Of a stretch of DNA of 64,000 bases, positions 1 through 64,000 are shown piece after piece. This DNA is from Cytospora piceicola (Eukaryota > Ascomycota > Sordariomycetes > Diaporthales > Cytosporaceae). Position 1 is the first letter of the stretch; each line of letters starts with the position of its first letter. Location: the NCBI GenBank assembly GCA_023375675.1, contig JALQBC010000076.1, positions 1-64,000 on the forward strand, given 5' to 3'. The notes under the pieces are model-generated. The model had not been told where the DNA came from and ran no database searches. It saw only the letters and a program-made list of their open reading frames with translations. The translations under genes were made by a program, and so were the position numbers.

Positions 1-140
<140 letters not shown>

Positions 141-225
141 AGTAAATTAGCTAGTAAAGTAGTTAGTAAAGTAGCTAGTAATTTAGGTCTTTAATTATTA
201 AGTAAGTACGTAAGTAAGTAAGTAC

Positions 226-612
226 GTAAATAAATATTTCGCCGCTTAAGGCTGCGAAGGAGACGATAGAGTAACGCTTAAAGGGCGTTACTTTATTATA
301 TCCGGAGTAGCTTAAGCAGCGTATCTAACTATCTATCTTAGTAGCTATTAAATTTCCGATTCTTCTTAACGGAAGGCCTTCTCGGCAGGCGGTCCTACCG
401 CCGTTCCCTAGTTTAGTTATAAAGTAAATAAATAAATATTTCGCCGCTTAAGGCTGCGGAGGAGACGATAGAGTAACGCCCGAAGGGCGTTACTTTATCG
501 GATCCGGAGCAGCTTAAGCGGCGTATCTAACTATTTAACTAAGTAGCTATTAAGTTTCCGATCCTTCTTAACGGAAGGACTTCTTAACAGGCGGTCCTAC
601 CGCCGTTCCTTA
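226..612. repeat. Two tandem copies of a ~197-bp unit
   Basis: A unit beginning GTAAATAAATATTTCGCC occurs at about 226 and again at about 428. Each copy carries a GTAACGCCC/GGGCGTTAC hairpin (degraded in copy 1) and a GGCGGTCCTACCGCC hairpin. The copies differ mostly by C/T and G/A transitions, as expected if RIP acted unevenly on the two units. Confidence 0.85.
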
Positions 613-1975
613 GTTATTCTTACCGAGATACTTTAGAAATAGCTTAGTTCGAATTAACCTACCTACTTTAACCTTTTACCTAACCTTTTTATCGAATATA
701 ACCGGTATACCTTTTATAATACCGAACGCTTAATATATTAATATATTTACTAGATAAGCCCTTTTATATACTATATCGTATAAGATTTAGTTTATATAGC
801 CTTAAAAGTTATATATCTTAAAAGGAAACTAAACGTCGATAAAAAGAATAAATAAACACGGTTTAAAAGTATACAGAATAAAAAGAAAAGGTTATAAGAA
901 AGCTAAAAGGTAACGTTATAAACTTTATTACAATCGACGGAATTAAGTAAAAAGGTATTATAATAAAGGTAAAGATATAAACTATTAAAGCTTAAAAGAT
1001 TATAAAAACGACGGCTATAATAGACCGGTAGTAAGCCGAATAGGCTTATAAGTATAAAATAAAGAAAAAGTAAAACTTTAATAAAGCTTAATATAACGTT
1101 AAAAAGAAACTAAACAGTATAAAGGTTATAAAACAGTAATAGCTTTAATATTATTACTTAGATTTATAGCCGGCAGGTAAAGCTATATAAGATAACAATA
1201 AGCTAGATTTATAAATACCGGCTATATTTATAATATTAGCTGTTTAAACAGATATTTTATAATATATAACGGCTAAAGATATATTTATAGTAAAAGACGA
1301 CTATATTTATTTATTTTTAAATATTAATTTTAATAAGTATAAAAAAGACTTATTATAACTTTTATATAATTAGTTACTTACTAATAAATTAGTTTTAAAT
1401 ATTATTTTAACGTTTAATAATAGCTTTACGATCGAAGTAGGTAATAACTATTTAAAGTTTATAATATTTAAGGCTAGTAATAAGGTAAATTAAAGTAAAA
1501 GTAAAAGAAATACTAAAGTGCCTATAATACTTATCGACTTATAGCTGTTAAAGTTATTACTATTTATTTAACCGGTTATAATAGCTTTAAATCGAAGGGA
1601 TAGCTTAATATAATAATCGGAAAAATAAGAAAGTTATTAGTATATAATATAAGTATAAGAAGTTTTAAAATAGCTTAAGTAAGTTATTAATAAAGTAATG
1701 TAATATAGCTTAAGCAGCTAAGGTAATAACCTCGAAATAATGAAAGCGATAACTTTAACTAACTATAATTTAATTAATTTTAAATACTTTTATATATTGT
1801 TATTTTTATCGTTTTTAATTATATTATATATAACAGTTTCTTAATATAGTCCGAATATAACTTATAAAGATATTAGTTTTAGGTAGTCTAATATAGAAAT
1901 TTAGTATATTTTCTATATAAATCTGGAGAGTTTAAAATACGGATTAATTTTAGCTGCGGACTGATTTTAGCACCT

Positions 1976-2579
1976 ACTACGGGCGTAGTACGTAGTGGGC
2001 AGTACAGCGTCAGGGTAGGGCCCACGGGTACTCGAGAGAGAACGAACCTATGTCACGTAGCTGTCGGTTCCACTAGCAACGTCTTGATAAGTAACAGGGC
2101 TGGAAGCAGGTCGTCTCGCTTGCATAATACATTGGGTCTTTATTATACTGACCCTATACAGACTGTAAGCAATTGGTAGACTTCACAAATTAGCTGAAGG
2201 TAGGTATTCAATGAGTCGTAATGTGAGAAGATAAAACCACTCAATGCTATCTGGACTTTGTGGAACAGACATTTGTAAAAAGGCTGAGACCATTCAAATG
2301 TTACTTAGGCACGAACGGCGGCGGATTACGAGTATTCTTTGCCGACGAAAACCAAATACTCCCTGTAATCATTTCTGAGAACATTTAAGCCGACACAAAC
2401 CTCCCTCAAACAACGACTCTACCAAGCCCTATTCATGCAAATTGCCCAGGGGCGACTCGTGCTTGATATCATTCTATAGGGCATCGATCTTACTATGTCA
2501 CCGTGTCCAGACCCCCCTTGGCTACCCACTCTACTGTCTTGCGGGCCTGATCAACGCGACTGGTCCCGATAGAGATATC
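1976..2579. other. Intergenic, no gene seen
   Basis: Normal base composition just outside the RIP block. A short palindromic stretch (CTACTACGGGCGTAGTACGTAG) lies near 1973-2000 and may be the right end of the decayed element. No supported gene. Confidence 0.5.
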
Positions 2580-3420
2580 GTCGCCTAGACTGCCGTCGGG
2601 CCCCCCCCCCCTAAGGCAGAGTTCCACGCGACCCATTGATATGCCGGATAGCCACACCCGGCGTCCTCAGAAATAAGCGACCATTTAGCTGAGGCATCCA
2701 TCGATTTCGGAAGTGAGCTATAAAGCTCTCGATACCAGCCCAAGTCACCCTTCTTTCTTTCCGGGTTGTCCGGGTCCACAGCAAAGTGACCCCTACGCCG
2801 CGCAAGGAAGCGACCGGCCACCGGCCACCGGCCAGTGGGCTGTAGGCGGAGAAGGATATCCCGAGCTCGCGCAACGTTGGAATTAGCTGCGTCTCCTATC
2901 TCCGCGCGAAAGCTAAGTAGTTTCCCTGGTAGGGACTTGGCGCAAGCCAGCCCCTTTCCTCGCAGGGCTTGTGCACGGCGATGAATTGATCAGCGCTGAA
3001 GTTGGAGAGCCCGAGCCGCGCGAAACGTCCCTCGCGGTGCAGGCAGTCGAGGGTTTCCAGCCATGGTGCCACAGGCAGAATAGGGTCGGGCCCGTGGACG
3101 AAATATGTGTCTAGCTTGGCTATACCTAGGCGCGGGAGTGTCTGGTGAAGACCAGCCCTCAGCTGCTCTGGCTCCAGCGAGCCCGGGACGAAAAAGCCGG
3201 GAGTCTTGCCGTTGATGGCGAAGGGTTGGGCTGCGACGTTGGCATTGCCCAGCAATTCTCGCAGTCGCCATACAACTGGGCGCTGTCGAGGCGTATGATG
3301 CTGGCCTCGAGCAGAACAGTAAACAGCTCGCCCAGAGAATTTGGCGTCTCAAAGCGGCCACCCGTATACACAGACGCACAACCGAAGGGTGGGGGAATCG
3401 AAGCCATACTGGAAAGCAGT
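2580..3420 (-). pseudogene. Decayed aldo/keto reductase (AKR7-like)
   Basis: Fragments in different minus frames together align along an aldo/keto reductase of the aflatoxin-aldehyde-reductase (AKR7) type. The N-terminal part (about 3407-3280) contains the RLDSAQLYGDCE stretch, the usual D...Y active-site region. The core (about 3255-2896) contains GLHQTLPRLGIAKLDTYFVHGPD and LGLSNFSADQ. The C-terminal part contains YQGNY, LRELGISFSAYSPLAGG and FLARRRGHF. Breaks are visible: a frameshift near 3265, an in-frame TAG near 2898 directly after YQGNYLAFARR, a frameshift at a 7-bp repeat expansion near 2811-2832, and a poly-C run near 2600 at the C-terminal end. Base composition is normal, so decay is by indels and point mutation rather than RIP. 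The family is well supported; the substrate is unknown. Confidence 0.8.
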
Positions 3421-3629
3421 CGGGCGCGCGTGTGCCGTGGGAACGCAAACGTGGCTAAGGAGCACTGGGATTATCGCCCTGGGGCAGGTTTTCAAGATTT
3501 GAGAGAGAAGACACGTATTGATTATCCTAAGGTATTCTTGGAAACACAGGTGTTTCAATATCGGCCGCAGTGCACTTAGTCGAACAAAGGCTCTCAGTTG
3601 TATTCGATGGCTAAGGGGATCGGTGCCAA

Positions 3630-5055
3630 ATTAACAAAAAAAAAAGCCGAATGGCTGACACTACACACCCCGTACTGAAGAGACAGTCAGTCAAGTCCAA
3701 AATACTAGTGTCTTGAAGGTGAGTAACGTACAAAATACAGGAAAAATAGATCGGAATGAAAAGTGCCACATTGCCTCCAAGAACCGAGCTTCCTAGGCCA
3801 ACGTCAAGTCTGTCGAATAACGACCGTACCTCTCTGAAAGGGAAGTTTTCCGTCAGGCATAGTGGATTACGAATGCCAGAAAGGTTCCAAATCAAGAGCC
3901 AAAGCTGTCGAAGCGTGTAAACTTACGAGGAGCGGGAATACGGCACCAAACAAGGCTCGGAACGAAGCGTTGCCTGCGAACACGGACGCAGCGTGTTGCA
4001 GGTACGACATGCCGATTTAATTCAGCACGCCGTTGAGAACGTGACGAGAGAATTGGTGAAAAGAGAGGACCCGATGATGGGCACGATCAAATGAACGCTG
4101 GCTCGTGCTGACTAAGTAACTATACCAGATAGACGGATGGGGAAGGACAGAGCGCCGGACCAAGTTGGAGGGATGACATGCTCAGGCCTGAAGGGGGGGC
4201 TTCGAGGAACTGGGCACAAGGACTACCTTTACTCAAAGCAAGTACAGCGGGACGACTATGAGCTTCGCCACGAACAATCTGAGGTACAACAGGCCCTGGA
4301 TTTGTACATTGAAGCCGTAGATGTCACCGGAGACCAGCGGGAAGGATTCGAACCAGGTAAATAGCACCCCGTAAAGCAAGGTCGTATGCAGGTCTACCAC
4401 AAATATAGTTGGAGCAAAACGAAGGCGAACATGATCCAGACATAGATGCCACTGCGCCAAGATGTGGCATCTCGTGCATAGGGGACCACAGCATTGGACC
4501 GAAACGGTATCCACTGCGAGGTAATGGATGACAAGTCAGTCACGTTTCTCAGTGACACAGTGTCGTTGATTGGGACTCACATGCTGAATAGGGATAGACC
4601 CAAGGTGGCCACGATGTTGCTGACGCCGAAACTCTTCTTACAGATAGGTCTCGCCTGGGACATAGAGGGAGCTGGCGATGTAAACGACAAAGTCCAGTAC
4701 GCACATCAGGGAGGCAATCAGACACTCCGAGAAGTAATTACCTCCAGATGTCCGGGTCATCAGGCCCGTACCAATCCATAAGGTGTATGTTTTTGCCACC
4801 CTCAACCATGTGGGCAGGACCAGAAGAATCTCGGACTGTCCCATCTGAGGCTTCTCCCTTGGGGCCATTGGTCTTCGCTCTTGGCGAGCCATTGGTGTTC
4901 TTCGACGATGCATCACTACCCGAAAAAGACTTCTTCCACAATGTAGGATCGATCTCGTCTGGATTTTGAAGAAGACGGTTGTTCGACACGAGGCGCACAA
5001 GATGGCCAAACGCTGTGTCGCGAAACTGAGTGGCCATTTTGGGAATCGGTGACAA
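3630..5055 (-). pseudogene. Decayed MFS (DHA1-type) transporter
   Basis: The N-terminal frame (ATG at 5037) reads MATQFRDTAFGHLVRLVS, then an acidic/Ser linker and MDWYGPDDPD, typical of fungal drug:H+ antiporter-1 (DHA1) multidrug transporters. The chain then shifts frame near 4745 into FSECLIASLMCVLDFVVYIASSLYVPGE and meets a stop near 4638. It resumes in another frame around 4514-4233 with transmembrane-like sequence ending in VPLYLL. Near 4030-3935 a segment ASVFAGNASFRALFGAVFP resembles helix 11, followed by a possible intron donor. About 3830-3735 encodes VGLGSSVLGG and LFIPI, resembling helix 12. The expected helices 7-10 do not fit between 4230 and 4040, so an internal deletion is likely. 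It lies on the same strand as the broken reductase. An intact transporter of the same family is at 24.4-26.7 kb. Confidence 0.75.
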
Positions 5056-7138
5056 GAAGACGGTAGGAGGAGGAAACCGGAACGAAAATTACCGTGGGAC
5101 GATCTGGAGTGCTTGCGCTACGGTGCTCGAACTAGATCCATTGAGACACAGGATTCCATAAATAACGATGGTGAATGATAGAATACAAATCCTCTGGGTT
5201 GCCTGACCCAATGGACATCTTGGAAGGCCTCCTGCTGATGTTTGGTTCTTTGCTGGGTGCCGTATATTGATGGATGAGAGGTCCGGGTTTCGGAAGGTTA
5301 AGCCCGAATTACTTCTACCCCGAGGTGCTTCCTCCCTCATCACATCTTACATCGACTTACACTTTGCGATTTTCCCCTGAGAAGATCGACATGTTGGTCG
5401 TTCAGGGCAAGCACTGAGTGTTTACCTAGGTAGTTTGGCGAAGGCAACCAATGTGGATAGTCTGCATGACTTCGATGTACAGTACCTTGCCTCAATGTCT
5501 CGGGCCGACAGAGAAAGCTAAAAAGCAGCCGTAGCTTTCTCGGCGCTGCACCTGGTGGACTCCCCTGAAATCCAGCGCTCGGGCATGTACTTACTAACTA
5601 TGTAGTCATGTGGCTGTGGAAAATTACCCTCATTTCGAAATAGCGTGAAGCTGGGGACTGACACGGACATCCCATGGGATGTCTTCCTTGAAGTCGTGGT
5701 CCGTTATTATCGGCATTATATTGATGCCTCCTGGGTCAACGACTCATTCGAATTAGCATATCTCATACTTAGGTATAGAGCTTGCTAAGCCCACGGTGAG
5801 ATCATAACGGCCAGGAAGCTTATGATGTAGGTCCCAACGGCCCTGTATTCATATCCTTTCTGGTGTTGGATCTGAAATATTCGCCAAAGCACAGTTCTAC
5901 CTATGTTATCCAGTATGAGATAATTGACTTCGTCGGCCTGGTTGAATATTCGCCAGGGGGGTTGACCAGGGATGTTTCGATGCCACCATTAGATTTGGTG
6001 CAGACTAATTAAATTGCGAAGTGATGAGGTTTTCGTACTCGAGTACATAAAGCCTCTTCCGAAATCTGGAAAACACCTCGTCCATGTTGCGCCGTCTCCA
6101 TCTCCATCGGCGTTCTTCTTTGCCTGCTGCATCGAAGACATTTCGGCATGTTCATTCACCCTGAAAACTGACTAGAACTCCTCAGGCTTTGACGCACATT
6201 CGTTGAACCTGTAGATGTCTTGACGTTGTCATCCATCACACTGTGTCATTACTTGTGATGATCTCTCTGTGCTCTGGCAATGTTGATGAACAATTTATTT
6301 CGAGAATATCGCAGTATTTCCCCTGTGCAAGTTGTTCATCAACCCTTGGCATCTATTGCTTTTTCAAGCTCTTTTCAGTTCTAACACTGTGATTCACCAT
6401 ACCCTAGGGTATATATTAGGCGAAGTCACTTGTTGCTGATATGAATAGCTGCCCATTCACCTAATACAGGATGGCCAGTAGCTTTACAGGTAGGTACCTG
6501 GGTACCCGGGTAGTCACTCACAGGCTACTTAGTAAGGACGGCTCACTGTTACTGGCTTGTAAGCAGCCAGAAGAATAACAGGCACTTGTATTCGAAAAGA
6601 ACGATATGGTTATTTATAACATAAGGTAGATTACTACACAATGGGTTTCAATAATATCCATGTACTTGCAAGGTAGTCACTTAGATACCTAGACTAAGTA
6701 CCTACCTGTGTAGTTGGTGTTTAGCCGAAGATAAGCCGGGAGCAGGGGTGCAGAGCCTAATAGAGGAGGGACCGTGCATCCCGCTTTCATGTTGGAACAT
6801 CGTCGCGCCAGCATCTCTGGCACATCTTCGCGTCCATACTCTCTTCCTTCTCCATTATAGCCATTTGGCACTGTCGTTTCAACCTGGCAGACAATAGTAT
6901 CACCTTGGCCGGTGACACACACTGTACAGCCATTCATTGTTTCATCCCTTTGTAATACCCTATTAATTCCAACCCTGTCACCCAACCAAGGACGACTCCT
7001 CTATACTCGACTTCCTTGTGACTGACCGCACCAAGATCGACAGTTCCAACTCTCCCCGAAATTCGCCTCTTCCATATTGACATCGAACTACCAAGCTTCA
7101 AATCAAACTTTCTACCCGGATATACCGGATAGTCCAAG
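5056..7138. other. Intergenic region upstream of TAF12
   Basis: No supported gene; frames are short and unlike known proteins. It holds a TACCTAGGTA palindrome at 5423-5432 and further GTAC/CTAGGTA-rich stretches near 6480-6520 and 6665-6715. The last several hundred bases are presumably the promoter and leader of the downstream gene. Confidence 0.5.
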
Positions 7139-9402
7139 ATGAATCCAGGGGGACAACAGGGCCAGATGCCCCAAGGTGGCCAGGCACAGCAACAGAATGC
7201 AGCGGCAAGGGCGCAGATGTTCCGACCCGATCATATGCGGAGTCTGCCACAACTGAGCCCCGACGAGAAGGTCAAGTATGAGAACGGCCTCCGAGCGCTG
7301 TGGGGGAGCATGCAGAACGCAGCGCCTGGCTCTCCACAGCAGCTGGAGGCGCACAAGAAGATCGTGGACTTCAGTCAGCAGCTCATGCTGAAGATACGAC
7401 AGCGCGGGCCCGCATCTCAGGGTCAGCAGAACACGCAGGCTAGCAACGACCAAGGCCCAGCGTCTACCGATACCACCGCTCCCGCCGCTCCCGCCGCACC
7501 GGTGGCCCCGGTGGCCCCGGCAGCTCCGGCGGCTCAGCCCAGCCCGGCTCCTGCGGCGGCGGCCATTCCTCAGCCTCAACCACCAGCTCAAGCTCCAACG
7601 CAAGCTCCAGCTCAATCTCAACCTGCGGCCGTACGGCCTCCAACTGTGGCCATTCCTCCTTTCGTGAAGCAGCACATGGATCAGATGACATTCATTCCAC
7701 TCCAAGGCGTTATCGACCAAGGACCGGAGGCTGTTGCGAAGTGGCAGGCTGCAAATAAGGATCGGCTCCAGAAGGCCCTATTGCAAATGCACACCACGGC
7801 CGAGAAGATGAGGAACTTCGACAATTTTATCCGGCAGAAGCAGCAGAAAGGCCCGAATTTGACTGGCGAGGAACAAAAGACGGTTGCGAACATCCAAGCA
7901 ATGAAACCGCAGGTGATGAAAGCACACCAGGACGCAAAGAACTTTGTCGACACATTTCGAAACGATCAAACAGCTAGGAAGGCTGCCCAGACTGCCAATT
8001 CTCAAGGAAGACCGCCTTCAATCAGCGAGGCGCCAAATGCCAATGCAAATCAGCCAGCACGGCCTGGACCATCGCCACAACAGCCATCGCAAGCAAATGC
8101 CGGGGATGCTACAAAGAACCAGCAACCTAATGCTGGAGCTACAGTGCCAGGCGCGAACGGCCAAGCTGGGCAGCAGCAACCTCAAGCTCAACCTCAAGCT
8201 CAAACCCCAACCCAACCCCAAGCTCCACCGCAGCTGCCCAAGGCTACTCCCTCAGCACCCCCCCAGGCCTCACCTATTGCCACAACACAACCGGCTCTAG
8301 GAACGGCCTCGCAGCCTATCAAAGTCGAGCCTGGAACCCAGCAACATCCTTTGCAGCACCCCCAGCAACCACCCCAGCAACACACTCCGCAGCAACCTCA
8401 GCAGCAGCACCCGCCGCACCCACCACCCGTCAATACAGCCATCGCCTCTGCTGCAGCTACGGGTCTCAACTCAGCTGGTACACCAACTCAGAACCGCACA
8501 CCGCAAATCGCGACTCCAACAACCGGCGCACCGCGCTCACTTTCGCACCAAGCAGCTCTAAGTCTCGCCAACCAACGCGGTCCTCAGCCGGGCACGATTC
8601 CAAATCAACCCCCCCAACAAGGTACACCACAAGGTCCAGTTGGCACGCCATCATCTAGCGCACCACCAGGTGTTATGGGCACGGCTCAACCACAACAAAC
8701 GTCTGGACACCCCCACGCGCACCCAACCCAGCAGCCGCAAGCTCTTACGCAGAAGCTGCCAATCCCCAAGCAACTTCCCGAGAAAGCAGCTGCACCTCCC
8801 ACGCCTGTTTCCCTGGCTGCTGGTGGTGTGACACCAGGCCGACCCACGTACACACAAGGAGGCGGAATGGCAGGTGGAGTTATGGGCAACCCTGTCCTCG
8901 CGAAGCTCCCCGTCGTCCAGATGGAGGGCGAGGGCGAGCGGGTCCTCAACCAGAAGAAGCTGAACGACCTCGTTCGGCAGGTGTGCGGCGGACAGGCGGA
9001 GGGCCAGGAGGGCACTTCTGCGCTGACGCCCGATGTTGAGGAGGTAAGAAAACACATACAACCCCACACGCGCAGATCATCCCCTATCCTTCCATTACAT
9101 ATCCATATTTTCCTGATCTTCCAATATCTAACGCCTCATCACAGTCCATCCTTAATCTCGCCGACAGCTTCGTGGACCGCCTACTGCACGCGGCGTGCAA
9201 TAACGCCAAGCAGCGCGGCTCCAAGGTCCTCGAGATCCGCGACCTCCAGCTCGTACTGGAGCGCACTTACAACATCCGCATCCCCGGCTACTCGTCCGAC
9301 GAGCTGCGCACCGTCCGCAAGATCCAGCCGGCGCAGGGATGGATCACCAAGATGTCGGCTATCCAGGCCGCCAAGGTCATGCCTGGAAAGGGCGATCTCT
9401 GA
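7139..9402 (+). CDS. taf12: Transcription initiation factor TFIID/SAGA subunit TAF12
   Basis: Two exons, 7139-9043 and 9145-9402, joined across a 101-bp intron (GTAAGA donor, CTAACG branch site, ACAG acceptor). They give a 720-residue protein. TAF12 is a histone-fold subunit shared by TFIID and SAGA; it pairs with TAF4 (Ada1 in SAGA) in promoter recognition. The histone fold lies at about residues 598-690, from [14 protein letters not shown] through [20 protein letters not shown] to [11 protein letters not shown]. The following IPGYSSDEL and the C-terminal [12 protein letters not shown] are typical of the fungal family. The first ~600 residues are Gln/Pro/Ala-rich and mostly disordered, with one more ordered segment near residues 170-270. 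The intron falls inside the histone fold, so an unspliced reading would lose it. The ATG at 7139 gives the usual fungal N-terminus. The product is nuclear. The call is firm. Confidence 0.93.
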
Positions 9403-9443
9403 GTGGGTGGTCTATCTCTGAGTGGGTGGTCTATCTCTGAGTG
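9397..9443. repeat. 19-bp tandem repeat over the TAF12 stop codon
   Basis: The unit TCTCTGAGTGGGTGGTCTA occurs two and a half times (9397, 9416, 9435). The first copy contains the TAF12 TGA stop; each further copy repeats the CTCTGA. Confidence 0.9.
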
Positions 9444-9445
9444 GA

Positions 9446-10598
9446 AGGAGCCCCAAGCCGTCCTCTGGGCGGCCTTATTATGGGCGAAGCCTGTGGGGTA
9501 GTCCCTGTTGCTGGCCCTTTCGGTAGTGGGGGTTCATATCGGTCTCGGTAGCTCTACGGTTTTTTTTTGTTTTTTGTTTTTCTCTTCATTTGGCGTTTGT
9601 AGGGTGATTTAATGATATCAGGAAGGGCGTCTGCACTGCAGAAGGGTCACTCGCGGACGACGACGACACAAACGGATTGGCAAGGTTCAAGGTGGAGGGT
9701 TTGTGATGATATGGGTTGCTCGCCAGGTGCCTATCTATTTAGTCACATAGTAGCTATCATGTGGCCCAGAGCGCGAGGGCGGCGGTGATGTTGAATTGAG
9801 TTTTCTATGGCCAAATTACGCATGTTATCAGTGACTGTGGTCCCAAGTGAGTACTTGGTATGTTTGTATCGCCATATTTAGTAAGCTCAGTGAGTGGTGA
9901 CGAATCTGGTAGTGATTAGTAACGTTGCCGATAACGATAAGCTCTAGATAGAGGTTGTCGAGGTTGAGCGTGACTGACGCTGTTAGGCAGGCAGGCAGGC
10001 AGCATGTCGCACGTCACTGAGACCCACTCCCGGGGTCCGGGGGGCCAGCTGGTTCCAGTTGGGGCTGCAGGCTGTCTTTGGGCCGGGAGCAGTGATGCAG
10101 ATGGATAGATACCTTCCCGTGGCGCTATCTCGCCGCCAAAACCAAGTACCCCCTTAGCGTGCTCCTCGCCCCATGCTTCGTGCTGGCAAGCAATCTTTGA
10201 TGAGCTTCGGACGACGTCTTGCAACCTCCATCCAACGTCCGTCCTCCCCATCCATTCATCACAAGACAAACGAGCGATTCAAAGAAGCCATCGTTGGCAA
10301 CGCGAACTTACTTCTAGACCGATCACGAGTGCAGCTTCTACAGACTGCATCAAGCCTGCCGAAAGTCTCTCCGGTCAAGCTGAACCAAAAGCAACACGAA
10401 GCTATCTTACGTCTATTTTCGTTCGTTCGGGTTCCAAGAGCGCGCCTCGCCGGTCGCCTCCAACCCACTTCTTCCTCCTATCTACACCACTACCCACCCT
10501 ACAGTTAGCAGCCCACCAGCTAGCTGTCTGTACCAACCTCAACCACTCTCAACGTCCGCTTGTCTCGAACAACAACGTACAGATAATCGTCGCCCGAC
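9446..10598. other. Intergenic, TAF12 3' region and RPN3 leader
   Basis: A T-rich tract near 9560-9583 may belong to the TAF12 3' UTR. An ATG-initiated frame at 10173-10508 precedes RPN3 but resembles nothing known and is probably leader sequence. No PACE-like proteasome promoter element (GGTGGCAAA) was seen. Confidence 0.5.
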
Positions 10599-12486
10599 AT
10601 GCCCGGCAAGACACCAAACGGAAACGGGAAGGAGCCCGTCGAGAACGGTGGATACCCCGGCAGCAAAGACGTCGAGATGAAGGACGACTCGTCATCGCTT
10701 AAGAAGGGGAAGAAGGGTGCCAAGGACGGCGATGAGGAGATGACCGTCGTCGTGCCCATGTCTAAGAAGCAGTCCTCGGCGCCACCTCCAAATGATGCCG
10801 ACGGTGACGTGAGCATGGAAGATGTTGAGGAGGAAGAGAAGGTCGACCCTGTCGCCCAGGCCGTATCAGGTATGAATTCCTTCCCTCAAACACTGGACAG
10901 CCATCACTACAAAGTTGTCTCAAGCTTGACGCTGACGATAAGCTCTCAATGCAGATGTCAAGAGCAATTTCGCACTCCTCGACCGAGCTGTGGCCCTGTT
11001 CGACGCCAGATTCTCCCTGCGAGCATTGCGATCCGTATCGTCCATCCGCAAACGACTGACCCCCGATATCCTCGCCCAGGTCATCGTCGAGACCTTCCCT
11101 GCCACAGCTACATCTGGAAACGCTGCGAAACAACTCCTGGTCGCTCTTGGAAAGGAGCACCTGCCTCTGGGACAACAAGCAGCTGTCGACGACAGTGATG
11201 CCAAGGGCCTTGCCAAGAATGGCAGCAAGAAGGAGACCAAGGAGATCATTCCTGAGATTGACATCTTCCTCGGCATACTGATCCAAGTTCAGCTCTTTGA
11301 CTCTAAGCAGTTCCAGCGCGGCGCCGACTTCTCTTCCTACCTGTCCGACCGGATCCGCACCCTCAACCGCCGAACATTAGACTCGCTCTCCGCTAAGGTT
11401 TACTTCTACTACTCTCTGTTCTGCGAGAACATTGCGCCTCTGCCTCCTTCGCCCCAGTCCCCGATCGTCGCGCTCCGACCCACCCTCCTGGCGGCTCTGC
11501 GGACGGCGGTTCTGCGCAAGGACATCGACACCCAGGCGTCCGTCATTGTTCTGCTGCTCCGAAACTACCTCATCATGGCCCACATCAACCAGGCTGACCT
11601 GCTAGTGTCGCACACACAATTCCCCGAGAACGCGGCCAACAACCAGGTTGCGAGGTTCCTCTACTACCTTGGCCGCATCCGTGCCATCCAGCTGCGGTAC
11701 ACCGAGGCACACGAGCATCTGACCGCCGCAACCCGCAAGGCTCCTGCAAGTACCTGCGCCCTTGGTTTCTCTCAGACCGCGACCAAGCTCCTGCTTGTTG
11801 TCGAGCTGCTGATGGGTGACATCCCCGACCGCGCAACTTTCCGAGTGGCGTCGATGGAGCAGGCTCTGCACCCCTACTTCCTGCTGGTGCAGGCCGTGCG
11901 TGTCGGCAACCTGGAGGACTTCGAGACGACCATCGCAGACCACGCCGACACCTTCCGCCGAGACGGCACCTACACCCTGATACTGCGCCTGCGACAGAAC
12001 GTCATCAAGACCGGCATTCGCATGATGTCGCTGTCCTACTCTCGCATCTCCCTGCGCGACATCTGCATCCGCCTACACCTCGGTAGCGAAGAGTCGGCTG
12101 AGTACATTGTCGCGAAGGCGATCCGGGACGGTGTCATCGAGGCGACGCTGGACCGCGAGCACGGGTTCATGAAGAGCAAGGAGACTGGCGACATCTATGC
12201 TACGCGGGAGCCCACGGAGGCCTTCCACGACCGTATTAGGGCTTGTCTGGCATTGCACGATGAGAGTGTCAAGGTGAGTTTCTAACCCTTTCCACCCACA
12301 TATACCTGGTTCCGAGCGGATTACTGACCACATTTGCAACAGGCCATGCGTTTCCCCATGAACCAACACCGTCTGGAGCTCAAGAATGCGCAAGAGGCCC
12401 GCGAGCGGGAGCGTGAGATGGCTAATGACATACAGGAGGGCGACCTGGACGAGGATGACTTGGGAGGTGACTTTGAGGGTATCTAG
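10599..12486 (+). CDS. rpn3: 26S proteasome regulatory subunit Rpn3 (PSMD3)
   Basis: Three exons, 10599-10869, 10955-12273 and 12343-12486. The introns are 85 and 69 bp; the first has a GCTGACG branch site. The protein is 577 residues. Rpn3 is a non-ATPase subunit of the proteasome lid and packs with the other PCI subunits around Rpn11. Residues 1-90 are charged and disordered, with acidic DGDVSMEDVEEEEK. Residues 92-410 form a helical-repeat region that includes ALFDARFSLRALRSVSSIRKRL. The PCI domain is at about 420-530 and contains SYSRISLRDICIRLHL and VAKAIRDGVIEATLD. The C-terminus (AMRFPMNQHRLELKNAQEARERE, then an acidic tail) is characteristic of Rpn3 and lies in exon 3. Length is slightly above yeast Rpn3 because of the N-terminal extension. 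All splice phases close without a frame break. The call is firm. Confidence 0.95.
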
Positions 12487-13527
12487 GTCGGAGGAGCGGA
12501 AGGAGCCCACGAGATGATGGACAATTGAGACGATCAGCACTTGACTTGTAATAAAATCCATACGTTGTTGTGTTATTTGGTTTCTTGCCACCCCTGGACA
12601 AACAGATTACACGCAACGCCATCCCACGGTCCCTTTTCTTCTTCCTGACTTCTTCCTTTTTTTTTTTTTTGGCATGTACACACTTTCTCTCGCCCTGTAC
12701 TCACGCGAAAACCACCAGAGAACCTGTTCTTGTTTCGTTCTTTGTTTATCTCATCGGCGGGACGCGTGATTACGGAAGGGAAGAGGGGATGGGGGGGTTT
12801 ATGGAATAGACTAGCAGAGTAGGGCTACAGTCAGAAGCTAGCAGTGGAGTTGAATGTGCAACTTTTCCCACTGGATGTCTGGGTGTCTGTCTGTCTGTCT
12901 GTCTCCCCTGGCCGTGACGCCGGGGGTTGTGTTTCGGGGAGGTGTATGGGCTGTGGAGATGATGGGTTGACGATGAGACACTGTGAGGAGAGGAGAGGGC
13001 GGACGGGTTGGGAAGGGCGCCCGCGATGAGGATGCGGCGAGGTTTCGGGGATGGTTGGTGTGGGCGTGTGCACGATGTTCAAGCATGGATGTATTGACAG
13101 TGTCTACCTCTAAGACGGAGGCACTGAAAGACGGAACGTTTAATCTTCGGGTTGTATACATAGGTGTTGACCTAATTACGGCAAGTTATATCTTCCTCTC
13201 TACCGGCTCACCCCCAACCGTCTCCTCTGCCGCCCTTGAGACCGTGATTCCTACTACAGTGAGATCAGGGAGCATTATACGCCCCCCTCTCTAGACCCGG
13301 CCCCATTCTTCCCTTTTCACTCGAAGCCGCCTGTGGTTCCTACTCCAGACGTGCCCTCGCAGCATCGAAATGCGCAGGCCTGACTCCACGTCTAACCTGG
13401 TGGAACCTCGTAGGCGCCTCACAAGGCATGCCTCAGGTAGTCCCGCCCCAACCTCTCCTCTGCAAGACTGGTAACTATCTCCATTTCCGTTCTGGTGTCT
13501 ATTTTCCTGGCCTACATTGCCAACAGA

Positions 13528-13758
13528 TTACCCTTGATAATCCGGATTCTGTATAGCGCTGTCGGTGTGTTCAGGTATCCGTCTCTTTTGTTCCGAGATA
13601 GAACGCAAATCATGAAGGACCGCCTTGTAGTACTCCCAACGGTCGTGTGAATCCTTCAGTATCAAACCGAGGTACTCATGATAGGCCTGCAGGAGCTCAT
13701 TGACTTCAGCCTTAGCATTGTAGCATGTCGAGACAGCAGCAGCATCGACCTGCAGCAT
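13528..13758 (-). CDS. Possible small hypothetical protein
   Basis: A 76-residue ATG-initiated frame with an amphipathic, helix-forming composition (NAKAEVNELLQAYHEYLGLIL, then WEYYKAVLHDLRSI). I do not recognise it. It could be one exon of a gene or a chance frame. There is no flanking support, and it sits next to a microsatellite. Confidence 0.2.
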   Translation of the reverse strand: MLQVDAAAVSTCYNAKAEVNELLQAYHEYLGLILKDSHDRWEYYKAVLHDLRSISEQKRRIPEHTDSAIQNPDYQG

Positions 13759-13799
13759 CGTAGCAATAATGATATGTGGTCGTCGTCGCTCAAGAAAGG

Positions 13800-14092
13800 A
13801 GGTAAGTAGGTAGGTAAGTAGGTAAGGTAGGTAATAGGTAGGTAGTTAGGTAGTGAAATGAAGTAAAGTGGAATAGAGTAACGTGGCCAGCCCGTTTAAG
13901 GTACCTAGGTAGATAGTTGATACTCTGGAGAAAAGATCTCCAGTATATTTACCGTAGTAAACCTTTTCTTATAAACACCGTAAACAGACCCATCGTACCT
14001 TCCACACCACTACAGTAGCTAGGTAGGTAGGTAGGTTGGTAAGTAAGGAGGTAAGTAGGTAGCTAGGTAGGTAGATAGGGAAGTAGGTGGTC
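13800..14092. repeat. GTAG/GTAAG microsatellite patches
   Basis: Two patches (13800-13855 and 14013-14092) of imperfect GTAGGTAG/GTAAGTAG repeats, with a TACCTAGGTA palindrome at 13902-13911 between them. Confidence 0.85.
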
Positions 14093-14739
14093 AACATCAA
14101 CCAGCCGACTAAACCCTGACCACCAACTTGATGAATGAGTGCGTTGATGAGTGCCCTGAAAACGACTGGCCAAAAGCGATCAGGACCCCAGACGCAAGGT
14201 CACTCCCGACTGTTACCTTTCTGTCGGCGCGGAGGCATATAGCTGAGTTCACCACCAACGGCGAGGCGATGGCAGATGTCCATGTGTTCCGGCGTCGTGA
14301 TCCAAATCGTGAGAGTTCACCCAACCTCGACCTGTCCAAGAAGCGTGTGTCGCCCCGATCCAGAAGTCCGGGGCCCCTGATAGCATCGGGCAATCGTCGA
14401 TCAAACCTCCCGATGGTGCAGATCAAGGCATGATTATCTGTTGGGTTGACTTCCTCATATTGGACTGTCTTATCTTAGTGTGTATGAGTGTCGTTATGGT
14501 TCCAGACCAGGTCAGATATGGCCCATCTCGTGCCAACCAGAGCAGGGATATTGGGCCTGCGCCCAAGGCAACCGGTAATGAGAAGCTGGGGTCTGTCTGT
14601 CTGTCTGTCTGTGTGCCTGTCCAGAATGCCAATCAGGTCCATACTTATAGATCCCAAAGCATAAGGGCCCCTCTACGAACTACTGCATCCTGCCAAACGC
14701 AGCCGTCGCCCTTGTGCTGCTCAATTCGCCAAAAGTATC

Positions 14740-14790
14740 ATGTATTATGTATTATGTATCATGTACCATGTATCATGCATCATGCATCAC
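14740..14790. repeat. ATGTATTATGTATC-type array
   Basis: Seven imperfect 7-bp units of the form ATGTATT/ATGTATC/ATGCATC in a row. Confidence 0.85.
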
Positions 14791-15063
14791 CCGCGTTTTG
14801 CAGTGCTGGCCAGCTGGCCTTGCCGCGACAGATGTCACCAGGGTTCGGGTTCACCCAGCCTCCTTCTTTCAAGCATCACGGTCCGCACGCGCTTTAGCGG
14901 CCGAGGCTTTTGCTACGGGTATTTGCGAAAGGCACAACCCGATACTCTTTTAGGTTAGTAGCTCCACTGCATCTATCTTATTACTTAACTATTATATTTT
15001 GTCAGATCATATCCCAGAAGCCTCCCTTAAACCACTCGCTCAGCCGCGAGGGCCGGGGGCTAC

Positions 15064-15136
15064 TAACCTTAACCCTAACCAACCCTGACCCCTAAACTAA
15101 CCCTAACCCCTAAACTAACCCTGACCCCTAACCTAA
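15064..15136. repeat. Interstitial telomere-like (CCCTAA) tract
   Basis: About 70 bases of degenerate CCCTAA repeats, including TAACCCTAACC and several CCCCTAAACTAACCCT units. TTAGGG/CCCTAA is the telomere repeat of filamentous fungi. The array is imperfect and lies in ordinary, non-RIP sequence. Confidence 0.8.
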
Positions 15137-16133
15137 AATCAAGCAAAAATATCAGAGATATTGTTAAAAAGTAGCACAGTTTCAGAATGCATTTGAACCT
15201 GAAGCTCTGTGAATGCAAGTCTGTATAGATACCACCTATACTACTCGCCAGAACGAGTTGGAATTGATTGTTTTGTGCGCACTTATTAGACCTAATTGAG
15301 TGATGTCACGTTATGGAGCTCGGTGGAGTATAATTGGGTACTATGGGGTACGGTGGGTACAGAGGTTCCACCCAGTTCCACCTGTTCCATATTACACGTG
15401 ACTTTCTCATACTTGTGCCTTTCGCATATACCTTTGCTACGTCACTGGCTAGTGATGCAGGAACCACTTAAAGTGGATGCATCCCGCACCCCGCTAAGCC
15501 TAATTCGGGGACCCGGGACTGTTGCTGGCCCAACCCCCCGAATTGTTTACCCCGGCAGTGCTGAACCAGTCAGCCAGTCAGTACCCAGGTACCTACCTAT
15601 TACCATAGTACATACATACCTACTGTAGGTACTGGCTGCAACTGAACTGAACATACAGGATTCTGGACCGCGGCGGATCACTGAAGCCTCATGATGCACA
15701 GTGGCTCCTGATACCCACTGCTAGGTAACCCTGTTGCTAGTTGGCGTCCCCAGTACCTGAGTACCCAACACCCAACAGGGTAAGGCCCAAGGGGTCGACG
15801 ACAACGGTTGTCAAGAAAGCAAAGGAGCAAGAAAAAAGTGGTGGCGCAGGTGTGGTGTGTATGTACCTAGGAATAACATGTACATCTTACATGTATGTAC
15901 CTGGCCCAAGTACCTTGTAGTAGGATCTCCCGAACCTGAAATATCGACCACGATCCAATAGGCGACACGAATTCCCACAATCCACGTCCCCGCCTTTCCC
16001 CTTCCAGATGTCTGCATGTTTCCCAGCCATCTGAATACTCGAACCAAGCTGCGGGATTGCATGCGCGTTGTGTACGAGACGAGAAGACTGCATTTCTCTC
16101 TTCCTTCTTTCTCTCACTTCTCCATGACAAACA

Positions 16134-16180
16134 TACACATTCCACATTCCACATTCCACATTCCACATTCTACATTCCAC
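16134..16180. repeat. CCACATT 7-bp array
   Basis: Six consecutive CACATTC-type units (one with a T substitution) upstream of FIG1. Confidence 0.9.
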
Positions 16181-16614
16181 TCGTGCCTTACATCGCATTA
16201 CCGTACCTGACCTACTTCACCCTCACTCTCACTCACCTCACCACCTCAACTCACCTTACCCACCTCTTGGTGTCTGTCTCAAAGGAACAATTCTAGACAC
16301 GCCCACCGGTACGGAAGTAGTAGCGTACAACCACGCTTCCATTCCAGTACTTGTCTTCTCTTCCCCATCCGATCCGTCTTGTCCTGCAAGGCACCACGAA
16401 CGAGCAACAAAAAAAGACTAAGAAAAACGACTCCATCGTTTTGAACGGGGCCTGACCGAACGAATACGTCCACTGGCCCGTCAGGGCGCTTTGACGTCCC
16501 ACCGACTCTCCACGGAGGTCGGGATAAGGGAATAATACCCAGAAGGAAAGAAGAAGGCGGGGTTTTCTCTATACAAAAGTAAAAGAGGAGGTTAATTGGG
16601 CAGAACGCGACAAG

Positions 16615-17687
16615 ATGGCGGAAAGGTTCAAGACGGGGTGGTACCGCTTCGTGCCGTTCCTGGGTTATCACCATGTGTTGATGATACTCATAGCAATAAC
16701 AATCATCCTACTATGTAAGCCTCACCACAACAGCAGCAATAACAACAACAACAACGACAACAACATCAATTCCTCCTCTATCCTACCATACCTGTCATAG
16801 ACATCCTCCTCCTCCACGGACACATACATACACACTACACTACATGTATATGTACATGCAACACAGTTCAGTAGCTAACATGTATCCTCCCAAACAGCAC
16901 TCCTCCTAGCAGGCTCCTCATCATCCAGCCCCCTCATCCCCGACATCTTCTTAATATCCCTCTACTACCGCGACTACACGCCGCGCCCCGACACGGCCCA
17001 GGTCAACTACGCCGCCTACTCCCAAATAGCCACCATCGCCGGCGAGGCCCGCCTGCAGGCCCGCGTGGGCTACTTTGGCATCTGCATCAACCCGGACGGC
17101 GGCTCCTGGCTCTGCTCCAACAATGCCACCGCCCTGGCCCAGGAGGTCTCGGTCGACCAGGACCCGCTGAACCTCATCTGGCTGGCGAGCCAGTTTAAGG
17201 ACATGGTCGTCTTCCCATACCTGATGTGAGTTTTCAGCCCCCATTGGGGACATTGCCCCCTCCAACCCCCAAATCCAGAATTGTTTGCTAACGACACCCT
17301 CTCCCCCCACGCAGCATCATCGCCATCATCTTCGCCTTCATCTGCTTCCTCCTCCTGGCCACCTTCCCGGGCTGGCACGAGGAGGAGGACAGCGAGGGCT
17401 CGGACCGCGAGGTCAAGCCCTTCCCCAGCCGGCCCGTCTCCCAGGTCGCCCTGGCCATCATCTTCATCGCCTCCATCTTCATCCTCGTCTCGGTCCTCTG
17501 GCAGCACACGGCCTCGGTCGCCGCCAGCACCATCGCCGAGGACTTTGGCAACGGCAGCGTCCGCTCCGGCGTCGGCAGCAGCGCCATGGTCCTCGGCTGG
17601 TTCTCCTTCACCATGCTCATCATCGTCACCATCGGCCTGCTCGTCATGATCCTCAGCATACGCGTCCTGGCCCAGATGGCCGACTAG
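16615..17687 (+). CDS. fig1: Fig1-family membrane protein (calcium influx / mating fusion)
   Basis: Three exons, 16615-16714, 16898-17225 and 17315-17687. The introns are 183 bp (GCTAACA branch site) and 89 bp (GCTAACG branch site). The protein is 266 residues. Fig1 proteins are four-helix plasma-membrane proteins of the claudin/PMP22-like group. In yeasts and Neurospora-type fungi they act in low-affinity Ca2+ uptake and cell fusion during mating. The hallmark G-phi-phi-G-x-C(n)-C motif is present as GYFGIC (residues 91-96) with a second Cys at 106, in the first extracellular loop. Potential N-glycosylation sites are N109 (NAT) and an NGS in the second loop. Hydrophobic segments fall near residues 15-40, 140-165, 190-208 and 236-258, giving cytoplasmic ends. 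The ATG at 16615 places helix 1 directly at the N-terminus. Family assignment is strong. Confidence 0.9.
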
Positions 17688-18790
17688 TAGCCGGGTCGGG
17701 CCCCCCCCGGCCCCGGCCCCCCCGGCGGGAGGGGGCGAGGGTCCCTGAGTTTTTTTTTTCATGAGTGGAACGAAAGGATAGATAGATACCCATGGCAAAA
17801 AGGGGCGGGGGGTTTTTATGACCATAACGAAATGGGGAAACGGAAGGCCTGATTTTCATCTCTCTCTCCCCCCTTTTGGAAAAAGAAAAAGGGAGCAGAG
17901 GGAAAGGCTGTGGGGTGGCGAGGCGAAAAGCCGACGGCGTGGAGGAAATTGCGGGTTGCGCCCAGCTTCCCACTGGGCAGGCGTTGATGGACCGACACCA
18001 CCACGCAGCGCGCCCGCCGACCAGAGGACCCTCCCCAGCCGAAAAAGAAAACAACACAATGTGACAGGGTACATAATGACAGACACCGGAAATGATGACG
18101 ATCTGGGCACGAACGGGGGCCGGGGGGGACGAGGGCGGCCGGAAATGTATATGAAAAAAAATGCTGTGCTGTTCTTTCTTTGTCATCTTTCACTTCTCCT
18201 TGTCTACTCCCGGCGGCCGTCATCACCACCATCCTGCCCGCCGGAGAAATCATATCCAAAAAGAAAGCAAGCATTTGGGACACGGAGTTTATGTCAAAGG
18301 AGTATATCGTGCACTTTTGGGGGGGGGGGGAAGCACACAACTGCAGTTGGCCGGGCGGGAGAGGGAAACCCCCCCCCCCTCGATACCTATACTGCCTTGG
18401 TCTGTTTAATTCGATAACTGTTTTTTTTCTTCTTCATATTCTTGTTATTGGCTGCGTTCGACACTTCGAGCAGCATATGTGTGTATGTGTGTGCATAGAT
18501 TCAGGATAGAAAGGGGTTAAGCTGCCACCAGAACTAGGTACGCTGGCAGGCGGAACTCCAATGATGGATATGATCATTGTCACATTGAAGCAGTTGCGAA
18601 CCAGACAGTGACTAGTGATTCTTTTTATTGTAATTACTCAATAGGTATACTAGGTACTAGGTATCCGGGCCTTAAGGTGTCTAAGTTCATCTCCCTGCCA
18701 CGCCACCCGAGGTGAATATACCACCTCCCGGCCGACTGTGATATGCAATGCCGCGAAACCCAGTCAGTCCATATACCATGCTTAGATATC

Positions 18791-18793
<3 letters not shown>
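17688..18793. other. Intergenic between convergent FIG1 and mannosidase genes
   Basis: It contains G/C homopolymer runs (near 17700, 18320, 18370) and T-runs (17750, 18421) that could serve 3'-end formation. No gene is supported. Confidence 0.5.

Positions 18794-18852
<59 letters not shown>
18794..18852. repeat. (TG)n microsatellite
   Basis: About 59 bases of uninterrupted TG dinucleotide immediately downstream of the mannosidase gene. Confidence 0.97.
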
Positions 18853-18855
<3 letters not shown>

Positions 18856-18934
18856 CTGAAAACGCCAAACTCCGTCCCAATGCATTGAACACATGCAAAC
18901 CAAGCCCCACCCATGCACGCCCTTGCCTAGCTCA

Positions 18935-21900
18935 TCAAGTCGGCCGCCTGAAGGGATGCGCCTCCGTGTTCAGCACCCACTCGTCCAGGCTGACGAGGTC
19001 CGGGTCCGAGTAGAGAAGGTAGAAGTACTTGAGCGTCTCGGCCAGCCAGAAGCTCTCCATGCTGTCGACCTGCTCCGTCACGCCGTCCTTGTCGTTGACG
19101 TGGTCGACCGCCGCGTTGCCGTGCTCCGCGCGCGTGTGCTCGACGATGGCCTGCCACATGCCCCACCCCTTCTCCTGCCAGATAGGGTCGCCGGTGATCC
19201 GGTACATGTACCAGACGGACTCAATCGCCTCGGGCCTGTACGAATGAAAAATTAGTTGACGTCCGGCATCGATCTTGAAATCATTTGGGAGAGGGGAAGG
19301 GGGGTGGGAAGTGGCGTGTGACGCTTACCGCAAGATATATCGCCTATCATTAATCTGCGTAAAACCCGGGATGAGGCCCTCATCCTCGATGCGGCCTGCC
19401 ACGTACTCTTCGTGACTCTTTGGCTTGATGGGTCGCCGGGGCAGCTTGATGGCGTTGACGTCGATGGGAAGCTTGCTCACTGCCCCGTCGGAGCCAGGAG
19501 ACTGAGGCCGGCCCGTAGTCTTGTCTTGCAGGCTGAGCTCTGCCTCGAGTAATCTCATCTTCTCCCTGATGGCTTTCTGGTCTAGCGTAGCTGGGTCCAG
19601 AGGGGGGTCGACGGTCTCTGCGTCAGACTCCTTGGATGGCGTCTTGGGACCATCGATGTCGTCGCTTCTGGCGCTCAGCCTGCTATACCCGGCACGCACT
19701 CCAGACTCCGCCACATTTTGTTCCGCTGTCGGTGATGTTTTGCCAGGGCCCTGCTGATTTTGGGCCATCTCTTCAGCTGCCTGAAGCTTCTCGGCTTCTT
19801 GGCGTATGACTTGCTGCGTTTCGGCCTCCCAGATCTGAAGACGGTCGAGATAATCGTCCATCAGCTTCGTCCTCCACTGGGGGTTTGGTTCCAGCCACTC
19901 ATCGGTCCATGCCGTCTCGTTCCAATGGCAGTCCGTAACATTTTGGCATATGGCGACCTGGGCCAACTCTGGCATGAGTCCACTCGGCATCGCTGAGTAT
20001 GCCCAGACACAGCCATCCGCAAGGCGCTTGCCAATCTCCAGGTCCTCTGGAGATTCGAAGATCTTGGCCCCGAGGCCAAACATGCCGCCCAAGAAGCAGG
20101 TAAGATGTGCGACCTCGTAGTTATACGTGATCTTCCTCAAGTCCAGATCCGCAGGCAACTTGGCCAGAGCAGAAAAGAGGACGTCGGGGTCGCCCGGGAC
20201 CATAGGCCTGAATAGTAGCCAATCCTTGACGGCAGCGACTGTCTTCTCGTGCATGGTGCGATAGGTTTGTTCCAGTCCACCCAATAGCAGGTACTGCTTT
20301 GGGAAGTACTCGTATGCCGAGTCCTGTGACCCTCCCATAGAGAATCTCTGCATTCCGGAACTTGCAGTGAGGTTTTGAGCAACACAATCCCAGTCCATAG
20401 GCAGGCCGTTGGCACCAAGTGGCTTGGCCGTGTCAAGTTTCGGAAAACGAGAGCTTTCACCAGGCTTGATCGGAGGCGTCCTCTTCGACTTCTGACCCGC
20501 CATGTCTGACGGAGCTTCATCTGACAGCGTCTCATCGGCCACCGTTCGCTTGTCGACTTTCTTGAAGCCGCCGGTCTCGGGGGATCCGGCAGTGCCTGGT
20601 GTGACCTGGAACTCCAAGTTCGACTTTCCTTCTGTTGTCACTTTTCTCGCTCCTGAGCTGCCGGCTGCGGGTGGCACGTATCCCAGAGGTTCGTCTAGGA
20701 GAGCAGCCTCCGCCTGCTTCTGAGCCAGGGCGCTAGCTTCCTTCATCGCATTGGTTGCTGTTCGGTTGCACCCAGATGCATCCACATCCTGAGGGAATAA
20801 CCCTGGAATAACGGGAGCTGTGTCATCCCCGCGGTTCTGCCACTCTTCTAACGCATTTGTGATGCGTGCAATCGCATCGTAATACTTGTCTTTTCCGGTC
20901 AGTTGGGACAGCCTCGTGAACTCCATCGACAGCGAGGCGAGCTCCGCTATGCCCGCGTGTGTCGATGCCCGCTTGGGCTGGGAGGCGAATGCTGGTTTCC
21001 ACTTGTAGTACAGGTCGGGCATTCGATTTGGGGTGTCGAAGATGCCCATGAGGATCTCTCCGATTTCGACTGCCTTCTCCAGAAGGAGTGGGTAGTCACC
21101 TTTGGGACCACCAGTGAGGTCGTAGGCGGCAAGCAATCCGCCTAGGTACCGAATGGTCGTCTCGAACACCGGAATGTCATTACGATACGGAGTCGTGGTG
21201 AAGTCGATATCTCTCAGTCCATCGTAGGCCTTATCAAACTCGTCCTTGAGGCCCATGATCCAGAGCGTATCCATAGCGTCGACCAAAGTTGCGCCCCAGC
21301 CAGCAAAGGGGTCTTTTGCATCGGCGGTGAGTGGCTTGAGCTCGTCATGGCCAAACGCGAATTCCACGTAGTCGTCCCAGGCTCGCTTCATCTCATCCTT
21401 GACCTGCGCCAGGCGGCCCTCACGCCTCGCTTTCACATCCGTGAGCTCGGATCCGAAGGAGTGTTGTATCCTAGGAACCGACTTTGGCTTTCCCGTAGGC
21501 AGGGGAATCAGGGACTCCTCTGCAACAGGGAACCACTCCCTTGGCTTTTGCCAATGGATGGGCGGCGTTGTGGTGGTTTTTGTGGTGGTTTTTGTGGTGT
21601 CCTCGTGAGGGTATGCATCAACGACCTTGCCATTCTGGCGATCAGGGACCACAACGTCAGGGACCACGACGTCAGGAGGGTCGGTAGGAGCAGGCGGTTC
21701 CAGGAGCGCCCCATTATCTTGTTGAGCATCCTTGGCTTCGGTCTCAGTCCACAAGTCGGATATCTTGACGTTTTCCTCGCCAAAGGATTCCTGGACGACT
21801 GATGGCGGCTGCTCGTAGAGAGGCCTCTGTACATGATCCCTGTCGGTGGCCTTGCGCTCAGTGTTGAACTGGGCGCCGGCGCCCTGGTATTGGAAGCCAT

Positions 21901-21994
21901 TGTCCCAGGCCGAGTTGACGGAAGCCCGGTAGACGAGGAAGACAAAGGAGATGGCGCATGCCACAAAGATGCGGTACCTCCTAATCCGAATCAT
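18935..21994 (-). CDS. GH47 class I alpha-1,2-mannosidase, long form
   Basis: Two exons, 21994-19329 and 19235-18935, flank a 93-bp intron; the product is 988 residues. The start at 21994 (MIRIRRYR followed by a hydrophobic stretch at residues 8-22) gives a type II signal anchor. An upstream in-frame ATG at 22168 would bury that anchor, so I rejected it. GH47 enzymes trim alpha-1,2-linked mannose from N-glycans in the ER/Golgi using Ca2+. Family motifs are clear: [96 protein letters not shown]. After the intron come [35 protein letters not shown] and the terminal NTEAHPF with the Ca2+-binding Thr. Yeast Mns1 is about 550 residues. The extra length comes from a stalk of ~130 residues and two Lys/Glu/Pro-rich insertions inside the catalytic barrel. 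Whether it acts in the ER or Golgi is not clear. Confidence 0.9.
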
Positions 21995-22853
21995 CTTGCT
22001 GGGTGGGCGAACTAGGAGGGGCTGTCCACGAGTGTGCTGATAATATGTCCGGAAAAGGAGAGGAGAGCCGGTCCGGCCGTTCAGGGAATATGTTCTGCCG
22101 CAAGGCGATCGAAGTCTAGGGCTACTAAGTATATGAAAGAAGGATATAAGGTTGCCGTGCAATGGCAAATGCGAGCGAAGGTGTGAGAAATAAGGCTAAG
22201 GAGGGTGGTTGGCGTAGGTATATAGATAAAGGATGGCGATGTTACGGGAGCATGGCTGGGACGGTCTGGACTGTCAGAACAGGACAGAAACAAGAGACCT
22301 GCATGCAGTACACGACCAGCTGCTGAAGAAGCCAATTCGTCTTCCTCGGCAGTATGCGACCGAAGAGGAAGGAAAGAAGGGAATAGTGCGGATGGATGAA
22401 GCGACGTCGAGGTTGAAGGGAAGTTGAAGTTGAGTAACGAGTCACGAGCCAAGGGAGCAGCAACCGGATAATGGGATGGATAATGGGGAGTGAATACTGT
22501 GTATGCCAATCTGGTAAGTACCTAAGTACCCAGACAGTACTTTTAGCCAAGAGCCAAGACTGCTAAGTGTGCCCCGCCCAAGTCTTGGCACAGTCTCACA
22601 GAGGAAAGAGCTTTGGTGGACTTGTTGGTGTGTAGTGGCAGAGTGGCAACCTTGGGTAGAGTAGTGTGGGCAGTAGTGGCAGGAGTGGCCCCGGTGATTT
22701 TATTGTACGAGCAGCCACCTGGGCACCCTGAGGCTTGTGACTTCGGATTCCCAGATTGACCTTAGTCACTGCCAAAAAGGGGTAACGTATCGCACGGTAT
22801 GGATATTTACAATTAGTAAGGAAAGAAAACCACACTTTGCCGTATGTTGGTAT

Positions 22854-22892
<39 letters not shown>

Positions 22893-24405
22893 GGCCGGAC
22901 AATCATGGCCCTTCCTTGCTGACTGTACGCATCGAATATAGAACAGCAATTAATAGAACACATGCACTACCTAGGTAGCTACCTAGTGATCCGTATATAA
23001 GGACTGCATACATTCCCGGCCGATTGAAACGAAGATTGTCAACGGCGGTAGATCGGCAACGAGGACGGGGGCTCAAGTCTATGCGCTAACGTCTTTGGGA
23101 CACAAATGACATTGTTTCGGGTTAAAGTCCAACCTGGTCTAACCCGACATGACAAGTCTCACTCACGAGCCAACCAAATTTATCCCGGGCCGCAGGTTCG
23201 GACCCGCCACTATGCCATCTCATTTTTAAGGTTGTAATTTGGCTCAAGGCCGAGGTGGGCTTGTTTTCTGCAGTCTATATTACACTATTGGCCACACAAT
23301 GTCAAGCTTGTTAGGCTTGACGGATGCGACCTTCCGCATCTACGCTGCCGCATTAAAAATCGGTATCAGTATATGGACTTGGAATATCCGACCCTAATTG
23401 ATTCACCCGGACTGCCGGATCGACACACCATCCCTGTGTCTTTGGAATGGGTATAGTAATTACACAGAGTCTTGAACTATATTGCCACATACTGTGCACG
23501 GTGTTGTTTCAAGAGTTCAGCTGCGAGTCTTGACAAGGGTTAGGGTCCGTAACCTCCACATTTAATTATTCACTCCTTTGCAATAACGACAACGAGCCTC
23601 TCTGAGAAAAGGATCGAGTAGACAAAGAAACGAGGGGAAAACTCCAGCCGTTACTGTTCTGTCAATTTATGCAAGGGATATCAGGCCGCAAGAGAGCTTC
23701 AAGCACATGAATGCTACACCTCTAAACGGCACATGGTCATAAGTCCATATCTTGGTTACCATTATGTGTTCTCTTGGATATGTCAGCGTGACAATCGTAA
23801 CTTCCAGACGTTCTCGTGGAGACTTGTACCTTAACAGATAGAGACAATCACATATTTGTGAAGGGAGACGTGGCGACAACCTTGGAACTTCAAGGTGTGG
23901 AATTATAGGGTGTACGTAAAAACAAAACGGTTGCGCAGCACGCCGTCCAACTGTATGTATTTATGTTTTTATAACTTCTGATGTCAACCAGATAACATGT
24001 GCTGTAAATGGTGGAGCATTTGGAAAAATTGTTGAAACTTGTGCAATCATCGAGCAGTCGGGGACAGTGGAAATATGGAAAGTATGGTTTTACGTCCCAA
24101 GTTGACCACGATGTCCAAGGTGATACCAGACGCAACCACTGATTACAAAATTCAACTTAGAGTTCGGCGGCTTTAGTAACCTCTCCAAGACCACAGGACT
24201 TGTCTGTAAGTAGTATATTCATTTTTCATAACCTGTGAAGTGTATCTTACTCGAGCACTCCATTCTCTTGCCCACCTCGTTGCGAATACGCCAGCTCTAT
24301 ACGTGCCCGATATCCAATACTGTATCATCCCCCTTTTGTGACTCTCTCCAAGGGGTATATCCGCCATCTGTATATCGACGGGTCTTTGTGAAGATATAAT
24401 TGACC
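21995..24405. other. Intergenic, divergent spacer
   Basis: It contains the mannosidase promoter side and the 3' side of the MFS gene. An (AT)n microsatellite lies at 22857-22889 and a TACCTAGGTA palindrome at 22968-22977. No protein gene is supported between 22,200 and 24,400. Confidence 0.5.
22857..22889. repeat. (AT)n microsatellite
   Basis: Uninterrupted AT dinucleotide of about 33 bases. Confidence 0.95.
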
Positions 24406-26744
24406 CTACTCAGCCGCCTTCTCCACGTCCCTGTTTTCTGTCACTGCTGTTGGTTTCCCATTAGCCACCACCCCTACTTCACCTATCTCATGTCCTTCCG
24501 CAGTACTAACAACCACTGTTTCAGGCGCAGCAGCATCGGCCTCCCTCTGCTTCCTCGCCGCCAGCTTGGCCCGTTTCCTATCAGTTTTCGCCTGTGCCTC
24601 TCTCATCTGCCTGATGGTAGGACTCCTGGCTCGGATCCTCTCGCCATACTTGTAGAACATGATCGGGATGGGGATGAGTATCACCTCCATCAGGCCGAGC
24701 AGCGTGCCCGCCCACTGCGGCGTCAACGCCGCGTACATGGTCGGACCGGCCAAGGGGAGAGTTGCCCCGAAGATGGACCTCATGACCGTGTTGCCTGCCA
24801 GGGCAGATGCAGCAAAGTAGCCGTACGCGCCAGCCAGGTAATTGGACCCGTATATAAAGCACAATGTGTTCTAATCATGGGGAGTTGTCAGTACTCTATA
24901 CCACTACTGTCAAGGACCGGGATAGCAGGGTTAAGACATACCCCACAGCCGAACGGTATGCCAAAGGCGATCGGAATAGCCCAGTGGATGGTCGTTGGTA
25001 GACAGGTCCAGGAAAACACAAGTTGGCCGATAGGAGTCAGAACAGCCCCGATGCTCATAATGCATGCACTGGCCTCTGGGGCGACACGGCCGGTCACTGG
25101 ATCCTTGGCGTGCGAGTTGATGACTTTGCGCCAGAAGGGCTCTAGACAGATGGCGATCATGGTCCCGATACCGATTCCGATGAACGAGAGACCTGTCTGG
25201 CCTGGCCCCCAACCGCGCTCTTGCTCGAACACGATGGGGTAGGCCACGAAGCACTGCACAGAAGGCGTTAGGTCACGATGGAATGAATCGGTGGGTGTGA
25301 CGAGGGCTGACTTACCAAGTATAGGATCCCATAGATGACACTAAGCCTGTTGAAGGGGTCAGCACACCGCCTGGCGCACAAATCGAAACAAGCACAAAAC
25401 AGTGACTAACCAGAGATTGAAGAACCATAGAATCGGCTCCGTGAACGAGAGCACGAATGGTCTGCTCAAGTTGACCTTCATCAACTGGGCCGTCGACTTG
25501 GTCGATTCGTACTGACACCAGTATCTCTCATCGTCCTCGTCCTTCCTGCGCTTGGCAGCCTTCTGTTTGAGAAGTACCGGTCCATAAGTTTCTCGGACGG
25601 TCGTCATCAAGATGACAGCGGCACCCGTGAGGATCAAGACCAGCCAGTTGTCCCAGCGCCACCCGAGGTACTGGTACACGAAACCGCCAATCAGTGGACC
25701 GGTGACCGGCCCGTTCAGAGGTGCGATGCTCCAAAGACTCACTATTTTAAAGTTTCAGTTAGCGACCTCTTCAAGCAAATTTTGGAGGAATCTGTCTTTT
25801 GAGTCGTGAGAACTGTCTCACAAGGCATTATGCTCCTGAAACACGACTCTAGAGACAAGACTTAGGGAGGGCCCTAGGCGCAGCAGATACGTACTGTACA
25901 AGGCGCGATCGTCCTCCGTTGATATATCAGCGATAGTCCCAGCCCCGTTACAGATCATCACGGCCCCGAAAAGAGCCCCAAAGAAGCGCACGACGATGAT
26001 CCCCGCCAGCGACCTGGCCAGCGCGCTCGGGATGATCAGCACCATGGACACGGACAGGCACAGCAGGTACACGGGCCTCCGGCCAAACAGCTCGCTCATG
26101 GGCGCGACGACGAGCGAGCCGGCCGCCAGGCCCAGCAGGTACGTCGTGACGCCCAGCGTGGCGACCGTCTCGCTCGGCTCGCCGAACTCGGCCATGAGCC
26201 CCGAGATGGTCGCCGTGTACGACGTCGAGTACAGGATCACCACCCACGTCGAGTAGGACACGCAGAAGATGACCCAGGACCGGTACGCCGTGGTCCAGTC
26301 GCGGGGGTGCCGCGGGCCCCCGGCCCCCGCGTCCGTGTCGAACGTCACCTCGAAGTCGGGCGGGCGCGACCACGCGCTGCTGGCCGTCGCGCCCGTCCGC
26401 ACCCGCTCCATGTCCTCCTGGGCCTCCTGGTGCTCGGCGTCGTGGTCCGCCCGCGAGAGGGCGTGCTCGAGGGGCGAGAGGGGGTCGGTGTCGTGGGAGT
26501 ACGTGGACGAGCCGTCGGGAGTTGCTGCTGCTTCTGCTGCGGCCCTCGACGCCCGTGAGCGCCGGCCTGTTGTTGCTCGGCTGCGGCGCGATGCTGACGT
26601 CTTGGTCTTGGTGATGGGGTCGAGCCGAGGGGAGTCCTTCTCGTCGTAGGACAGGGAGTTGTCCGTGTTGTCATACTCCTGGGCGTCATCCCCTCCTGTG
26701 GCTTGGGGGTGGTCCTTGACGAGGTCGCCAGTGTTGTCTGCCAT
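24406..26744 (-). CDS. MFS transporter, DHA1 multidrug type
   Basis: Five exons: 26744-25895, 25741-25411, 25346-25316, 25253-24942 and 24870-24406. Introns are 153, 64, 62 and 71 bp. The third exon is only 31 bp (LSVIYGILYL). All phases close to give 662 residues. The ATG at 26744 is preferred over an in-frame GTG two codons upstream. Residues 1-165 are a charged, disordered cytoplasmic tail. Twelve transmembrane helices follow. PMSELFGRRPVYL matches MFS motif A and LNGPVTGPLIGGF matches motif C of drug:H+ antiporters. IPIPIMFYKYGERIR closes helix 12, and a ~65-residue basic then acidic tail ends the protein. It probably exports small hydrophobic compounds across the plasma membrane; the substrate is unknown. 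It belongs to the same family as the broken transporter at 3.6-5.1 kb. The donor of intron 1 (GTACGT) was chosen because it restores frame and gives RALYMSLWSIAPLNGP. Confidence 0.85.
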
Positions 26745-27326
26745 GGTCACTGCTGCCGGCGCGTGAACACTGGTTGGGAGGGTATGGGTTGCTGACTGGG
26801 ACGGTATCTGATGACTTTTTCCCTACAGATATTGGAAACAAAACTTGAAGGATGACTCAAGTGAGATGGTCCATAGACAGTATCTCACTCAGGTCTCATC
26901 AACATAAGCTATCGTGTAGTTGTATCACCAAGCAAGCCGGCCAGAACGGCAACGGTGTTGAGGAGATGACTTCTAGACGTCCTGCTGAGGAATCAACAGT
27001 TTGCCACAAAGGGGGGAGAAAGCTGCCAGGAAACAGACAGAACGCTCCTGCAGTCCCCTGGCTTTTTAGACCTTTTAGAAGGACATGATTTTTAATTGCC
27101 CGAATACCAAATGGTACGGCGGAACTACGCCGCATGGAAGGAACCGAATGGTACTGTAGTGTACATGGTAGATAAGTAGTAAATGGGTGGAGCCCGTAGA
27201 TAACGCGGAATTGATGCCTTACATCTGAGCGACCCAACGGCCCCATTTTCAACCGCGCATAACCATCCGGACGGACCTCCTTCGCAAACCTAACAAGCAT
27301 ACTGCAGCAGCAGATGCTGACAGAGC

Positions 27327-27366
27327 AGAACTAGCTGGTATTTATAAGAACTAGCTGGTATTTATA
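27327..27366. repeat. 20-bp tandem duplication
   Basis: The unit AGAACTAGCTGGTATTTATA occurs twice in a row without mismatch. Confidence 0.95.
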
Positions 27367-27732
27367 ATCTGTAATTGGTAGTCGTGTGACAGTCACGCTG
27401 CCTCGTCTCCATAAGGAGCATTCTCCCTCTGTCGAAGTGCCCATTGGGCAGGCCCTCATGTCGTGATGGTGTGCAGAACGGTCGCCATCCGGTCCGACTC
27501 TGAGGATCGGCTCGGCTTAGGTGCGAATGATTACTTGGAGGCTCCGGCCGGGGCGGACTCACCTCACTGCCCTGCCTTTTCAGCTCCACAAGGAGAGAAA
27601 GCACGTTATCTGTTTCTAGTCATTTGTCAGAGCAGGGCCCCTGGAATAAAATAAACAGGGGTTTTCAGTCAACTGGATTTGATACCCAGCTTTGTGGGTT
27701 GACAGAAGTCCGCGGACGGCTGGCACTGTGTA

Positions 27733-27767
27733 TCCTCCTCCTCATCCTCCTCCTCCTCCTCCTCCTC
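27733..27767. repeat. (CTC)n microsatellite
   Basis: A run of CTC trinucleotides with a single ATC interruption. Confidence 0.95.
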
Positions 27768-29420
27768 TGACTCCCGGCCGATACGCACCAGATTTGGCGA
27801 TCCTCAACCCTTAACTTTCGGCAGTGACAGCTATACCGGGGTCGAGGAGTGTGACACGACATATGCCGGCCAAAGAATGATTGACAAGCGAAACCTTTTC
27901 CTTCCGAGCCGGAAGGAAAACACTCGGATATAGACCCACTATTTCTGCCGGTTGCCGGCACTTCACCGGTGTAACACATACCTACTATAATGGTGATGAC
28001 CCCTGGAAGCGAAGCCGCCGACTAGGATGGCGGTCAAACATGTTATTACAAACCATGGTCAGCTTTCGAAATTGCCGGCTTCTTGGCTACCGATCTGTTA
28101 TAATCACTGATGTACAATACCGATAACTGGACTCGCCGTCGATGGTTCATCCCAACAACATGTCTCCATCAATGCCTTTGTGCATCCTCGAATGTCGCCA
28201 TGTCTAATCCACGGCGACATGGCCGGCCGGCCTCTCTTGTACAATGGTATCGCAGTGACTCTCTCGCCTCCTGGATCTGTAAACTGGGACGTAGCTTCAT
28301 GGCAGTTTCATGTTGCGGTTTCCGAAGCTGCTGTGGCTCGTCTCCACCCCCCCCCCCACTCCAATGCTTAAACTGTTGAGCTGATGGCTGAACAAGATTA
28401 TTTTATTTCGAACTTACTTACTTCGAGGTAGTTGTGCCCGGGTTCAAAATCGCAATATGCAGACCTGCAGTCTCGATCAGTGTCAAGAACAGTAACTAGA
28501 CCACATGCATGGATGACGTACCTACATTTAGAACTAATCAAATCGAGGGAAGTCCATGATTTCTCTTCACAATGAGCTTCCCTGAGTTGACTTGGATTAT
28601 CGCTCACTATATATGTACGTAAGAGCTCAAAGTTAGACCAGGCCATACAAACATGAGTTATGGATAAGCTTCGATGTGCCTCGAGTTACCATTAGAAAGG
28701 CTTGAAAAAGCTGAAGCCGTGGACTTGAAGTCTCCCTTGTGATTAACTGCTCCTCTCGAATATTGTCTGCATCCAGGCACCACTTCCTGCTGCTGATGCT
28801 GCATAGGATCGCTTCAATGCGCAGCAATATCCTTCATGGCAACCACATTGGACATATGCCCTCGCAGCTTGGCGTCGTCCTCCCTGGTGGGCTACTTCTT
28901 GTTCTTGTCGCTGGCATCATAGTGTGATGTCCCCATAGCTATTTATTGTTCCCCTCAAGATCAGGATGTATTCATACACAGCAAATCTAAGTGAGATACT
29001 TACCTCCTTGGTATTGCTATCCTTCCCGAGATAATCGCTCATTTACGAACTGCATGGTAGCTCACCACAGCCAGTCTTGTGTTTCCATGTAATTAGTTGA
29101 GTGGCCCGTGCTGCAAGGTTGCCACAGCCTCTTCTAAGTGCGCATCATGCAAGTGAGCATGCAAGCTCGTGGGGCAACACAAAGACCAGATTCATAAGGA
29201 TGTGCGGTATATTTTCAGATCTTACAATAATCTACTTCTTCAGCTTGGACTGTAGGCCTGAAAGATGGTCTTCAAAACGTTTGAGGATCCTTCCAAGCCT
29301 TCCAAGAATCAGCCTCCGTTGTTCGTAGACCAAGAGGCACCGTCGCGACACGCGGTCCCAACACAAACATGTCTAACTACGTCTCCAAACCACAGCCATC
29401 ATGAGTAGTGCTCTTCTGAC

Positions 29421-32400
29421 CTAGCCTCTGGAGCCCACGTGAGGAAGCGGCACCGCAAAGCACTTGTTGTCTTCCTGGTAGAATTTCTTCATGTTGTACC
29501 GCTGGTTCTTCATGCTGCATGGAACAAAAACGATGAGAGGTCAGCAGTAGTTCTCACAGAGCGATTCAGTCATGATGAACAGGCCTGGGGACTTAACTTA
29601 CCACCAGTCGAAGTGTCCCACGCACATGTGTCGCAAAAAGTCGATCTTGACCCTGCACTCCGCCTCCTCCAGCTCTCCAGCGGCCCTCGCAGCGAGCAAC
29701 TTCTGTGCAGCCTTCTGATCGAACATTTGGCAGGTAAGGCTGATATCACAGACGACCTTGGCGACTGCCAACTGCGGACTATTGTCTTCGTCGTGTCTCA
29801 GGATGAATGAGTTGAGAACGTTTCCCATCTCCACGTCCTCGCGGACGGAGAAGAGGTCACTGCTGAATCTCATGATGCGATGCGCCTGGCACACGAGAGT
29901 TTCGTACAGAACACAACGGCTGTCCCTGTCCTTGCCGTACGTATCCAGCCTGAAGGGCATCATTGTCAGTATCTCTGTTCAAAATGGAATGAGGTAGATC
30001 CACGGAGAGCCAGCCAGGTGGTGGGAGACTCACATAGCAATCCTCAACATGGGAGGAACGTGGGCAGGCTTCGCGAGGAATTCTGCGTAATCTTCATGTC
30101 GAATGTGTCCGACATCCAGCAGTTCCTGCTCTTTCGCAATGGCATCCATGTAGTCGCAGAAGTCCTCCTTGAAAATGTCCAACTGATCTAAATGTCAAAA
30201 GACAGTTTGGTCAGCAAAGAGATCAGGAAGAGTATTAGGTTCGACCCTGAACAGTACTCACCTGGGTTGTAGAAGGCGCGCAAGGATTGCACGATTCGGC
30301 GGATGTTCGCCTCCAGACCAACGTAATTCAAGCTATCAGTGCATCCGCGGGTCCATCTTCCATAAACCTCCCTGGGTGGGCCACTGAGGTCCTCCACCGC
30401 GTCTCGCATGACGCGCTTTGAATCATCGACACGGGCCTTCAACTTGGAGGGGTCGTTGCGGGCGGTCTTCTTCAGGAAAATGTCCAAGGAAATGGACCAA
30501 ATCGACACATCGATGGCCAAGCGCAGCTTGTGAGAATCCGCATCAGGCCAAAGGCTAAGGGGAGAGGATGGTTTGATTAGCTTGGTACAGGAAGGGAGAA
30601 GAGTTTGAAAGCGAAAGCTTATGTTGTCAGATCAACAGAACACTTACGAGGAAGCCAGAGTAGTCGGCTCGCTGCGGAACATCAGCACCTCCTCGGGGGA
30701 AAGGACTGAATTGACATTGTAAATGCTGCGATTGAATAATCAGTTGTGACCAAAAACAGCGGATCGAACCTCACCTGCTTACCGCGTGTTCGCCTCCATG
30801 ACCTCGCTGATGAAGTATGCCCCTCGCTTGTTGCTCCGCAGTTGGGGCCAGGTCCTGGGCAAAGTGCCCGGAGTCACAATGTACATGGTCAGGCCTCCGA
30901 GACGTCGAATGGCCATGGGCAGGCGGACCTGACGCGTGGTTTCGTCTCCTTGGTCCTGCGCTGGATCTCCAGCGGGAGCTGGTCCGTCGTCAGGGCCAAT
31001 GTCGTCAGTCGCGTCGTCGCGGTCGCTCGCGGGCTGCGGGCGCGGCGCAGCCTGATCTGGGGCCGTCTCAAGAGCCATGGCTGGGGTGATGACAGGTAGG
31101 TCGCTATCGTCAGTGGGGAGGAATCTTGCGGCAATAGCAATTGGGTCCACTCCGTCAGGGACCACAAAGTAGGCCTTGTTGGTATTCTGCTGAGTAGGGG
31201 AAACCGATGGGTTGGAGGGCTCAGACGAGGAGCCACTCGCGCCGGTCTGTGGGCTGTCCTGGGGCAACATATTGGGAGCTGAAGGGGGAGGACCTTGAGT
31301 GTAGAAGGTCTTCTTGAGATGGCTACCAGTGGGATGTAGACCTTGGATGTTCTTACCACGTGGGGTACCAGGTGCGGCGAAAGAGCTTGTGGAAAACCTG
31401 ACAGAGTGTGGTGGACCTTGGCAGTTCAGACTACTTGGGGTACCAGGTGTGGCATAAGAGCTTGGGGGAAACCTGCCAGGGTGTGGTGGACCTTGGAAGT
31501 TCAGACTACTTGGGGTATCAGGGTCGGCGAAGGAACCTGTAGAATATTTAAGTAGTTAAATAAGGGTTGCGAGGGCGACTAGTAGACAATTAGGTAGTTA
31601 GGGTCTTGTAGGTACGTACCTTGAGGGAGCTGGAGTGCAGGACGGCTGCCTGTATTGTGCGCCCTAGACCGAGCTGGGTCCTGGGCGTGTGAGCCACCAG
31701 GAGAGCCAGCTAGGACACCAGGCGCGGTGGACGAGCCCATAGGATGCTGGCCAGCTTGAGGCTGAGAGGGGAGATGGCCACCTGAGTTGTTCGGACCTTG
31801 AGGGGATGGGTCCCGGAAGGGCGAGCCTGGCTGGTTGTCGCCTGTATTGTCTGTCTGAGCTGGGGAGGCCAAGTCTTGGGTGTGCAGTCCCTGAGGAGAG
31901 CTACCTTGGGCACCGGGTGAAGTGGACGATCCATCGGGGCTGCTGGGCTCAAGCTGCGAGGGGGTAGAAGCACTTGGGTAGTTTTCGTTACCAGGAGATG
32001 ATGCTTGGCCACGTGAACGTAGATTGTGGCGTGAACTGGTTGCACAGGGCAGGATTTGACGTGATCTCCTCAACCGGTACTTCTTGTACGCTCCGGGCAG
32101 GTAGTCCAACTCTGCCAACTTTCTCGTACCGGTAGGCGTAAAAACCGACCTCTTGACGTTGGCTGGGAGCTCAACCTTGCCGGTGCTGTCACCTTCGCTT
32201 GTCAAGTCCTGTTGCGGGTTCTCATTCTCCATCTCGCGAGGTTGGGCTTGGCCTCCCTTGCGCGAGGGGGCTTGCTGTGCTTGCTGGGTGTTGTCAATAG
32301 TAAATGCATCTCCAGTATCTGAAGCACTGGTACCTGAAGCCTTATGAGCATCCTTGTTCTTCGCATTGCGAGATAGACTTGGGCGCCGGTTGGGCAGAGG

Positions 32401-32706
32401 GGGCGGCTGCATTTGCTGAGTGGTGTCAGCATCAATTAAATCGTCAGTAGCTGGAGCCGTGTTGCTTACAGTACTGCTCAGACCATCATCAACATTCTCA
32501 TTCTGCTTTCGCGACGAAGCCTTGCGCTTGCGCTTCTTGGGAGCGGTCATGTCAGCGCTGATCTTATAGGCCTGGTTAGTCTCCATGGTCGCATCGTCCA
32601 CCGCAGAATCGCGGCCGTCTGTAGCGTTGTGAACTGCAATAATGTCAGTGACAGCAGGCTCAACAGCAACGGGGTTAGAGGGATCTGTGCCTTCTTGGAT
32701 GTCCAT
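29421..32706 (-). CDS. Terpenoid-synthase-fold protein with long disordered N-terminus and degraded metal motifs
   Basis: Seven exons: 32706-31620, 31536-30783, 30725-30648, 30554-30262, 30187-30034, 29949-29602 and 29514-29421. Introns are 57-93 bp with good GTAAGT/GTGAGT donors and all phases agree, giving 935 residues. Residues 1-600 are Ser/Pro/Gln-rich with a basic KKRKRK patch near 57 and a 25-residue tandem repeat. The C-terminal ~330 residues follow a class I terpene-synthase order. LWPDADSHKLRLAIDVSIWS (641-660) matches the helix before the Asp-rich motif. DIFLK (664-668) sits where DDxxD/E is expected. An EDYAEFLAK segment follows. SDLFSVRED (819-827) matches the NSE motif NDxxSxxxE with N to S and E to D. 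W904 and R910-Y911 match the terminal W...RY pair. The fold call rests on motif order; loss of the first Asp pair makes normal catalysis doubtful. Location and role are unknown. Confidence 0.62.
31362..31536 (-). repeat. 75-bp in-frame tandem repeat in the terpenoid-synthase-like gene
   Basis: A 75-bp period with anchors GGGGTACCAGG/GGGGTATCAGG at 31362, 31437 and 31512 (plus strand). It encodes two and a third copies of a 25-residue unit of the form GTPSSLNFQGPPHPGRFPPS. Substitutions between copies keep the frame open. Confidence 0.9.
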
Positions 32707-34674
32707 GTCGAGGGAAGTTGTCAGTTGCGACTTGTTCCGTTTCGTTCAGTTGAGGCCCAGCTTATCGAAAACTGCAAGGCTGGACTCGGACTTGCAGTTT
32801 GACAATAGAAAGTAGTTGGCTCCTCAGGCTGAATACGATTGTGTAGTTTGGGTCAAACTGAATTGGCAACAAGGGAAGAAGGTGGGTGGATTGGGTTTTT
32901 GGCTTGTGGTTACAAGTGAGGTCGCGCACAGCCTCGTGTAAGTGGCTCTCAGCCGCGCGGCTGGCTTAGTCGGCAGCATCGTGATGTACCTGGTGGTACA
33001 CCTGTAGTCCTTTAGAAAGGTCACTGTGCTAAGCTCTTCTAGGATTACAGTGGGCTTGCCCCACAAAATCTTGGATCATTGCTATGTTCTATATCATACT
33101 GCATAAATTCTTCTGTCTTTTAGCTACTAATTAGAATCACTACGTGGATGTTCTTGGCTTTTGATTGAAAAACATAGAAGGCATTGACCTTGGAGGACCC
33201 GTATGGAAGTGTGCAAAGTTGCAAAATTTAATACCAAATATTGGCAGACTTGAATACAGACCACGCTTGAGAATAAAGCCAGCAGATGCTTTCATAAGGA
33301 AAAAGGAGAATAGCTATCCAGTTCTGATACTAAACCTGAAAATGTCTCCATGCCTTAAGAGCTTGTCAGGTGTCCGGCACTGAGGCATCTATTCACACCA
33401 GACATCTTCCGCTTCTTCTAAAAGCACCACTGGCAATCCTCTGAATCCATTGCATGTTTGGGTTCAGAGAACCAGGTTGGATCAGACTCCAATCTGAACA
33501 TCATGCTTATACACTCCACACATCCTTGCATTTGTCTGCCCTCAATTGCTGCATAAGGAGCCGACTGTACAATCACGTGACCCAGATATAGATGGGCCCC
33601 CGAGATAATCGTGCTATGAAAAGCAATAGATATTCGCGGTATCCTCCTCGGAAGACTACATATGGCCAACAGAACCCCCAAAACAATGGCTTTCGTACAA
33701 TACGCATTCCTCGTGCTTCAGTATTGTCTCGGCTATAGTATGCTCGCCATGGCGTATAGGATCCCGCCGTCTCAGGTCTATCCTCCACGCTCGGTTTGAA
33801 GTGATCTGTGCTACGGTGGTGTATCTCCAGCCGTCCGAAGGGATCATCTGTGGTGTCTCCGTTACACCAATCTGATCGTGGCTTCCGCACGACCGTGCTT
33901 TGGTTTCGCCTTAAGCGAGCCCGCAAGGTTGGCAGCTGCGGTGTTTGTGGTAGGCAAGTACAGCAGCGTTAGGGTCACCGGAAACCCCCGGTTGGCCCAT
34001 GTGAAGAGTGCTCGTGTTGTTTGATTATGGATGGCCCCAATGCTTATTGCAGGATAGGTTTGACCGGACGGGCACGGGACTTGTTACTCAGGATTTGATG
34101 GAGGGACAAGGCCTACTCCATATCCGAGACTGGAAGTTCCTGCGTTACGTACTTAGGTATGTGCCTGGCCCTGCGCTCCGTGGAGCATGTGAAGTCTCAA
34201 TTCTTGCACGAGCCGACCGTTCGCACGACGTAGTTGATGGCACAATGTGGATGCTTGGACTGCCACGATGATGCGGTACGTGATGATCACCAGGGTGTCA
34301 TTCGAGATCACTTGCTTATTTGTATGAGCTGCAGTATCATCGCTCTCTTCAACTATTGTTTGATGCCCAAGGTCTTATCCGGACGTCTCAAGCCCCAACT
34401 GGCAAGGGAGGAGGCAAGTCAGACACCCGACCAACTATTCGGCTCCCTTACCGACGGAAGGGAAACAACAGTCCCATGTCTTAGACTCTCACTTCAGAGT
34501 GAGCACAGTACACCGCTTGTTGTGGCTGTGAGACTTGTTTGAGATCTAGTACCACCGTACACGGATTGTGGCATCGAGGTTCATCTTGCGAAATCATTGG
34601 GGACTTGTCTAAAACCACAGGCGGGCGCTATTTCCTGAGCGCAAAGGCTGAGTGAGAATGGCTGGCCCGTGGCT
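32707..34674. other. Intergenic, leader of the minus gene and left flank of the transposon
   Basis: It contains the upstream region of the terpenoid-synthase-like gene. Short minus-strand frames at 33,573-33,926 and 33,656-33,847 overlap in different phases and might be a decayed gene, but I cannot assign a family. No other feature is seen. Confidence 0.4.
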
Positions 34675-34679
34675 GTACC
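34675..34679. repeat. Target-site duplication GTACC, left
   Basis: Matches GTACC at 42766-42770 on the other side of the TIR element. Confidence 0.8.
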
Positions 34680-34719
34680 TATAGTGCGCGACAGGTGCTT
34701 CTCTGCGAAAACGGGTTTT
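34680..34719 (+). repeat. Left terminal inverted repeat (40 bp)
   Basis: An exact reverse complement of 42726-42765; identity stops at base 41 (T versus A). It escaped RIP although it contains CpA. Confidence 0.95.
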
Positions 34720-34739
34720 TAGGTAGGGCTATACCCCTG

Positions 34740-35351
34740 TAGGGGCTCGGTACAGAGGGTATATAAGCTATAACTAAGGTGTAAGAGCATATAATATAGT
34801 ATATATATTTAAAAAGCCTATAAGCTAAAGGCCTTATACGTTAGCTAATTAAAGCTAGTTATAGTTAATCGGGCTAATATATAGGCTAGCTATAGTTAAT
34901 CGGGTTAGTATATAGGCTAGTTATAGTTAATCGGGTTTACGTATAAGCTATTTACTTTTATTAGAAATCTTTTCTGCTATAGCCGTTAAGTATATTTATA
35001 TTTATCTTTATTATTAACTTTAAGTATATATTTATACTTAACTGCCTACCTTTATAGCCTGTTTTATACCTTTATAGCTTATTTTATATCTTATATATAC
35101 GACTATTAAAACCGCTATATTTAAAAGTTTATATATTAACCTTTTTTTAGTCTAATTATATCGGTTTTAGTAATATTTAGCTAGCTACGTTTAATTAACG
35201 TATTCTTACTACTTTTATAAATATAAATATATAGAAATTAACTAACTAACGTTAATATTAAGCTATATAATACTGTCCTGCTTTATATAGCTTTATTCGT
35301 ATTTAACTATTTATAATTACTATTAAACTTTAATAATTATATAATAATATA
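34740..35351. other. RIP-mutated interior, left of the LTR element
   Basis: TpA-rich sequence with no open frame. It contains three near-copies of a ~38-bp unit GCTAGTTATAGTTAATCGGG around 34,850-34,940. Confidence 0.8.
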
Positions 35352-35356
35352 GTTAA
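35352..35356. repeat. Target-site duplication GTTAA, left
   Basis: Matches GTTAA at 37277-37281, flanking the LTR element exactly. Confidence 0.92.
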
Positions 35357-35548
35357 TGGTGAAGCAGAATGGGGTATTAAAGTGTATTCATCGTAGGTCT
35401 GTCTGTTGTTGTTGTGTGTTAACTAACTAAAGGCCTTAAGGGCCTTGATGGCTAGGTTTTGGTGGGGCATCTGGCATTCTGCCGGGCGGTCAGGCCTAGC
35501 CGGCCGGCAGGCAGGCTAAAATGGCCTGCACCCTATTGCGCTACAGCA
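35357..35548 (-). repeat. LTR (3' LTR of the minus-strand element)
   Basis: 192 bp, with TG/CA ends. It contains the palindrome AAGGCCTTAAGGGCCTT and a GGCC/GCCGGC-rich segment. It differs from the other LTR only at 35379 (A for G), an RIP-type change. Confidence 0.95.
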
Positions 35549-35732
35549 AGTGCCGGGCACGCAAAAAGAGTGTGACGTCCTCGTCACAAGGTCACTAGTT
35601 CAATTCCCTGCTATACACCTTTTGTCTTTTTCCATTTCCGAACCAAATCTGTTCCCAGGCCAAATCGTTCATTTCCGATGAGTTTGATTGAATCAATCGA
35701 ATCGATCAAACGTAACGGCTGGCTGGCAGCTG

Positions 35733-36872
35733 TCAAGGGACATAGGCATCGTCACCGCCATCGCCGTGGGGATCTGTATGGCCACTCGAATCACTGTAAC
35801 TATCGTTCAATTGATCGCTTTGATCGTCGCCCTGATCGTCGCCTTGATCGTTCAATTGATCGTCGCTTTGGTTGTCGCTTTGGTCGTCGCTCTGATTGTC
35901 GCTTTGGTTCAATTGAAGGCTGAGGGCATCGCCATCGCCCTCGTTGTCGCTCAATTGAATGCTGTCACCATCGTGAAGGCTGAGGGCATCGCCATCGCTG
36001 TTGTCGCCCTCGTTGTCGCTCAATTGAATGCGAGGCTGTACGTGTCCCTCCTCTTTCAAATGACTAAACAGTCTGTTGCGCGAGTCGTAGGTTAAGCCGC
36101 AAGACCTGCAAGAATGTATAGAGGACAGGCTCGAAGAGGGACGGGAAGGGAGGGAAGCGGGTGGGACAGGCGGTCTCGAGGTTGGGGAGGATCTCGAGGA
36201 GGATCTCGAGGAGGGAGGACTCGAAGGGAGACTAAATGTACCAAATCTGGGTGTGATTTGTCTCGCAGGCTGTCTCTTGTGACCGCAAACGTTCGAATAG
36301 ACGTGATCGAGAAGGGTGCGCCGTGATGTGAAGCCATCGCCACATTTGCGACACTTGAAATCAACAGCTTTGGGAAGGTTGTGATCGTGATCGGGAATGA
36401 TAAGGTCGCGCAGTGCCCTGTGGGCGGTCTGGAAGCTGGCGATTTGGGTGCGAAGCCTAGCGTTTTCTTCAGTGAGGGAACCAACCTGTTGGCGAAGGCT
36501 GACGTTCTCGAGGAGGATGTCGTGAGGTTGAGGTTGAGGTTGAGGCTGAGGCTGTTGTGACTGTTTAAGGGCTTTCTGAAGGTCTGCGACCTGAGACTGA
36601 AGGTCTAGTATGTAAACCTGTGCTTTGAGTTCAGGGTTTTCGTCCAAAGCCTTCAGAAGGACTTTACAACCGTCACTATTAAACCAGTGGTGCCAGAGGG
36701 GGTTAGGTTCGTCCCTCTGGACGGTTGTACCACAGCAATCGCAGCAAGCTTCTTGGGAATTATCGTAGGCGTAAGCATAGCGGGCGAGGTGTTCTGGCGA
36801 GGTTTCTAGGCCTTGAAAGGTCCAATCAGTGCCTTTGAAGGTGGCAAGGCAGGTGCGATAGATTAAAGGCAT
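35733..36872 (-). CDS. BIR-like / coiled-coil / C2H2 protein of the LTR element
   Basis: A 379-residue ORF with a true ATG, the only gene in the element, in the position of a Gag. Residues 6-70 resemble a baculovirus-IAP-repeat zinc fold. R6 and F12 are followed by W17, SPEHLARYAYAY (25-36), C44-x2-C47, H61/H62, and C69 in HWFNSDGCKVL. The Cys-His loop is two to three residues shorter than usual. Residues 82-157 are a coiled coil interrupted by a QPQPQPQPQP run. Two zinc fingers follow: C174/C177/H190 with C196 or H198, and C255/C258/H271/H277. A Ser/Pro linker lies between them. The tail from about 283 is an acidic repeat of SDNEGD and SDNQSDDQ units. BIR and C2H2 modules bind proteins or nucleic acids in other contexts. 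What they do here is unknown; a Gag-like structural or packaging role is a guess. Confidence 0.8.
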   Translation of the reverse strand: MPLIYRTCLATFKGTDWTFQGLETSPEHLARYAYAYDNSQEACCDCCGTTVQRDEPNPLWHHWFNSDGCKVLLKALDENPELKAQVYILDLQSQVADLQKALKQSQQPQPQPQPQPHDILLENVSLRQQVGSLTEENARLRTQIASFQTAHRALRDLIIPDHDHNLPKAVDFKCRKCGDGFTSRRTLLDHVYSNVCGHKRQPARQITPRFGTFSLPSSPPSSRSSSRSSPTSRPPVPPASLPSRPSSSLSSIHSCRSCGLTYDSRNRLFSHLKEEGHVQPRIQLSDNEGDNSDGDALSLHDGDSIQLSDNEGDGDALSLQLNQSDNQSDDQSDNQSDDQLNDQGDDQGDDQSDQLNDSYSDSSGHTDPHGDGGDDAYVP

Positions 36873-37070
36873 CGCGAGAGAGACTGGGCCAGCAAAGGCG
36901 TCCCTGATTGAATGGTTGTGGTGGTTTTGGTGATGGCGATCGGCCGTCTGGTGGGGGGTCTGGTGGGGGGTAAATTTGGTGCCTGAATTGGCGAATCTGG
37001 TCGTTTTGACACGAAAATAGTATCGTTCGAATGCTCAGAATGAGGGCATCGTGGTCGAATAGATCTTAAA

Positions 37071-37082
37071 TTGTAGCTACCA
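37071..37082 (-). promoter_or_regulatory. Putative primer-binding site
   Basis: On the minus strand TGGTAGCTACAA begins two bases inside the 5' LTR. TGGTAGC is the start of the primer-binding site used by many elements primed by initiator tRNA-Met; the following bases match less well. Confidence 0.5.
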
Positions 37083-37084
37083 TT

Positions 37085-37276
37085 TGGTGAAGCAGAATGG
37101 GGTATTGAAGTGTATTCATCGTAGGTCTGTCTGTTGTTGTTGTGTGTTAACTAACTAAAGGCCTTAAGGGCCTTGATGGCTAGGTTTTGGTGGGGCATCT
37201 GGCATTCTGCCGGGCGGTCAGGCCTAGCCGGCCGGCAGGCAGGCTAAAATGGCCTGCACCCTATTGCGCTACAGCA
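37085..37276 (-). repeat. LTR (5' LTR of the minus-strand element)
   Basis: 192 bp, with one difference from 35357-35548. Its ends read TGGTGAAG and CTACAGCA on the plus strand. Confidence 0.95.
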
Positions 37277-37281
37277 GTTAA
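37277..37281. repeat. Target-site duplication GTTAA, right
   Basis: Second copy of the five bases flanking the LTR element. Confidence 0.92.
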
Positions 37282-39260
37282 AGTCGATAAAATCGTTACC
37301 GAAAAAGGTAGCGAAAAAGACAGCCCTTTTTACCTTTACCTGTTTAAGGTATTATTAAGTATAAACTCGAAAAAGGCTAATTTATAGAAGTATTTAGGTA
37401 AATACTTTCCTACGGCTTCGAATATAGTTATTTAAAATTTAACCGACTTTAAGATTACTTTATACTACTTTAAAAAGGCTTTAAATATTTTATATAACAA
37501 CTACTAAAAGATAATCTAAAAGAGAATAGACGACCGGGTATATATATATTCTATTTCGGGGTATATAAAGCTAAACTAATATATTTATAAGATTTTAAAC
37601 AACTACTTATTTTTAAAACTATTTTTAAGTAAAGAATTATAAAAAAGAAGCTAAACGTTTTTATTCGTTAGCTTTAATATTCGGCTATTTTTAGTTATAT
37701 TTTTATAGATATACCCGGTAATAATTATAAAAAGTATACTACTTATATAAGCTTATATAGTAAAAGACTTTAACGTGATTATATATACAACGATAGTAAC
37801 GTCTTTCGAAACGTATATATTAATTATTAGTTTAAGTCGAATAGATTTAGCTATAGTTACCGAAGTACATTAATAGTTAAGTATATATAAGTCTATATAA
37901 AGTTATTAATATATATATAGTTAAAAATAAAGATAAGGTAACTTTTAAAGCTTTTTAAAAGATAAAAAAGCGTAGTTAAGGCTATATAAACGCAATCGAT
38001 CTTATTTAAAAAGGTTTTATTAAAAAGAAAACGATAACCGGTATATTTAGCTTTATAAAGCTTAGCTTAAGCTTAAACTATAGCTTTATAGCTTTTAACA
38101 CCTTTATATATATTAGTTCTACTAAGTATAACACTAATAATAACTTATATAGCCGTTAATATACTTAAATATTTTCGTTTTAAGTTAAATAAACTACTAT
38201 AAAAGTATTAACTCTTTTTTAGTTTAAGATTTAGTTTAAGCTAGCTATATACTACCGGGATATATTTATAAATAAAGCTTTTAACTAAATATAAGCTGTA
38301 TTTATATATATAGGTCTATACGCTAGTATATATTCGTATTTTAGTTTAATAGCTGTAAATAAAAAGGTTTTATATTTATTAGGGTTTTATAGTATAACTA
38401 AGCTATTACTACTACTAAACGTCCGAATATATACCTTTCCGGGTATATATAGCTAATAAATAAACGTAGTCGGCTTAGTTTATAAGCGTTTTTATTTTTC
38501 TACTACTTTTTAAGCTAGTATATATAGGTTCCCGGCTAAGTTAGATAGTTAACTCCGTATATAGGCTTATATAAGCCTATATATAACGGTTATAGTTTAA
38601 TAGTTTATAAAGTTATTTAACCTGTCTTTATTTGTAGATATATAGGTTAAAACGGCGGTATACTTATATTTTTATAAACAATACCTTTTTAATATAACGT
38701 ATTTAGTAATTTTAAATAGTTTTCGGAAGTATATACCGGATTAAGTTAGTATATAATTAAAAAAGGCTATTTTAGCTTAAAAAACTTTAATCGTTTTAAA
38801 CTATTTATAATTACCTTTTTTTTATATTTACTTATAACTAATTACCCTTTCTTTATTTTTACTTATAATTAATTATTATTTTTTATAGCTATACGCTTTA
38901 CTTTAAGCTTATACGTTTTTAAACAGCTTTATACTTATATAATTTTATATAATTTATTATACCTTATTTAACGGCTTTTTTTAAACAGTATTATACGTTA
39001 GTTAAATAACGCTTTAAAAAAAGTAAATTTATTTTATCTATTTAAGATAAGCTTATATAGCGGTTTCAAATTACTAGTAAAGAACGTACGCTTTATAACT
39101 ATATTAAAAAATAGTTATTAAAACCGGTTTAAAGCTATACTATTTTAAATATAGCTTTATATTAACATATTATTAAACTTTAGTTTAAACTTAAGTTATT
39201 AAATAAATAAATACTTAAAACATTTATTATAAAAAAGAACTAGCCGGTAATAATAACCGG
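37282..39260. other. RIP-mutated transposon interior
   Basis: AT-rich, TpA-dominated and without open frames beyond the first 110 bases. Ignoring TAG/TAA codons, the plus strand gives long stretches with protein-like composition, suggesting a destroyed coding region, but I cannot assign a family here. Confidence 0.75.
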
Positions 39261-39261
39261 T

Positions 39262-39830
39262 ATTATACGTTTATAGCGAAAGATATATATCTTCCGACAG
39301 CGTAATAACGAACAGATTATAAATACTTAAGCTTATTTATATACGTTTTTTAAAAATAAGTAGTTTATCGAAAACCTTATTATACGAATAAAAAAGAATA
39401 TACTATATATATACCTTCGATAGCGTATAGTCGATATTCTTCGGGATATATTATTTTAAGTTTACTTTAAATTTTATTAAAAAAACTTCGATTTCTATTA
39501 TAATAAAGCGTATTAGCGTTATAGTAGCTAGATATATTATAGTCCGAACTTTATATAGTTAATCGATAGCTATATAAAGCTATTTAAGTTCGGTATTAAA
39601 TATTACGTTAATATTAATACTTATTCGAGGTATATAATATAGTTTTACTATAATGTTTTTATTAAAATAGCTTAAAACGTATTTACCTAATACGTATATA
39701 TTATCGAATAGTATAAGTATATATTTTTATTAATTTATATAAACTACGGTTAAGAAATATTATTAATTACTAAAGCTTATTACTACTTATTACTTAATAC
39801 CGACTTTATAAAACAACTTTAAAAGCTTTA
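39262..39830 (+). pseudogene. RIP-destroyed integrase-type catalytic core
   Basis: One plus-strand frame stays in register for over 180 codons, interrupted only by TAG/TAA codons that CAG/CAA/TGG would produce under RIP. It reads a core resembling the integrase-like domain common in fungal and animal uncharacterised elements. PNF(I) then stop then LIDSY places the first Asp at 39565-39567. KLFKFGIKYY follows, then N-T-Y-S-R-Y with a former Asp codon at 39616-39618 (now AAT), 17 codons after the first. Further on, AAC-TAC-GGT-TAA-GAA at 39742-39756 sits where D-x-G-x-E is expected, its Asp codon now AAC. The D-to-N changes are G to A transitions. The gene cannot make protein. Confidence 0.6.
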
Positions 39831-42725
39831 TATAGTTTTACGTTTAAACTATTACTATATATTACTTTTCGGTAATCGAAAAGTGTTTACTATCCCGATT
39901 TATATAGCCTTAAGTAAGAATAAAAACGTATATAAGCCTAATTCCGGCTTTACTAATATAGTAAATAGTAATAATAATAATAAGACCGAGCTTATATATA
40001 GTATACCGGATTTAACTTTCCGTTAATATTAAATATATAGTAAAAGCTTATATAACGTTAAGATTAAACGTTAGTAAAAAAGTTTAAATAAAGGTTATAT
40101 AAAGTTTTAAAAAGTAAGTTTATCTATATATAAGTTTATACTATATTCGCTAATACTTATACTTAAAATTTCTTTAAATAACTTAAGGTATTAAAAATAT
40201 AAGATAAATACGATTTTATAAATAAAGTTACTTTTCTTTATATATATATACCCCGGATTTACTATAAGTTTACTAAGTTTATATATCTTTAAAATATTTA
40301 TTATATTAAGAAACAGAAGTTAAAACTATACGTTATACTTAAAAAGCTTTAAGTTCTTTACTACCTTCTTAATACAGATAAGGTTAAAAATTACTAGGTT
40401 TAAGTATTAAAGTATATTTTTAAAGAGTTAATAAACTTAGTTAGATATAACGATATTAACTTAAATATTTACTTATTCGAGTTAACGATAGCTATATATA
40501 AAAGTATAGTTAATTTAATTAATAGTATATTTATTTATTTTACTTCTAAGATTTATATATAACCGTATATTTATAAGTATAACTAGCTTAAGTAAAAACT
40601 ACGATCGTATATTAATAAAAGGTATTAACTGTCGGTATATCTTTTCGATTTATATACTAGTAGCTTTATATATTTATAAATATAGCTATAGTAAAGAGGT
40701 ATTAATACAGATAACCTTAATATCGAATCGGATATAGAAACAGATATTAAGATTATATAAAAGAAAATAAAAAAAGATATATTTAAGTTATATTATTTAT
40801 ACGGTATTTTATTAATACTATATACTATTTACTAAGTTTATTCGGCTTTAGTTAAATTATATAAACTATTTTTAATTTTTAAAAAGTTTTTAAAACGTTT
40901 AACTTTATATATATTTATATTAAACGGAACTATACTAATTAAATAAAAGCGTTTTTTTAAAGTAGTTTATATAATATTATTAATATATACTTATATAATT
41001 TCGTATTTACTAATATACCTTTTTATTATTAGTAACTGTTTTTAATATAATATAACTAAGTATCTGTTAGTTTTATTCTAGCTTAGCTATAATATAACTA
41101 AGTAATTACTATACCTGTTCCGGCTCGGCCGTAGTACGATTAAATACCTACTAGTTTTATTCCGGCTTAGCCGTAGTATAACTAAGTAACTATTAGTTTT
41201 ATTTCGGCTCGGCTATAGTATAATTAGATTTCTATTATACTTATTTAAGCTTAAGCTTTATACTTAGTTTACGTTTAGCTTTAAGTTAAAGCTTAACTTT
41301 TATACTAAGTTTATATTTAGCTTTAAGTTAAAGCTTAATTTTTATACTTAACTTATATTTAGCTTTAAGTTAAAGCTTAACTTTTATATTCGGCTAACGT
41401 TTAACCTCGACCGAACTTATAAGCTTATTATTATCGGAAGGGTAATATTTATTATCGTTAAAAGGATTATTATAAAAAGGATTATTTATATCTTTTTCTT
41501 TAATTAAAGGTAGGCCGAGCAGATTAGGCTTTTTTAGAGCTATTAAGTCTATAAATATATTCGTATTTTAGTATACTAGTCTTTATATATATAAAGTTTT
41601 ATAACTATTTTTATCTTTATCCGAACTAGGTTAAGCTTTATCTTTTATATATATATAAACGATAATATAACTATATTACCTTTACCTTTTTTTATATAAA
41701 CAGCTACTATACCTTTCTATATAGTTTTAACCTTAGATAATAATAACGTAATATCTATTATAGTTAAAGACTACTCGGTTATAGCCGATATAATTAGTTT
41801 CTACTTTAATAAAAGTAAATCTATAAGTATACCTTTACGTATAAGAAGGTTTCGAATAAAAGCTTTATATAAAATATATTTAATATTAAGAAAGAATAAT
41901 TAAGCTAGTAAAACTTTAGCCTTATAAGTTTTATAAAACTTCGAAATAATTTACCTATATAACTTTATAGGTTTTTATTTTTTTAATTATAATATAACTA
42001 TAATTAAAGCCGAAGTAGTTTTTTTTATAATATACGTTTTTTTTTTATTATAGTACCGGTTTTAAATAACAGTTTCTATATAATCGCTAAAACTTTTCTT
42101 TATAGCATTTATAAATAAAATATTATATAGGTTTTATAATAGCTTAGTTATAAGTATACTACTTATAGTTAAAGTTATACTTAATCGTTAAACGAAAATC
42201 TTCGACGATAAGGTAAAGATAGCTATTATACCTAGTTATTATATATTATATAAAAATAAAGATATTCGAAGTAAAGTAGTAAAGTTAATAAAGAAAGGTT
42301 TACTCGACGATAGAAAAGGTAGTTTATAGTCGAGATATATAACCTATTTCGGATATTTATTTTTAATATTTATATAAAGGTTTTATATAATTAAATAATA
42401 AAGAACTAACTTATCTCGACGAAAAGATATATTAAAAGTTTTTTATACTTAAACGTATAAAGGTAAACGTTATAAACGACGTGCGATAATAGATAATATA
42501 AAGATAATAATACTTAAATAAGCTTAAGCGAAGATAAACGAAGATATAAATAAATAAAAGAGAAAGAAAAAAAGGATAATAATATAATTTTATCTTTATA
42601 TTTAAATATAGTAAACTATATATAGCTATATAGGCTATAGCATTATTGTATAGGGCTTATATATATACGGTATATTACTTAAACCTGTATAAGCAGACCT
42701 GTTTAAGGGCGTAAACTTATTAACT
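39831..42725. other. RIP-mutated transposon interior, right part
   Basis: It continues as TpA-rich sequence. At 41,040-41,400 there are several near-repeats of a GTTTTATTCCGGCTTAGC-like unit and of a TTTAGCTTTAAGTTAAAGC unit. No gene is readable. Confidence 0.75.
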
Positions 42726-42765
42726 AAAACCCGTTTTCGCAGAGAAGCACCTGTCGCGCACTATA
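42726..42765 (-). repeat. Right terminal inverted repeat (40 bp)
   Basis: An exact reverse complement of 34680-34719. Confidence 0.95.
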
Positions 42766-42770
42766 GTACC
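42766..42770. repeat. Target-site duplication GTACC, right
   Basis: Second copy of the duplication flanking the TIR element. Confidence 0.8.
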
Positions 42771-45024
42771 GGTCCTTAGGGCTGTCGGACACCTGGCAGC
42801 GCTTGGCGTTGAAATTATGACCGCCTAGACGGCACACACCATGTCGCTTATTCCGCATAATTATATGCAATGTTTTGTGTCTATTTGGTGATGCTGACCT
42901 ATCAGGGCTTCGAGGAGCATTTGGAGCTTTATATTACTCGCTATATATTGAACTTCGTTGTATTATGCCTCCTTTGAGGACTCAATAAAGAAAGAGAAGC
43001 ATTGTGTGATCAGCGTGTAGTAATATAAACCACCTCTCATACACCAACTGTCAAAACAAGTGACGTCCAGATGCCGAAGTCCGGCAGAGTGGTGGTTCCG
43101 TCCGGGAGCATTCGGGCCAGCCGGGTTGCTGGCGGGCAGGATCAGGTCACGAACAACCCTCCGGCGACTCGCAGTCACAAAAGTCCGAAATGTCGGGGTC
43201 CCGGTGAAAGTGGATGGCGCGTTGCACCACGCCGCCGATGTATGTATCGACTGGGTTGGATTGAAAGTGGCACGGTGGGGTTGCCGGACAATACATAATA
43301 TCATGGGCCACTTGCCTAAGCTACGGTACATACATATAGAAGACCACTTGGAGTGCGACGTCGGTCGGGCGCACGCGCGTTGCGTTCCTGGTTCCTGGTT
43401 GGAATCGCATGTTTGAGGGTCACGAGGGGTCTAGAGGAGAAAGGAAGAGAAGGGGGAAAAACCTGGAAGCGAGTGTGATCAGTCGAGATTAAAAGATTGA
43501 AGGAGGGGGGGGGGGGTTTCTCTCGAGCGGCGATCAATGGTGATGAAGAAGTACCGATCGTCGATGTGCGTGGTTTTAGAACGTCCCTGAACATCAGAGC
43601 TGGAACATCCTGCCGAAGATCGACCAGGTCCCTCGGAGGAGAAATGTCGGGGAATGGTCCAAGCAGCAGGACCCTGGAACGATACGACATGAGAGAATGG
43701 AGCTCCCCTGCTCTCGAGCTGGTCAGGAACGTCAGGTGTGAAATACATGATGATTCTCGACTATCCCAGTATGCGACGATGATCTGCCCACCTTGACGAA
43801 TGCGACAATGTAACGCTTCCGTGATGAGCAGTCTCCGCCTTGAAAAGGGACACGCATCGTCGATATTCCTTCCTATGTGCCTGGAAATGACCTTCACTGG
43901 CACATACTCGCAAAGAGACGTCCTTGGCCTTGGGCTGCGATGACGGTGCTGTGGGCATTTTTTATCAGGTTGGGGGGAAGCGGTTGAAAGCGGTTATTTG
44001 CTGGGGTCTAAAAGCTGTTGGCTTCACAATTTGTACAAATTACGGCCTAGTGTTGCAAAATCAACCTACCCCTGCTGCGCGCCTGCTATGTAGTGTAGTA
44101 GTGATAACAGTGTAATCCCCGAGAATACTGTCCTGTCCGTCTTGCATTTGGAGATCTCGCTTACTTTGATAAGTCTGTGCTTTCCTCAGACCGCCTGTCC
44201 TTGCAAATGGCCCAGTCGGATGGAAGGAAGTGACGTCGGCGACGCATTTCATCTCTCTTAAAAACACCCATATCCAAGCCCCTCAGCCCCTTCAGCCCCA
44301 GTGCCAATACTTTTTGGAACGGGACGGTTATCTGGTTCAAATTTTTTGAGAGGTAATTGTGGCTGCAGGCACACGAAGTCTGTGGGTTCCTGTCATCAAA
44401 CATCTGCAGCCTCAGGACCAGAAGACTGCCACGAACCGAATATTGAATCCTGAGAGTGTAGTATCGCCACTGCATGTGATGGACTCCGAATGAGGAAGGT
44501 GTTCCTGGCAGTTGACTAGTTCCAGCTAGCGCGGCTCTCAACCCCTGAGATTGTGCCTGGCTAAGGCCTGCTAGACAAAGAGGCTAAGGCAGGGTACGAT
44601 TGCGCGAAGTGGATCGCTATTTTTAACCTTGGTTGTTTGGCCCGCATACATTAAACTACTTGGTACTTACAGTACTTCCAGGTCACTGGGCGCACCAGCC
44701 CAAGCTCTGTATGGTACCTAGCTATTTGCACAGGGTCCTGGAGGAGGAAACATAGCAAAAATATTTGGGGTTTGATATCAGCTAGCCATACGTGCGTGCT
44801 GGTCTCGAATGTGTTTGTCTCGTTCTATTTTTGAGAACCAGTCAAGTTCAGCTTTGTTGGGCACCGTCTACTTCGCCGCAGCGGCTACTCATCCATGCCA
44901 AAACGGAAGTTGTTTCGACGTCGAGGCCGGCTGAGGGTCATGCCAACCCAACCTGGCAGCCAACCACATCAGATCGGCACTCCAGGATTGTTAGCGCTCC
45001 GTGGAGAAAGGAGCGGCCGCGACC
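42771..45024. other. Intergenic, no supported gene
   Basis: Composition returns to normal. Frames on the minus strand between 43,316 and 43,958 overlap in three phases and contain a G-run (43,503-43,516). They may hold a small spliced gene beginning at the ATG at 43,958 (MPTAPSSQPKAKDVSLR, then a GTATGT donor), but no acceptor or family could be settled. Confidence 0.4.
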
Positions 45025-45753
45025 TTAACCATCCAGTGCACTGTTCGCCAGTTCATCAGCTTCTCGGTTCTCCTCTCTGGGGACGTTCCAGAACTGGAAA
45101 TGGAGACCTCCTTCGTCGCCATAGGTCATCTCATCGATCTTTCCGTGGATCTCTACAAGTTTGTCGAAATGCGCCACTGCACGGCCGTTGGATCGCAGCC
45201 CATCGTTCTCCATCCACCCCTCCATCCACATCGCCATAGCTTGACACAGATACTCCGAGTCGCACCGGATCTTGATATCCTGCAAGGTCATGTCCTGGTG
45301 GCTAAACTCACGGATGATATCGATAGCCCGTGACAGCGCCTCGATCTCGGCCCGGGAGCTCGTCTGAGGGAGCTCCGGACCGAGCAGGCCGCTGGAGTTG
45401 TACCGGGAGCCCGGGCCGAAGTAGACGCCCCAGGACGCACGCGCCGTCGGCTTCCCGTTGTCGCGACAGGCACCGTCGATGGACACGACCACGGTCATCC
45501 TGTCGACCTCGAGGGCGCTGGTGCGGGGGTGCAGCAGCCGGAGCTGGCGCACCTGCTTCGCGGTCGTGTACGTGAGGAGCTGCGGCTTCGGGACGCGGCG
45601 GTGCATCGGGCTGAAGTCGAGGACGAACAGGCGCTCGATGTCATCGCCGACGTCGTTGACCGGACACCCGGCACCGGACAGGGAGTGCGGTGGGAATACG
45701 CCCCTCATGGTGGGTGCTACCGCGGGTGTGTTGGGAATTCGTAGACGTCTCAT
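45025..45753 (-). CDS. RNase H type ribonuclease
   Basis: A single exon of 242 residues. RNase HI-type enzymes cut the RNA strand of RNA:DNA hybrids with two metal ions. The fold covers about residues 86-240. The four expected acidic residues are present: D93 in VVVSIDGAC, E136 in SSRAEIEAL, D165 in IRCDSEYL and D233 in NREADELAN. The N-terminal ~85 residues (PKPQLLTYTTAKQVRQLRLL) are an extension without a recognised domain. This is a type often found in Pezizomycotina as a stand-alone gene, and no reverse transcriptase lies next to it, so it reads as a host gene rather than a transposon fragment. The ATG at 45753 is the first in frame. Whether it works in the nucleus or cytoplasm cannot be told. 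Confidence 0.85.
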   Translation of the reverse strand: MRRLRIPNTPAVAPTMRGVFPPHSLSGAGCPVNDVGDDIERLFVLDFSPMHRRVPKPQLLTYTTAKQVRQLRLLHPRTSALEVDRMTVVVSIDGACRDNGKPTARASWGVYFGPGSRYNSSGLLGPELPQTSSRAEIEALSRAIDIIREFSHQDMTLQDIKIRCDSEYLCQAMAMWMEGWMENDGLRSNGRAVAHFDKLVEIHGKIDEMTYGDEGGLHFQFWNVPREENREADELANSALDG

Positions 45754-48700
45754 GCGACGCGGTAAGGCTGAATTGGCTGGCTGGTGACACCAAAAAAAGC
45801 TGGACGGAGCTTGTAGCCAGGGATTGTGTGTTGCAGGCTAGGGGTGATGCAGTTCGTGCTAGAGCCAGGATTGTCTATGCTCGCGGCAAACAGGGTCAGT
45901 GACATGTTGGAGCTACATACAAAGTGCCGTATCCGCCGTGGAGAATTACCTCATCAGACGGCGCTCCGAGATGGCCCTGTCATGGCAGTGTTGGCAGTGT
46001 TGGCAGCTGGCAGCCCTGGCCGCAAACCAGGGAGGCCAGAGGAGACCCCCGCATGGTCCAGTCAGAAGCCAAAGCCCCTCACCACCTTCCATGTATGCTC
46101 CCCTGCAGCACTCTAAACACGGGTCTTAAAACGAGTATTAATGGCCACTAGGATACCACAACCCGAGAAAGCAGGCGAGCCAAAGCGGATCGAGGCTTTG
46201 CGATCCGGATCCGGAGTCGAGTGCATGATGATCTGCGTGCACCTCATTCCGAAGAGGGGGCGGGCCTGGCTGGCCTGGCAGCCTGGGAGGGTGTTTTGAT
46301 CGCCGGCAATTCGTCGAGATAGGGGAATTATACCATTGCATGTCAGGCATGTATGCATATGTGCGTAAAGCAGAGGAGGAATCTCAGGGGCAGTCAAATT
46401 TGTTTCTGGTTGGGAAGCCCAGCCTTCGATCTTCTTTGGTACAGCAGCAGACTGAGATTGATACGACATTCCTGACTGCAGAAATATCACCAGAAAGATC
46501 GCACATTGCACATACTGCGGTCGCCTTATCGGGTGCTTGTCATCACCAGCAGCCTCTGGGAACCGTATGCCTGTCGTGTTGAAAGGCCGAGACCACGTAC
46601 ATATGCAATATGCGGCGGATTCGATGGTGGCCTTCCTTCCTCGGCCATTCTGGAAAACATCTAGGAGCCAGGAGCCAGGAGCCCAGGAGTCCGCCATACG
46701 GACGGCGTGGACCACTTGACCCATGTGTCTGTCAATGCATTCGCATGTGTTTATTGCGTTAGTTAAAGTACTGGTCAAGTGTAATATCACGTCAGCTCGG
46801 CATTCTTTGGACCGGAACCGCGCCGGTCATGTTACCCATCGTCGTCAGACAGACAGGTCAAACAGATTTCAGAATTGCCAACCACCCCTTGTTGATATAA
46901 GCGTACGGCAGCAGCGGATGAACAGTATTTTGTGTATGTAGCAGCGTAGGGACAACAGAGCTGTGATCGTCCGAGCTTCTCAGGCTCAAGGTGTCTCATG
47001 AGACACAGTCTTGCAGATGTCGCCGACCCTGTAAATTTACCACTGCGCGGCGATAGTCAAGGGTGTTCGGGTTCAGCGCCAACCGGAGCATTTTGCAGTG
47101 TGGAGGCGCCCACGTTTCCTTCTGGGGACTAAAGCGGCTGCGCTCCAAGGAGCCCATGGTTGTGTGCCAGGGGTTGGGTCTCCTTGAAATTGACGGCTCC
47201 TTCCAACTCCAGATCTACAGTACACAGTACCCATTCAGGTACCAAAGTACTGTCGGCCTACCAGGTTGATTTCAATATGAGTACTTACCAAGGACCTAGA
47301 TTCAGTACCTAGATAAATACCTAGACTAGAACTACCTAGGTACCTACCTAGGTAGTCCATATCCGAGGAACCTCGGAGACGTTACCTAAGTACACCGGGA
47401 TCAGCACGGGATACCTAGGTAGTGTCCTTCCTCAACAAGAACATCGACTTAGGCTAGGTACTTTAGTAGTGGACAAGAGGGAAGGTTATCCTCCGCTTAG
47501 GATGTATGTACGTACTATGTAAATAGTAAACAGAAAAAGGTCGATTTAGTCAAGTTGCACGCCCCATCCCTCCCTCACGGAACCTGAAACACTCCAGGTC
47601 TGCACAATTTTGTACACATACCCCTGCTAGCCGACACGTGCTAGCCCTTTTCAGCCACGCCATCCCCCTGGTCTTCCCCTTCCCCTCGCCCTTGGCAGGC
47701 GTTGTCCCTCAGGTTCCTCAGGTCCATATGGCCCTTGGAGTCTTTCCGTGACTGTGCATCCGGGCTTGGCCACTCACCATCGTACGGTGCCTGCGCTTGA
47801 CGCCCCTCCTTCTTCTCCATCTCCATCTCTAGCTCCAGCTCCAGCTCCAGCTTCGAGCCTCTCCATCCACCCTCCGTCCATCGTTATCACCCATTCTCTC
47901 CATCACAAATCCGCTCCGAGCAACCAGCCAACCGTTCCCCCCCCCCCTCCCCAAGTTGAGAATTCACTTCACCTGCCAACACATACACATACACATACAC
48001 ATACACTCACAAATACGTCTTCTGCGACCTGACAGACGTCCATCTGTCCACTGACGCATCCCGGAGAAGGTTCATACCCCCGAGACTATTACGTATCGCA
48101 CTTGGTGGAAATCCCCACAGACTGGACGGGTATTACGCTTTTCCAGGACTCAACGGCCAAAGTATTATCTCAGCGGAGGATACGGAGTACTGGCCGGTCA
48201 TCTAAAAGGTATCGAGCAGCAAGCGAGCATAGCCGAACAGGCAAGGCCTTGTCTTGTTGTGATAACGTCCCGCTTTTCTCTTTGTCAGGGCGCTCGCTGG
48301 CCGACTATCAATCGCGCTGATCACTGAGCGATGCGCCTTTGAGACCCTCTGCAAAACCACCCCAAACCATCGAAACCATCCATCCCGCTTTCTGTCTTTT
48401 CTTTCTCGACCCGACACCCTTCGAGCACACGCCGTGCGAGTCCATCCAACCAACCGCCCTCTGGTCAAACGAGCGACGTTATCATTGCATTCGAACCAAT
48501 TCAAGCCTGCCACTCCCAACTCGAATCTAATACCCGCGATTTCAATTGAATTACCCGTAAGGGCGTGCACGAGCAGCCGCGGGAATACGGAGCCCCCCTA
48601 ACGGGCGCGTACGCAGCTTCCCGCCAAGTCGCCGACCGTCGAGACGACTCATATTGTCTTGCGAGACATTGTTCAATTTCCGTTACGAGCCGAGGAAAAG

Positions 48701-48816
48701 GCATCTGGTCGACCTGAGCGCCGTGCTATTTATTCCATTCCAGAGGACTCAGGCTCCTGGCCTGGTCCCCTAATTTGTCGACTCAGTCTACGCCCATAGC
48801 AACGCCGGCTGCGAAC
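45754..48816. other. Intergenic, upstream of the RasGAP gene
   Basis: No supported gene. A cluster of TACCTAGGTA palindromes lies at 47,333-47,421. CT-rich sequence with ACACAT repeats (47,985-48,008) precedes the RasGAP gene and is probably its promoter and leader. Confidence 0.5.
47270..47470. repeat. Cluster of TACCTAGGTA palindromes
   Basis: Perfect TACCTAGGTA at 47333-47342, 47345-47354 and 47412-47421, with many half sites (TACCTAG, CTAGGTA) between 47,270 and 47,470. Confidence 0.9.
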
Positions 48817-51323
48817 ATGTCAGTTATGTTGCAAACACCCTCCAGGACCTCAACCTCCTCCGCATCCTCCTACCAACCTTTATCCCGACAGAACACCATG
48901 TCTTCATACGATGGCTCGCGGTCAGCCCGCCAGTCAAAACGGTACTCCATGTCCGCGCTGTACATGTCCATGTCAGCACAGGAGACCGACTTGGAAATTG
49001 AGGACGAGCTTGCCAAAGGTTTGTGATCGATTGGTCCCACCGGTCGAGGACAGTTCACTTACTGTCTGCAGCGCAAAAGGTACTACGGGACCTGAAGTCC
49101 AAGATATCTTCGCAATCAAAAAAGAACTTCGTCCTCGAGAAGGATGTGAGATATCTCGATTCTCGGATTGCTCTGTTGATCCAGAACCGTATGGCATTGG
49201 AAGAGCAGAACGAGGTCGCCAGCCACCTGGAAGATGGAACAGAAGTCCAGGAAGGATTCTTTCCCAATGACGACAAAACACAGCGATATGGCAACCTTTT
49301 GTTTCTTTTGCAATCGGAACCTAGACACATCGCACAGCTTTGCAGGCTCGTGTCAATGTCTGAGATCGACTCGCTGCTGCAGACCGTGATGTTTACCATC
49401 TACGGAAACCAGTACGAGAGCCGTGAAGAGCATCTTCTGCTCACTATGTTTCAGGTTTGTCCTCCTACCAGGGTGATTTGATTACAGCCGGTTGCTGACT
49501 TACAATATCAGTCTGTTTTGACGTACCAATTCGACAACACCACTGAATACTCCTCTCTGCTCCGAGCCAACACACCAGTGTCCCGAATGATGACGACGTA
49601 CACAAGGAGAGGGCCGGGACAAAGTTATCTGAAGGCGGTACTCGCGGATAGGATTAACAGCCTGATCGAGCTTGAAGACCTGGACCTTGAAATTAACCCG
49701 CTTAAAGTTTACGAGCGTATGATCGAACAGATTGAGAAGGACACTGGTAGTCTTCCGGCCAATTTGCCGAGGGCGGTCACGGCTGAAGAGGCTGCGGAGA
49801 ATGAGCAAGTCCAGGCCATCATCGAACCGAGACTTACGTCGCTTACCGATATCGCAAACGGATTCCTGGAAACCATTATCGACGGCTTGGATGAAGCTCC
49901 ATACGGTATTCGATGGATCTGCAAACAGATCCGAAGTCTGACGAAACGAAAGTACCCTGACGCCAACGACCAGGCGATCTGCACGTTGATTGGGGGTTTC
50001 TTCTTCCTGCGCTTCATCAACCCTGCCATTGTTACACCAAAGTCGTACATGCTCATCGACGGAACACCTGCGGAGAAGCCGAGACGGACCCTGACCCTGA
50101 TTGCCAAGATGCTGCAGAACCTCGCTAACAAGCCATCGTATGCGAAGGAGCCGTACATGGCCAAGCTGCAGCCGTTCATTCAACAGAACAAGGACCGCGT
50201 GAACAAATTCATGCTGGACCTGTGTGAGGTGCAGGACTTTTACGAAAGCCTGGAGATGGACAACTACGTGGCGCTTTCGAAGAAGGATCTGGAGCTTTCC
50301 ATCACCCTGAACGAGATCTACGCCATGCATTCCCTCCTTGATAAGCACCGCGGGGAGATCTGCAAGGACGAGAACTCGCACCTCGCAATCATCATGACCG
50401 AGCTTGGCGCTTCTCCAGCGCAGGTGCCCAGGAAGGAGAACCGGCAGATCAACTTGCCCCTGTTCAGCAGATGGGAGTCTGCCATTGACGACCTGACGGC
50501 CGCACTCGATATCACACAGGAGGAAGTCTTCTTCATGGAGGCCAAGTCCATTTTCGTGCAGATCATGCGTTCGATTCCCCCGAGTAGCTCGGTGTGTCGA
50601 AGGCCGCTTCGCCTGGAACGCGTCGCCGATGCAGCGGCGACATCTCGGAACGATGCGATTATGGTCCGAAAGGGTATCCGTGCCATGGAGCTGCTCAGCC
50701 AGCTACAAGAGCTCAAGGTTATTGACAAGTCCGATCAGTTCGGCCTTCTTAGGGATGAGGTTGAACAGGAGCTGCAACACCTTGGGTCATTGAAGGATGC
50801 GGTTCTTTTAGAGACGACAAAGCTCGACGAGGTTTACAAAACGATTCGTGACCATAACACGTATTTGGTTGGTCAGTTGGAAACCTACAAGAGCTACCTG
50901 CACAATGTCCGTGGCCAGAGCGAGGGGACTAAGCGCAAGCAACAGAAGCAGCAAATCCTCGGCCCGTACAAGTTCACCCACCAACAACTCGAGAAGGAGG
51001 GTGTCATTGCGAAGAGTAACGTGCCTGATAACAGGAGGGCAAACATATACTTCAATTTCACAAGCCCGCTGCCCGGCACATTCGTCATCTCGCTACACTA
51101 CAAGGGTAAGTCAAGCTAATACTACCCGCACGTTGATTTGACGCTGACATTTGCTTCTCCAGGCCGCAACCGTGGTCTTCTGGAACTTGACCTCAAGCTC
51201 GACGACCTCCTGGAGATGCAGAAAGACGGCCAGGAAGAGCTCGACCTTGAATATGTCCAATTCAACGTACCAAAGGTACTCGTTCTCCTGAATAAGCGAT
51301 TCGCACGAAAGAAGGGTTGGTAA
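48817..51323 (+). CDS. gapA: Ras GTPase-activating protein (GapA/Sar1/IQGAP-related)
   Basis: Four exons, 48817-49018, 49072-49454, 49512-51105 and 51163-51323, with introns of 53, 57 and 57 bp; 779 residues. It stimulates GTP hydrolysis by Ras and is homologous to A. nidulans GapA and S. pombe Gap1/Sar1, which control polarity and morphogenesis. The first ~65 residues are Ser-rich; a coiled segment ([20 protein letters not shown]) follows. The RasGAP domain covers about residues 130-430. The arginine finger is R213 in [13 protein letters not shown], and the FLR fingerprint is F360-L361-R362 in [15 protein letters not shown] RasGAP C-terminal domain follows to the end ([18 protein letters not shown], then [17 protein letters not shown]). 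The start is the ATG at 48817; upstream in-frame sequence begins only with TTG. The product is likely cytoplasmic or at the cortex. Confidence 0.93.
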
Positions 51324-54082
51324 TCCGCCTATCCATCATCATCACCCTCCTAGTCAACGTCGACTAAAACAACATTCGATACCCTATCAGTCGACAGCCT
51401 CCTAACCGACCTTCGACATCTTTCCTTCCAGCAGGCGGCCTGATCGACCTTTGGGCCGCCTTTACTTTATACCCTTGCAATTGACGTTCGACATCCTCCT
51501 AAGCGGCGTTCTGGAGCCGGCTTTCGTCCTACTCTTGATACCACTATCGCTCCGCAATGCCACCTTAACTCTCATCCTACCGCGGGCATATACCGCAATC
51601 GGCATCCCACCACCCCCCAACGGACATTTAGCTCGTTATCTTACCAGGCACTGCCTATATAAACAACTTAATCACTTCTCCCGTCTATCACGTGCAGCGT
51701 TGTCTTTGGTGGTTTCGACATCTGGCGTCTTCATGTTTCGCCTTTACTTCGTTCCTGTCATTTATAGGAAATATTAATGGTGGCTGGCTGCATGCTTCGG
51801 CTGGACCGGCGGTTGGCTTTTGCTCCGTCTTGGCAGGGTGGGCCAGTCTCGTTTGAATTTGGGGGGAGGGGCGGACAGCGTGATGATTTATATTTTCGTC
51901 GAATATCCCCATTTCATTTGGTTCTGGTGCTCTACGACGTTGAATCTGGCCTGTGACCTCGCCCTCTGTCCCTGTTACATGTCGGTGTCGCTTTCGATGC
52001 TCACAATCCTAACTCCGGGGACGACGATCGATATGAGTGGGGAAGAGCGGCGAAGAGGGGGAGGGCGGTTATGGGTTAAGCGGTTGACTTCTGTTTTTCC
52101 TTTGTCGGGATGTCGAAGATGCTGGTCCTTTGCTTATTGTTTTGCCGTGGAGCGTTGACAGGACTCCAGGGAGGGAGGAGGAAGGCGAACCTTCTTGCCT
52201 CGAAGATGATTTTCTTTTTCTTTCTCTTTCTTGGAATGGATGAATAGGTCACGTTCTTCATGTGTATGCTGCCATGGGAAAAGATGAGATAACATGGATT
52301 TGATCTTGCAACTTCTCATACCTCTTACTCCCGTCCTCGTCCTCCGATCCGAACTGGACTATGTGATTTGCTTGATGACTAAGTGACAGACCGGTGTTTC
52401 CTTCGCGAACTTTGTTTAGAGCTTCCAAGGTTGGCGTTTTGTGTTTGTCTCGACGTCTTATTCCTTTCTTAGACCACACATATCGTTGTGCCAACGGATT
52501 CGTGTTGGCTCGTGGTGCTGATGCTCCGGCGATCAGAGCCTGCCTAGCTGCTTGACAAGAAGCCCTTGCAGTATGAGCCTGCACAGGGTGGATCCGAACG
52601 GCTTGCTTTATCTTCTTTCCCGGGACTAGCCAGAAGTTGGGTGCTAATGATGGCCGTTGCCGTTCCCCCCTTATCGTGGGTGATGTTAGTATAGTCATTG
52701 TCTTCCGGCGTGCTGGCAACGCGGGCCTTCATGCTTCCCCCCTGGCATCATTCTACCGCCAAGGGGGTTGCATGGGTTGATTCATTACACTTTTCCTGCT
52801 ATTCTGGCTTCCTTGCGTCTCGTTCAATGGTCCTGCCGTGTATCCTTTTTCCATCCTTGGTGGCCTCGAAGAGGGCTTCACTACCACTGAGCCAGCCCCC
52901 GCAAGGTAGGCGGCGTCCTTGTCACGCCCCTAGTTATTCCTCGCCATCCATGGTGACCATCACGAGGTTGGTATAAAAGGCCTGGTGAGAGCCTGATTCT
53001 CTTGTCGGTCAATGAAGGCAAGTGTCTCGTCACAGGTAGATAGAACTGACGCCTTGCAAAATCGTTATGAGTCGTTCGGCACGACACAGGGTCATTGTTA
53101 CCAGCACCGACCAGCGGGCCCCCTTCTGGTGCCGGCTGTTCAGAGAATTCAAGTGTAGGTATGCACAGAATCTGGAGGTAGTTGTTCAGAAGCGGCGCCT
53201 CTGAGGGCCAACGGGAATTGTATTCCGGTCTGTTCTGAAGCTCGATCTTATAATACCTGGTTTGAAAATAAGCAGGAGTCGTGGAGACTTTCGCCTGGAT
53301 GATGTCAGCTTTTCCCCCTATAGAGATATGAAGACGGGAGGGAAGACTTCCGGAGATTCTGGGAATCACTTTCAGGATGGTCGTTGGCTGACGTTGATAG
53401 TACCTAAATCTGGGCAGGGTCATTCGCAGAAACCAGGACACAATACTCTATGAGATGAGCATACAACTTGCGTGAGTTGGCGTGCATCTCATCAAGGCGC
53501 CGATATGCATATCATGTATGGAGTGCTAACGGACCTGCATGCGATTACTATCGTCACTTGCTTCCATCCCAAGGCCACTGGAGTAAGACAATAGTGGGAT
53601 TTCGGCACATTGAACGCATCGGGTCTATGGACACTCACAGGACGATCTCATGATATCGAGCCTTCAATAAACCTCGGTGGAAGAGACATTAAATACGCCA
53701 CACTCCCATTTTCTTGGGCAGATAGAGCTGGCATCCATATCATCCTCGGTAGCCATGTCTTCATCGGACGAAACCTCCACACAACGTTCTTACAAGAGTC
53801 ACCGTCGCCGACAGGATCTAGGAACCTTGGATCACACCGTGACAGTGATTCTGATCTCAGGGGCCCTGACGAAAGGTAGGAGCTGTGTCCTCTTCGTTGT
53901 CGCACTCGTCGTGGTATTGCGACGCTCTCCTGTCTTTTTAAGGAAATGCTATGATCGAAAATGCCCTAAAATTGGTATCTTGAATATTCCGCCCAACGAA
54001 TATGAAAGTCCTCATATCGAGACTCCTCGCCAAGCCGTCCACCACTCGCCCCCTCCGCTCACTCGCCGGCCGGAGGAGGCGT
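51324..54082. other. Intergenic between convergent genes
   Basis: The 3' region of the RasGAP gene, then about 2.5 kb with several overlapping short frames and no recognised family. Possible small genes exist around 52.3-53.4 kb (see separate low-confidence entry). Confidence 0.45.
52881..53423 (-). CDS. Hypothetical ORF, unrecognised
   Basis: A 180-residue ATG-initiated frame (MTLPRFRYYQRQPTTI...) with balanced composition, but without motif, signal peptide or membrane segment. It ends in Arg/Gly/Pro-rich sequence. I do not recognise it, and it may be a chance frame or a single exon. Confidence 0.2.
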   Translation of the reverse strand: MTLPRFRYYQRQPTTILKVIPRISGSLPSRLHISIGGKADIIQAKVSTTPAYFQTRYYKIELQNRPEYNSRWPSEAPLLNNYLQILCIPTLEFSEQPAPEGGPLVGAGNNDPVSCRTTHNDFARRQFYLPVTRHLPSLTDKRIRLSPGLLYQPRDGHHGWRGITRGVTRTPPTLRGLAQW

Positions 54083-55354
54083 TCACCTGCCCTGGAACTT
54101 CTCCTTCCAGCCACCCTTCTCGAACAGCCAGAGCGCCTCGATGGCGTACGACCTGCTGCCCTTGTGGCCCTGCCCCTCGGGCACCTCGGCGGCCTCCAGC
54201 AGGCTGTCCATGACCCTGTTCTCCTGCGCCGTCCTCCAGATGCCCTTGGCGAGGTCGCCCTCGGCGCCGCCCCAGACCCCCTGCCCCAGCTTGTACAGGA
54301 TCCTCCCCAGCGCCTGGAAGGCGACGCACCGCTGGGCGGGGACCGCGCTCCGCGCCAGGATGCCCAGCTCCGCCACCGTGTACCCGGCCGCCTCGGGGGC
54401 CAGGCCGTGGTGGTGCAGGCCCTGCGTGACGGGGATGGCGCGGGACGTGGCCGGGGCCAGCAGCTGGCCCTTGAAGTCGAAGCGCAGGGCCGAGATGGGC
54501 AGCGAGTCCTGGCCCGGGTAGTACGGGGACTCGCGGTCGGCGGCGGAGCCGGGCGTCGGCACGGGCGCCATCCAGGCGAGCCGGGACGGGTCGGCCGGCA
54601 GGCTGGGGAAGTACTTGGCGTGCAGGGTCTGGAGGAAGTCCGGGTCCGACGGGTCCAGGTCGGGCAGCGGGTCCGGGCGCGGGAAGTGCGTGCTGTTGGG
54701 CGCGAACGCGTCCGCGTTGGAGGGGGCGGCCGGGCCGGGCGGCGGCTCCGAGGCCGCCTCGAAGAGGTCGGACGGGGGCTCTGGCGGCGGCAGGTCGTCC
54801 TCGAAGCGCACCGACTTCTTCCTCTTCTGGATCTTGGGCCTAGCTTTCGTGTCTTTCATGGCGCTCGCGGGGGAATCCTCACGCTTGACAGGCTCGGCGG
54901 CAACTTCGTCTTTAGGTGCCTCTGGGGGCTCATCGAACGGTGACGGCGAGTTTGTCTCCTCGATGTTGGCCCTCCGGAGGAACATCTGTACTATTTTGGG
55001 ATCAAGCCGGTTCAATAGCTCCTGCCTCTCTTCCTCTATCTGGTCTGGTGACATGGATGCCAGCAGATCGTTGTTCTCTTGATCTATTATCTTTCGCTCT
55101 TGCCCTCCGCCTATGCGACCAAGAGGAGTTGGTTGGGTGGCAGCGGAAGTGGGCGCCGTTGGTTTTGTCGTCGTTGGAACATCTTGAGGCTCTGAGGAAG
55201 CGCCGTCTGGTCCTTGTCGTTGCTTCTTGAAGGCGGATGCTTTTGCCCGCTTCTTGTGCTCTGGAAAGCCGGTGGTTGCAGACTTTGGTGCTGGGAAGCT
55301 GGGCGCCTTCACGTTGCCAACATCCTTCTCTTTGATGTCGAGAACGAAGTTCAT
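54083..55354 (-). CDS. RPAP1/Rba50-like RNA polymerase II assembly factor
   Basis: A single exon of 423 residues from the ATG at 55354. Residues 1-20 (MNFVLDIKEKDVG) resemble the family N-terminus. An upstream in-frame ATG (55510) adds 52 unrelated residues and is rejected. RPAP1 (yeast Rba50) associates with RNA polymerase II and helps its assembly and nuclear import. The RPAP1 N-terminal motif is at residues 93-119 (ENNDLLASMSPDQIEEERQE, then LLNRLDP). Acidic and Pro-rich linkers with a basic PKIQKRKKSVRFEDD patch follow. The RPAP1 C-terminal motif starts at about residue 290 (ALRFDFKGQLL) and includes HHHGLAPEAAGYTVAELGILARS. The region after it (RCVAFQALGRILYKL) is helical. Human RPAP1 is far longer; fungal members are short like this one. 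The 3' half is very GC-rich. Confidence 0.85.
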   Translation of the reverse strand: MNFVLDIKEKDVGNVKAPSFPAPKSATTGFPEHKKRAKASAFKKQRQGPDGASSEPQDVPTTTKPTAPTSAATQPTPLGRIGGGQERKIIDQENNDLLASMSPDQIEEERQELLNRLDPKIVQMFLRRANIEETNSPSPFDEPPEAPKDEVAAEPVKREDSPASAMKDTKARPKIQKRKKSVRFEDDLPPPEPPSDLFEAASEPPPGPAAPSNADAFAPNSTHFPRPDPLPDLDPSDPDFLQTLHAKYFPSLPADPSRLAWMAPVPTPGSAADRESPYYPGQDSLPISALRFDFKGQLLAPATSRAIPVTQGLHHHGLAPEAAGYTVAELGILARSAVPAQRCVAFQALGRILYKLGQGVWGGAEGDLAKGIWRTAQENRVMDSLLEAAEVPEGQGHKGSRSYAIEALWLFEKGGWKEKFQGR

Positions 55355-58300
55355 GGTGTGTGTGCCTAGGTAAGTTTGGAGTTTCGAGTTTGACAAGGTG
55401 TACGTCACGTTTGGTGGCTTCAGGAAGAATGGCCCGGAAGGAAGTGTTACTGTGTAGGTTAGGCAGGATAGGATGTCTCTAGCAGCAGTCTCAAGCTTCC
55501 CTGCAAGCAAGTTTCCAGTAGCAAAGCCACACTCAAGAAGACCTGCACCGCCACAGTTTTGGCACCTCGGTTCTCAGGTTTTCAGGGTTCCTAACTTTGT
55601 TTGGGGACTTTTAAGGTTCTGCATTAGCGTCGATCGGCCTTTTAAGATTGACGAACGTGGGTGTGGCTGCAGGATTCAGAGACAAAGACATGCGCCTCAC
55701 TCTCAAAAGTTACAGTACTGTAGTACTGTGTATGTGCTTTGACTCTTTAACGTAAAATGTCTGAGACACAGGTTATACCACGAAAGGGTTGACCTTGTTT
55801 AATTACATACTTAAGTACCTAGGTAAAGTTTTGGCCATCTGTAATGGAAGCTAAGCACCCGCACCCGCGTAATCCATCAAGTACTTAGTATGTACGGATC
55901 CGTGACCAGCCGATGGAGAATTCATCAAAATCCCCTCTCACGGTACCGCACTCGGTCTCAGTATACAGTGCACTTGTATACAGTTGGCTGCTTTACTCGT
56001 GCATATCAGGTTGCAGCGTCGAATTGTCGCGTCACACGGCGTGGAACTAAACCAAGGTAACCATGCAACCATGCCTGCGAACCGTGGCATGCCGGTGTGA
56101 TGACACTGGCTGGGCTGGGAAAACACAGGGCAGGTACCGTGTACTTGGTAACATTTGACACAAAGCATCCATGGATTGGAACAATGCATCCTTTGTGATT
56201 TTAGTTTTGGGATGAATCAGCAGCCCAGCTGACGAGTCAAGAAAAATATCGACAAGTCAAATCTGCAAGTTTTGTTTTTGCTTATGGCCATTTCTATATC
56301 AGGGTCCGTGATGTTCCGTCATCAACCTTGAAAGGTTGGAAAGGGCTGGCTGATCTGGTGCGGCACGGCGCCAATCCGGTGGTCGAGGCCGCCCGGCCAA
56401 GTCAAGCCCCAGCTGCCCCAGCTGCCACAGCACAGCACAGGTGGTTCCAGAAGGCTGGACCGGCCGGGACCAGAGATGCACCTTCCCCTGTCGGAGTCAA
56501 ACAACCCCTGCAGTGACTTGGCGCTTGTCGTCTAACTCGGACCCACCTTTATCGCCAAGTCGTACGGAATCTACGGATTATGTACGGAAATACAAGAATA
56601 AAAACGTACAAACGTACCGATGTACCGCAGTACCCCACGCCAGCTGACAAGGGACAAGGGTTCATGACTGTGACAGCCGCCTTCCTTCTCAAACTCGCAG
56701 CAGATTCCATTATTTTCCGGACTCTGACTACTACTGTACTACCATCCTTGTCGCCCTGCATCCTTCCCATCTTTTACAACGTCCACCTTTTTTCCCCCCC
56801 TTCCTTGCCTTGTACCCACTTCACCTAGGCACCTCTAAGGCACCTACATAGGCTAGGCACATCCAACCTTGCAATACATAGTATGTGTATTTCCGCTTGC
56901 TTGTACCCCTCCACCGTTTTACCACTGCTAGTGACTTTGGTTTTCTCAAACAAACCGACATGTGGTTTGGATGGGATGGTCCGGACGGTCCCTGATTTCC
57001 AAGGTTCGACTACCTCCTAATAAGTAGTCCTGGTAGTGTGTGTGTAGCTAGGCTTGCTTTTGTCGGTCAACCTGGTCCCCCCGTTTCCTGTCCGGATAAC
57101 CTGGCGCCGTCACTGTAACCTGGCACTTGGGAACGGTTGAGGCTATTACGATTGCCTTGATCCTCGTTCCTTGACCCTTCACCCTTCACCCTTCACCCCC
57201 GCCATCCGCCACACACAAACACACACACACACACACACCCCCATTGCATACACCCAGTCAGCTGGGCCACTTTGCATCTGATGCATGCTGTGGTGTTTTT
57301 TTTTTCTCTCCCCTCGGTACTGTATCTCGTCTTGTCTCTTAGGCTTAGGCCCTTGGTGTTTTCATTTTCCCATGCCATCTCGCCAGCTCTCGCCCCGTCC
57401 GTCCCAGCTCTTGCTTGCTGCCCGCTGCTCTGCTCTGCTACTAAGCTCTGGCCATCCTTTTTCTCCTTGTCCCTTGTCCCATCTCCCATCTCCCATCTCC
57501 CATCTCCCATCTACTCTCTCCTCTGGGTTTCCCGTACCAATCCATTCCCGCCCATCCTTTTTCCTTGGCTTGGTGGTTTGGGCAAGTGTCCGTCCGTCCC
57601 ATCATCCCATTCCCCATCCCCGTGCCCCCTTCTTTTCTTCTCCTCTCCCCCCCCCCCTAATCCCAAATCCCACCCCATCTGCCCATGTCATGGTCTTGGT
57701 GGTCTTGGTGGTTTAGAACTCGTGTGTTTAATAATAACGTTTTCCCGTTCGTTGTCTCTATCCGAACTTGTCTAATGGTGGCCAGGGCCCCGATTTTCCC
57801 TGCCATTTCATCCCTCCAAAACGTAACCATCTCCAATCTCTTTCCAACACCTTTCCGCCGCCCGCACTTTTAGATTCCTTCTCATCTTCCACTTTCTACA
57901 CACAACAAATCACCACCGCTTTTTGGTGTTGAGAACACAAATTCATCAACAACAACACTGCGCCTATCGATTTGCATTTCAATTCGTCCATCGACAAAAT
58001 CAGTACTCTTTTCTGTTTTGTTTTCTACTTTTGACTTGACTGATTTCCCTCGTTTGTCCTCTTTTTTTGCGTCTGCAAAAGTCGCGCAGCACCCAAAAAC
58101 CTGTCGACAGTTTGCAGGCCAAGTCGTTTTTGAGGTTATCCCGACCGAGCTGCACCATCTCCACCGGACTGTGCCTGCCGCTCTGCCCGCCCGACCGCCC
58201 ACCCCCCCGAACAACCCGCCCAGTCAGGTTGCACCACCGACTAAAACAGGCACCCGGGTACCACCTCAGTCACCACTAACAATCTACCCCGCCAATCCTA

Positions 58301-58640
58301 CCCAAAAATAGTGCCTGCACTGTTATAAGCGACAAGGTCAAAACGTTTATATTCACAAACGTCCAATATCACGCATTGTGTCTATTGTCATAATCGGACT
58401 TTTGATTGTCGCGGCTTGTTGTAACTGTTCTTGGTTCAACTGAGACTGATTTGCGTTTCCTCCGACTTTTGTATTTCACAAAAAGAGGAACCAACAGCTA
58501 CAATTGTCTACGTTGTCAACTTCGCGTCGTCAGGCAAACATACAGGACAGATCTTTTATTACCTTAATTACTACTATTGAGGACACTAGCTGGGCGGCCA
58601 GAGGAAACTGAGGGACCCCAGCACAGAGAAGGTGCAGATT
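55355..58640. other. Intergenic between divergent RPAP1-like and HPC2 genes
   Basis: Over 3 kb without a supported gene. It contains a TACCTAGGTA palindrome (55816-55825), short CTTCACC and CA arrays (57,175-57,240), a pyrimidine-rich stretch with CCCATCT repeats (57,478-57,515) and a C-run (57,647-57,657). The pyrimidine-rich part and a 97-codon upstream ATG frame (58018-58311) probably belong to a long HPC2 promoter/leader. Confidence 0.5.
57478..57515. repeat. CCCATCT 7-bp array
   Basis: Five consecutive CCCATCT units in a pyrimidine-rich region. Confidence 0.9.
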
Positions 58641-60790
58641 ATGGATCTGAACCTTCGAGGTGGTGGAGACCTTCAAGGAGTATCAGGAATGCGCGCATTC
58701 AGCTCCTCGCCTACTTCCCTGTCATCCCCGCCATCAAGCTCCATCAGCAACCCTGCATCACCCTCACGCCTCAACGTCGGAAGAGCCAACATCGAGATGG
58801 ACGAAATTGTTGTCGACACTGCATCTGGCCCCCGATTCGGAGTCATGGCGCCCCCACAGCCTCCTGCCCAAGATGTCCCTCTGACCGCAGCCGGTCTACC
58901 CCGGAAGAAGCCCGGCCGAAAGCCCGGAAGCACTGTCAAGCCCAAGGTCAACCCTGACGGCACACCCGTCGCCGACGCTCCGAAGGTCCGGAGGCCTCGC
59001 AAGCCTAGAGATCCAAATGCTCCTCCTATCCAGCGCAAGCGGAAGGCTGCAACTCAGGATGTCCCCGAGCCCGTCTTGGTGGGCCCCAAGGTCACTGAGA
59101 CCACGTCTATGCGCATGGAACTGGACCCATGGCCACCAATGCCGACAGCTGCTGCAGCAGTAGCAGCAAGCGCCAGTCCCCCCAATCAGCAACCCAACCC
59201 AGCAAAGGTCCCAAAGCGCGAGGGTCCCTCGTCAATGATGTCTTTGTTGAACCGCGATTCCCCACCCCCCCTCGCCCCTCCGGTGAGAATGGCCTTTGAC
59301 CCTGTGCGGTCCTCCAGCTACGATCCTGTTCGGGAGACAATGGTCACCCGCGATCCTTATGGCACTTCTGCCTTGGCTTCACCCCGGGCTCCTACCCAGA
59401 TGCCAAACCGCGCCAGTGCGTCCCCGTCTATATCTAGCCTTATGGACCCACCCCCACCTGCTTCCAAGGTCGTCTCGCCCACTCCGGCGCATTCCTCTTT
59501 CCGCAGCACTTCTCAATCTCGGTTTCAAGAGCCGGCTTCCCTGCCGCCTTCTCCTTCGACCTCAGTGCGCAAGGACCCTCCACCCATGGCCGGCCCTGCA
59601 CCCAAGTCAGCCACGGTCGAGATCAAGAAGCCTGCCCCACCTTCTATGCCTCAACCTCCAAAGGTAGCGGAGTCATCCAAGATCAGCGCAACCAACAATT
59701 CCCCCGGCATGCCCGCCCCCTCCAAGAAGATCACCGCCGTCGTCGCCCAGACCCGCAAGGAGAAGAAGCCTGCCTCTTCCACTTCATCATCCCCTAAGAT
59801 GGGTAGTCTCAAGAACGCCTTGCCGGACGTGCCTCCTTTGCCGGGCACCTCAAACTCGCGGTCCATTCTTGACTTTGGAAAGGCTGGTCCTGGTGAGGAA
59901 CAGGAGAGCCCCTCCATCGTCCTTCATATCCCGCTCAATGGCCAGACCAACAAGTACATCAACTTCATGCGCCTCGCCGAGGACAAGTACGGCTGGGAGG
60001 CACTGCACCCTCGCGAAGCTGCCAACCGCGACCGTCGGGCCCGCATCGCTGCTGCTTCTGCAGCCCTGGAGAAGCAGCAATCCGGGCGCGACTCTGCGGA
60101 GGAAGAGGATCCGGAGTTCAACGCCAGCGAAGACGAGAACAGCAATATCGAGATGGGCGGTATGGGCAACGGCGGTGGCCTGACCAGCGGTGCTGACGCT
60201 GCCCCTGACAAGCCGAAGCGGAAGAGGCGAAACTGGCGCGAAGACGAATACGACAGGGAGGATGAGTTCGTTGACGATTCGGAGCTTCTGTGGGAGGAGC
60301 AGGCTGCAGCAGTCAAGGACGGTTTCTTCGTGTACAGCGGTCCTCTGGTGCAAGAGCCTCCAAAGGCTCCTGAGCGGTATGTTTTGATCTCCTTGTCCCC
60401 ACAGTTGATGATCAAGAATACGAATTGACTTTTATGAACAGCGATGGTCCCGCGAAGAGAGGTCGCGGCCGTGGTGGTGGCCCTGGCTCTCGAGGTGGCC
60501 GAGGAGGTCGAGGCGGCGGTGAGAGTGGACGAGGCCGTGGTGGCGGCCCCGGCTCCCGCGGCGGATCGACGACTCGCAAGCCGCGCATCACTAAGCTTGA
60601 GAAGCAGAAGCTTGAAAGCGAGAAAGCCGAGCGAGAGATGGCTGCTCGGGAAATGGCAGCTACCAAGACGGCCAACGGCACCACTGGTGGCGCTGGATCT
60701 TATGGCTTGCTGTCCGGACTCGTTGCGCCTAGTCCCTCTGTTCCTACCCTCTCGAGTGGGCTTAGTGGGAGCCTTATCATGAACCCCTAG
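58641..60790 (+). CDS. hpc2: HIR histone chaperone complex subunit Hpc2 (ubinuclein family)
   Basis: Two exons, 58641-60376 and 60442-60790, with a 65-bp intron (GTATGT donor, ACAG acceptor); 694 residues. Hpc2, the yeast relative of ubinuclein, is a subunit of the HIR complex, which deposits H3-H4 outside S phase and represses histone genes. The Hpc2-related domain is at residues 537-571: YDREDEFVDDSELLWEEQ and AAAVKDGFFVYSGPLV, nearly the family consensus. An AT-hook-like RKKPGRKPGS is at 88-97. The rest of the N-terminal 400 residues is Pro/Ser-rich and disordered. A preceding conserved block (VLHIPLNGQTNKYINFMRLAEDKYGWEALHP) is near 435-465. After the intron comes an RGG-rich segment followed by a charged helix (KLEKQKLESEKAEREMAAREM). 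The ATG at 58641 is used because the three upstream in-frame codons begin with GTG. The product is nuclear. Confidence 0.9.
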
Positions 60791-62020
60791 GATGGGTTGC
60801 TGGACGGGCACCTTACTGTCAATTAGGAGGAGGCCGAGGATGGTATGGTCACGAGAGCCCAAGCACATGGTGAAATGACGCATTGTCCCGGATTATACAG
60901 TGGACGACAACCACCGTCGACCACGTCGCATCAGTCAAAAGAGTCAAAGTTTTACGAAGGAGGATAGTTTTGCGTCTACATGATGCTGTATTTAGAAGCA
61001 GGCGTTTGGTCATTTCTCGAGGACGGCTTGCTTTGGGTGACTTCGGTCTACATCGGGCATGGGTCGCTGGCGTTATGACGACGGTTTACAGGCATTGGTA
61101 GGAATTTTACGGCAGGGCGATAGGACCGATGAGGTGTATGCTATTACTTGCACTCACCCTCAAGTCATGGAGGAGGACACGAGGCTTGCTGTATAGCTAG
61201 CTCACTTAGTTTAGCTTGTTTATGAAATCACCCAGATATTGTACTGCATTCCAGGTTACTTGGTTATGTTGAGGATGAGTGATGAGAGTGTGTGGTATAA
61301 TATGGGAAGTGTGCTGAACATAAGGAGGAAGACTCTTGCGAAGAGTCCTTCTGTCTTCCCACCACACACGCGCTGTACCGCTGTCTGAAAAGGAGGGACT
61401 CAGTGCGGACTTTCTATAGCCCACACAAATCTCACCGACAAGTGAAAACGATCCCGTTACTGCGAGTCTCACCGTCCAGTGATGGAAACGTTCTGTTTGA
61501 AACACTGCAATGCACTACGGGCCGTCGGCCGAAACATGCTCGGCTGCCGAATCGGGCTAATCACAACGCCGAGGACTTTTCCCCCCCCTGGTCTTAGCGC
61601 TCGGGCCACCGTTGGGGTCGTCAATCCACCCACCCCTGCCCAACTCTTCTCCACCCGGGATCCGCCAGCCGTAAACTCAGGCGCGTCACCTCAGCACCAG
61701 TTCCATCGCAGCTGTTTTGCGACGCGACAGAGCTCCCTCGAAAGTTTGATACTAATTGAACACCCTTTTTTTCCAACGCCAAGCTTGCGCGTTCTCTTCT
61801 GGACTTGTTTTGATTGTTTGTGCTCTGACAGTGATCATTTACTGATTTACTGATACAACTTATCTTGTGTTGCCTTGACTTGTCTTCTCTCTCGTGTTCG
61901 TCGCGGCAGTCACGCGTTGCACCCAAACGCGCCGCCTGCCAATTCAACATCTGGGAGTACAGTCAAGACTGAACAATCACGTCTGATTAAATACATTAAT
62001 CCAGACGGGCCAAGGCAACC
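60791..62020. other. Intergenic between HPC2 and HIRIP3-like genes
   Basis: 1.2 kb without a supported gene; presumably the HPC2 3' UTR and the next gene's promoter and leader. Confidence 0.5.
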
Positions 62021-63702
62021 ATGGACGACAAAGCTCTCGAAGCCTCGCTCGTCGCGATCGTCAAGGGTGTCTTTACCGGTCCGAATCGTGAGGAGCTCTC
62101 TGTCAACAATGTGAGGCAGAAGTGCGAGGAGGAAAACGGCCTGGAGGAGGGCTTCTTCAACAGCCCGGAGTGGAAGAATAGATCCAAGCTGGTCATCAAG
62201 GGCAAAGTGGTACGTTGCACGTGGCACATCGTGGACCGGGGAGCTGCCCCCTCGTGTAGGGAACTTGCTTGAGCTGATGCGCTACCTATATGCAGGACGA
62301 ACTCATGCAGAAAGAGGACACTGGCGAGCCCATGTCATCACAGGTCGACCCACCCGACGAGGAAGAGGAAGAGGACGAACCTGAACCGACACCGAAGACC
62401 AAGGCGAAGCCAAAGCCGAGGGGCAAGGCGGCGCAAAAGAATGGTGCCAAGGCCGAGAGCAAACCTGCCCCGAAGAAGAGACAGCAGAAGGCTAAGCCCA
62501 AGGCCAGGGTCGAGTCTGAAGAATCCGAGCTGAGCGAGGCTCCTGAAGAGGATGACGACGACGATGACGACGTTGACTTGTCGGATGACTATGAGGAAGA
62601 GGAGGTGAAACCCAAGAAAAAGCAACAGACAAAGAGCAAGGCCCCACCGCGTGGTCGCAGGCGCAAGCCTGTGTCGGAGGACGAAGATGAGGAGGACGAC
62701 GAGGACAAGGACCTATCTGAATCCTCGGAGCCAAAGAAGAAAACCAAGCCGCGTGGGCGCAAGAGGAAGGCGGCGGAGTCTGAGGACGACGAAGACGAGC
62801 CAGCTTCCGAAGTGGCGGAGGGCATAGAGGTCATGGAAGTCGACGAGGGCGAGAAGGAGGACACGCCGTTGTCCGAGCCACCGAAAGGCGACGATGAGGA
62901 CCCCGAGCCAGCTGCTGCCGCTAAGCGCGAAGACAGCAGCGAACTGTCATCCGTCCTCGACGACGAGCCGCCGCCAAAGAAGAAGCGCAAGTCCAAGGAG
63001 CCACCAGCCAAGAAGGCCAAGGCACCCGCCGCGGGCGACGAGGACGGCGGCAGCAGCAGCGAGCTGTCCTCGGTGGTCGACGACCCGCCGCCACAGAAGA
63101 AGCGCAAGTCCAAGGAACCGCCCGCGGGCAAGAAGGCGGCGCCCAAGGGGCGCAAGGCGCCCGCGGAGGCCGCGTCGCCGGACGAGGCCGAGGTCAAGAA
63201 GCTGCAGGGCCAGCTGCTCAAGTGCGGCGTGCGCAAGATCTGGGCGTTCGAGCTGAAGAAGCACGGCGGCGACGCGCGGGCCAAGGCGCGCCACCTGCGG
63301 GAGATGCTGAGGGACGTCGGCATGGACGGGCGGTTCTCGGAGGCGCGGGCGAGGGAGATCAAGGAGCGGAGGGAGCTGGCGGCCGAGCTGGACGCGGTGA
63401 ACGAGATGAACGACCTCTGGGGGACCGGCGGGCGCGGGAGGAGGAGGGGGGCGGCGCCCAAGAAGAGCTTGCGGGAGGACAGCGGTGATGAGGATGAGGG
63501 TGAGGGTGAGGGTGAGGGTGAGGGAGCTGGCGGTGGTGTTAAGGAGGAGAAGAAGAAGAAGCCCGGCGGCAAGGCGGATGGTGATGAGAGCGGCGGCGAG
63601 GACGACGAGGACGACAGCGACGCGCCCAAGACGAATGCTAGGAGCAGGAAGGCGCGGCCCGGGCTGGACTTCTTGGAAGACGACGAGGATTCGGACTGGT
63701 GA
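62021..63702 (+). CDS. DEK_C / HIRIP3-like chromatin protein
   Basis: Two exons, 62021-62209 and 62296-63702, with an 86-bp intron (GTACGT donor, GCAG acceptor); 531 residues. Residues 1-63 (ALEASLVAIVKGVFTGPNREELSVNNVRQKCEEE) look like a small DEK_C winged-helix domain. The middle is strongly acidic/Lys-rich and includes two copies of a SELSSV-DD-PPP-KKRKSKEPP block, a likely bipartite nuclear signal. The domain at about 361-440 (LLKCGVRKIWAFELKKHGG, MLRDVGMDGRFSEARAREIKERREL) resembles the C-terminus of HIRA-interacting protein 3. By analogy it is a nuclear histone chaperone or transcription co-factor handling H2A-H2B; this is family inference. A GTGAGT donor consensus overlaps the TGG-TGA end, so a further exon cannot be excluded. 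It is the downstream neighbour of HPC2 on the same strand. Confidence 0.72.
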
Positions 63703-64000
63703 GTAGCTCGGTGAGGGCTATTCTCCCTCTGTGTTTTGATATTTCGCATTATTCTTGCGTGGCTATCATTTTCGGCGCGACTGTCAGGTCTAGCGGTCTC
63801 AAAGGAGAAGAGGACTGTCTCTATCTGGTCACCACTATACTATGCCTCCCGTCTCTGGGGGCCAGTATGAATACAATCCAAGCGCGCACCGCTTGTGGAG
63901 CGTGGTTTTCATCATGCCCAACGACTGGCTGGCTCCTTGCTGTGTGTCTCATTTGCCGGCGTTCAACCTCTGTGCTATCAAACTAAAGACGGCGACGGAT
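63703..64000. other. 3' flank to window end
   Basis: Presumed 3' UTR; no further gene is supported before the window ends. Confidence 0.4.

Follow-up and report, generated by a model that had tools for sequence, protein, structure and literature searches.

The element at positions 35357-37276 of the 64,000-nucleotide stretch of Cytospora piceicola DNA analysed here (the window) lacks a gag-pol of its own and is classed as a non-autonomous LTR element. On balance we favour, as the best overall explanation, a TR-GAG-like element that is mobilised in trans and that encodes, where Gag would be, a BIR-like/C2H2 protein of non-canonical type. Zinc domains of the BIR type are otherwise those of cell-division and apoptosis proteins, and the element may offer an example of a new kind of accessory protein in such retrotransposons. 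Its parts are as follows.

35357-35548, minus strand: 3' LTR, 192 bp, reading TGCTG...TCACCA in sense
37085-37276, minus strand: 5' LTR, 192 bp
35352-35356, unstranded: target-site duplication GTTAA, copy beside the 3' LTR
37277-37281, unstranded: target-site duplication GTTAA, second copy
36872-35733, minus strand: single intact ORF of 379 codons
36657-36857, minus strand: BIR-like zinc domain from profile comparisons, residues 6-72, C43-x2-C46-x15-H62-x6-C69
36393-36620, minus strand: possible coiled coil, about residues 85-160, with weak Pfam coiled-coil matches at residues 91-156; copies differ in length here
36279-36353, minus strand: finger A, residues 174-198, C-x2-C-x12-H-x5-C-x-H, weak Pfam match, conserved in the relative P0001
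36042-36110, minus strand: finger B, residues 255-277, C-x2-C-x12-H-x5-H, weak Pfam match
35736-36023, minus strand: acidic repeat tail, residues 284-379, of variable length among copies
37082-37071, minus strand: primer-binding site TGGTAGCTACAA, separated by two bases from the inner edge of the 5' LTR and able to pair with the 12 3'-terminal nt of host tRNA-iMet
35625-35633, minus strand: purine run GGAAAAAGA, 76 nt ahead of the 3' LTR; no other purine run reaches 8 nt within the final 130 nt

In sense order the 5' LTR is thus followed by two bases, TGGTAGCTACAA, a 5' untranslated region, the ORF, a 3' untranslated region and the 3' LTR. The LTRs have TG...CA termini and differ from one another by one transition. 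These coordinates confirm the LTRs, the GTTAA duplications and the intact 379-residue minus-strand ORF of an initial annotation that had been made from the sequence alone; the coiled coil, the two C2H2-type fingers and the acidic tail that it described are likewise seen, the Pfam matches to the coil and the fingers being weak. Pfam detects no pol domain in the one long ORF, and the 1.92 kb of the element offer neither room nor frame for pol. Nor is any gag family among the Pfam matches of the ORF at E values up to 10.

The element almost certainly belongs to a retrotransposed family. The LTR query yields at least 28 matches in the 43.6-Mb genome, plus one extra LTR seen in locus L021, and these make up no fewer than 13 two-LTR elements together with a solo LTR (C33) and two fragments (C57:1583 kb and C74), with one family element nested inside another (C57:1267798-1271839). 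All 23 genome matches listed for the ORF query lie at family loci, and this multicopy state rules out the ordinary single-copy host gene that the initial annotation had named as the opposing case. Target duplications of 5 bp are exact in 11 of the 13 two-LTR elements (C75, which is the window copy, C7, C23a, C25m, C25p, C13, C23b, C6, C44, C57in and C57c, the last after a one-base border shift); that of C51 carries a single C/T change, C57out has no recognisable one, and the solo LTR is bordered by GTATT at either end. Within the LTR pairs of 11 of the 13 elements (C57out and C57c left out; one gap in C57in) the differences amount to 149 transitions and no transversion, one pair being identical, the pattern expected if the two LTRs of an element were the same when inserted and RIP acted on them afterwards. 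The ORF is free of stops in the window copy and in C7 only; the other copies have many TAG and TAA codons, and stops of the RIP type are present in nine of 11 aligned copies. The TA/AT ratio of the internal region is 0.51 in the two intact copies versus 1.32-1.87 in the other nine. Copies, target duplications, LTR pairs and primer site together uphold the reading of a non-autonomous LTR element with a single gene that is not pol.

C13 and C57c interrupt another repeat, the unbroken form of which is found in L029 with 6-bp overlaps, as expected of an empty site; at C23a, in the same repeat, an 11-base alignment gap takes the place of the overlap. The flanks of 13 insertions (one of the solo LTR, 12 of two-LTR elements; C57in, which is nested, left uncounted) have 15-37% GC and RIP-like dinucleotide ratios. 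Three family members are inserted within a head-to-head palindromic repeat. This repeat, AT-rich and itself RIP-like, was observed at L029:2-2461 (minus strand) and 6032-8446 (plus strand), at L021:3580-3990 and in the L010 and L015 flanks, and when read through it contains no Pfam domain.

The tRNA-Met-type primer site that had been proposed proved to be sound. CCA is added to tRNA 3' ends, and TGGTAGCTACAA pairs with the last 12 nt of tRNA-iMet with the added CCA included. An initiator-tRNA pattern is matched at four genomic places, each terminating in TTGTAGCTA; the exons of the four genes are identical and, once joined, are read as tRNA-Met(cat) by ARAGORN in all four cases. With RIP-type variants allowed, the primer site is present in each of the 12 copies listed, and among the 40 host tRNA matches that were read, of 58 in the genome, there is no primer match. 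The combined LTR/primer junction pattern is found at 14 places, of which 11 are family primer junctions and one is the end of a 3' LTR of the family together with the adjoining target duplication; the remaining two are taken as chance matches. A looser 14-base primer-site pattern occurs at 62 places, 11 of them in the family, versus 2 in the reversed control. A second LTR family was considered as the source of this surplus and set aside on the basis of three places read outside the family: the two in L021 and L029 fall in the palindromic repeat without Pfam domain, and L086 (401 bp), one of three looser-pattern places with un-RIPed sequence, resembles the interior of a protein-coding gene. Since the primer-like pattern also occurs in the palindromic repeat and elsewhere, its sequence by itself is not diagnostic of the family, whereas its position is.

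A purine tract adjoining the 3' LTR is absent from all eight copies checked, in each of which the nearest purine run of at least 8 lies 65-76 nt away (65-69 nt in the seven besides the window copy). Among local control elements, a purine run is located 1-3 nt from the LTR in three of three Gypsy elements, and two of two Copia elements have no such run. The lack of a purine tract abutting the 3' LTR counts against the favoured explanation and gives plus-strand synthesis no evident priming site. At 35549-35633 of the window a purine tract (GGAAAAAAGGAGG in C7 and C23a) precedes TGTAYAGCAG or TATACAGCAG at some 65-70 nt upstream of the 3' LTR, and the pair recalls a polypurine tract with the start of an LTR in a displaced position. 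We also observed a palindrome, GTGCCCGGCAC, at the LTR border, which is kept with RIP-type changes.

All four tRNA-iMet genes found in the genome (L089-L092, at C1:1034462, C25:1676212, C32:242386 and C32:347855) carry an intron of 55-56 nt in the D-arm, directly following base 22. The introns have diverged in sequence from one another and have kept the signals GTGAGT...CTAAC...AAG, with CTAAC beginning 16 nt before the 3' border. Judged by these signals, the intron looks like one of spliceosomal type that is situated away from the canonical site beside the anticodon. Unspliced, the genes score 22-30 bits with Rfam; two of them as they stand, and all four with longer flanks, are left unread by ARAGORN because they are interrupted. 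No comparable tRNA-iMet intron is described in the literature searched, including the accessible part of PMC4090602.

We judge it likely, from sequence and profile comparison, that the region of residues 1-80 of the ORF is a domain of the BIR clan, and the original claim of a BIR-like pattern in the first 70 residues is moderately supported. The clan comprises BIR, zf-C3HC and Rsm1 (PMC9586977, as excerpted). The Pfam zf-C3HC model matches residues 1-90 with an E value of 0.0035 and 17.8 bits, below its cut-off of 22.2 bits, and the whole ORF with an E value of 0.021. When this model is run against the whole genome in six frames at E values up to 10, three matches appear among the candidates listed, namely one in a host gene (E value 2.3e-35) and one in each of the two intact family copies (0.44 and 1.09), which are 95% identical in the N-terminal domain and are not independent of each other. 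An hhalign comparison of these two copies with eight BIR stretches gives a probability of 70.6 and a P value of 3.9e-5 over residues 9-73, with the zinc ligands in register. With a BIR profile made from these eight stretches the ORF scores 11.3 bits, a value reached by none of 1402 length-matched fragments of the other window ORFs (best 7.2 bits; the element's own ORF left out). Shuffled sequences score as well in 9 of 20,000 cases, and in 157 of 20,000 when the Cys and His positions are held fixed, so that a large share of the BIR-profile score comes from the ligand pattern. The Pfam BIR model proper, PF00653, is not reported for the ORF, and its two matches in the genome both lie in one region of C1.

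Like members of the BIR clan, the domain has the order CxxC...H-x6-C together with T-F, W-x-F, SPxxLA and NPxxxHxxxSxGC stretches (cf. Survivin; PMC9586977, in the part available), and its H-x6-C is the canonical BIR spacing, whereas zf-C3HC has H-x3-C. It departs from the canonical BIR, for which the same excerpt of PMC9586977 gives the consensus C-x2-C-x16-H-x6-C, in that its C-x2-C-x15-H-x6-C is one residue short, with a spacer of 15 instead of 16, and in that it sits in a retrotransposon. Moreover, T11-F12 of the Rxx(S/T)-aromatic motif is present but the Arg is displaced two residues further upstream, A33-Y34 takes the place of the Gly-aromatic pair before strand 1, and V71 that of the aromatic residue expected two positions after the last Cys. 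The initial claim therefore stands on the profile comparisons and falls short on the BIR signatures, of which two of the four checked are absent and two are nearly matched. For the fold comparison that the initial annotation had proposed, the clan fold being a three-stranded sheet with helices around one zinc, AlphaFold2, run on the single sequence with no relatives, returned pLDDT values of 43.7 and 42.0 for the N-terminal domain and no usable model.

The ORF very likely has a function for the element. Comparison of the C75 and C7 ORFs gives a dN/dS of 0.41 (95% interval 0.28-0.58), and none of 2000 bootstraps reaches 1; residues 1-107 taken alone give 0.26, which is not significant (0.05-1.06). 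Across the 11 aligned copies there is no indel in residues 1-75 or 251-283. Along the ORF, dS between C75 and C7 ranges from 0.08 (residues 1-107) to 0.68 (residues 108-165), and with such uneven values the two copies look mosaic, as might arise from template switching between subfamilies, or else the coil is misaligned. A homologue search with the full ORF yields one relative, P0001 (371 aa, E value 1.6e-9), which shares the coil and the fingers (HVYSNVCGH being identical) and lacks the N-terminal BIR-like domain; its source contig, at 1995 bp, is about the size of one element. Searches with residues 1-100 and with residues 163-204 return no relative.

The closest in kind among known systems are the TR-GAG elements and the Helenus TRIMs, and the defining feature tested for each, a recognisable GAG and a tRNA-like LTR, respectively, is absent here. 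TR-GAG elements of plants, in the available portion of PMC8704663, have two LTRs, one GAG ORF and no pol, and transposition in trans has been shown for one Arabidopsis element. The present element likewise lacks pol and carries, between its two LTRs, just one ORF where Gag would be encoded; unlike the Arabidopsis element, the ORF of which is GAG and which has a similar, potentially autonomous relative, it resides in a fungal host and shows no Gag domain or pol-bearing relative in our searches (PMC8704663, same portion). The Helenus TRIMs of fungi (TRIMp3) are 311-1263 bp long with a tRNA-like sequence in their LTRs and no coding ORF in what is accessible of PMC10886601, whereas the present element has an ORF under selection. 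A tRNA-derived element of the Helenus type, considered when an antisense T-arm was suspected by eye beside the 3' LTR, was discarded, as ARAGORN and Rfam found no tRNA-like LTR sequence in the window and Rfam found none in six other copies. Neither a non-autonomous fungal LTR element with a BIR or C2H2 protein nor, more broadly, an LTR element of any sort with a BIR-like protein appears in the largely open literature searched, which covered the accessible parts of PMC3441728, PMC3286476, PMC10799480 and PMC10886601 and lay outside Repbase.

With regard to a helper, we regard mobilisation in trans as very probable. The initial annotation had proposed a search for further copies and for an autonomous partner with the same LTR ends; the copies exist, and among the best-scoring genome candidates there is no pol-bearing partner that has either the ORF or the LTR/primer junction. 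Of 58 RVT_1 matches, 19 pol loci were fetched, and LTR pairs were present in 15 of these (11 Gypsy, 4 Copia), none of which displays, by eye, the TGCTG...TCACCA ends or the primer site. One Gypsy element (L026:1664-8766, on C58) has an open gag (632 aa, CCHC) and an open pol (1472 aa, with a chromodomain seen by eye). Its aligned LTR pieces are 100% identical, one LTR being about 100 bp longer, and by its sequence this Ty3/Gypsy element is possibly active in the same genome. Mean flank GC is 0.242 for the 13 family insertions versus 0.282 for the 11 Gypsy and 0.485 for the 4 Copia elements (family versus Copia, P 0.0008; family versus Gypsy, P 0.19), against a background in which 19 of 156 window tiles fall below 0.40. 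These values lean towards a Gypsy-type helper or shared targeting, though the pattern could also arise if insertions persist mainly in gene-poor DNA. A local Copia helper, as proposed for the fungal Helenus TRIMs, is unlikely, because the four LTR-paired Copia elements (of 11 Copia matches) differ by eye at the primer-site position and because their flanks average 48.5% GC as against 24% for the family and 28% for the 11 Gypsy elements.

On the explanation that we favour, a family of elements of about 1.7-2.1 kb in a RIP-proficient filamentous fungus would be copied in trans by the reverse transcriptase and integrase of another LTR element. RNA would start in the 5' LTR and be translated into a protein of 379-410 residues consisting of the BIR-like zinc domain, the coiled coil, the two C2H2-type fingers and the acidic tail. 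The coiled coil may mediate self-association and the fingers may bind the element's own RNA or DNA, while the BIR-like domain could be a protein-docking module directed at the helper particle or at a host partner; the protein would thus stand in the place of Gag while not being recognisable as one. Whether its role is Gag-like or in packaging, as opposed to regulatory, we put at an even chance. The BIR of Survivin and Bir1 reads histone H3, and the chromodomain on Gypsy integrase tethers to heterochromatin. By analogy, the BIR-like module might steer insertion by tethering the borrowed integration complex to heterochromatin, acting in trans as the integrase chromodomain does, an idea that we consider improbable.

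But could the ORF instead be a true Gag that has diverged fast? The initial annotation had left the choice between a divergent Gag, which is possible, and a captured host gene. On the former account the family would be a TR-GAG-like deletion derivative of a lost or unsampled pol lineage and the BIR likeness a chance zinc site. In its location, and in having a possible coiled coil and zinc fingers, the protein is of a Gag-like type, the fixed-ligand shuffles show how much of the profile score the Cys/His pattern carries, and in P0001 the coil and the fingers occur with no N-terminal domain ahead of them. However, the ORF matches listed are confined to family loci, the sole intact-looking Gypsy element, L026, encodes an unrelated 632-aa CCHC Gag, and the N-terminal domain is what both hhalign and the zf-C3HC search of the genome pick out; we therefore hold a diverged Gag to be rather unlikely. 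For the other account, a recently captured host BIR or C2H2 gene travelling as a passenger between two LTRs, it can be said that BIR and zf-C3HC are host domain types and that the genome has a Bir1-like gene and one zf-C3HC gene. Yet the genome matches listed include no paralogue of the ORF at non-family loci, so that recent capture is not supported, and the ORF is under purifying selection; we rate a recent capture as highly improbable, and an old one may have taken place.

The C2H2-type fingers and the acidic low-complexity tail are also reminiscent of transcription factors, and the ORF might accordingly encode a regulatory or counter-silencing factor of a TRIM-like element, a DNA-binding C2H2 protein that would act not within the particle but on host silencing or the LTR of its own element. 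Against this, the RIP-type stops in nine of the 11 aligned copies imply that any protection afforded by such a factor is weak, and we deem this role decidedly unlikely. The trans-mobilised, TR-GAG-like element with its own BIR-like/C2H2 protein is the explanation that we retain.

Known non-autonomous LTR elements are mostly coding-empty (TRIM) or have a helper-like Gag (TR-GAG). If the favoured explanation is true, such elements can evolve an accessory protein of their own that is not Gag and is under selection, and a domain of cell-division or nuclear-basket type enters mobile-element biology. With two intact copies, the family is testable.

Beyond the family, contig C65 (135 kb) was seen to contain many tRNAs and two reverse-transcriptase frames with internal TGA, and it is probably a large mitochondrial genome with intron-encoded reverse transcriptases. 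Elsewhere in the window, 42-bp tandem repeats occupy positions 41046-41388 in an AT-rich island, and a two-copy tandem repeat of 202 bp lies near the window start, at 220-615.
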